This document shows positions 1-39,859 of a stretch of DNA of 39,859 nt, piece by piece (the stretch's first letter is position 1; the number at the start of each line of letters is the position of its first letter). The position numbers were made by a program, and so were the translations under genes. Below the pieces are notes generated by a model. The model was given only the letters and a program-made list of their open reading frames with translations. It did not search any database and was not told where the DNA came from. Source of the DNA: an uncultured Azonexus sp. (GTDB taxonomy: Bacteria; Pseudomonadota; Gammaproteobacteria; Burkholderiales; Rhodocyclaceae); contig CALJZP010000250.1 in the NCBI GenBank assembly GCA_937983545.1, positions 1 through 39,859 on the forward strand, written 5' to 3'.

Positions 1-486
1 GCGCTGGCCTGCACCGCCTTCCCCAACTGCATCGACGGCAGCACCCCATCGATGGACTTCCGCCACGCCTTTACCGTTTTCCGCGAACTGGGCGAAACCG
101 CCGACGGCCAGCCGCTCCCCGGTGAAGCACTGATCGCCATCCACTGGCTGCATCGCCTCGGCGCCCTGATCGTCGCCAGCCTGATCGCCTGCCTGGCCTG
201 GCGACTGCTGCGCCAGCCAGGCCTGCGCCGCTGGGGACAGGGATTGCTTGCCGTGCTGGCCCTGCAACTGGGTCTTGGCATCACCAACGTGCTCGCCGCC
301 TTGCCGCTTGCCATCGCTGTCGCTCACACCCTCGGCGCCGCGCTGTTGCTCGGCACGACGCTGGTTGTCAATCTGAAACTGGCCGGTGCAAGCCGGCGGA
401 CAATCGCTTCCCCAGGCCAAAGCATCCCCGTGGCAGAACAGGGAGCCGCCACATTGCAGCACTCGGCGACCATCCTGGCCGAATGA
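1..486 (+). CDS. COX15/CtaA family heme A synthase, C-terminal part (5' end outside window)
   Basis: Open in frame from base 1 (ALACTAFPNCIDGSTPSMDFRHAFTVFRELG...); IHWLHRLGALIV and VAHTLGAALLLGT helices with conserved His are typical of COX15/CtaA. Confidence 0.85.
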   Translation, partial: ALACTAFPNCIDGSTPSMDFRHAFTVFRELGETADGQPLPGEALIAIHWLHRLGALIVASLIACLAWRLLRQPGLRRWGQGLLAVLALQLGLGITNVLAALPLAIAVAHTLGAALLLGTTLVVNLKLAGASRRTIASPGQSIPVAEQGAATLQHSATILAE

Positions 487-528
487 GAGAAGCCGGCTCG
501 CCAGCGATCCCGATGGCGGTCAACAAAA

Positions 529-550
529 AAAACCCGCATCAAGCGGGTCT
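529..550 (-). terminator. Intrinsic terminator downstream of the DUF3597 gene
   Basis: aaaaaaaacccgcatcaagcgggtctt: GC stem acccgc/gcgggt followed by a T-tract when read on the minus strand. Confidence 0.65.
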
Positions 551-581
551 TCCCTATCCGGTCGCCCGGAGCGTGCGAGCC

Positions 582-962
582 TTACAGCAGGTCGGCCGGA
601 ATGTTGCCGCCATTGGCGGCCAGTTTCTGCAGAACGGTCTTGTGCAGCCACATGTTCATCTGCGCGGAGTCGCCCATCTTTTCCGCCGGGCAGCCCAACT
701 CGCCGGCCAGTTCCTTGCGGGCAGCCAGGCTGCTGTCCAGACCGAGCAGCTTGAGAAGATCGACGATCGACACCTTCCAGTTCAGCTTCTCGGGATGAGC
801 GCTGGCCAGGGATTCCATTTTCGCCATAACATCGACCACGCTGATCGCAACAGGGGCGGCTGGTGTGCTGGCCTGGATTTCAGTCGGCGCAGCCTCAGCG
901 GCAGCCGCCTTGTCTTCCCCACCAAAACCCAGCTTTGCCAGAATGCTACTGAAGATTCCCAT
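582..962 (-). CDS. DUF3597 domain-containing protein
   Basis: MGIFSSILAKLGFGG... VDVMAKMESLASAHPEKLNWKVSIVDLLKLLGLDSSLAARKELAGELG matches the DUF3597 pattern; start placed at the internal Met, not the ORF-track start. Confidence 0.8.
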   Translation of the reverse strand: MGIFSSILAKLGFGGEDKAAAAEAAPTEIQASTPAAPVAISVVDVMAKMESLASAHPEKLNWKVSIVDLLKLLGLDSSLAARKELAGELGCPAEKMGDSAQMNMWLHKTVLQKLAANGGNIPADLL

Positions 963-1196
963 ATCGACTCCTCTCGGTGAATGTCGCTCGGCGACACGAT
1001 GAATGAATATCGATGGTAGCCGGCTCATGTTGCCGATAGTGTGAATATTCTTTAAGCGATCTTTACAAAACCATGCCAAACAGAACATTGACCGGACCTC
1101 GTGTTCCGTCGCCATGCACGCACCCTGCTAGCCAGCAACCGCGTCCTGCGCTAAAGTCAGCCGCCTCACGCGCCCCCCGAACACGCCGTCTCTGCC

Positions 1197-1775
1197 TTGA
1201 AACCGCCTCCGTATCCGCTTCTTTCCCAAGCCTTGCAGGCTGTGAGATGTGCTTGCCATCATTGCCGCGCGTTCCTGAGCAGCCTGCCGTCGATACTCCT
1301 GCTGACGACCGCCCTTAGCCTCGCCGCACCCGCTTTTGCCCTTGGCGACGCACCGCTGCGAATTCTTTCGTCGTACATCGACAACAACGCCGATTGCTCC
1401 GAGCAGATCGCCGACTGGAACCGCAAGAACGGCAAACGGGCAATCGCCGGAGAGATTAGCCGCGATTTCTATTATCGCGTGCTGGGTTTCCTCGATTGGG
1501 GAGCCTGTGGTCGGCCATATTTCAGGCCGGTGTTCATCGAATTGCAGAAAATTTGGGCGATCTACTCGAATCGGCAGGTCACGGAGGCGGAATACACCGC
1601 CAAGGAAGCCGAATTGATCAACCTGCTGTTTTCCGCCCTGCAGGCCGGCGATGGTGGAGAGGCCATGGTCAGGCGCTACGAACAGACCATGGCCGCGAAA
1701 CTGATTCGCCTTGAGCCTGAACGCCAGTTCTTCAATTGCACCTATTTCGGCGACCAGCCGAAATGCACCGATTGA
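1197..1775 (+). CDS. Hypothetical exported protein
   Basis: 192-aa ORF with hydrophobic signal-like segment (SSLPSILLLTTALSLAAPAFA); no family recognised. Start codon uncertain. Confidence 0.6.
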   Translation: MKPPPYPLLSQALQAVRCACHHCRAFLSSLPSILLLTTALSLAAPAFALGDAPLRILSSYIDNNADCSEQIADWNRKNGKRAIAGEISRDFYYRVLGFLDWGACGRPYFRPVFIELQKIWAIYSNRQVTEAEYTAKEAELINLLFSALQAGDGGEAMVRRYEQTMAAKLIRLEPERQFFNCTYFGDQPKCTD

Positions 1776-1853
1776 ACGACGCGACAATCCCCGCCGACTG
1801 CCGGCAGCCGTGATAAATTCGCTCCCGACCAGAAATTGAATCCCAAGGCAGCA

Positions 1854-4283
1854 ATGAACGACCAATTCGATCTTTTCTCTCCCGACGCCAAGCTGAAAGC
1901 CGAAGAGCAGCAGCCGGCCACCCCGGAAGCCCCGCCCCAGACCCTTACCGAATCGACGGATGAGCCGCTAGTCGTGGCGAACGAGCCGACGGGCGAAGAC
2001 GACATCCTGTCCGCCGGCGAGCCGCCCGAACTGCCGCCGGCCGCCAGCGGCCCGGCCGACGACATTCCGCCGCCGGCCGACTACGCCGCCCGCCGCTATC
2101 TCGAATACGCGATGAGTGTCGTCACCGGCCGCGCCCTGCCCTCGGTGGCCGACGGCCAGAAGCCGGTGCAGCGCCGCATCCTGTACGCCATGCACCGCAT
2201 GGGCCTGTACCGCAGCCCCAAGCATGTGAAGTCAGCCCGCGTCGTCGGCGACGTGATCGGTAAATACCACCCGCACGGCGATTCGTCGGTCTACGATGCC
2301 ATGGTCCGCATGGCGCAGGACTGGAGCCTGCGCTACCCCATCGTCGACGGCCAGGGCAATTTCGGCTCGCGGGACGGCGACAACGCCGCCGCCATGCGTT
2401 ACACCGAAGCCCGCCTGACGCCCATCGCCGAACTGCTGCTGTCCGAACTCGACGAAGGCACGGTGGACTGGAAGCCGAACTACGACGGCGTCAACGACGA
2501 ACCCTGCCTGCTCCCCGCCCGCCTGCCCTTCTGTCTGCTCAACGGCGCGTCCGGTATCGCGGTCGGCATGGCCACCGAAATCCCGGCGCATAACCTGCGC
2601 GAAGTGGCCAACGCCGCCGTCAACCTGATCCGCAATCCGGAAACCAGCGAGGACGACGTGCTGGCGATGATCCCCGGCCCAGATTACCCGGGCGGCGCGC
2701 AGATCATCTCGTCGCCCGAGGAAATCGCCGCCACCTACCGCAGCGGCCGTGGCAGCCTGCGCGTGCGCGCCAAATGGAAGATCGAACCGCTGGCCCGCGG
2801 CCAGTGGCGCCTGGTCATCACCGAGCTGCCGCCCGGCGTGTCGACCGCCACGGTGATGTCGGAAATCGAAGCCTGCTCCAACCCGGTGGCCAAGGAAAAG
2901 GCCGGCAAGAAGGTATTCACGCCGGAACAGCTCAACCTGAAAGCTGCCTTCCTGTCGGCCATTTCGGAATCCGGCGTGCGCGACGAATCGGGCAAGGAAC
3001 ACGATGTCCGCCTGGTCATCGAACCGGCCTCGTCGCGCCAGGGCCAGGACGACCTGGTCCGCCTGCTGCTCGCCCATACCAGCCTGGAAACGAACGCCTC
3101 GATCAACCTCACCGTGCTCGGCGTCGCCGGGGCGCCGCGCCAGGCCTCGCTGTATTCGATCATCGCCGAGTGGTGCCGCTTCCGGCTCACCACTGTCGAG
3201 CGCCGTACCCGGCATCGCCTGAGCGCCGCCGAAAAACGCATCCACATCCTCGAAGGCCGGCAGGCCATCCTGCTCGACATCGACCGCGTCATCAAGGTCA
3301 TCCGCGAATCGGACGATCCCAAGGCCGACCTTATTGCCCACTTCAAGCTCTCCGACATCCAGGCCGAGGACATCCTGGAAATCCGACTGCGCCAGCTGGC
3401 GCGTCTGGAAGGCATCAAGATCGGAGAGGAGTTGGCCAAACTGCGTGAGGAAGCAGCCGGACTGAACAAGCTGCTCGACTCCGAAGACGCCCTGCGCGCC
3501 TGCGTCGCCACTGAAATCGAGGCCGACGCCAAGAAATACGGCGACGACCGCCGCACACTGATCGAAGCCGACGCCAAGGTCACGCTGTCCGACACCAAGA
3601 GCCTGTCGATCCCGGACGAACCGACCACGCTGATCGTTTCCAAGCACGGCTGGCTGCGCTCGCGCTCGGGCCACAACATCGACCCGACCCAGCTCACCTT
3701 CCGTTCCGGCGACAGCCTGCTCGCCTGCATCCCGTGCCGCACCGTCGATGCGCTGATCATCCTCGACCACCTGGGTCGCGCCTATTCCATCCCGGCCGCC
3801 GACATTCCCGGCGGCAAGGGCGATGGCGTGCCGGCCACCTCGCTGGTCGAGTTCCAGGATGGAGGGAAACTGAGCCTGGCGCACGCGGTAGCCAACGACA
3901 AGCTCTATCTGGTCGCCAGCGACGGCGGTTACGGCTTCCGCGCCAAGGGCGAGGACTTCCTGTCGCGCGGCAAGGCCGGCAAGGCTTTCCTGACCTTGGG
4001 CGAAGGGGAATCCCCGGCCATCTTCCAGCCGGCGCCGCTTGCTGGCGACATCGCCTGCCTCACGCGCGATGGCCGTGCCCTGGTTTTTGCTATCGACGAA
4101 GTCCGCCAACTCGCCAAGGGGCGCGGCCTGAAGTTGATCGACGCCGATCCAGGCAAGACGGCGCTGGAGGAAATCATTCCAGTCGTTGACGGTGTCGCCG
4201 GCAGGCTCAAGGGCGAACGCCTGGAAACCTGTCGCGGCAACCGGGGTGGCAAGGGCAAGCCGATCAAGACGCCGCGCAAATAA
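1854..4283 (+). CDS. parC: DNA topoisomerase IV subunit A
   Basis: [60 protein letters not shown]; active-site region [19 protein letters not shown]. Start at MNDQFDLF (1854) preferred over 1836. Confidence 0.95.
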
Positions 4284-4287
4284 AAAA

Positions 4288-4307
4288 ACCGAGGCGCAGG
4301 CCTCGGT
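4288..4307. terminator. Bidirectional intrinsic terminator after parC
   Basis: accgaggc-gcag-gcctcggt perfect 8-bp stem, A-tract on the 5' side, directly after the parC stop. Confidence 0.75.
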
Positions 4308-4332
4308 TCGTCGCGACCGTGCTTCAGGCGGA

Positions 4333-4512
4333 TCAGGCGGATTTCGCCTCTTTATGCATCACTTCAACCTCCTCGTGTTCCCACTCCTTGATGGTGTCGG
4401 AAACCAGGCGGGCCTTTTCGTGCGGATCAGGCTGGTGGTGATGTTCGGCGGCGAAAGTTTCCAGTGCATCGTGGATCGCTTCGGCCTTGCTATGGGCATG
4501 GTTGTGGGGCAT
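4333..4512 (-). CDS. Small His-rich hypothetical protein (59 aa)
   Basis: MPHNHAHSKAEAIHDALETFAAEHHHQPDPHEKARLVSDTIKEWEHEEVEVMHKEAKSA, preceded by an aaaggag-type SD; convergent with parC. Confidence 0.6.
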   Translation of the reverse strand: MPHNHAHSKAEAIHDALETFAAEHHHQPDPHEKARLVSDTIKEWEHEEVEVMHKEAKSA

Positions 4513-4540
4513 GAACAACTCCTTTCCGGAAAAAGCAAAG

Positions 4541-4571
4541 AAAAAGCCCCTGGTTCTACCAAGGGCTTTTT
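4541..4571 (-). terminator. Intrinsic terminator downstream of the phasin gene
   Basis: aaaaagcccctggttctaccaagggcttttt: stem aaaaagccc/gggcttttt with flanking A/T tracts. Confidence 0.8.
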
Positions 4572-4626
4572 CGGTAGCAGCTACGAGCAAACCCGGCTGC
4601 TTCAAGCGGCATGAAAGCCCCTGGAT

Positions 4627-5181
4627 TTAGGCAGCCTTCTTGGCGGCAGCCTTCGGAGCAGCAACGTTGGCGGCCTTCAGGGTGGCGCTGGTAGCGGCGG
4701 CAACGCTGGCTTCGGCAACTTCGGCAGCCTGCTTGGCAGCCTTGTTGAGGCCTTCGTAAGCTTCGTTGGCGGTCTTGATCGCAGTCTTGACGGCGGCGAC
4801 GGCAACTTCGGAACCGGCCGGAGCGGATTCGAGCGCCTTTTCAACCAAGCCGGAAACCTTGGCGTTGGTTTCAGCAACGTGCGATTCGACTTCCTTGGCG
4901 ATCTTGTCCTTGGTCTCGGACGCAATGGCGATCACGTTGCGGGAGTATTCCATGCCCTTTTCCAGCGACGGGGCGGCCAGTTCCTTCTGGATGGAAACCA
5001 GGGATTGGACGTCCTTGGCACCCAGCAGGGTGGTGACATTGGACAGGGTGGCTTCGAAAACGGAACGGCTGGCCGCCAGATTCAGCAGGACCAGGCGCTC
5101 GATACCGTCGAACGTGGTGTTGGCGAAGAACAGGGCGAAATTGAAGCCGGACTTGGCGAAATCTTCGGGTTTGGTGAACAT
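4627..5181 (-). CDS. Phasin family protein (polyhydroxyalkanoate granule-associated)
   Basis: Helical Ala-rich protein with phasin-like N-terminus (FAKSGFNFALFFANTTFDGIERLVLLNLAASRSVFE) and AAPKAAAKKAA tail. Confidence 0.85.
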   Translation of the reverse strand: MFTKPEDFAKSGFNFALFFANTTFDGIERLVLLNLAASRSVFEATLSNVTTLLGAKDVQSLVSIQKELAAPSLEKGMEYSRNVIAIASETKDKIAKEVESHVAETNAKVSGLVEKALESAPAGSEVAVAAVKTAIKTANEAYEGLNKAAKQAAEVAEASVAAATSATLKAANVAAPKAAAKKAA

Positions 5182-5227
5182 GGCGCTTCTCCTGGGGTTG
5201 GGGTGATTTTGTTGCCGTGGTCATTTA

Positions 5228-5299
5228 TGTTGCACCGCAGCATGACTCAATTCTAATCACAGAAAAGCGAATGTCAAGCACTTTTGTGCAGCGCAACAA
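5228..5299. promoter_or_regulatory. Two TGC-N3-GCA inverted elements upstream of the phasin gene (candidate PhaR-type sites)
   Basis: TGTTGCaccGCAGCA (5228-5242) and TTGTGCagcGCAACAA (5284-5299). Confidence 0.35.
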
Positions 5300-5332
5300 T
5301 ATCTTAACGAAGCGCCGAAAAACCGCTTTCTT

Positions 5333-6124
5333 TCAAAGCGCCACGCCATCCAGCCCCAATGCATCGAGGATTCTGGTCATCGCTTCCGCAGCCCCGAGCG
5401 GCAGGTAGAAGTCCACCATGTCGCTCAACTGCGTTCGCGCCGGGTTGATCTCGACCGTCGGGATGCCACTCCCGGCTGCGAGGACCACCGGCTGCACGAT
5501 ATAAGGGAAGATGCTCGAGGTGCCGATGCTGAAGACAATGTCGAAGCCCTCCTGAAAGGCATCGATGAATCGGTCGAGTTCATGCTCGGGCAAGGCCTCG
5601 CCAAACAACACCACCTTGGGCCGCTGCACACCGCCACAGGAGGGGCAGCGCGGCGGCACCTCCCGCCGGCTCATGTCGCCCGCCACCTCTTCGCGGCCGC
5701 AGGCGGTGCAAGCCAGCTCCTGCAAGTTGCCGTGTATCTCGACGATATCCGTACTGCCGGCGGCGCGATGCAGCCCGTCGACATTCTGTGTGAACACCAT
5801 CACCCGCTCCAGGTGGCGCTCGAGCCGGGCAATGGCCCGATGCGCCGCGTTGGGTCGGGCACCGCGACAGTTTTCCTCGATCTGGATCAGGTATTTCCAG
5901 GTGATATCCGGCCTTGCGGAAAAGACATCGCCGGATAGCGCCTCCTCTATGCGCAGACCTTCATCGGTGATTTCGCTGTCGTAAAGCCCTCCGACACCGC
6001 GGTAGGTCGGCAGGCCGGAATCGGCGGAAATCCCCGCACCGGTAATGAACAAGGCGCGTCTGGCGCCTTCGAGATGTCGCGCAATGGCCGATATGCCGGC
6101 CTCGATACGGGCCTCGTCAGTCAT
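5333..6124 (-). CDS. SIR2 family NAD-dependent protein deacylase
   Basis: ALFITGAGISADSGLPTYRG; FTQNVDGLHRAAG; HGNLQELACTACG...CPSCGGVQRPKVVLFGE (Zn Cys4). Confidence 0.93.
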   Translation of the reverse strand: MTDEARIEAGISAIARHLEGARRALFITGAGISADSGLPTYRGVGGLYDSEITDEGLRIEEALSGDVFSARPDITWKYLIQIEENCRGARPNAAHRAIARLERHLERVMVFTQNVDGLHRAAGSTDIVEIHGNLQELACTACGREEVAGDMSRREVPPRCPSCGGVQRPKVVLFGEALPEHELDRFIDAFQEGFDIVFSIGTSSIFPYIVQPVVLAAGSGIPTVEINPARTQLSDMVDFYLPLGAAEAMTRILDALGLDGVAL

Positions 6125-6139
6125 TTTCCGATACCCGCC

Positions 6140-6529
6140 TTACTGGATCAGGAATTTTGTGAACAGGACTTCCTTGACACCCGTTTTCCGGTCTTCATGG
6201 ATGATGTGGTTGCTCAGATCGATGATTTCCTCGACCAGCTCCTTTTTTCCCTGCAGCGTGCGCAGATGCCCTTCGTCCTTGCCCGACATCAGCAGAATGA
6301 TTTCATGCTGGATCTTGGGTTTATAGACCATCAATTCATGCATGGCCTCCGGCGTTCCAGTCTCGAAAATAAGGCCGAACTGGACGTAGGAATTGCCACC
6401 CAGATTGAAGGTGAAGACCATCGGTTCCGGAGCGCCGCCCCCCCCGTCCGATGCCGTCGCCAAAGGGCACCCCAGACTGAGGAGAATGACGCCCAACGCC
6501 AGAATTGCCTTGTGTATCCGGATTATCAT
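6140..6529 (-). CDS. FliL-like protein with signal peptide-like N-terminus
   Basis: PMVFTFNLGGNSYVQFGLIFETGTPEAMHELMVYKPKIQHEIILLMSGKDEGHLRTLQGKKELVEEIIDLSN resembles the FliL periplasmic domain. Confidence 0.75.
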   Translation of the reverse strand: MIIRIHKAILALGVILLSLGCPLATASDGGGGAPEPMVFTFNLGGNSYVQFGLIFETGTPEAMHELMVYKPKIQHEIILLMSGKDEGHLRTLQGKKELVEEIIDLSNHIIHEDRKTGVKEVLFTKFLIQ

Positions 6530-6617
6530 CGGAATGAATGCCTTGAATTCAGGTTTTGTCTTGCTGTTCGAAACGCCTGTTATACCGCCTGAAGATGAAA
6601 ATAGCCACCGGAACGCC

Positions 6618-8630
6618 TCATAGTCCCTGCGGCTCCAGCTTCAACCAGACAGTAAAGCTGGCCCCCTTGCCCGGTGCGCTCTGCGCCGTGATCCGCCCGC
6701 CGTAACGCTCAACCAGCGCCTGGCTGACCCACAGCCCCAGACCGTTACCTCCCGGCTTCTTGGCCGTGAAGAAGGGTTTGAACAGCTGCATCAGGTCGGC
6801 CTCGCTGATCCCCGGGCCCGAATCGGAGACGATCAGCCGGATGCCGAGCGGCATGTCGGCCTCGTCCCAATCCTCGACGCAAATCTTCAGTACGCCGCCG
6901 TTCGGCATGGCCTGGATGGCGTTGACGAAAAGATTGATGACGACCTGCTGCAACTCGTTCTTGTTGCAGACGATCCGTCGGGTCGAATCGATGTGCTGTT
7001 CGATCGCAATATCGCCCTTGTTGAGCAGATGGCGTACCAGCAGCAAGCAATCCTGTAGCAATACCGACGTATCGACCGGTTCCAGATAGCCGACATAATC
7101 CTGCGGGCGGGCGAATTGCAGCAGCTTGGCGACAATCAGCCGGATACGCTGGACCTGCTCGTGGATCAGCTTGATTTCATGCGCCACCGGCTCGGTCCGC
7201 GGCCCGAGCACATCGCGCAGCACATCGAGATTGCCCTGGACGACGGCGATCGGATTGTTGATTTCGTGCGCCACCCCTGCCGTCAGCTGGCCGATGGCCG
7301 CCAGTTTTTCATTCATCACCAGTTGCGACTGGGCCGCCTTGAGATCCGCCACGGCCCGTTCCAGTTCGGCCGTCCGCTCGGCGACCTTGACATCGAGCGA
7401 CTCGCCCCAGCGCTTCAAGGAGCCCGCCTGCGCCTGCAACTGATCGAGCAGACGATCGAAGTGGGCGGCCATGACGCCCAGTTCGTCAGCGCTCTCGACA
7501 TTGCCGACCCGGGCATCGTGATCGCCCTGCTCGATGGCCGTCATCGTCGCGTGCATGCGCTCGATGGGCTTGAAGACGCGCCGCGCCGAAATGACCGCAA
7601 ACGCGCCGGCCAGAATCATGGCCAGCACAAAAAACACCGCCACGGCAGCGAATGCATGCCAGCGCGCCTTGATGAAAGGTTCCTCGAGAAAGCCGACGTA
7701 CAGCATGCCGATACGCTGCTGCCGGCCGTCGAGCAACGGCTCGTAGGCCGAGACATACCAGTCGCTGACGACGAAGGCACGGTCCAGCCAGGTTCGTCCC
7801 TTGTCGAGGACCGTTTCGCGTACGGCAGCAGACACGCGCGTACCGATGGCCCGGGTATCACCGAACAGGCGCACGTTGGTCGCCACGCGCACATCGCCCA
7901 GGAACAGCGTTGCCGTGCCAGCGCTGCCGAAAGGCAAGGCGCCGTCGGGATAGACGATGGCATTCAGGTTGTCGATGAAATCCAGATTCTTGTTGAGCAG
8001 CACCCCGCCCTCCAGCACGCCGATCAGGCGCCCGGAGGCGTCGAATACCGGGGCGGCCGAATGAATGACGATGCCGCGATCCTCGGTTTCCCGCCTATCG
8101 GGTTTGGCATTGGGTGTCGGGACGATCGCCGTCCTCGCGAATACAGCAAGCCCCGGCCTGATCGACTCGAGCTGCTCGGCCGAAAACACTTCGGTCACCG
8201 TGCGTTCGCTGCCGGCCAGCGCCGACGCGACAACCGGCCATTGCCCGGCAAGCCGCCGCCCGCCTTCCACATCCATGAAGCGCAGGAAATCGAGTTTGCG
8301 CTCCCCTTGCATCGCAGCAAGCGTGTCGGCCACGGCCGGCGCCGGCGAGCCGGCATGATGCGCCAGGATGCGCAGCAGACGATCCGAGCTGGCCAGGCTG
8401 GTGACCGAGCGTCCGACCCCTTCGGTCACCCGTTCGTAATAGCCGTGTGCCACCGCGAGATCGCTGCGTACCTTGGTCACCAGGAGTTGATCGAAATAAC
8501 CGCCACCCCAATAGGCCAGCGCGGCCATGATCAGCGGCAGGACAACCCCGAGCGGCACCAGCGCCAGCAGCAGCAGGCGCGCCCGGATCGACCGGTCGGG
8601 GTGAAGGATCAGAGGCCCCAGGCCTGACAT
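6618..8630 (-). CDS. Sensor histidine kinase (extracytoplasmic Cache-like domain, HAMP, HisKA, HATPase_c)
   Basis: Two TM segments, HAMP-like RRVFKPIERMHATMTAIEQGDHDARV, H-box LTAGVAHEINNPIAVVQGNLDVL, N/G boxes VVINLFVNAIQAMPNGG, DSGPGIS, GNGLGLWVSQALV. Confidence 0.9.
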   Translation of the reverse strand: MSGLGPLILHPDRSIRARLLLLALVPLGVVLPLIMAALAYWGGGYFDQLLVTKVRSDLAVAHGYYERVTEGVGRSVTSLASSDRLLRILAHHAGSPAPAVADTLAAMQGERKLDFLRFMDVEGGRRLAGQWPVVASALAGSERTVTEVFSAEQLESIRPGLAVFARTAIVPTPNAKPDRRETEDRGIVIHSAAPVFDASGRLIGVLEGGVLLNKNLDFIDNLNAIVYPDGALPFGSAGTATLFLGDVRVATNVRLFGDTRAIGTRVSAAVRETVLDKGRTWLDRAFVVSDWYVSAYEPLLDGRQQRIGMLYVGFLEEPFIKARWHAFAAVAVFFVLAMILAGAFAVISARRVFKPIERMHATMTAIEQGDHDARVGNVESADELGVMAAHFDRLLDQLQAQAGSLKRWGESLDVKVAERTAELERAVADLKAAQSQLVMNEKLAAIGQLTAGVAHEINNPIAVVQGNLDVLRDVLGPRTEPVAHEIKLIHEQVQRIRLIVAKLLQFARPQDYVGYLEPVDTSVLLQDCLLLVRHLLNKGDIAIEQHIDSTRRIVCNKNELQQVVINLFVNAIQAMPNGGVLKICVEDWDEADMPLGIRLIVSDSGPGISEADLMQLFKPFFTAKKPGGNGLGLWVSQALVERYGGRITAQSAPGKGASFTVWLKLEPQGL

Positions 8631-9988
8631 TTGCGATCCATGGTCTTGCGCGAGATGCCCAGCCGTCGGCTGGCTTCCGACTTGTTGCCGTCGCAGGCCG
8701 CCAGAACGGCCAGAATGTGCCGTTTCTCCACCGCCTCCAGCGTTTCGTCGGTACCGGCCGGCGCGTGAATCGCATTACTCGCCTCCGGCTCCGGCCCGAT
8801 GTCGAACCAGCCGAGAATCAGCGAACGCTCGACCAGGTTGCGCAACTCGCGGACATTGCCCGGCCAGTCGTAATCCGCCATGCGGGCCAGCGTGCGCGGA
8901 TCGAGCGCCAGGGGCGGCACGCCCAGGTTCGGCCCCAGCAGGCCGGTAAAGTGCCCGACCAGCAGGGGGATGTCTTCCGGCCGTTCGCGCAGCGGCGGCA
9001 GGGTTACCTCGAGAACCTGCAGGCGATAGTAGAGATCCTGGCGGAACCGCTGGGCCGCCACCTCGGCTTTCAAATCCCGGTTGGTCGCGGCGATGACGCG
9101 CACATCCACTGCCACTTCCTGCTCCGAACCGACCGGACGGATACGCCGCTCTTCCAGCACCCGCAGCAACTTGGCCTGGGCGGCCGGCGGCAACTCCGAA
9201 ATTTCGTCGAGAAACAGGGTACCGCCCCGGGCGTAGTAAAAAAGGCCCTCGCGGCTCTGCTGGGCGCCGGTGTACGCGCCCTTGATGTGGCCGAACAGTT
9301 CGGATTCGATCAGCTCGGCCGAAATGGCCGCGCAATTGACCGGCACGAACGGTCCGTCGGCGCGCTTGCTCATGCGGTGCAAGGCGCGGGCGGCCACTTC
9401 CTTGCCGGTACCCGACTCGCCGCTGAGCAGCACTGTGGCCGGAGTCGGCGCGATGCGACGCAAGCGGTCGCAAACCCTGAGCATGACCTCGGACTGACCG
9501 ACAACACCCTCCACATCGGCGGCGTGGGTGCTGACCTCGCGGCGCAGGACGAAATTCTCGCGAGCCAGCTGCGAACGCTCGAAACAGCGCTGGATCGCGT
9601 TGAGCGCCTGGGCCAGCGAAAACGGCTTGAGCAGAAAATCCGCCGCGCCGGCACGCAGCGCATCGATGGCCGTGTCGAGATCGGCGTAGGCGGTCATCAT
9701 CACCACATCACCGGCGAACCCGTCCTGACGCAGTTCGTGCAGCCAATCGATACCGGATACGCCCGGCAAGGCAATGTCGAGGACGATCAGGTCGTAGCGG
9801 TTGCGCCGGAAAAGCGAGCGGGCGGCTTCAACGCTGTCGGCGCAATCGACCAGCCCGCAGCGCGAACTCAGCGCCCGCTGCAGGAAGCTGACCATCCCCG
9901 GTTCGTCGTCGACCACCAGTACCGAATAATGCAACCAGGGTGCCTCGTTCCTGCCCGCCAAGCTTTCTTCCATGTTTCCGCCATGCAT
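8609..9988 (-). CDS. Sigma-54-dependent NtrC-family response regulator
   Basis: REC (VLVVDDEPGM, LIVLDIALPGVSG), AAA+ Walker A GESGTGKE, GAYTGA loop, FLDEISELPPAAQAKLLRVLEE, C-terminal Fis-type HTH. Overlaps the kinase start by 22 bp. Confidence 0.95.
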   Translation of the reverse strand: MHGGNMEESLAGRNEAPWLHYSVLVVDDEPGMVSFLQRALSSRCGLVDCADSVEAARSLFRRNRYDLIVLDIALPGVSGIDWLHELRQDGFAGDVVMMTAYADLDTAIDALRAGAADFLLKPFSLAQALNAIQRCFERSQLARENFVLRREVSTHAADVEGVVGQSEVMLRVCDRLRRIAPTPATVLLSGESGTGKEVAARALHRMSKRADGPFVPVNCAAISAELIESELFGHIKGAYTGAQQSREGLFYYARGGTLFLDEISELPPAAQAKLLRVLEERRIRPVGSEQEVAVDVRVIAATNRDLKAEVAAQRFRQDLYYRLQVLEVTLPPLRERPEDIPLLVGHFTGLLGPNLGVPPLALDPRTLARMADYDWPGNVRELRNLVERSLILGWFDIGPEPEASNAIHAPAGTDETLEAVEKRHILAVLAACDGNKSEASRRLGISRKTMDRKCQAWGL

Positions 9989-10045
9989 CGTCTCGTTTCC
10001 CCCGCTGCGATTTTCGCACGCCTCGCCCCTCGGCGGTTACGTCAC

Positions 10046-10068
10046 TTTGTCCTGAAAGGCAGGTCAAA
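10046..10068. promoter_or_regulatory. Candidate upstream activating palindrome
   Basis: TTTGtCCTG-aaagg-CAGGtCAAA inverted repeat between the NtrC-type gene and the -24/-12 element. Confidence 0.4.
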
Positions 10069-10138
10069 AAGTCCCATTTTCCGCACGGCGCGCGGCCTGT
10101 CCGGCACAAAACCGCAGCCTCCAGCGGAGATGTTGTAA

Positions 10139-10153
10139 TGGCCTCGATCTTGC
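10139..10153 (+). promoter_or_regulatory. Candidate sigma-54 (-24/-12) promoter
   Basis: TGGC-ctcgatc-TTGC: correct GG/GC spacing for the TGGCAC-N5-TTGC consensus; upstream of the ABC transporter operon. Confidence 0.6.
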
Positions 10154-10280
10154 TTCATCGTAAAACGGCTAAAATGCCGGCTTGCGGTCTGCGTACCGCA
10201 CGTATCAGGTGGCGCCCCGGCGCTTGTAAGCTGCCGTGACATCCGCACGGCGGCGGTTGTTGTCAAAATCGGAGCTTTAC

Positions 10281-11156
10281 ATGAACTTTTCCAGCATGCG
10301 CCGTCTGGCGCTGAAGGCTGCGGCTGCCTGCGCCGTCGCATCGCTCTTCGCCCTCCCCGCCACCGCTTCCGACGCCGTCCTACGCGTTTCGGCCATTCCC
10401 GACGAAGCCCCCACCGAGCTGCAGCGCAAGTTCGCCCCGCTCGGCAAATACCTCGAAGCGCAGACCGGCATGAAGGTCGTCTTCACGCCGGTATCCGACT
10501 ACGCCGCCGTCGTCGAATCGCTGGCCACCCGGAAGATCGATCTCGCCTGGCTCGGCGGCTTCACCTTCGTGCAGGCAAAGATCCGCACCAACGGCACCGC
10601 CATCCCCATCGCCCAGCGCGAAGAGGACGCCAAGTTCACCTCGAAATTCATCACCGCCGATCCGGCGATCAAGAGTCTGGCCGATCTCAAGGGCAAGACC
10701 TTCGCCTTCGGCGCCCCATCTTCCACCTCGGGCAGCCTGATGCCGCGCTTCTTCCTGCAGCAGGCCGGCCTCAACCCGGAAAAGGACTTCAAGAACGTCG
10801 CCTTCTCCGGCGCCCACGACGCCACCGTGGCCTTCGTTGCCGCCGGCAAGGCCGAGGCCGGCGTGCTGAACGCCTCGGTCTGGGACAAGCTGGTCGAGGC
10901 CAAGAAAGTCGATACCGACAAGGTGCGGGTCTTCGCCACCACGCCGCCGTACTTCGACTACAACTGGACGGTGCGCGGCGATCTCGACCCTGCCCTGGTC
11001 AAGAAGCTGACCGACGCTTTCCTCAAGCTCGATCCGGCCAACCCGGAACACAAGGAAATCCTCGCCCTGCAACGCGCGGCCAAGTTCATCCCGACCAAGA
11101 AGGAAAACTACGACGGGATCGAGAAGGCTGCCCACGCGGCCGGCCTGCTCAAGTAA
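10281..11156 (+). CDS. PhnD-like ABC transporter substrate-binding protein (phosphonate/phosphite/selenate-type)
   Basis: Signal peptide then LRVSAIPDEAPTELQRKFAPLGKYLEAQTGMKVVFTPVSDYAAVVESLATRKIDLAWLGGFTFVQA; ATG at 10281 with upstream GGAG. Confidence 0.88.
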   Translation: MNFSSMRRLALKAAAACAVASLFALPATASDAVLRVSAIPDEAPTELQRKFAPLGKYLEAQTGMKVVFTPVSDYAAVVESLATRKIDLAWLGGFTFVQAKIRTNGTAIPIAQREEDAKFTSKFITADPAIKSLADLKGKTFAFGAPSSTSGSLMPRFFLQQAGLNPEKDFKNVAFSGAHDATVAFVAAGKAEAGVLNASVWDKLVEAKKVDTDKVRVFATTPPYFDYNWTVRGDLDPALVKKLTDAFLKLDPANPEHKEILALQRAAKFIPTKKENYDGIEKAAHAAGLLK

Positions 11157-11159
11157 GCG

Positions 11160-11996
11160 ATGAGCTTTTCGCTTGATGGCGTGGGGCTGACCCACGCCAA
11201 TGGCTACACGGCCCTGGCCGACATTTCGCTACGTGCCGACCGGGGCGAGCGCATCGCCTTGATCGGCCCGTCGGGAGCGGGCAAGACCAGCTTGCTGTCG
11301 GTCATCGGCACGGCGCTGGCGCCGACGGCAGGACAAGGCACCGTGCTCGATTCCGCCTTGGCCGGAGATGCTCCGCGCGGCCAGGGCCTGAAACGCCTGC
11401 GCGCCCGCATCGGCACCATTCATCAGGCGCCGCCCATTCCCGGCCGACAGCGCGTCGTCACCGCCGTGCTGGCCGGCCGGCTCGGCCAATGGCCCGCCTG
11501 GAAGTCGCTGGCGTCCCTGCTTTACCCGATGGACATACCCGGCGCCAGGGCGGCGCTCGAACGCGTCGATCTCGCCGACAAGCTGTTCTGCCGCTGCGAC
11601 CAATTGTCCGGCGGGCAGCTGCAGCGCGTCGGCATTGCCCGCGTGCTTTACCAGCGGCCCGACCTGCTGCTTGCCGACGAACCGGTTTCGGCCCTTGACC
11701 CGGCCCTGGCCCAGGCGACGATACGCCTCCTGACGGCCGACGCCGAGGCGCGTGGCGCCACGCTGATCGCCAGCCTGCACGCTGTCGATCTCGCGCTCGA
11801 CAACTTCCCGCGCATCGTCGGCGTCAAAGCCGGGCGCATCGCCTTCGACCTGCCCGGCGAGCGCGTTACCGATGCCCTGCTCCATGCGCTCTACGCGAGC
11901 GAAGGCGAGGAACTGCCGGTACAGGCCCACGAGCCGGCTTTCATGACCCGCCAACGGGCCGCCAACGACGCAGCGACGCGCGCCGCATGCTGCTGA
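11160..11996 (+). CDS. ABC transporter ATP-binding protein (PhnC-like)
   Basis: Walker [13 protein letters not shown], signature [15 protein letters not shown], Walker [14 protein letters not shown]. Confidence 0.93.
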
Positions 11997-13534
11997 CGGC
12001 CGATCCCGCCGCCCGCCCGCGCCTGCTCGGTGCGCTGACCGTGCTCGTCGTCCTCTGGCCGCTGTTCCAGGCCGCCGAGGTCAAGCCCGGCGCCTTGTTA
12101 GACGCGGGCAACGTCAAGGTCATCGGTAATTTCCTGGCCGCCTTCCTGCCGCCGGAAACGGGGGCGGAATTCCTTGGCCATCTCGGCAAGGCAACGCTGG
12201 AAACACTGGCCATCGCCAGCGCCGGCATGCTGCTCGCCTTTCTGCTCGCCGTGCCGCTCGGCTACCTGGCGACGGCGGCCGGGCGCGAAAGGCCGACACT
12301 CAACCCGGTCACGCGCAGCCTGCTCACCCTCCTGCGCGGCATTCCCGAACTGGTCTGGGCGCTCGTCTTCGTGCGCGTTTTCGGTCTCGGCCCGGCTGCC
12401 GGCGTGCTGGCGCTCGGCCTCACCTACGGCGGCATGCTGGCCAAGGTCTATGCCGAAATCCTCGAATCGGTCGATCCGGCACCGGCCAATGCCTTGCGCC
12501 ATAGCGGCGCCAAGCGGCCGCTCGCCCTCCTCTACGGCCTGATCCCCCTAGCCGCCAAGGAACTCGCCTCCTATACGGTTTACCGCTGGGAATGCGCCAT
12601 CCGTGCTTCGGTCGTCATGGGTTTCGTCGGCGCGGGCGGGCTCGGCCAATTGATGGACCAGGCGATGAAGATGCTCAACGGCGGCGAGGCCGCCAGCATC
12701 CTGCTCGCCTTCATGGCCCTGGTCTTCGCCGCCGACGGCCTGTCGCAATGGCTGCGCCGCGCGCTCGATACGCCGCCGGCCGACCGTCCTTCGCCTTTCG
12801 GCCCACGGAGCGCACTGCTCGCCCTGACGCTGCTTGCCGGCACGGTCGCCAGCTTCCGCTTCCTGAATATCGGCTTCGGCGAATTGTTCACCGCCGATGC
12901 CGCGCGTAGCATGGGCGAATTCGTCGCCGGCTTCTTCCCGCCCGATCTGTCGGCCGAGTGGCTGGCCAAGGTCGGCAAGGGGATATGGGAAACGCTCGCC
13001 ATCTCCGTTGTCGGTACGCTGCTCGCCGCCGTGGCCGGCCTGCTGCTGGCCCTGCCCAAGCCGCATGCGCCCTTCGGCTTCGTGCTCAACGCCCTGCGCT
13101 CGGTGCCGGAACTGGTCTGGGCCACGATCACCGCGCTCGCCGTCGGCCTCGGCCCCTTCGCCGGCGCCTTGGCGCTCGCCCTGCACACCGCCGGCGTACT
13201 CGGCCGTCTGTACGCGGAAGCTTTCGACAACGCACCGCAGGCCGCGACCCGGGCACTGCACCTGGCCGGCGCACCGGCCGGCGTGCGCTTCCTCTACGGC
13301 ACGCTGCCCGGCGCCACGCCACAACTGATCGCCTACACGCTCTACCGCTGGGAAATGAATATCCGCATGGCGGCCATCCTCGGCTTCGTCGGGGCCGGCG
13401 GCCTGGGCCAGCTGCTCTATTTCGAGCTGTCGCTGTTCCACTACGCCCAGGCCAGCACCGTCATCATCGCCATGCTGCTCCTGTCCATCGGCGTCGACCA
13501 GACCAGTGCCTGGTTGCGGCAGCGCCTGCGCTGA
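11987..13534 (+). CDS. ABC transporter permease, tandem fusion of two PhnE-like domains
   Basis: Two homologous halves: [20 protein letters not shown]...[28 protein letters not shown] and [20 protein letters not shown]...[28 protein letters not shown]. Confidence 0.92.
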
Positions 13535-13649
13535 GCGCATCCTCGCCCTCACGCGCAGACCGGCGTATATTTCGCCCTCCCCCTATCGCCCTCTCCATAT
13601 CGCCGGCCTGCAAACCCGGCGACGAAAACCGCTTCATCGCCGTAGAAAC

Positions 13650-14738
13650 ATGCCGCTACCGACCTTCGACATCGCCCAGTACCCAGCCCAGCTTGCCGCC
13701 AAGGCGGCCGGATTCGAACGAAATTTCGCCGAGTTCGGCGTCAGCGGCACGGCCGTCCACGCTTCCGACCCTCGGCATTACCGCATGCGGGCCGAATTCG
13801 GCATCTGGCACGATGGCGACAACCTCGATTACACCATGTCGGACCCGGACGATCCCAGGCAGAAAATCCGCCTGGACACCTTCCCGCCGGCAGCCGCGGC
13901 CATCTGCGCCATCATGCCGCGCCTGAAGGAGCGCCTGATCCCCAGCGACACCCTGCGCCGCCGGCTCTTCCAGGTCAATTTCCTCGCCACCCTGAGCGGC
14001 GAGCTGATGATCACGCTGATTTACCACCGGCCGCTCGACGCCGCCTGGGAAGCAGCCGCCCGTGAACTGGCAGGCGAACTCGGCGTGCAACTGATCGGCC
14101 GCAGCCGGGGGCAAAAGGTCGTCATCGACCGCGACTGGCTGCTCGAGGAATTCGAACTCGATGGCCGCCGACTGAAATACCAGCAGGTCGAAGGCAGCTT
14201 CACCCAGCCCAACGGCGAGGTAAACCGCAAGATGCTCGCCTGGGCCTGCCAACAGGCCACCGGCATCGGCGGCAAGCTCGTCGAGCTTTACTGCGGCAAC
14301 GGCAACTTCACCCTGGCGCTCGCCCCGCTGTTCGAACGCGTGCTGGCCACCGAAGTCAGCAAGACATCGGTGCATGCCGCGCAATACAATATCGCCGCCA
14401 ACGCCGTCGACAACATTGACCTGATCCGCATGTCGGCCGAGGAATTCAGCGCCGCGCTCGCCGGCCGCGAAACATTTCAGCGCCTGAAGGACATTGACCT
14501 CGACGCCTTCCGCCAAGCGACCTTGTTCGTCGACCCGCCGCGCGCCGGTCTCGATGACGCCACCGTCGAGCTGGCCCGCAACTTCGATCGCATCCTGTAC
14601 ATTTCCTGCAATCAGGACACGCTGCGCAACAACGTCGCCGCGCTGAACGACAGCCACCGGATCGCCGCCTCGGCCGTCTTCGACCAGTTTCCCTACACGC
14701 ACCACCTCGAATGCGGCGTTCTGCTGCAGCGTCGGTAA
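13650..14738 (+). CDS. trmA: tRNA (uracil(54)-C5)-methyltransferase
   Basis: KLVELYCGNGNFTLALAPLFERVLATEVSKTSV; FVDPPRAGLDD; ILYISCNQDTLRNNV. Start at MPLPTFDIAQYPAQL. Confidence 0.95.
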   Translation: MPLPTFDIAQYPAQLAAKAAGFERNFAEFGVSGTAVHASDPRHYRMRAEFGIWHDGDNLDYTMSDPDDPRQKIRLDTFPPAAAAICAIMPRLKERLIPSDTLRRRLFQVNFLATLSGELMITLIYHRPLDAAWEAAARELAGELGVQLIGRSRGQKVVIDRDWLLEEFELDGRRLKYQQVEGSFTQPNGEVNRKMLAWACQQATGIGGKLVELYCGNGNFTLALAPLFERVLATEVSKTSVHAAQYNIAANAVDNIDLIRMSAEEFSAALAGRETFQRLKDIDLDAFRQATLFVDPPRAGLDDATVELARNFDRILYISCNQDTLRNNVAALNDSHRIAASAVFDQFPYTHHLECGVLLQRR

Positions 14739-14810
14739 CAAACCGTAACAAGCCTGTCCGGCAAAGTGCATTCGCAGATGCTAAAATAGAAGCCGTAACA
14801 TTCGGGACTC

Positions 14811-15422
14811 ATGGCTGTGCGCCGCCTTCTCGCCCTAGCGCTCACTACTTTCTTCTCGCTGACCGCCCTCGCGTCGGAAAGCGACGATCAGGCTTCGTTC
14901 GTCGATGCCTCGATTCCGCACGCCGGTGTGACGATCACCCCGATCCCGATGCCGGCGGCAGTCACCGAAGTGCTGCCACCGATCAACCCGGCGGCCAAGC
15001 TGCGGGCAGCGAAAAAAGCCAAGCAGGCAACCAAGGATGCCCTGCCGGCCACGCTGCTCAGCCGCACCGAACGCCACCAGATGGCGCTGATGGTCGCCAG
15101 ACACAGGAACAACGAGGCACCGGTACATAGCGCCGGCGATGAGGACGAAGGTCAGTCGCACGACGGCGATCATGTGCTGCAGCAGTTCTACAGCCGCCCC
15201 AGGGTAATCAAGGATGACAAGCAGGACGACCCGGAAGCCGACCTGCTGGCGATTTCCGACACCGCCCGCATTCGCCTGATGATGGCCCGCCTCAAGGCGG
15301 TCGAGGCCCATGTGCTGGCACAAGTGCCCGACGATGGCGAAGCCTTGCCGCAGCGCGTCACCGACCGCCTGAAAGAAGCCCGCGCCAAGGCGCTGGAAGC
15401 GCACCGCGCCAGGTTCTCCTGA
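14811..15422 (+). CDS. Hypothetical exported protein
   Basis: 203-aa ORF with signal peptide (RRLLALALTTFFSLTALAS); no recognisable domain. Confidence 0.65.
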   Translation: MAVRRLLALALTTFFSLTALASESDDQASFVDASIPHAGVTITPIPMPAAVTEVLPPINPAAKLRAAKKAKQATKDALPATLLSRTERHQMALMVARHRNNEAPVHSAGDEDEGQSHDGDHVLQQFYSRPRVIKDDKQDDPEADLLAISDTARIRLMMARLKAVEAHVLAQVPDDGEALPQRVTDRLKEARAKALEAHRARFS

Positions 15423-15512
15423 GCGACCTGCTGCGTGCGGGGCCGGAAGCTTCAGCGCATCAAGCCCGCAAACCGTTTCTCCATCGACCGCGTTCGACGC
15501 ACCGCAAATTCC

Positions 15513-15866
15513 ATGCAAAAAATCCTGATCATCGTCCATGCACCTCCCTACGGCAGCGAGCGCTGCCTCTCCGCCCTCCGCCTGGCAACGGCACTGGCCG
15601 GCCGCGACGACAAACCGGAAGTACGCATCTTCCTGATGTCCGACGCCACGGTGCTCGGCCTGCCGAACCAGATCGACGGTGCCGGCAACGGCCTGCAGGG
15701 CATGGTCGAGCAGCTTGTCGCCCAGGGCGTCGACATCCGCCTGTGCCGCACCTGCGCCCTGGCCCGCGGGCTTGGTGAATTGCCGCTGATCCCGGGCACC
15801 GCCATCGGCACCCTGGTCGAACTGGCCGAAGCGACCGTTCTGGCCGACAAGGTCATCACCTTCTGA
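15513..15866 (+). CDS. DsrE/DsrF-like family protein
   Basis: MQKILIIVHAPPYGSERCLSALRLATALAG...FLMSDATVLGLPNQ...VAQGVDIRLCRTCALARGL: DsrE fold pattern. Confidence 0.85.
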   Translation: MQKILIIVHAPPYGSERCLSALRLATALAGRDDKPEVRIFLMSDATVLGLPNQIDGAGNGLQGMVEQLVAQGVDIRLCRTCALARGLGELPLIPGTAIGTLVELAEATVLADKVITF

Positions 15867-15954
15867 GGTGCATCCCGGGCAACTGCTCCGGGTGCCCGCC
15901 GGCTTCCTGTCGGCGGAGTAGAATTCGCCCTTTCACCCCCCGCACCGCACCACG

Positions 15955-17286
15955 ATGACCTTCTCCCAGCTCGGCCTTTCCGCTCCGCTTCTCCAGGCAC
16001 TCGACGCACTCGGCTACAAGGAGCCGACGCCCGTGCAAGCGCAGGCCATTCCTGCCGTACTGGCCGGTCGCGACCTGATGGCGGCCGCGCAGACCGGTAC
16101 CGGCAAGACCGCTGGCTTTGCCCTGCCCCTGCTGCAACGCCTGAGCGAAAGCGAGGAGCCGGTCGCCAGCAACTGCATCCGCGCCCTGGTCCTGGTGCCG
16201 ACGCGCGAACTGGCCGAACAGGTCATGAGCAGCTTCCGCCAATACGGCGAACACCTCGCCGTCAGCTGCTACGCAGCCTACGGCGGCGTCAGCCTCAACC
16301 CGCAGATGATGCGCATGCGGCGCGGCGTCGACATCCTGGTCGCCACCCCCGGCCGACTGATCGACCTGTTCACCAAGAATGCGGTCAAGCTGCGCCAGGT
16401 GCAGACACTGATCCTCGACGAAGCGGATCGCATGCTCGACCTCGGTTTCGCCAACGACCTCGACATCGTTTTCCAAGCCCTGCCCAAGAAGCGCCAGACC
16501 CTGCTCTTCTCGGCCACCTTCTCCGACGAAATCCGCAGCATGGCCAAGGCCCGCCTGCGCGACCCGCTGTCCATTGAGGTCACCCCGCGCAACACCGCCG
16601 CCAAGACGGTCAAGCAATGGGTCGTGCCCTGTGACAAGAAGCGCAAGACCGACCTCTTCCTGTTCATGCGCAAGGACCGCGGCTGGGGCCAGGTGCTGGT
16701 TTTCGTGAAGACCAAGCGCGGCTGTGACGAACTGGTCGGCCGCCTGCAAGCCAGGAAAATTTCCGCCGACACGATCCACGGCGACCGCCCGCAGGCCTCG
16801 CGCCTCAAGGCGCTGGAAGCCTTCAAGGCGGGCGAAGTGGAAATCCTTGTCGCCACGGACGTCGCGGCACGCGGCCTCGACATCGACGACCTGCCGCAGG
16901 TGGTCAATTACGACCTGCCCATCGTCGCCGAAGACTATATCCACCGTATCGGCCGCACCGGTCGTGCCGGCGCCAGCGGCGAAGCGATCTCGCTCGTCTG
17001 CGCCGACGAGGCGCCGCTGCTCGGGGCCATCGAAACCCTGCTCAAGACCAGCCTGAGCCGCGATGAGGAACCGGGTTTCGAACCGACTCATCGTGTTCCC
17101 GCGACAGGCGCCGCCGCCGCACCGCCCAAGCCGAAAAAACCCAAGGTGGCCGGTGGGCGCTCCGGCAAGGGTGCCCCGAGCAACTGGGTCGGCTTCGACG
17201 ACTTTCCGGACAAGCCCGGCCGCCGTCCCGGCCCGCGCCCAACCGGCGGCCCGCGCAGGGGGCCGGCCAAGCAGCGCGGACGATAA
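15955..17286 (+). CDS. DEAD/DEAH box RNA helicase (RhlE-like)
   Basis: Q motif, AAQTGTGKT, PTRELA, DEAD, SAT, HRIGRTGRAG; basic Gly/Pro-rich C-terminus. Confidence 0.95.
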   Translation: MTFSQLGLSAPLLQALDALGYKEPTPVQAQAIPAVLAGRDLMAAAQTGTGKTAGFALPLLQRLSESEEPVASNCIRALVLVPTRELAEQVMSSFRQYGEHLAVSCYAAYGGVSLNPQMMRMRRGVDILVATPGRLIDLFTKNAVKLRQVQTLILDEADRMLDLGFANDLDIVFQALPKKRQTLLFSATFSDEIRSMAKARLRDPLSIEVTPRNTAAKTVKQWVVPCDKKRKTDLFLFMRKDRGWGQVLVFVKTKRGCDELVGRLQARKISADTIHGDRPQASRLKALEAFKAGEVEILVATDVAARGLDIDDLPQVVNYDLPIVAEDYIHRIGRTGRAGASGEAISLVCADEAPLLGAIETLLKTSLSRDEEPGFEPTHRVPATGAAAAPPKPKKPKVAGGRSGKGAPSNWVGFDDFPDKPGRRPGPRPTGGPRRGPAKQRGR

Positions 17287-17422
17287 CCGCCCGGCTCGCT
17301 CCCTTGACCTCCGCCCGCCAGATCGCTTTTCTTGCCGCGCTTGCGGCTAAACCGCAAGGTCCGGTGACTGACTTCCCAGCACCGTCATTCGCCCTCGTTG
17401 GCACATCAGCCAGGATCAGCGC

Positions 17423-19759
17423 GTGAGCATTCTTTCTTCCGCCGTCAAATTTCTCGCTCTGCCTTTAGCCGCAGCGAATTACCGCAAGAACCTGCGGCGC
17501 ACGCTCGTGGCGCTAGGTATCGACGGCATCCTTGCCGTCGGGCTGCTGGTCGGCGCCATGCTGCTCACCGTCCTGCCCAGCCTGCCGTCGTTCGATGTCG
17601 TGACCGACTACCGCCCGAAGATTCCGCTGCGGATTTACACGGCCGATGGCGCACTGCTCGGAGAATTCGGCGACGAACACCGGGACTTCACGCCGATCAA
17701 GGACATTCCCCCGGTCTTGAAGGATGCGCTGCTGGCCATCGAAGACTCGCGCTTCTACGACCACAGCGGCGTCGACTACCGGGGGGTGCTGCGGGCGCTG
17801 GTCGCCGACCTGACCGGCGGTTTCCGCCAGGGAGCGTCGACGATCACCATGCAGGTGGCGCGCACTTTCTTCCTCTCGCAGGAAAAGACCATCAAGCGCA
17901 AACTGACCGAGGTGGTTCTCGCCTATCGCATTGAATCGGCCCTGAGCAAGGACCAGATCCTCGAGCTGTACATGAACCAGATCTACCTCGGCCAGCGCAC
18001 GCACGGCTTCGCCAGCGCGGCACGCACCTATTTCCAGAAGCGCCTGCCAGATCTGACCCTTGCCGAAGCCGCCATGCTCGCCGGCATTCCGCAAAACCCC
18101 GCCAAGCGCAATCCGGCCATCAATCCCTTGCGAGCCAAGGCCCGCCAGCAACTGGTCCTGAAGCGCATGCTGCAGCTGGGCGTGATCACGCAGGCGGAAT
18201 TCAACGAGGCCGTCAGCCAGCCGCTGAAGATCAGCAACACGCTCCGCTTCGAGGCCCATGCCGACCATGTTGCCGAGATGGTGCGCCAGACGGTTTATGC
18301 GCAATACAAGGGCGACACCTACACCCAGGGCTTCAATGTCTATACGACCCTCAACAAGGCCGAACAGAACGCCGCCTACGATTCGCTCCGGCGCAACGTG
18401 CTGGCCTACGACCAGCGCCACGGTTACCGGGGGCCGGAAGGTTTTGTCGACCTGCCGGACAACGCGGACGACCGCGACGAGGCCATTGACCGAATCCTGG
18501 CCAAGCACCCCAGCAGCGACAACCTGATCTCCGCCGTCGTCACCGAGGTCTCCGCCAAGCGCGTGCTGGCCGAGCCCGCCTCTGGCGACACGATCGAGAT
18601 CAAGGGCGACGGTCTGCGTTTCGCAGCGCGCTCACTGCAACCGAACGCCAAGATGGATATCCGGATCCGGGTCGGGTCGGTCATCCGCGTCAGCCAGGAC
18701 GGCAAGGGCCGCTGGGCCATCGGCCAGATGCCGGAAGTCGATGCCGCATTCGTCGCCCTGAACGCCGAGGACGGCTCTTACCGTGCCCTGGTCGGCGGCT
18801 TCGATTTTTCCCGCAACCAGTTCAACCACGTCACCAACGCCTGGCGCCAGCCGGGATCGAGCATCAAGCCCTTCGTCTATTCGGCTGCGCTGGAAAAAGG
18901 CTACTCGCCGGCCACCCTGCTCAACGATGCACCGCTCTCACTGCCCGGCGGCGAAGGCGGCCAGACCTGGGAGCCGCGCAACGACGACGGCTTCGACGGC
19001 CCGATGAGCCTGCGCCAGGCCCTCGCCCGCTCGAAGAACGTCATCGCCGTCCGCCTGCTGCAGGCCATCACGCCGCAATACGCCCGCGACTACCTGCAGC
19101 GTTTCGGTTTCGATGCCGCCAAGCACCCGGCCAACCTGACGCTGACCTTGGGTAGCGGCTCGGTCACCCCGCTGCAGATGGCCGGCGCCTATGCGGTATT
19201 CGCCAATGGCGGCTTCCCGGTCGCCCCCCAGCTGATCCGTAAAATCACCGATGCCCGCGGCAATGTGCTGTGGGAAGCCCCCCCGCCGCCACCGCGCGAC
19301 GATGCGCAACGCGTGATCGACGAACGCAACGCCTTCATCATGGACAGCATGCTGCGCGAGGTGACCCGCAGCGGCACCGGCGCGCAGGCCAGCCAACGCC
19401 TGGGACGCAGCGACCTGGCCGGGAAGACCGGCACCACCAGCGATGCCTTCGACGGCTGGTTTGCCGGCTACAGCGGCAACGTCGTGGCTGTCGCATGGAT
19501 GGGTCACGACCAGCCCAAATCGCTCGGCAACCGCGAATTCGGCGCCACGCTGGCCTTGCCGATCTGGATCGACTACATGCGCCAGGCGCTGTCCGGCAAA
19601 CCGCCCACCGAGCGAAAGGCGCCTCCTGGCGTCTCCTTGGTCGATGGCGACTGGGTCTACGATGAATTCAAGGGCGATGAAGGGATAAAGGCGCTGGACG
19701 TGGAGGTCTCGCCGCTCAAATCCATCTTCGACACCTTGCGGAAGGCGTTTGGCGGCTAA
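17423..19759 (+). CDS. Penicillin-binding protein 1A (bifunctional glycosyltransferase/transpeptidase)
   Basis: GT51 motifs EDSRFYDHSGVDYRG, GASTITMQVAR; transpeptidase SSIKPF and KTGTTSDAFDGWF. GTG start. Confidence 0.95.
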   Translation: MSILSSAVKFLALPLAAANYRKNLRRTLVALGIDGILAVGLLVGAMLLTVLPSLPSFDVVTDYRPKIPLRIYTADGALLGEFGDEHRDFTPIKDIPPVLKDALLAIEDSRFYDHSGVDYRGVLRALVADLTGGFRQGASTITMQVARTFFLSQEKTIKRKLTEVVLAYRIESALSKDQILELYMNQIYLGQRTHGFASAARTYFQKRLPDLTLAEAAMLAGIPQNPAKRNPAINPLRAKARQQLVLKRMLQLGVITQAEFNEAVSQPLKISNTLRFEAHADHVAEMVRQTVYAQYKGDTYTQGFNVYTTLNKAEQNAAYDSLRRNVLAYDQRHGYRGPEGFVDLPDNADDRDEAIDRILAKHPSSDNLISAVVTEVSAKRVLAEPASGDTIEIKGDGLRFAARSLQPNAKMDIRIRVGSVIRVSQDGKGRWAIGQMPEVDAAFVALNAEDGSYRALVGGFDFSRNQFNHVTNAWRQPGSSIKPFVYSAALEKGYSPATLLNDAPLSLPGGEGGQTWEPRNDDGFDGPMSLRQALARSKNVIAVRLLQAITPQYARDYLQRFGFDAAKHPANLTLTLGSGSVTPLQMAGAYAVFANGGFPVAPQLIRKITDARGNVLWEAPPPPPRDDAQRVIDERNAFIMDSMLREVTRSGTGAQASQRLGRSDLAGKTGTTSDAFDGWFAGYSGNVVAVAWMGHDQPKSLGNREFGATLALPIWIDYMRQALSGKPPTERKAPPGVSLVDGDWVYDEFKGDEGIKALDVEVSPLKSIFDTLRKAFGG

Positions 19760-19766
19760 GGCTGCA

Positions 19767-19792
19767 AAAAGCCGCATGACCTGCGGCTTTTC
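19767..19792. terminator. Intrinsic terminator after PBP1A
   Basis: aaaagccgcatgacctgcggctttt: stem aaaagccgca/tgcggctttt. Confidence 0.75.
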
Positions 19793-19853
19793 CGATTGAA
19801 GCAGCTTGCCGCTTCCAGGCAAGCAAAGCTGGAGGCGCGAGAACGCGGTTGAT

Positions 19854-20786
19854 CTAGGTCTGCCGGACCGTTCCGCTCCCGGATTGGGCTTTGACCCAGG
19901 CGTTCAACGCTTTCACGCCATCGTCCAGACTGGAAAAAAAATTCACGCCAGGTACCGGGGCGATTCGACTGACGCCTCCCCCACCGACCCAGAGTCCGAT
20001 GTCGTCCGGCAACATCCGACGCAACTGTTCAAGATGCGCGGGAATGTGTCTATGGGGAAAAGCCGTCGAAAACGAGAGAGCCACGATATCGGCGCGATGA
20101 GCTTGCGCTGCGTGGGCAATCTCGATCAGGGGCATCTGGGTACCCAGCGGAATGCACTCGGCCCCTTCCAGGGCAAATAACGCTTCAGCCATCAGCAAGC
20201 CGAGTCCGTGCTGTTCGTCGGGCACGCTGGTCAGCACGATGCGCGGCGAACCGATGGCCGCCGGCAGCGTTGCAATCGCCTGGCGCAACACCCGTTTGCT
20301 CAGTTCGGTGAACAGGTGCTCCTCGAATACCTTGAAGCGTCCGTCTTCCCAGGCATCGCCGACCCGCCGGCTGAGCGGCGCGACGATGTCCTGGACAAAA
20401 TGCTGCAACCCCAGGCGCGCCAGGCGTTGCTGGAGCGTTTGCAGATAGGCATTGGCATCGTGCTGCTTGATCAACGCCAGCATCTCCGACAGACCCTGTT
20501 CGTCGACCGTAACGGCCTCGCTGTAGGCCGGGCGGGCGTAGCGCGGCGCCAGCTCGGCCAAGGCCTCGACGGGAAGGGCAAGCAGCTTTCCCGGGCGATG
20601 TCCTTGATCCATCAGGCGTTTGATCTGGCGCAGGCGCTCGACCTGCTCGGACGGATAGGCGCGTTCGCCATTCGCGTCGCGCAATGGCAGCGGAAAGCCG
20701 TAACGCCGCTCCCACATGCGCAGGACGTCCTTGGACAGGCCGGTATCACGTTCGACGGCGGCGATGCTGAAATTTGGTGCGTTCAT
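19854..20786 (-). CDS. MerR-family transcriptional regulator with B12-binding domain (CarH/LitR-like)
   Basis: N-terminal MerR HTH (FSIAAVERDTGLSKDVLRMWERRYGFPLPLRDANGERAYP); W-x9-EH (WEDGRFKVFEEH); cobalamin His loop TSVPDEQHGLGLLM; Rossmann-like C-terminus. ATG at 20786. Confidence 0.92.
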   Translation of the reverse strand: MNAPNFSIAAVERDTGLSKDVLRMWERRYGFPLPLRDANGERAYPSEQVERLRQIKRLMDQGHRPGKLLALPVEALAELAPRYARPAYSEAVTVDEQGLSEMLALIKQHDANAYLQTLQQRLARLGLQHFVQDIVAPLSRRVGDAWEDGRFKVFEEHLFTELSKRVLRQAIATLPAAIGSPRIVLTSVPDEQHGLGLLMAEALFALEGAECIPLGTQMPLIEIAHAAQAHRADIVALSFSTAFPHRHIPAHLEQLRRMLPDDIGLWVGGGGVSRIAPVPGVNFFSSLDDGVKALNAWVKAQSGSGTVRQT

Positions 20787-20804
20787 AATTTGTCCTGAAC
20801 AAAA
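20786..20804 (-). repeat. Left arm of a 19-bp inverted repeat, overlapping the SD/start of the MerR-B12 gene
   Basis: Minus strand reads ttttgttcaggacaaatta; 17/19 identical to plus-strand 20862-20880. Confidence 0.8.
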
Positions 20805-20828
20805 GTTAGACAAACCGTTGACAAGTGC
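20796..20828 (+). promoter_or_regulatory. Three 11-bp direct repeats (candidate CarH-type operator)
   Basis: TGAACAAaagt / TAGACAAaccg / TTGACAAgtgc, exact 11-bp phase (TnnACAA at 20796, 20807, 20818); third repeat coincides with the -35 TTGACA. Confidence 0.65.
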
Positions 20829-20846
20829 TCTTTTGATCACTACTGT
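20818..20846 (+). promoter_or_regulatory. Candidate promoter of the gpx-folE2-cfa operon
   Basis: TTGACA - 17 bp - TACTGT. Confidence 0.55.
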
Positions 20847-20870
20847 ACGAACAAACGCAGGTTTTGTCTA
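20842..20870 (-). promoter_or_regulatory. Candidate promoter of the MerR-B12 regulator
   Basis: On the minus strand TAGACA (20870-20865) - 17 bp - TACAGT (20847-20842); its -10 overlaps the divergent -10. Confidence 0.5.
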
Positions 20871-20880
20871 GGACAAATTA
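20862..20880 (+). repeat. Right arm of the 19-bp inverted repeat
   Basis: ttttgtctaggacaaatta; overlaps the minus-strand -35. Confidence 0.8.
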
Positions 20881-20892
20881 AGGTGATTGGAC

Positions 20893-21456
20893 ATGAATGC
20901 ATTTCTGAAGCGCTGGTTTGGAATGGTCGGCATCGCCTACCTCGGCATGGCGTCGGCCATTGCCGGTGATGCCTGCCCGAGCCTGCTCGATCATCGCTTT
21001 GCCGGGCTGCAGGACGGCAAGCCGGTCTCGCTCTGCCAATACACGGGCAAGGTGATCCTGGTGGTCAATACCGCCAGCTACTGCGGCTTCACCTCGCAGT
21101 ACGACGGCCTGGAGAAGCTGTACGCCCGCCTCAAGGACCGCGGACTGGTCGTGCTCGGTTTCCCGTCCAATGACTTCGGCGAACAGGAACCGGGCAGCGA
21201 CAAGGAAATCGCCGACTTCTGCCGCCTGACCTACGGCGTCGAGTTCCCGATGCTCGGCAAGACCGTGGTCCGGGGCAAGAACGCCAATCCCTTCTACCAG
21301 AAGCTGGCCGAGATCACCGACAGCCGGCCGAAATGGAATTTCCACAAATACCTGATCAATCGCGATGCGACACAGGTGGTGGCCTACACCAGCTTCACCA
21401 AGCCCGACGACCGCGATCTGCTGAAAAAAATCGACGAATTCCTGAACGCCCGCTGA
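20893..21456 (+). CDS. Glutathione peroxidase family protein, exported
   Basis: Signal peptide ([17 protein letters not shown]); [50 protein letters not shown]. Confidence 0.9.
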
Positions 21457-21479
21457 GGCACCGCCGCGAGGAACCCACG

Positions 21480-22280
21480 ATGAACGCTCCCGAATCCATT
21501 TTCCTGCCCGATGTGCAGTCAAGCGCCGACAGCCGCCAGCTGCCGATCCAGCATGTTGGCGTGCGCGGCCTGCGCTACCCATTGAGCCTGGTCGTCGCCG
21601 ACGGCAGTACCGTCGATACGGTGGCCAGCCTGAGTCTCGGTGTCGGCCTGTCGGCCGACGTGAAGGGCACGCACATGTCGCGCTTCGTCGAGCTGCTCGA
21701 GGCAAATCGCGAACCGCTGGCGGTGGCGGACCTAGCCGACTGGCTCGCCACCATGCTGCGCCGTCTGGATGCGACCAGCGGCCGTATCGAACTGGCCTTC
21801 CCGTATTTCGTGCGCAAGACGGCACCGGTCTCCGGCGTCGCCAGCCTGCTCGACTACGACGTGGCGCTGCTTGCCGAACAGCCGGAGGGGGGGACGCCTA
21901 CCCTGCGCCTGCGCGTCGCGGCGCCGGTGACCAGCCTGTGCCCGTGCTCGAAGAAGATTTCCGACTACGGCGCGCACAACCAGCGTTCGCTGATCACGCT
22001 CGACGTCGAGCTGCGGGCGCCGCTCGCCATCGAGGAATTGCTGCGCATCGCCGAGGAAGAGGCCTCGTGCGAGGTGTTCGGCCTGCTCAAGCGGCCGGAC
22101 GAAAAATGGGTCACCGAGCGCGCCTACGACAATCCGAAATTCGTCGAGGACCTGGTGCGCGACATCGCGCTGCGCCTCATGCGCGAGCCGCGCATCGGCC
22201 AGTGGAAGGTCGCTTCCGAGAATTTCGAGTCCATCCACAACCACTCGGCCTATGCCGAGCTTTACGGCTGCAACGCCTGA
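21480..22280 (+). CDS. folE2: GTP cyclohydrolase FolE2 (type IB)
   Basis: [67 protein letters not shown]. Confidence 0.93.
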
Positions 22281-22290
22281 GGAGCCGACT

Positions 22291-23598
22291 ATGCAAGCCC
22301 AACGCATCGCCGTCATCGGCGCCGGCATCTCCGGCCTGGCCTCGGCCTGGCTGCTGTCGCGCCGGCATGAGGTGACCCTGTTCGAAGCCGGATCGTATCT
22401 CGGCGGACACACCAATACGGTGGATGTGACCCTGGAAGGCAAGACGCATCCCGTCGACACCGGCTTCCTGGTTTTCAACGAAAAGACCTACCCCAACCTC
22501 ATCGCCCTGTTTTCGCTTCTCGGCGTCGACAGCGTCGAAACCGAGATGTCGTTCGCGGTCAGCCTTGAAAATCCCGATCTGGAATGGGCCGGCAGCAATC
22601 TGGCGACCATCTTCGGGCAGAAGCGCAATCTGGTGCGGCGCCGCTTCTGGGCCATGCTCTCCGACATCCTGCGCTTCAACCGCGAAAGCACCGCCTGGTT
22701 GCTCAGCCATCCGGACGACCGGCGCAGCCTGCGCGATTTTCTCGCGGCAGGGCGTTACTCGCCGGCCTTCGCCGACTGGTACCTGCTGCCGATGGCGGCG
22801 GCGATCTGGTCGTGCCCGACCGGTCAGATGCTCGACATGCCGCTCGCCACCTTCATCCGCTTCTGCCAGAACCACGGCCTGCTGCAGGTATTCGACCGTC
22901 CGCTATGGCGCACCGTGAAGGGAGGCGGCCGCGAGTACGTCGCCAAGCTCGCCGCCCAGCTCACCGACATCCGCCTCGCCTGCCCGGTGAGCGCCGTGAC
23001 GCGTGACGGCGACGGCCTGCGCGTCACGCATGCGCAGGGCAGCGAGCGTTTCGACCAGGTCGTGCTGGCTTGCCACAGCGACCAGAGCAAGGCCATCCTC
23101 GGCCTGACGGCGAGCGACGGCCAGCGCGCCGTGCTCGATGCCATCCGCTACCAGCCGAACCGCGCCGTGTTGCATACCGATCCGCGCCTGCTGCCACGCG
23201 ACAAAAAGCTGTGGTCGGCCTGGAACTACTTTGCCGGCGAGGGCGCGCCCGGCAATCAACCGGTCGGCGTTTCCTACCTGATCAACAAGCTGCAGCCGCT
23301 TCCCTTCAAGACGCCGGTGGTGGTCACCCTGAACCCGGCACGCGAACCTGACCCGGCCAAGGTGATCGCCGAATTCGATTATGCGCACCCGATCTTCGAC
23401 GGCCCGGCCATCGCCGCCCAGCAGCAGCTGGCCGACGTTCAGGGCGAAGGCGGCATCTGGCTCGCCGGCGCGTGGGGCAGCTACGGCTTCCACGAGGACG
23501 GCCTGAAGTCCGCGCTGCGGGTCGCCAACGGCCTCGGCGTCCAGGCGCCCTGGCGGGGCGGCGTTGCCAAACTGCTGCGCGAAACGGAAAGCGCCTGA
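22291..23598 (+). CDS. FAD-dependent amine oxidase-like oxidoreductase (NAD(P)/FAD-binding)
   Basis: RIAVIGAGISGLASAWLLSRRHEVTLFEAGSYLGGHTNTVDV; TGFLVFNEKTYPNL; C-terminal GIWLAGAWGSYGFHEDGLKSALRVA. Confidence 0.9.
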   Translation: MQAQRIAVIGAGISGLASAWLLSRRHEVTLFEAGSYLGGHTNTVDVTLEGKTHPVDTGFLVFNEKTYPNLIALFSLLGVDSVETEMSFAVSLENPDLEWAGSNLATIFGQKRNLVRRRFWAMLSDILRFNRESTAWLLSHPDDRRSLRDFLAAGRYSPAFADWYLLPMAAAIWSCPTGQMLDMPLATFIRFCQNHGLLQVFDRPLWRTVKGGGREYVAKLAAQLTDIRLACPVSAVTRDGDGLRVTHAQGSERFDQVVLACHSDQSKAILGLTASDGQRAVLDAIRYQPNRAVLHTDPRLLPRDKKLWSAWNYFAGEGAPGNQPVGVSYLINKLQPLPFKTPVVVTLNPAREPDPAKVIAEFDYAHPIFDGPAIAAQQQLADVQGEGGIWLAGAWGSYGFHEDGLKSALRVANGLGVQAPWRGGVAKLLRETESA

Positions 23599-23606
23599 GT
23601 CTCGCC

Positions 23607-24371
23607 ATGCACGCCCTGCCCCGACTCTGCCTCGGTCATGTCATGCACCGGCGCCTGCGGCCGACGGTCAATGCCTTCGTCTATCCGGTGTTCTATGTGC
23701 AATTGCCGGTACGCAACCTGGCAGCGGCGAGGTGCGCCCTGTTCTCGATCGAGCGCCGCAACCTGTTGAGCTTCCACAGCAAGGACCACGGCCCGCGCGA
23801 CGGCAGCCCGCTGCTGCCATGGATAGAGAAGCTGCTCGCCGGACACGGCCTTCCCTGCGACGGCGAGATCGTGCTGCAGACCTTCCCGCGCGTGCTCGGC
23901 TTCGTCTTCAATCCGGTCAGTTTCTGGTACTGCCATGACCGTCATGGCGGGCTGATCGCGATCCTGGCCGAGGTCAACAACACCTTTGGCGGCACGCACA
24001 GCTATCTGCTGCACCGCCGCGGCGAGCGACTGGCCGACGGTGCCGAGCTGCACGCCGACAAGCTGTTCCATGTCTCGCCGTTCAACGAAGTCGAGGGCGG
24101 CTACCGTTTCCGCTTCCAACTCGAGCACCCGGTGCAGTGCTGCCGCATCGACTACGACGATGCCGAGGGCGAACTGCTGCTCACCTCCATTTCCGGCAAG
24201 CCGCAAGCCTGGTCCGCCGCCGCCCTAGCCAAGACTTTCCTGCGCATGCCTTTCCTGACCCTGGGCGTGATCGCCCGCATCCACTGGCAGGCGTTCAAGC
24301 TGTGGCTCAAGGGCGTGCCGTTCCACGGCGCGCATCCCGCTCCCCGTCCCCTACAGGAATCATCCAAATGA
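23607..24371 (+). CDS. DUF1365 domain-containing protein
   Basis: GHVMHRRLRPTVNAFVYPVFYVQLPV; QTFPRVLGFVFNPVSFWYCHD; AEVNNTFGGTHSYLL. Confidence 0.9.
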   Translation: MHALPRLCLGHVMHRRLRPTVNAFVYPVFYVQLPVRNLAAARCALFSIERRNLLSFHSKDHGPRDGSPLLPWIEKLLAGHGLPCDGEIVLQTFPRVLGFVFNPVSFWYCHDRHGGLIAILAEVNNTFGGTHSYLLHRRGERLADGAELHADKLFHVSPFNEVEGGYRFRFQLEHPVQCCRIDYDDAEGELLLTSISGKPQAWSAAALAKTFLRMPFLTLGVIARIHWQAFKLWLKGVPFHGAHPAPRPLQESSK

Positions 24372-25564
24372 ACCAGACCGTTAATCAGGCGCTGATCCTG
24401 CGCGGCGACGCGCCGCTGGCGCGCGATACCCGTACCGTGCTTTCCCTGCTCGAAAAACTGGCCGGCGGCCTGCTTGAGGTCCGCCTGCCGGACGGCAGCT
24501 GTGTCCTGTTCGGGCACGGCGAGCGCGGCGTCACATTGCAGGTGCACGACGAGGCGATGTTCAGCCGCGTCTTGGCGCGCGGCGACATCGGCCTGGCCGA
24601 AGCCTACCTCGACGGCCAGTGGGACTCGTCCGACATCGCCGGCCTGCTCGCGCTGCTGGCGCGCAACCGCGACGTGCTCTCCAAGGCGGTGTATGGCTCC
24701 TGGCGGCAACTGCTGGCAGCCCGCGTGCGCCACTGGTTCAACCGCAACAGCCGGGCCGGCAGCAAACGCAACATCATGGCCCACTACGATCTGGGCAACG
24801 ACTTCTACAGCGCCTGGCTGGATTCGAGCATGAGCTACTCGTCCGCCCTCTACCACGCCGGGGACAACGGCTCCTTGCTTGCCGCCCAGGATGCCAAGTA
24901 CCGGCGCATCCTCGACCGGCTGCAAGCCAAGGCTGGCGATAGCGTGCTGGAAATCGGCTGCGGCTGGGGCGGTTTCGCCGAGCTGGCAGTGGCCGATGGC
25001 CTGCAGCTGACCGGTCTGACCCTGTCGCCGGCCCAGCTCGAATGGGCGAGGAAGCGCGTACCGCAGGCCGACCTGCGCCTGCAGGACTACCGCGACACGC
25101 AGGAACAGTTCGACCACGTCGTTTCCATCGAGATGTTCGAGGCGGTCGGCGAACAGTGGTGGCCGACCTATTTCTCGACCGTCGCCCGCGCCCTCAAGCC
25201 GGGCGGCAAGGCGGTGATCCAGAGCATCACCATCCGCGACGACCTGTTCGCCAGTTACCGGCGCGGCACCGACTTCATTCAGCAGTACATCTTCCCCGGC
25301 GGCATGCTGCCTTCACGGCAAGCCTTCAGGAAAGCCGCCGAGCGCCGGGGCCTGCGGGTGACCGACGAATTCGCCTTCGGCCTCGATTACGCCCGCACGC
25401 TCGCCGAATGGCGAGCCGCGTTCGAGGCCAACTGGCCGCACATCGCCACACTCGGTTTCGACGAGACCTTCCGCCGCCTGTGGCGACTTTATCTCTGCTA
25501 CTGCGAGGCCGGCTTCCTGGCCGGAAACATCGATGTCGTCCAGTTTGAACTCGCGCATCGTTGA
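24368..25564 (+). CDS. Cyclopropane-fatty-acyl-phospholipid synthase family SAM methyltransferase
   Basis: NIMAHYDLGNDFYSAWLDSSMSYSSALY; VLEIGCGWGGFAELA; FDHVVSIEMFEAVGEQWWPTYF; QQYIFPGGMLPS. Confidence 0.93.
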   Translation: MNQTVNQALILRGDAPLARDTRTVLSLLEKLAGGLLEVRLPDGSCVLFGHGERGVTLQVHDEAMFSRVLARGDIGLAEAYLDGQWDSSDIAGLLALLARNRDVLSKAVYGSWRQLLAARVRHWFNRNSRAGSKRNIMAHYDLGNDFYSAWLDSSMSYSSALYHAGDNGSLLAAQDAKYRRILDRLQAKAGDSVLEIGCGWGGFAELAVADGLQLTGLTLSPAQLEWARKRVPQADLRLQDYRDTQEQFDHVVSIEMFEAVGEQWWPTYFSTVARALKPGGKAVIQSITIRDDLFASYRRGTDFIQQYIFPGGMLPSRQAFRKAAERRGLRVTDEFAFGLDYARTLAEWRAAFEANWPHIATLGFDETFRRLWRLYLCYCEAGFLAGNIDVVQFELAHR

Positions 25565-26132
25565 TCTTGTCGCGCCGCGCGCCCGCGCTGCCACGCCCGG
25601 GCAAACCGTCCCGGCCTCGGCAGAACGCCGCGCACTGCTGCTCGCCCTCGGATCGGCTGCGCTGCTCGGCCTGCCCAGGCCGACCAGCGCCAACACCGAT
25701 GTCCTGGCCGGCCTCAAGCGCTGGGGCAGCGGCGAGTTTCGCCGCTTCGGCTTCCTCGTCTACGAAGCCACGCTATGGGCCGGCGACGACCCGCAGCGCC
25801 CGCCGCTGGCATTGCGCCTCGACTACAAGCGCAATATCGAAGGCAAAGCCATCGCCGAGGCCAGCGTCAAGGAAATGCGCCGCTTCGTCAGCGACGAGGC
25901 GCTGCTGCGCCAATGGGGCGAGCAAATGCAGCGCATCTTTCCGGACGTGAAACCGGGTGATCACATCCTCGGCTTCTATCGCCCGGACGGGGCACGTTTT
26001 TATCAGGATGACCGACTGCTCGGCGCGATCGGCCTCGCCGGCTTCGCCGAAGCCTTCTTTGCCATCTGGCTGGATGCGCGGACCAGCGCGCCGGACCTCC
26101 GGACGGCCCTGCTGCGCCGGCCCGGAGCATGA
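25533..26132 (+). CDS. Chalcone isomerase-like family protein, exported
   Basis: GSGEFRRFGFLVYEATLWAGD...LDYKRNIEGKAIAEASVKEMRRF...GFYRPDGARFYQDDRLLGAI; signal-like hydrophobic stretch. Overlaps the CFA gene end by 32 bp. Confidence 0.8.
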   Translation: MSSSLNSRIVDLVAPRARAATPGQTVPASAERRALLLALGSAALLGLPRPTSANTDVLAGLKRWGSGEFRRFGFLVYEATLWAGDDPQRPPLALRLDYKRNIEGKAIAEASVKEMRRFVSDEALLRQWGEQMQRIFPDVKPGDHILGFYRPDGARFYQDDRLLGAIGLAGFAEAFFAIWLDARTSAPDLRTALLRRPGA

Positions 26133-26133
26133 A

Positions 26134-27357
26134 ATGAACCGCGGCCGCAGCCTGGCCTATGGCGTACTCGGCCTGCCGCTGGCCTTCGCCGCGCTGCCGA
26201 TCTACGTTCATGTCCCGCGCTACTATGCCGAGACGACCGGGCTTGAATTGGCCTTGCTCGGCGGCATCCTGCTCGGCGCCCGCCTGCTCGACGCTTTCGT
26301 CGACCCCTGGCTGGGCTGGCTGGCCGACCGCGTGCCTCGTCCGCGCATGGTCGCCCTGGCCCTGTTTCCCTTTGCCCTTGGTTTTGTCGCCCTGCTCAAT
26401 CCGCCGGCCAGCCATGCCTCCCTGTGGCTGCTCGGAGCGCTGGCGCTGACCTATCTCGGTTTTTCGGCCGCGACCGTCGCCTACCAGGCCTGGGGCGCCG
26501 ATGTCGGCAGCGATTCGCCGGCGCGCACCCAACTGACCGCCGCGCGCGAGGGTTTCGGCCTGCTCGGCGTGGTGCTGGCGGCGGGCCTGCCCGGCCTGCT
26601 GGCCGATGGACTGAACGACGGTATCGAGCGCCTGTCGTGGATACTGCCGCCACTGCTCCTGCTGGCGGCAGGCATCACCTTTTCCCGCATCGGGCCGGGG
26701 CGCCCGCAACCGGCGTCTGGCGAAGGCCTGCGCGACAGCCTGCGCGGCGCGCTGGCCGATCCGGCATTTCGCCGCCTGCTCTGGGTCTTCGTGGCCAACG
26801 GCATCGCCGCCGCCTTGCCGGCAACCTTGTTCCTGTTCTTTGTCGCCGATGTGCTGGCTGGCGAAAAGGCGAGCGGCCCCTTGCTGGCGCTGTATTTCGT
26901 CGCCGGTGCCGCATCGTTGCCACTGTGGGTGCGACTGGCGGCAAGGGTCGGGCGCGTGCGGGCCTGGGGCACGGCCATGCTGCTGGCCATGTTCGCCTTC
27001 GCCGGCGCCGGCCTGCTCGGTCCTGGCGACCTGTGGCCCTTCGCGTTCATTTGCCTGGCTTCCGGTCTCGCTCTCGGCGCCGACCTGGCGCTTCCGGCGG
27101 CCATCGCGGCCGACCTCGGCGAGCGCCAGGGGCGGGCCGGCGCCTGCTTCGGTGTGTGGAACTTCGTCGCCAAGCTCAATCTGGCGCTGGCCGCCGGCCT
27201 CGCGCTGCCCCTGCTCGACCTGCTCGGTTACCGGCCGGGCGACGATCAGGGGCTGACCGCACTCACCTTTGCCTACGCCCTGCTGCCGCTCGGCTTCAAG
27301 TTGCTGGCCGCCAGCCTGCTCTGGCGTTGGCGAAAATCACTGGAGATACGATCATGA
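26134..27357 (+). CDS. GPH/MFS-type transporter
   Basis: About 12 hydrophobic segments; LLGARLLDAFVDPWLGWLADRVPRPR is typical of the GPH (MFS_2) family. ATG at 26134. Confidence 0.88.
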   Translation: MNRGRSLAYGVLGLPLAFAALPIYVHVPRYYAETTGLELALLGGILLGARLLDAFVDPWLGWLADRVPRPRMVALALFPFALGFVALLNPPASHASLWLLGALALTYLGFSAATVAYQAWGADVGSDSPARTQLTAAREGFGLLGVVLAAGLPGLLADGLNDGIERLSWILPPLLLLAAGITFSRIGPGRPQPASGEGLRDSLRGALADPAFRRLLWVFVANGIAAALPATLFLFFVADVLAGEKASGPLLALYFVAGAASLPLWVRLAARVGRVRAWGTAMLLAMFAFAGAGLLGPGDLWPFAFICLASGLALGADLALPAAIAADLGERQGRAGACFGVWNFVAKLNLALAAGLALPLLDLLGYRPGDDQGLTALTFAYALLPLGFKLLAASLLWRWRKSLEIRS

Positions 27358-27875
27358 AACTGCTGACCGCCGCCCTGTTTTCCCTCGGCCTGACCGCCTG
27401 CGCCTCGACCGGTGTCGAGCAGTACAAGGCCGAGCAACCGGCGCTCGACCTGAAAACCTACCTGAACGGCACGCTGGACGCCTGGGGCATGTTCCAGGGC
27501 CGCTCCGGCGAGGTGAAGAAGCGTTTCCACGTCGTCATCGACGCCAAGTGGGACGGTGATACCGGCGTGCTCGACGAACATTTCAAATGGTCCGACGGCA
27601 CGACCTCGCGCCGGGTATGGACCTTGAAGCGCCAGGCCGACGGCACGTATCGCGGCACCGCCGACGACGTGGTCGGCGAGGCGGTCGGCGAACTGGCCGG
27701 AAACGCCTTGCGCTGGCGCTATGTGCTGGCACTGCCGGTCGATGGCAAGACCTACCACGTCGATTTCGACGACTGGATGTTCCTGATGGACGACAAGGTG
27801 ATGCTGAACCGGTCGTACATGTCCAAATGGGGCTTCAACCTCGGCGAAGTCACCCTGACCTTCGTCAAGCGCTGA
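27354..27875 (+). CDS. DUF3833 family lipoprotein
   Basis: LFSLGLTACAST lipobox; LDLKTYLNGTLDAWGMFQGRSGEVKKRFHVVIDAKWDGDTGVLDEHFKWSDG pattern of DUF3833. Confidence 0.85.
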   Translation: MKLLTAALFSLGLTACASTGVEQYKAEQPALDLKTYLNGTLDAWGMFQGRSGEVKKRFHVVIDAKWDGDTGVLDEHFKWSDGTTSRRVWTLKRQADGTYRGTADDVVGEAVGELAGNALRWRYVLALPVDGKTYHVDFDDWMFLMDDKVMLNRSYMSKWGFNLGEVTLTFVKR

Positions 27876-27897
27876 GAACGCCGGCAAGGAGGCTGCG

Positions 27898-28653
27898 ATG
27901 AACCCGAAGATCACCGAATGGCGCGGCCGCCGGGTCTGGCTGGTCGGCGCCTCGACCGGCATTGGCGCGGCGATGGCCCGCGAACTGGCCGGGCGCGGCG
28001 CCAAGCTGGCCCTGTCGGCCCGTTCAGCCGACAAGCTGCAGGCCCTGGGCATTGAAGGAGCGCTGATCCTGCCTTGCGACGCGACCGACGCGACCAGCCT
28101 GGCCGGCATGCGCCAAGCGCTGGTAGCGGCTTGGGGCGGCGTCGATCTGGTGGTCTACCTGGCCGGCGACTACGTGCCGATGCGGGCACACGAGTTCGAC
28201 CTGGCGCGCGCAGAGCGGGTCGTCGAAGTCAATTTCAACGGCGCGCTGCGCCTGGCCGCCACGGTGCTGCCCGATCTGCAACCGGGCGGCGGCATCGCCT
28301 TCGTCGCCAGCGTCGCCGGTTATCGCGGCCTGCCCAAGGCGTTGTGCTACGGTCCGGGCAAGGCGGCGCTGATCCACTTCGCCGAGTGCCTGCATCTCGA
28401 TCTGGAAGGACGCGGCATCGGCGTCTGGGCCATCAACCCCGGCTTCGTGCAGACGCGGCTGACGGCGCAGAACGACTTCGCCATGCCGGCGCTGCTGACG
28501 CCCGAGCAGGCGGCCTGTGCGGCAGTGGATGGTTTCAAGACGGGAAAGTTCGAAATCCACTTCCCGAAACGCTTCACCCGCGTGCTGAAACTGCTGTCAC
28601 TGCTGCCCTACCGCTGGTATTTTCCACTCATCCGCCGTTTCACCGGAGCCTGA
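27898..28653 (+). CDS. SDR family NAD(P)-dependent oxidoreductase
   Basis: RVWLVGASTGIGAAMARELAGRGAKLALSARS; YGPGKAALIHFAECLHLDLEGRGIGVWAINPGFVQT. Confidence 0.92.
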   Translation: MNPKITEWRGRRVWLVGASTGIGAAMARELAGRGAKLALSARSADKLQALGIEGALILPCDATDATSLAGMRQALVAAWGGVDLVVYLAGDYVPMRAHEFDLARAERVVEVNFNGALRLAATVLPDLQPGGGIAFVASVAGYRGLPKALCYGPGKAALIHFAECLHLDLEGRGIGVWAINPGFVQTRLTAQNDFAMPALLTPEQAACAAVDGFKTGKFEIHFPKRFTRVLKLLSLLPYRWYFPLIRRFTGA

Positions 28654-28654
28654 C

Positions 28655-29098
28655 TTGGATTACGACCTCGACCGCCTGGTCGCCTTCTACCATGAGCTGA
28701 CACCGGAGAGCGTGGCGCGCTTTCCCGAGTTCTACAGCGCCGACGCCTATTTCAAGGACCCGTTCAACGAGGTACACGGCGTTGAGGCGATCGCCCGCAT
28801 TTTCAGCCACATGTTCCGGCAGGTCGATTCGCCGCGTTTCGTCGTCACCGAGCGCTTGGCTGACGCCAACGGTGTCATGCTGGTTTGGGCGTTCCACTTC
28901 CGTGTCCGACTGTGGCGACGCAGCGAATCCCAGTCGATTCGTGGCGTCTCGCACCTCAAGTTCGCCACCGACGGCAAGGTAAATTACCACCGCGACTACT
29001 GGGATGCCGCCGAAGAGCTCTACATGAAGCTGCCGCTCGCCGGGAGCATGATGCGGTATCTAAAGAATGCATTTGCCTGCAAGCAGCCCGTCGCATAG
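28655..29098 (+). CDS. Nuclear transport factor 2 (SnoaL-like) family protein
   Basis: LVAFYHELTPESVARFPEFYSADAYFKDPFNEVHGVEAIARIFSHMF...KVNYHRDYWDAAEELYMKLP; TTG start with ggagcc upstream, one base after the SDR stop. Confidence 0.82.
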   Translation: MDYDLDRLVAFYHELTPESVARFPEFYSADAYFKDPFNEVHGVEAIARIFSHMFRQVDSPRFVVTERLADANGVMLVWAFHFRVRLWRRSESQSIRGVSHLKFATDGKVNYHRDYWDAAEELYMKLPLAGSMMRYLKNAFACKQPVA

Positions 29099-29256
29099 CC
29101 GATTGCTTGCTGAAGGCCCACATCGCCAGATCCGCAGACGCCAGCGCGCGTTAGCCTGAACGGCCAGCGGACCGATCGGGCCTTTCGTCACCACCCGGTA
29201 CTGGCACAAAGGCCATTCAGTCGTAAGATTGGCGTACCCGACAACGCCAAAAAACC

Positions 29257-29676
29257 ATGGAAACTCATATCACCGACATCGCGCACGTCATCCAGCTTTC
29301 GGTTGCGCCGGTATTCCTCCTGACGGCGATCTCGACCTTGATCGGCGCCATGAACACCCGGCTCAGCCGCACCATCGACCGCCGCCGGGTGATCACGGAG
29401 GCATGCACGGGCAAGGAAATAACATCGGAATACACCGATGAACTTCAGTTGCTGGCGAGGCGCCGTCGCCTTATTTACCTGGCCATCCTGTTCGCCGTCG
29501 TCGCAGCACTGCTGGTGTGTTTTGTCGTCGCCGGCGCCTTTCTCGGGGCCTTGATGGCGAACGACCTCACACGCCTGGTTGCGGCATTTTTCATCCTGGC
29601 GATGGGTTCGATGATCGCGGCGCTTACGCTGTTTTTACGGGAGATTTATCTCGCCGTCAGCGCCGGTTCCCGCTAG
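29257..29676 (+). CDS. DUF2721 domain-containing membrane protein
   Basis: HVIQLSVAPVFLLTAISTLIGAMNTRLSRTIDR...LLARRRRLIYLAILFAVVAALLVCFV. Confidence 0.85.
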   Translation: METHITDIAHVIQLSVAPVFLLTAISTLIGAMNTRLSRTIDRRRVITEACTGKEITSEYTDELQLLARRRRLIYLAILFAVVAALLVCFVVAGAFLGALMANDLTRLVAAFFILAMGSMIAALTLFLREIYLAVSAGSR

Positions 29677-29766
29677 CGCCCTGATCTTGAAAGGGAATTG
29701 CAGCCAGCGGTTGAATCCGCAGAACAAAGCCGACCATTCTGCATTCGCCAGCTTCCCACCAACGAA

Positions 29767-29797
29767 AAAGCCCGACCAATCAGGCCGGGCTTTGTTT
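29767..29797. terminator. Intrinsic terminator between DUF2721 and the ALDH gene (convergent)
   Basis: aaagcccgaccaatcaggccgggctttgttttt: GC stem agcccg/cgggct with T-tract on plus and A-tract (aaaaa) on the other side. Confidence 0.75.
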
Positions 29798-29814
29798 TTC
29801 CGGTTTTCCGAAGC

Positions 29815-31320
29815 TCAAACCATCATCAACACTGATTTCTGCTCCAGGTAGGCATCGAGTGCCGCCCGGCCCATCTCCTTGCCGAACCCAGACTGCTTGT
29901 AGCCGCCGAATGGCAGGGCCGGGTCGAGCATGTTGTGGCAATTGACCCAGACCGTGCCCGACTTGATCTTGGGGATCAGGCGATGGACGCGCGACAGGTC
30001 GTTCGACCAGATGGAAGCCCCGAGCCCGAACGGCGTGTCGTTGGCCCATGCGGCAACCTGGTCGAGGTCGTCGTAGGGCATGGCGACGACGACCGGACCG
30101 AAAATCTCCTCTTGCACGACACGGGCCTTCTGGTCCACCTTGGCGAGCACGGTCGGCTTGACGAAGTAGCCCTTGTCGCCTGCCCTGCCGCCGCCGGCGA
30201 CCACCTCGGCCCCCTGCTGGCGACCGATGTCGATGTAGCCACAGACGCGGTCAAGTTGCTCGCGCGAGACCAGCGGGCCGAGCTGGGCGCTCGGGTCCAT
30301 GCCGTGGCCGATGGTCAGGGCGTTGGCGTGGTCAGCCAGATCGGCGACGACGCGGTCGTAGTTTTTCTTGTGCACATAGAGGCGAGAGCCGGCACAGCAC
30401 ACCTGGCCCTGGTTGAAGTAGATCGCCTGCGCGGCGCCCCCGGCTGCCACGCCAGGGTCGCAATCTTCCAGCACGATGACCGGCGACTTGCCGCCCAGTT
30501 CGAGCGTGATGCGCGTCATGTTGTCCATCGCCGCCTTGCCGATCAGCTTGCCGACTTCGGTCGACCCGGTAAAGGTCAGCTTGTTGACGCCCGGATGACG
30601 CGTCAGCGGTGCGCCGACCGATGGGCCATCACCGGTGACGACGTTGACCACCCCTTCCGGGAAGCCGGCCTGGAGAACCAGCTCGGCCAGGTAGAGCGCG
30701 CTCAGCGGCGTCTGCTCGGCCGGCTTGAGAACCACGGTGCAGCCGGTTGCCAGGGCCGGGGCCAGCTTCCACGAAGCGAGCAGCAGCGGGAAGTTCCAGG
30801 CGACGATGGCGCCGACGACGCCGACCGCTTCCTTGCGGGTGTAGCCGACAAATTCGTTCTGCGGCGCAAAGGGGATGGACACATCGAGCGTGCTGCCCTC
30901 GATCTTGGTCGCCCAGCCAGCCATGTAGCGGAAGTAGCTGGCCGACAGCGCAACATCGACGGCTTCGGCGATGGCCACCGACTTGCCGTTGTCGAGCGAT
31001 TCGATTTCGGCCAGCGTGCGAGCATTGGCTTCGATCAGGTCGGCCAGGCGCAACAGCAGGCGCTGGCGCTGATCGGGACGCATCCTGGCCCAACCGGGGG
31101 CTTCGAAGGCCTGGCGCGCGGCCTGGACGGCACGGTCCACATCGGCTTCGGTGGCGGCCGGCACGGTGGCGAGCAGGCTTTCGTCGGCCGGGTTGAGTAC
31201 CTCCAGCGTCTGGCCGTTGCTGCTGGCGACCCACTGCCCGCCAATCAGCATGCGATGGTTGCGACGCGCCATGAATTCGGTCGTCGCCGTGGTGAGAACG
31301 GGGGGTTGCGATGCGTTCAT
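29815..31320 (-). CDS. Aldehyde dehydrogenase (NAD+), phenylacetaldehyde-type candidate
   Basis: VGAIVAWNFPLLLASWKLAPALATGCTVVLKPAEQTPLSAL; FTGSTEVGKLI; LELGGKSPVIV; NQGQVCCAGSRLYVH. Confidence 0.94.
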   Translation of the reverse strand: MNASQPPVLTTATTEFMARRNHRMLIGGQWVASSNGQTLEVLNPADESLLATVPAATEADVDRAVQAARQAFEAPGWARMRPDQRQRLLLRLADLIEANARTLAEIESLDNGKSVAIAEAVDVALSASYFRYMAGWATKIEGSTLDVSIPFAPQNEFVGYTRKEAVGVVGAIVAWNFPLLLASWKLAPALATGCTVVLKPAEQTPLSALYLAELVLQAGFPEGVVNVVTGDGPSVGAPLTRHPGVNKLTFTGSTEVGKLIGKAAMDNMTRITLELGGKSPVIVLEDCDPGVAAGGAAQAIYFNQGQVCCAGSRLYVHKKNYDRVVADLADHANALTIGHGMDPSAQLGPLVSREQLDRVCGYIDIGRQQGAEVVAGGGRAGDKGYFVKPTVLAKVDQKARVVQEEIFGPVVVAMPYDDLDQVAAWANDTPFGLGASIWSNDLSRVHRLIPKIKSGTVWVNCHNMLDPALPFGGYKQSGFGKEMGRAALDAYLEQKSVLMMV

Positions 31321-31436
31321 ACAGTCTCTCCTCTGTGGTCTTGGTTTGGATAAGTCAGGCCGCCAATGCGGTAAAAAAATCGGTCGATACCCGCCGGAGC
31401 GCCAAAAATGGCGAACCGGCGAGGCAAACCGGTGGG

Positions 31437-32411
31437 CTACTCGCGCACGACCATGCCCACTGCCGAGAAAAGCAGTTCGCCCTTGGCCTGCGGGACGATG
31501 GCGGTGACCGCGAGCCGGTCGGGGCGAACAATGGTCTCGAAATGCTGACCGCCATCCTTGCTGAGCAGCGTGGTACCGGCCAGGCCGACCACGCGTACCC
31601 CCCCGTCGGCGCGTTGGGCGATACCGGTCAGCGATTGCTGCGTGCCGCTGACCAAGTGCTTCCAGTGCTCGCCGCGGTCGGTACTGCGGTAGAGATGGCC
31701 GCGCATGCCACCGAGCAGCAGGCTGCCGTCGGCCAGTTCGGCACCTGCCCAGAACGAGCCCTTGTTGTCGGTCTGGATCGCCTGCCAGGTCAGGCCGGCA
31801 TCGGTCGAGCGCAGCACGGTACCGGCTTCGGCGGCGACCAGCAGCAAGCCATCGCGGCCCGGCACGATGGACAGCAGGTGGCGCTCCCCGGCCTCGCCAT
31901 CGACCAGCTGACGTTCGCTCCAGGTCTTGCCGCCATCGCGGGTTTCCAGGGCCAGACCGAATTGCCCCACCGCCAGCCCGCGCTGGACATCGGCAAACCA
32001 GATGCCCATCAGTACCTGATCCTGGCCGCGCATTTCGCGCAGCACATTCCAGGACTTGCCACCATCGACGGTGGCGATCACCGTGCCGTCGTGGCCGGCT
32101 GCCCAGCCACGCAGAGCGTCGAGAAAGAATACCGAGGTCAGCGGCGCCCGGGTCGGGACTTCGCCTTGTACGAAACGCTCACCGTCGTCGGTATAGATCA
32201 CGAAGCCATAATCGCCGACCGCCACCGTCCGGTTACCAGCCTTGGTTGCCGCGTAGATCGGCGCCTTGGTCGGCATCGTCAAATGGGGGGCGGTGCGAAA
32301 GTAGTCGGGGGCTGCCTTGCCCTCACCCGGCGCGGCAGCCAGTTTCAATGACAGCGGCGCCAACAAGGCCAGACCGGTCGCCAGGGCAAGGGTTTGAAGT
32401 TTGAATTTCAT
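31437..32411 (-). CDS. YCF48/BNR-like repeat exported protein
   Basis: Signal peptide; repeated VGDYGFVIYTDDGERF, AAGHDGTVIATVDGGKSWN, VGQFGLALETRDGGKTW, LRSTDAGLTWQAI, YRSTDRGEHWKHL. Confidence 0.85.
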   Translation of the reverse strand: MKFKLQTLALATGLALLAPLSLKLAAAPGEGKAAPDYFRTAPHLTMPTKAPIYAATKAGNRTVAVGDYGFVIYTDDGERFVQGEVPTRAPLTSVFFLDALRGWAAGHDGTVIATVDGGKSWNVLREMRGQDQVLMGIWFADVQRGLAVGQFGLALETRDGGKTWSERQLVDGEAGERHLLSIVPGRDGLLLVAAEAGTVLRSTDAGLTWQAIQTDNKGSFWAGAELADGSLLLGGMRGHLYRSTDRGEHWKHLVSGTQQSLTGIAQRADGGVRVVGLAGTTLLSKDGGQHFETIVRPDRLAVTAIVPQAKGELLFSAVGMVVRE

Positions 32412-32424
32412 GCCGCTTTCTCCA

Positions 32425-34797
32425 TCAGTGGCCGATGGCCGGTGCCTTGACCGGGCCACGACGCGGGAACAGGGAATCGAGCTTGACCGCAAAGGCCGGC
32501 AGCACCGTGATCGCCATCAGCATGTTCACCATGAACATGAAGGTGAGCAGGATGCCCATGTCTGCCTGGAACTTGAGGTCCGAGAAGGCCCAGGTGGCGA
32601 CGCCCACCGACAGCGTGATGGCGGTGAAGATGGTGGCCACGCCAACCTCGCGCAGCGCGCCTTCGAGCGCCACCTTCATCGTCTCGCCATGCGAGAGATG
32701 AATCAGCAGCCGGTTGTAGATGTAGAAGGCGTAGTCGACGCCGATACCGGTGGCCAGCACCATGACTGGGAGCGTGGCGACGGTCAGGCCGATGTCGAGT
32801 TCTTTCATGAACCAGTAGCCGAGAAAGGTAGCCAGCGTCAGCGGCACGCAGCAGGCCAGCATGGCACGCCAATCGCGGTAGGCGAACAGCACGAGGACGA
32901 CAATGGCGCCATACACATAGAGCATCATCGGCAATTCGCGTGCCTCGACTTCCTCGTTGGTCGCCGCCAGCACGCCGACGTTGCCGGAAGCGAGGCGGAC
33001 CTCGATGCCGAGCGGCTTGCCATCGTAACGGTCGCGGAAGGATTTGACGGCTTCGATAGCCGGTTCGATGCTGGTCGCCTTGTGGTCGGCCAGATAGACG
33101 TTGGCGGCCATCATGGTGCACGCCCGGTTGAACAGGCCGCCGGCCTCCGGCAGGTAACCGACGGCTACCTGCAGTGCCTTGCTGTCACGGGGCAGCGCGA
33201 TCATCTTCGGATTGCCCTCGTTGAGGCCGGCATTGGCGAATTTGGCCAGCGCCGACAGCGACTGAACCGACAGCACACCCGGCACCTGCGACATGTGCAG
33301 CGTGAATTGCTCGATATAGTTGAGCACGTCGTAGTTGTTGCACGAGTCGTTGGGCGTCTCGAATACCACCGTCAGCACGTCCATGCCGAGATCGAAGCGT
33401 TTGACGATGTTCTCGATGTCCTGGTTGTAGCGGGCATCCGGACGCAGTTCAGGCGCCCCAGGCTGCAGCGCACCGATGTGGCGGCCATGGCTCTGCCACA
33501 CCGCCACGCCGAGCAGGATGGCCGCCACGGCGAGCACCAGGCGGGCATGGTTGATGTCGGCGATGAAGCCGAGGCGCTGGATGATTTCCCCGCGCCTGGC
33601 CTGGATGGCCTCCAGATGCAGTGCATACTCGCGCGAGAAGCGGAAGTACGACGCGGCGAGCGGCAACATGATCAGGTTGGTGACGATCTTGTAGCCAACG
33701 CCGATCGAGGCGGTGATACCCAGTTCGCGGATCATCGGGATCGGGATCAGCACCAGCGTGATGAAGCCGACGAAAGCGGTGACCAGCGCCAGCGTACCGG
33801 GAATGAACAGGCTGGAAAAGCTCTCGCGGGCGGCATCAATGGAATCGGCACCACCGGCCACTGCCTTGGAAATGGCATTGATCTGCTGGACGCCGTGCGA
33901 GACGCCGATGGCGAAGACCAGGAAAGGTACCAGGATGGCCAGCGGGTCCAGCCCGTAGCCGAGCAGCGTCAGCGTGCCGAACTGCCAGACGACGGACACC
34001 ATCGAGCAGAAGATCGGCAGTGCGGTCAACATCAGCGAGCGGCAGTACCAATAGACGGCCAGCGCGGTGAGCAGCGTGGCCAACGCGAAGAACACGGCGA
34101 CGCCCTTGGCGCCATCGGCGATGTCGCCGATCTGCTTGGCGAAACCGACGATCTCGATCTCGTGAGTCGGCGTTTCGTACTTGACCCGGATGTCCTGCTC
34201 CAGCTTGCCGGCCAGGGCGAGGTAGTCGAGCTGTTCGTGCGTGCCTGGATCTTCCTCGAGCAGGTCGGCGATGATCATCGCGGCGCTGCCGTCGTTGGCA
34301 ACCAGGCTGCCGGTATAGCCGCCGCGTGCCGCACGGTCGCGGATCTGGGTGATCTGGGTAGCGTTCAGGGCATCCGGCGTCACCGTTCCGCCAATCACAT
34401 CCTCGGCCTGAAAGCCCTCTTCCGTCAGCTCATAGACGCGGGTATTCGGCGTCCACAGCGATTGCACCGAGCGACGATCGACGCCGGGCAGGTAGAGAAC
34501 GGCTTCGGTCACCTCGTGCAGCTTTTTCAGCGACTCGGGTGTCCAGATGTTGCCATCGCGGGCACGGACGACAACCATCACCCGGTTGGAGCCGAACAAC
34601 TGGGTACGGTACTTGAAAAAGGTGTCGGTATATTCGTGCCCGACCGGGAGTTGCTTGTCGAAGCCGGCCGACATGTGCAGCCGGGATGCCAGCAGACCCA
34701 TCACGGCGGTCAACGCCAACAGGACCGCCAGCGTGACCAGCCGGTAGCGGAAGAAGAAGTCTTCCAGGCGTTTGACGAAACGGACAATGCTCACCAT
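32425..34797 (-). CDS. MMPL/RND superfamily transporter
   Basis: 790-aa protein with two large periplasmic loops and RND-like TM blocks (PFLVFAIGVSHGVQQINAI; ATGIGVDYAFYIYNRLLIHLSHG). Confidence 0.9.
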   Translation of the reverse strand: MVSIVRFVKRLEDFFFRYRLVTLAVLLALTAVMGLLASRLHMSAGFDKQLPVGHEYTDTFFKYRTQLFGSNRVMVVVRARDGNIWTPESLKKLHEVTEAVLYLPGVDRRSVQSLWTPNTRVYELTEEGFQAEDVIGGTVTPDALNATQITQIRDRAARGGYTGSLVANDGSAAMIIADLLEEDPGTHEQLDYLALAGKLEQDIRVKYETPTHEIEIVGFAKQIGDIADGAKGVAVFFALATLLTALAVYWYCRSLMLTALPIFCSMVSVVWQFGTLTLLGYGLDPLAILVPFLVFAIGVSHGVQQINAISKAVAGGADSIDAARESFSSLFIPGTLALVTAFVGFITLVLIPIPMIRELGITASIGVGYKIVTNLIMLPLAASYFRFSREYALHLEAIQARRGEIIQRLGFIADINHARLVLAVAAILLGVAVWQSHGRHIGALQPGAPELRPDARYNQDIENIVKRFDLGMDVLTVVFETPNDSCNNYDVLNYIEQFTLHMSQVPGVLSVQSLSALAKFANAGLNEGNPKMIALPRDSKALQVAVGYLPEAGGLFNRACTMMAANVYLADHKATSIEPAIEAVKSFRDRYDGKPLGIEVRLASGNVGVLAATNEEVEARELPMMLYVYGAIVVLVLFAYRDWRAMLACCVPLTLATFLGYWFMKELDIGLTVATLPVMVLATGIGVDYAFYIYNRLLIHLSHGETMKVALEGALREVGVATIFTAITLSVGVATWAFSDLKFQADMGILLTFMFMVNMLMAITVLPAFAVKLDSLFPRRGPVKAPAIGH

Positions 34798-34887
34798 GGG
34801 GATTGAACCTCGTAATTTTTATCGTCCTCCTTGCGGAGGTCGGGCGACCCCGTGTGCGAGACAGGCAGGGCCGCCCTGTGAAGCGGA

Positions 34888-36636
34888 TCAGAAGGTGTAG
34901 GAAACCGTCATCGATGCGATATCGCGGTCACGCATCAGGTTCAGGTTGCCGCCTCCAAAGAAGCTGCTGTAGCCCAGACCGACCTTCCACTGGTTGTGGT
35001 AGTCGAAGTTCAGGCCGACCGCCAGCACCTTGCGCCCTTCCACGAAGGGAATGGTGTTCGGGCTGGTACCCTTCACGTCGTGATAGAAGTCGACGATAGG
35101 CGTCGCCGTCCAACCCGAATTGAAGACGTTGGCGTAGGTCAGGCTGACTTCCATGACGTAACCCCAAGAGGTCTTGGTTGGCAGCTCGTAGTTGTTCAGC
35201 AGGTACGGGATTTCGCCGTTCAACTTGAGGCCCGGGTAATGCGCCACGGCCACTTCGGCCATGAAGGCACCGTCGGCAGCCCCGAGCGCGCGTGTCACTT
35301 CCGGCGGCAGCCAGGTGAAGGCCGTGACGTGCCCCTGGTACTTCTTCTCGTTCACGTAGCCGTTGGCCACGGTGTTGCTCGGCACGCTAAACACGCTGTA
35401 GCGGCCAGACAGCGGCACCGTCGGGTCGATGGCCACGCTGTCGCGCGGACGATAGGACAATTCCGCACCGAAGGCCCAGTCGCCGACCTTGGTGTTGGCC
35501 GAAAAGCCGAACAATTCCTTGTTCTCGCCATACTGTTCGACGACGGTGACGCCGCCAAACACGTTGTTGACCGCAGGATTCAGCTTGAAGCCGACGAACG
35601 GCAGCTTATCGTGGTAGCGAATGTAATACGCGGCGAACTCGGTATCTGCCCCCGGTGGCTTGTAGCGGAGGTTGAAGCCGTACTGGCCGTTGTTGGAAGG
35701 TTTGGTCTGCTCGACCGGGATGAAACCGCCCGCTGCGCTGATGCCATCCAGCGACCGGCCGCGCGTCGGGTCGAAGTCGCCAATCCCGCCGTAGCTGGAC
35801 GGAATGAACGCCCCACGCTTGCCCCCCTTGCCGAGAAAATCAGCGGTCGACCAATAAGTGCCGGCAGGATCGAGCTTGAAGCTGTTCCAGGCGAACTGGT
35901 AATACATTTCGGTCGAAAAGCCGCCGCCCAAGGCCATATTCAGCGAGGCCATCGGGGCCGGGATGAGGATTTCCTTGACCTGGGTGCCAGGAATATGAGC
36001 CTTGCGCAGATCGAAGGCGTGAATGGTGTTGATGCCGCCGAGGATGAAGATGTCCTCGCCCCAGTTGATGACCTGGTTACCGAGCTTGAACTTGGCCGAG
36101 TTGTCGCCGACCTTGAAGTCCTTGGACACCCAAAGATCAAGCAGCGAGACGTTTTGTGTCATCGCCTTCTTGGCCTCTTCGTCTAGCGGTGTACGGGCCG
36201 TATTGGCGGCGGCGAAGTCGCTAGACCACGTCACCCGGCCGAGCGCCGCCCAGTTGCCGCGCTCGCCGAGTGCCAGTTCGTGCGTCCCCTTGAGCACGGC
36301 GGCGACGATATCGCCCTTCTTGTAGTTCAGGTTGCCATCGTCGATGTTGGTGTAGTTGAAGTCAGGATTCGACGTGGCGCCCTGCCCTGCGCCGTTGACG
36401 AGTTCGCCAAGGCGGCCGCTGGTCGGCACCGAACCGCCGTTATTGTTGCCGACCATGGAATTGTTCGGCGACTGCATACGGCGCTGGACACCGAGCGAGA
36501 TGGTCGAATCCAGCGAGCCGCTGACGCCATTATCGAGGTCGAATTTGAATGCCCGCGCCTGCCCTGCCACCCCAAGGCCGAGGGTGGCGATGAGCAGAGC
36601 CGGTATGCTGCGCTTGAAGCTTGTATGTTTATGCAT
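34888..36636 (-). CDS. DUF1302 family protein (predicted outer-membrane beta-barrel)
   Basis: Signal peptide, FKFDLDNGVSGSLDSTISLGVQRRMQ, amphipathic beta pattern, C-terminal RDRDIASMTVSYTF. Confidence 0.9.
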   Translation of the reverse strand: MHKHTSFKRSIPALLIATLGLGVAGQARAFKFDLDNGVSGSLDSTISLGVQRRMQSPNNSMVGNNNGGSVPTSGRLGELVNGAGQGATSNPDFNYTNIDDGNLNYKKGDIVAAVLKGTHELALGERGNWAALGRVTWSSDFAAANTARTPLDEEAKKAMTQNVSLLDLWVSKDFKVGDNSAKFKLGNQVINWGEDIFILGGINTIHAFDLRKAHIPGTQVKEILIPAPMASLNMALGGGFSTEMYYQFAWNSFKLDPAGTYWSTADFLGKGGKRGAFIPSSYGGIGDFDPTRGRSLDGISAAGGFIPVEQTKPSNNGQYGFNLRYKPPGADTEFAAYYIRYHDKLPFVGFKLNPAVNNVFGGVTVVEQYGENKELFGFSANTKVGDWAFGAELSYRPRDSVAIDPTVPLSGRYSVFSVPSNTVANGYVNEKKYQGHVTAFTWLPPEVTRALGAADGAFMAEVAVAHYPGLKLNGEIPYLLNNYELPTKTSWGYVMEVSLTYANVFNSGWTATPIVDFYHDVKGTSPNTIPFVEGRKVLAVGLNFDYHNQWKVGLGYSSFFGGGNLNLMRDRDIASMTVSYTF

Positions 36637-36661
36637 GATTTACCCCTCCGTGCGCTTCAGA

Positions 36662-38032
36662 TCAGCGATCGCCGGCGCGGCGCAGTTCGTCTGACTCGAA
36701 GCGCTTGACATCGATGCGCCCCTCCTGCCCGGCCAGCCAGTCGGTGTGCTTGGCTTCCTGGGTCGAGTTCTCGGCCATGTAGCGGTTGACCGTCAGATCC
36801 CAGGACATGAATTCCTGGCTGACGCAGGCGCCGAGTTCGACGGCCGGGTACAGCGAAGCTTCCATGACACGCCACAGCTTGCCCTGCGCGTCGTACTGGT
36901 CGGCGGCAAGGATCATCCAGGTGTCCTCGTCAAGGTAGAAAGTGCGCTTGGAGAACATGTGGCGCATGCCCTGCTTGACCGTCGCCTCGACCTTCCAGAC
37001 GCGGTGTACTTCATAGCGCATCAGGTCGCGCTTCGGATACATGCCCTCATACACTTCCTTGGCCGGACGCTTGGCGACGAACTTGAAGCTGTTGTACGGC
37101 ACGATCATTTCCTGCTTGCCGACCAGTTTCCAGTCGTAGCGGTCGAGGGCACCGGAGAACATCGGGTACTGGTCGGCGGTTTCGAGGTTTTCGTAGCCGG
37201 GGATCGGGTTGTCGTACTCGAAGGCCGGCAGGCGGCGCACGCGGCGCTGGCCCGGGAAATACATCCACGCATCGTTGGACTTGCCGAGGAAGTAATGCGC
37301 CAGGATGATTTCACCGGTTCGCGAAGCCGGGGCCGTCGCCAAGTTGAGCAGCTTCATCTGGACGCCGCCGACATCCTCGATGGACTTGGCCTTGGGCGAA
37401 GCAAACGGCGTGATCACGACTTGGTCCTGGGCCAGGCCGTAGAAGCTGCCGTCCGGATTGATGAAGTTGGTCTGGTAATACTCGATGCGGCCTTCACCCT
37501 GCCAGCGCAGGCGGTGGTTCCAGACCGCCTCGGCACCGTTCTTCGGTATGGCGAACGGGAAACCGCCGCCGACCGCCTGGGCCAGGTTGTCTTTGCCATC
37601 CGAGGTCAGCTTGGCGGTAGTAGCGTTGATTTTGGTCTGGCCGTACACGGAATCCGGGTAGCCGCAACTGCGGTGCGTCGGGTAGACGTCCATCCGATAG
37701 CCTTTGCGTGTCTTGATCAACTCGATCTGACCAGCAGAGAGCTTGTCCTTGTACTTATCGACATTGCTGGCATCGATCGAATACAAGGGTTTGTCAGCAG
37801 CAAACGGGTCGACGCGGGCGTCGCCCAGCTTGTGCTTGCCCTTGGGCAGGCCGCCTTCCCACTTCGGAATGCTGCCGTCCTTGTTGCCGGCGCGTTCGGC
37901 GCCGACCGGTGTCAAATCCTTGCCAAGCTGGGCGGCTTCCTGCTCGCTGACTGCAGCGAGCGCCGGACCGGACAGGCCGATGAGGCCTGCAACGATCAAC
38001 GCCAGCGGCTTGGCTCTATGGTTGGGGTGCAT
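36662..38032 (-). CDS. DUF1329 family protein
   Basis: AAQLGKDLTPVGAERAGNKDGSIPKWEGGL; FLGKSNDAWMYFPGQRRVRRLPAFEYDNPIPG; YEVHRVWKVEATVKQGMRHMFSKRTFYLDEDTWMI. Confidence 0.92.
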   Translation of the reverse strand: MHPNHRAKPLALIVAGLIGLSGPALAAVSEQEAAQLGKDLTPVGAERAGNKDGSIPKWEGGLPKGKHKLGDARVDPFAADKPLYSIDASNVDKYKDKLSAGQIELIKTRKGYRMDVYPTHRSCGYPDSVYGQTKINATTAKLTSDGKDNLAQAVGGGFPFAIPKNGAEAVWNHRLRWQGEGRIEYYQTNFINPDGSFYGLAQDQVVITPFASPKAKSIEDVGGVQMKLLNLATAPASRTGEIILAHYFLGKSNDAWMYFPGQRRVRRLPAFEYDNPIPGYENLETADQYPMFSGALDRYDWKLVGKQEMIVPYNSFKFVAKRPAKEVYEGMYPKRDLMRYEVHRVWKVEATVKQGMRHMFSKRTFYLDEDTWMILAADQYDAQGKLWRVMEASLYPAVELGACVSQEFMSWDLTVNRYMAENSTQEAKHTDWLAGQEGRIDVKRFESDELRRAGDR

Positions 38033-38077
38033 GATTGTGGTCCTCCTGTCGAAAAATGAATGCCCCTGGTTCGAGTG

Positions 38078-38506
38078 TTACTCGATTGAAATGCCCTGCG
38101 CTTTCAGCTCGCTGATGATCGCGGCCCGCCTTCCGGGCACGTCGGCCAAGCGATTGGCACGCAGTTGTCGTACTTCTTGTTCGGTATAGGGAAGCGTGCC
38201 GGCGGGAACTTCCGCCGCACTGAATTGCTGCAGCATCCAGTTCATCATCACCGCCACCTCGGCATCGGTCATGCTGGTCTGCGAGGTGCCGGGCACCTGA
38301 ATCAGGAATTCACGACCATATTTCGCCTTCGGAAAATGCCCGATCGAGCCGCGCATGTCAGGAATGCCGACGCCTGGATTGCCAGCCCCGTCCGGGCCAT
38401 GGCAACCGGAGCAATGCAGCATGTAATTGACCTTGGGCGAACCGCCGGCAGCCATCACCGGGCTGGCCAGCAGTGCCACCGTCATGGCAGCGATCGATCG
38501 TTTCAT
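38078..38506 (-). CDS. c-type cytochrome (monoheme, CSGCH)
   Basis: Signal peptide plus NYMLHCSGCHGPDGAGNPGVGIPDMRG; ATG at 38506. Confidence 0.87.
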   Translation of the reverse strand: MKRSIAAMTVALLASPVMAAGGSPKVNYMLHCSGCHGPDGAGNPGVGIPDMRGSIGHFPKAKYGREFLIQVPGTSQTSMTDAEVAVMMNWMLQQFSAAEVPAGTLPYTEQEVRQLRANRLADVPGRRAAIISELKAQGISIE

Positions 38507-38508
38507 GA

Positions 38509-38967
38509 TCAACCTCCTGCGGGCAGGCGCCCGCGCATTTTGTGGGTTTCATTGGGGCTCCCGCCGGCCTGGCGGGCTATCGCCAGTTGATCCGGCGTCA
38601 GCCAGCCCAGTTCGGCGACCTTCTCGTAACTACCGAGAACATGGCGCAGCACCGCTGCCAGCTCGGTATCAGACAAGGTCGCGAAGGAAGGCATATTGCC
38701 GGTGTAGCGAACGCCGTCGACCGTGATGCTACCGACCATGCCAGTCAAGGCGACGCGCAACAGGTAGCGGCGTCCCTCCTCGCTGGCTGCATGGCGGCCG
38801 ATGTTGCCGACCAACGGCGGTGCGATACCGGGTGCGCCGACCGCACCCGGCTGGTGGCAAGCCTGGCAATGGGCGACGAAGAGCGCAGCCCCATCGGCTG
38901 CTCCCTGGGCTTGCGCGGATGCGCAGGCAACCAACAAACCGAGAGTTGCAAATACCCTGCGTGCCAT
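38509..38967 (-). CDS. c-type cytochrome (monoheme, CQACH)
   Basis: Signal peptide plus GAALFVAHCQACHQPGAVGAPGIAPPLVGN; Met-ligand candidate NMPSFATLSDTELAAVLRHV. Confidence 0.9.
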   Translation of the reverse strand: MARRVFATLGLLVACASAQAQGAADGAALFVAHCQACHQPGAVGAPGIAPPLVGNIGRHAASEEGRRYLLRVALTGMVGSITVDGVRYTGNMPSFATLSDTELAAVLRHVLGSYEKVAELGWLTPDQLAIARQAGGSPNETHKMRGRLPAGG

Positions 38968-38970
38968 GAC

Positions 38971-39495
38971 TCAGCTCTTGCCGTCGCCAACGCCGACGAT
39001 GGCGGCCACCGTGCAGTTGTACATGTTGCTGCTGTTGGCCATGCACCAGTTGATGTCGTTGTGGACCCCCATGCGGTAGCCCGGACGCTCGCGCTCGTTG
39101 CGGTTGCAACCGCAATGGCCGCAGGCGGTGGCGCCACAGCAGTCGTTATAGCTGATCAGGTAGTCCTTGCCATCGGCCGGGTTGCGGCAGGTACCGACCC
39201 AGGTGACCTTGGAGATTTCGGTACCCGGCGGGCAGCTGGAAATCGTGCCGCCGCAGCAGGTGCAGAGGAAGCCGTCGAGCGCGCAGTAACGCCAGTAGTC
39301 GCAAGTGGTGTCGTCGTTGGCCTTGCTCGGGGCGGCGGCATGGGCGCCCTGCCCGATCCGGTCGAAAGGCAGCACCGGCAGCACGAAGGCCGTGCCGACG
39401 AAGACCTTGCCAAGCTTGGCCAGCGCGCTGCGTCGCGACGAAGACTGGGCTACCCGACGGGTCTTGTGTTCAAAAAAATCATCGAACCATTTCAT
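38971..39495 (-). CDS. aauA: Aromatic amine dehydrogenase small (TTQ) subunit
   Basis: CDYWRYCALDGFLCTCCGG...CPPGTEISKVTWVGTCRNPADGKDYLISYNDCCGATACGHCGCNRNERERPGYRMGVHNDINWCM; Cys-rich fold, TTQ Trp positions, Tat-like SSRRSALAKLG leader. ATG at 39495. Confidence 0.92.
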   Translation of the reverse strand: MKWFDDFFEHKTRRVAQSSSRRSALAKLGKVFVGTAFVLPVLPFDRIGQGAHAAAPSKANDDTTCDYWRYCALDGFLCTCCGGTISSCPPGTEISKVTWVGTCRNPADGKDYLISYNDCCGATACGHCGCNRNERERPGYRMGVHNDINWCMANSSNMYNCTVAAIVGVGDGKS

Positions 39496-39523
39496 TTTTA
39501 GTTTCTCCTTGCTGGGGCACGCC

Positions 39524-39859
39524 TCAGGCGCGTTGATCGATGTATTCCTGGATCGAGGCCACACCGGCCTCCTTGGCGGCGAACAGGCTTTCCAGCTGTT
39601 CGCGGGAATTGACCAGGCCTTTGCCGCGGATCGCACCGTCCTCGCCGATCAATACGGCATACGGCAGCTTGGCGATGCGATAAGTCATGCCGAGGTCGGT
39701 GGAGAGCGCATACGGGAAATCCTGCAGCTCGGCCTTCTTGTAAAACTCGGCATGCGCCGGCAATTCGCCGTCGCTGGCCAGGGCTACATCAAGCCAGGCC
39801 GATTCATCCTGACGGATGGACTTAAGGACCGGCAGCAGCTTCTTGCACACCGGGCAGGT
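39524..39859 (-). CDS. aauD: MauD/AauD-like thioredoxin-fold maturation protein (N-terminus outside window)
   Basis: Frame open to the window edge: (T)CPVCKKLLPVLKSIRQDESAWLDVALASDGE...FPYALSTDLGMTYRIAKLPYAVLIGEDG; CPVC redox motif, adjacent to aauA. Confidence 0.85.
   Translation of the reverse strand, partial: TCPVCKKLLPVLKSIRQDESAWLDVALASDGELPAHAEFYKKAELQDFPYALSTDLGMTYRIAKLPYAVLIGEDGAIRGKGLVNSREQLESLFAAKEAGVASIQEYIDQRA

Follow-up and report, generated by a model that had tools for sequence, protein, structure and literature searches.

The window (the whole stretch of DNA analysed, 39,859 nucleotides) is an entire contig, C250 (G000:C250), of a Dechloromonas-like genome. Nine co-directional genes on its minus strand, running from a truncated aauD to an ALDH gene, were found by open reading frame and Pfam checks at the coordinates and in the families given to them by the initial annotation. 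The intergenic gaps, in the order from aauD to ALDH, are 28, 3, 2, 45, 25, 90, 13 and 116 bp, and purine-rich stretches resembling ribosome-binding sites lie 5' of most of the nine starts. A hairpin resembling an intrinsic terminator (AGCCCGGCC-TGATT-GGTCGGGCT-TTTT; 29765..29791, minus strand) is situated 3' of the ALDH gene and closes the operon.

The missing 5' half is located on a second contig, C211 (G000:C211), which carries aauB, the start of aauE and a divergent AraC-family gene, in agreement with the earlier expectation of aauB and aauE upstream of base 39859. The two contigs are colinear with a locus of Dechloromonas sp. CZR5 (L008; 95.8% over 8.0 kb and 93.4% over 3.9 kb). In the alignment to L008 about 640 bp are missing between C211 and C250, and the N-terminus of aauD falls into this gap, across which the completeness of the window operon rests on synteny with L008. 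A second copy of the aau genes plus cassette, with unchanged gene order, occurs on contig C82 of the same genome, the shared genes being merely 35-61% identical to those of the window. The set aauB-aauE-aauD-aauA is complete in both C82 and L008. Since the gene run of the window recurs in many other genomes, the nine-gene arrangement is not a product of chance; this recurrence, together with the divergent second copy, also rules out that the cassette is a chance neighbour of aau. As judged from sequence and synteny, the locus is one operon, aauB-aauE-aauD-aauA-cyt c-cyt c-DUF1329-DUF1302-RND-YCF48-ALDH, with a divergent AraC-family gene.

The aau operon of Alcaligenes faecalis (aauBEDA) has in common with this locus the aauB-E-D-A order, the AADH-type small subunit and a mono-haem cytochrome c downstream. 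The window differs in having two cytochromes c, followed in the gene run by DUF1329-DUF1302-RND-YCF48 and ALDH. To our knowledge, the A. faecalis cluster has no such cassette.

Amine dehydrogenase, cassette proteins and ALDH

The partial aauD (39524..39859, minus strand) encodes the C-terminal 111 aa of a mauD-type thiol:disulfide accessory protein (NCBIfam MauD, E=1e-31) and is 59% identical to aauD of the C82 operon. It is followed by aauA (38971..39495, minus strand), the TTQ small subunit, 174 aa long, of aromatic amine dehydrogenase (AADH; PF02975, E=1.5e-53), whose leader, read by eye, is of the twin-arginine type (SSRRSALAKL). The best solved relatives of aauA are AADH (2agl, E=3e-52), ahead of MADH. 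An alignment places W98, W149, D117 and T161 (numbering of window:38974-39492) against residues of the AADH chain; W98 and W149 correspond to the two TTQ tryptophans, and D117 and T161 to the catalytic Asp and Thr. An identity as MADH was rejected, the score of 161.9 bits being below the 196.85 cut-off of TIGR02659. Two small subunits from other genomes score above 260 bits on the MADH model. The AADH-like small subunit with its TTQ residues and the presence of aauB, aauE and aauD upstream of aauA identify the enzyme as AADH.

Two mono-haem cytochromes c follow, each with one CXXCH motif. The first (38509..38967, minus strand; CQACH; Cytochrom_C / Cytochrome_CBB3) is the probable electron acceptor, and the second (38078..38506, minus strand; CSGCH) matches Cytochrom_C. 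Most AADH loci have one or both. A CCP_MauG match was rejected as a candidate TTQ-maturation gene, since its neighbour is oxyR-like and it was taken for a cytochrome c peroxidase; besides this gene, no MauG candidate was found in the genome of the window.

The DUF1329 protein (AmeB family; 36662..38032, minus strand; PF07044, E=1e-124) has a signal sequence and a LolA/LolB-type fold and is a predicted periplasmic carrier. Its model (pLDDT 91) has its best Foldseek matches in LolA3 (9tp6, E=6e-16) and a DUF1329 structure (4z48). The DUF1302 protein (AmeA family; 34888..36636, minus strand; PF06980, E=6e-149), also with a signal sequence, is predicted to form an outer-membrane beta-barrel of the porin/Occ type, and its model (pLDDT 91) matches OmpF/OpdK-type porins with E about 1e-10. 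Tenascin-X, its sole PDB sequence match, was taken as spurious. The RND protein (AmeD family; 32425..34797, minus strand) is 790 aa long and of the HAE3/MMPL type (PF03176; TIGR00921 HAE3, E=2e-44, below cut-off). It has two large loops, with a conserved S300-H301 in the first half and D688-Y689 in the second, and no match at E<0.001 among PDB sequences. The YCF48-like beta-propeller (AmeC family; 31437..32411 from an ATG, a TTG at 32492 being possible; minus strand; PF14870, E=8e-21) has a signal sequence discernible by eye.

Among the nine minus-strand genes there is no membrane fusion protein or TolC-type duct of the HAE1, AcrAB-TolC type. The modelled folds of the porin/Occ-like DUF1302 and the LolA-like DUF1329 are compatible with movement of a small hydrophobic molecule across the envelope in either direction. 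Because the DUF1302 barrel is unlike TolC, the picture of a continuous exporter proposed for AmeABCD may be wrong.

The last gene encodes an NAD(P)-type ALDH (29815..31320, minus strand; PF00171) in which no signal peptide was seen. The suggestion that it provides the logical next step after AADH is strengthened by its closest relationship, which is to phenylacetaldehyde dehydrogenase (best PDB match 4o5h; NCBIfam StyD, E=4e-220, yet below the cut-off of that model).

The RND branch and its gene order

The envelope module had been described as a set of unassigned function. This no longer holds, because a cassette of the four families, AmeABCD, was examined by deletion in Castellaniella defragrans, where it confers monoterpene tolerance and its deletion lowers tolerance to the hydrophobic substrate (PMC6394551). 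All four families are common to both cassettes, DUF1302 corresponding to AmeA, DUF1329 to AmeB, YCF48 to AmeC and the HAE3 RND to AmeD. However, the window has the order DUF1329-DUF1302-RND-YCF48 instead of DUF1302-DUF1329-YCF48-RND, and its branch has an AraC regulator, an ALDH and a linkage to amine dehydrogenase.

RND identities are bimodal, with 28 copies at 57-100% and the next best at 44%. The branch forms a single clade (SH-aLRT 100), separate from and about 40% identical to the RNDs of AmeABCD-order cassettes in the same family, which serve as stand-ins for AmeD in both the RND tree and the identity comparison. All 60 loci of the branch have the order DUF1329-DUF1302-RND(-YCF48), whereas all 28 other loci have the AmeABCD order. 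An AraC relative is found at 47 of 57 loci of the branch and at none of 30 others. ALDH follows YCF48 at 28 of 43 loci and belongs to two different subfamilies. On this comparison of sequences and gene orders, the kind of cassette is already known as AmeABCD, and the novelty lies in a separate branch with a gene order of its own.

Similar genes occur elsewhere. The "Nanopod" cluster of benzene degraders has porin-like, DUF1329, YCF48 and MMPL genes, as in the window (PMC13101534), and a phenanthrene cluster of Delftia has DUF1329/DUF1302 genes linked to hydrocarbon degradation (PMC3110197); the substrates differ from those considered here, and an amine dehydrogenase is not reported in either cluster. 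Growth on Tween 20, on phenanthrene and on benzene has been connected with relatives of the cassette genes (PMC10866462, PMC13101534). DUF1329, DUF1302 and the HAE3 RND/YCF48 pair are widespread in degraders of hydrophobic compounds.

Association with two amine dehydrogenases

QHNDH (qhn/pea) is, like AADH, a periplasmic quinone-cofactor amine dehydrogenase yielding an aldehyde, but the two enzymes are unrelated; QHNDH has CTQ as its cofactor and an adjoining radical-SAM gene. It was not found in the genome of the window. In a sample of 121 genomes of the family, the RND branch is present in 24, 22 of which also have AADH or QHNDH; five genomes have one of the enzymes without the branch, two have the branch alone and 92 have neither (Fisher p=2.6e-17). 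All 13 genomes with AADH have the branch, and it is absent from five of the 16 with QHNDH. The AmeD-type control shows a much weaker association (p=3e-4), and a tie of every DUF1329/RND cassette to AADH was ruled out, the AmeABCD-order cassettes having none. The envelope module is a recurrent, non-random partner of AADH.

The association is also seen in gene positions. DUF1329 lies 1-3 kb from the TTQ gene and on the same strand at 13 of the 14 TTQ loci in the 121 genomes; in the remaining locus (G055) contig breaks fall around the missing DUF1329. The cassette is situated downstream of the aau genes or, at L060 and L077, divergently upstream of aauB, and on a plasmid of Cupriavidus some 5 kb separate it from aau. 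At about seven of the 19 QHNDH loci of the family it lies within about 12 kb, either downstream, upstream or divergent. Many AADH-linked RND copies sit close together on the tree, and the QHNDH linkage requires at least five changes. The branch is thus tied, in one family, to two chemically similar but structurally unrelated periplasmic reactions, so that the common substrate should be an amine, an aldehyde or both, which narrows the substrate problem.

Class-wide, the branch was found in three of 369 genomes, all of which have a TTQ amine dehydrogenase. No cassette lies near the AADH operons of Achromobacter or of several further groups. Among plasmid-borne members of the branch (Burkholderiales, Azoarcus, Pseudomonas), 12 of the 13 read have neither AADH nor QHNDH in the flanks read, and some annotated plasmid cassettes lie near other oxidases (DAO, PhyH). 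It follows that the branch is not exclusive to these amine dehydrogenases. Of the aromatic-amine unit put forward in the initial annotation, the non-random link to AADH is retained and the specificity for AADH is lost. A literature search, most subscription papers being outside its scope, found no description of a linkage between amine dehydrogenase and cassette.

Proposed role of the cassette

A role can be proposed from what was observed: the genes present and their order, an operon complete by synteny, the branch to which the RND belongs, and an association with two unrelated periplasmic amine dehydrogenases that is not random. Periplasmic AADH would oxidise an aromatic amine (e.g. 2-phenylethylamine or tyramine) to an aldehyde and ammonia, the electrons would exit via the cytochromes c, and cytoplasmic ALDH would convert the aldehyde to arylacetate. 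The cassette, consisting of a proton-driven RND, its YCF48 propeller partner, the LolA-like periplasmic carrier DUF1329 and the outer-membrane barrel DUF1302, would clear toxic hydrophobic aldehyde (or amine) from both periplasm and inner membrane across the outer membrane, which would let AADH run without poisoning the envelope. The arguments for and against such an extension of the aau operon by a dedicated envelope transport cassette, clearing periplasmic aldehyde (or amine), are about evenly balanced. Handling of one of these compounds is suggested by the recurrence of the branch beside two unrelated amine-oxidising enzymes; the cassette would presumably act in transport, with the aldehyde a more likely substrate than the amine and the outward direction more likely than the inward. 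The need for a pump is not obvious, as aryl-alkylamines are small, charged molecules and the aldehydes made from them can pass through membranes by themselves.

Uptake, a serious though rather unlikely alternative, would mean that amine, or aldehyde made in the periplasm, travels inward through the barrel and on the LolA-like carrier, and that the RND then inserts it in the inner membrane or passes it through to the cytoplasmic ALDH. General porins already let small charged amines through, which speaks against it; in its favour are the resemblance of DUF1302 to channels of the porin/Occ type, among them OpdK for vanillate, that of DUF1329 to LolA carriers, and the ALDH after the cassette at most loci. 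It is further supported by the finding that P. putida requires DUF1302/DUF1329 genes, and the functionally correlated PP_2018 and PP_2019, to grow on Tween 20 (PMC10866462). That related genes are required for Tween 20 and phenanthrene to support growth is also in keeping with uptake (PMC10866462, PMC13101534). However, HpnN, an HAE3-type RND of known function, moves its substrate outward to the periplasm (PMC6394551).

A more elaborate form of inward movement, in which the cassette is a dedicated aldehyde shuttle for TTQ and CTQ enzymes, with DUF1329 picking up the aldehyde and the RND, a catabolic importer, delivering it to ALDH, is improbable. To a similar degree it is doubtful that the cassette gives general envelope protection, keeping hydrophobic intermediates of several catabolic pathways off the membrane and being co-encoded here because the amine pathway makes such intermediates. 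The Burkholderiales and Pseudomonas plasmid members near DAO, PhyH oxidases or none would fit such a role, as would the AmeD-type relatives, which are used for monoterpenes and are also found in benzene degraders (PMC6394551, PMC13101534), but the concentration of the branch in AADH/QHNDH genomes of the family, unlike the AmeD-type control, and the three class-wide cases argue against it. That cassette and dehydrogenase were merely inherited or transferred together, as the adjacency of AADH-linked copies on the tree might suggest, is very improbable given the several distinct arrangements relative to aau and qhn genes and the repeated origin of linkage to the unrelated QHNDH. Clearance of the aldehyde (or amine), import and protection can be directly tested for RND cassettes in the cultured carriers of such loci, which are Zoogloea oleivorans Buc, Z. 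dura, Dechloromonas denitrificans, D. hortensis and Derxia.

Operon anatomy and its second copy

All nine genes named in the initial annotation were found by profile searches of the window, occupying 39859-29815 of the minus strand: a partial aauD, aauA, two cytochrome c genes, the DUF1329, DUF1302, RND and YCF48 genes (the "cassette") and an aldehyde dehydrogenase (ALDH) gene. They are separated by gaps of 28, 3, 2, 45, 25, 90, 13 and 116 bp, most of their starts are preceded by ribosome-binding-site-like stretches, and a good terminator-like hairpin lies 3' of the ALDH gene (29791-29765, minus strand). The operon is real. The convergent neighbouring ORF run on the plus strand (25533-29098) was read by eye as MFS-like, lipoprotein-like, SDR-like and SnoaL-like.

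The window is the complete contig C250 of a 3.66-Mb draft assembly, which has 326 contigs and is 86% complete. The upstream portion missing from the operon is carried by contig C211: aauB is on its minus strand (L170:187-1332), aauE is cut off after its first part by the contig end, and an AraC-family gene is divergent (L170:1891-2910). A single Dechloromonas sp. CZR5 stretch (L008) aligns with C211 at 95.8% and with the window end at 93.4%, about 640 bp being absent between the two. Through this colinearity the expected upstream aauD N-terminus, aauE and aauB are thus accounted for by synteny, the assembly itself not being closed.

The small subunit is, judging from its sequence, of the aromatic amine dehydrogenase (AADH) type and not of the methylamine dehydrogenase (MADH) type. 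AADH chains are its top PDB matches, and it falls below the MADH equivalog cut-off, which two small subunits encoded elsewhere in the class do pass. The PDB alignment shows that the TTQ-forming tryptophan pair, 51 residues apart, is conserved, as are the Asp and Thr that are catalytic in the A. faecalis enzyme. The closest relative of the ALDH is phenylacetaldehyde dehydrogenase, and no signal peptide was seen when the ALDH sequence was read by eye. No MauG candidate was seen in the 86% complete genome; the single CCP_MauG match (contig C249, L168 392-2472) has an oxyR-like gene beside it and looks like a cytochrome c peroxidase.

Contig C82 of the same genome (L003 1343-16492) carries a second, divergent AADH operon that also has a cassette and an ALDH of its own, in the order aauB, aauE, aauD, aauA, two cytochromes c, a membrane-protein-like gene, cassette and ALDH. 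Protein identity to the window ranges from 35% (DUF1302) to 61% (AauA), and the ALDH belongs to another subfamily. The extra membrane-like protein of 352 residues (L003:11634-12689), situated between the cytochromes and DUF1329, has no family match in NCBIfam; a plus-strand ORF in the same interval (L003:10095-11399) has none in Pfam.

A distinct branch of AmeABCD-like cassettes

The cassette comprises the same four protein families as AmeABCD of Castellaniella defragrans, and forms a distinct, differently ordered branch of such cassettes. In the 121 genomes of the window family, the window RND retrieved 28 copies at 57-100% identity and none further above 44%. The order DUF1329-DUF1302-RND(-YCF48) was present in 60 of 60 branch loci read (YCF48 within the stretch in 53), versus DUF1302-DUF1329-YCF48-RND in 28 of 28 other loci, two further loci having no DUF1302 match. 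Loci were grouped by how similar their RNDs are, in percent identity, to those of the window and C82, and the other cassettes were picked from high-scoring DUF1329 matches, not randomly. A relative of the AraC regulator, whose nearest NCBIfam models (EutR and AndR) both score below cut-off, accompanies 47 of 57 branch loci versus none of 30 others. The branch RNDs form one clade with an SH-aLRT of 100 in quick trees that printed long-branch warnings.

Window and C82 proteins served as queries for cassette genes at 80 AauA-homologous loci. The cassette lies directly 3' of the aau genes in many Rhodocyclales and some Burkholderiales, and is divergent, upstream of aauB, at loci L060 and L077; the loci of Achromobacter and several others have no cassette nearby. 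One MAG locus (L051, 889-5737 and 14520-20134) has an AmeABCD-type cassette (RND 39%) divergent upstream of aauB as well as a window-branch cassette downstream.

Association with amine dehydrogenases

Within one bacterial family, the branch and periplasmic amine dehydrogenases show a strong association. A TTQ small subunit occurs in 13 of the 121 family genomes (14 loci), all 13 of which have a branch RND. DUF1329 is 1-3 kb away at 13 of the 14 loci; at the other, in G055, contig ends break the locus exactly at the missing DUF1329. Quinohemoprotein amine dehydrogenase (QHNDH), an enzyme unrelated to AADH, occurs in 16 of the 121 genomes (19 loci), 11 of them with a branch RND, and the cassette is within about 12 kb at about seven of these loci, downstream, upstream or divergent. 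Genome G100 has one QHNDH locus with a cassette nearby (L178, G100:C1:3057500-3076500) and another without.

Taking the two enzymes together, 22 genomes have both enzyme and branch RND, 5 the enzyme only, 2 the RND only and 92 neither (odds ratio 202; Fisher p=2.6e-17, which is nominal because the sampled genomes are related). The odds ratio for the AmeD-type RND control in the same genomes is 5.7. The RND tree, on which well-supported branches force five or more changes in QHNDH linkage, gives support for the association that is independent of the nominal p.

The strong co-occurrence applies to the family sampled. In a class-wide sample of 369 genomes the branch RND occurs in three only, all three with a TTQ amine dehydrogenase; in one, G211, the two are on separate contigs. 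Fourteen plasmid or chromid members were listed (H1-H14) and 13 examined (H1-H9 and H11-H14), with flanks of 12 kb (shorter for H7, where the record ends, and 3 kb for H9; the RNDs of H9 and H8 are identical). The Cupriavidus pinatubonensis cassette has an aau operon about 5 kb away; neither AADH nor QHNDH is present in the flanks read of the other 12. The branch is therefore not restricted to these enzymes. A few annotated plasmid or chromid cassettes are near DAO or Amino_oxidase flavoproteins (amine- or amino-acid-oxidase-like), RidA or PhyH, neighbours that are suggestive only. The Pseudomonas aeruginosa megaplasmids p12939-PER and pPA272 (L222, L232) carry branch cassettes with identical RNDs, that of p12939-PER being near PhyH and DAO-type flavoprotein genes.

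Possible role of the cassette

The predicted structures of the window DUF1329 and DUF1302 proteins have a LolA/LolB-type fold and a porin/Occ-type barrel, respectively (pLDDT 91 for both). Almost every RND of either branch retains an Asp-Tyr pair in its second half and a Ser-His in its first, so that the protein is probably a proton-driven pump.

AADH and QHNDH have in common the conversion of a primary amine to an aldehyde made in the periplasm. This aldehyde, rather than the charged amine, is what the cassette would most likely handle, being the better fit because the wider cassette family is known for hydrophobic substrates. ALDHs of two subfamilies are 3' of YCF48 in 28 of 43 loci with sufficient sequence. 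Together, the shared product, the hydrophobic substrates and the position of the ALDHs favour aldehyde handling. The initial annotation, which inferred a self-contained aromatic-amine uptake and oxidation unit that it did not recognise as described, was right in its anatomy and partly right in its interpretation, as the module families are those of AmeABCD and the branch extends beyond AADH.

Import would be a serious rival to outward transport, since the outer-membrane part of the cassette resembles a channel of the uptake type and the ALDH is a cytoplasmic enzyme. Export or clearance would be the leading direction, because HAE3 proteins of known function and the deletion of AmeABCD both indicate outward movement. 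Without AmeABCD, C. defragrans was less tolerant of monoterpenes and accumulated more Nile Red, and an RND complex working outward was put forward (PMC6394551). Cassette-related genes of P. putida are required for growth on Tween 20 (PMC10866462). Delftia deleted for a DUF1329 gene reportedly shows impaired growth on phenanthrene, and a culture that degrades benzene expresses a similar cluster at a high level (PMC13101534).
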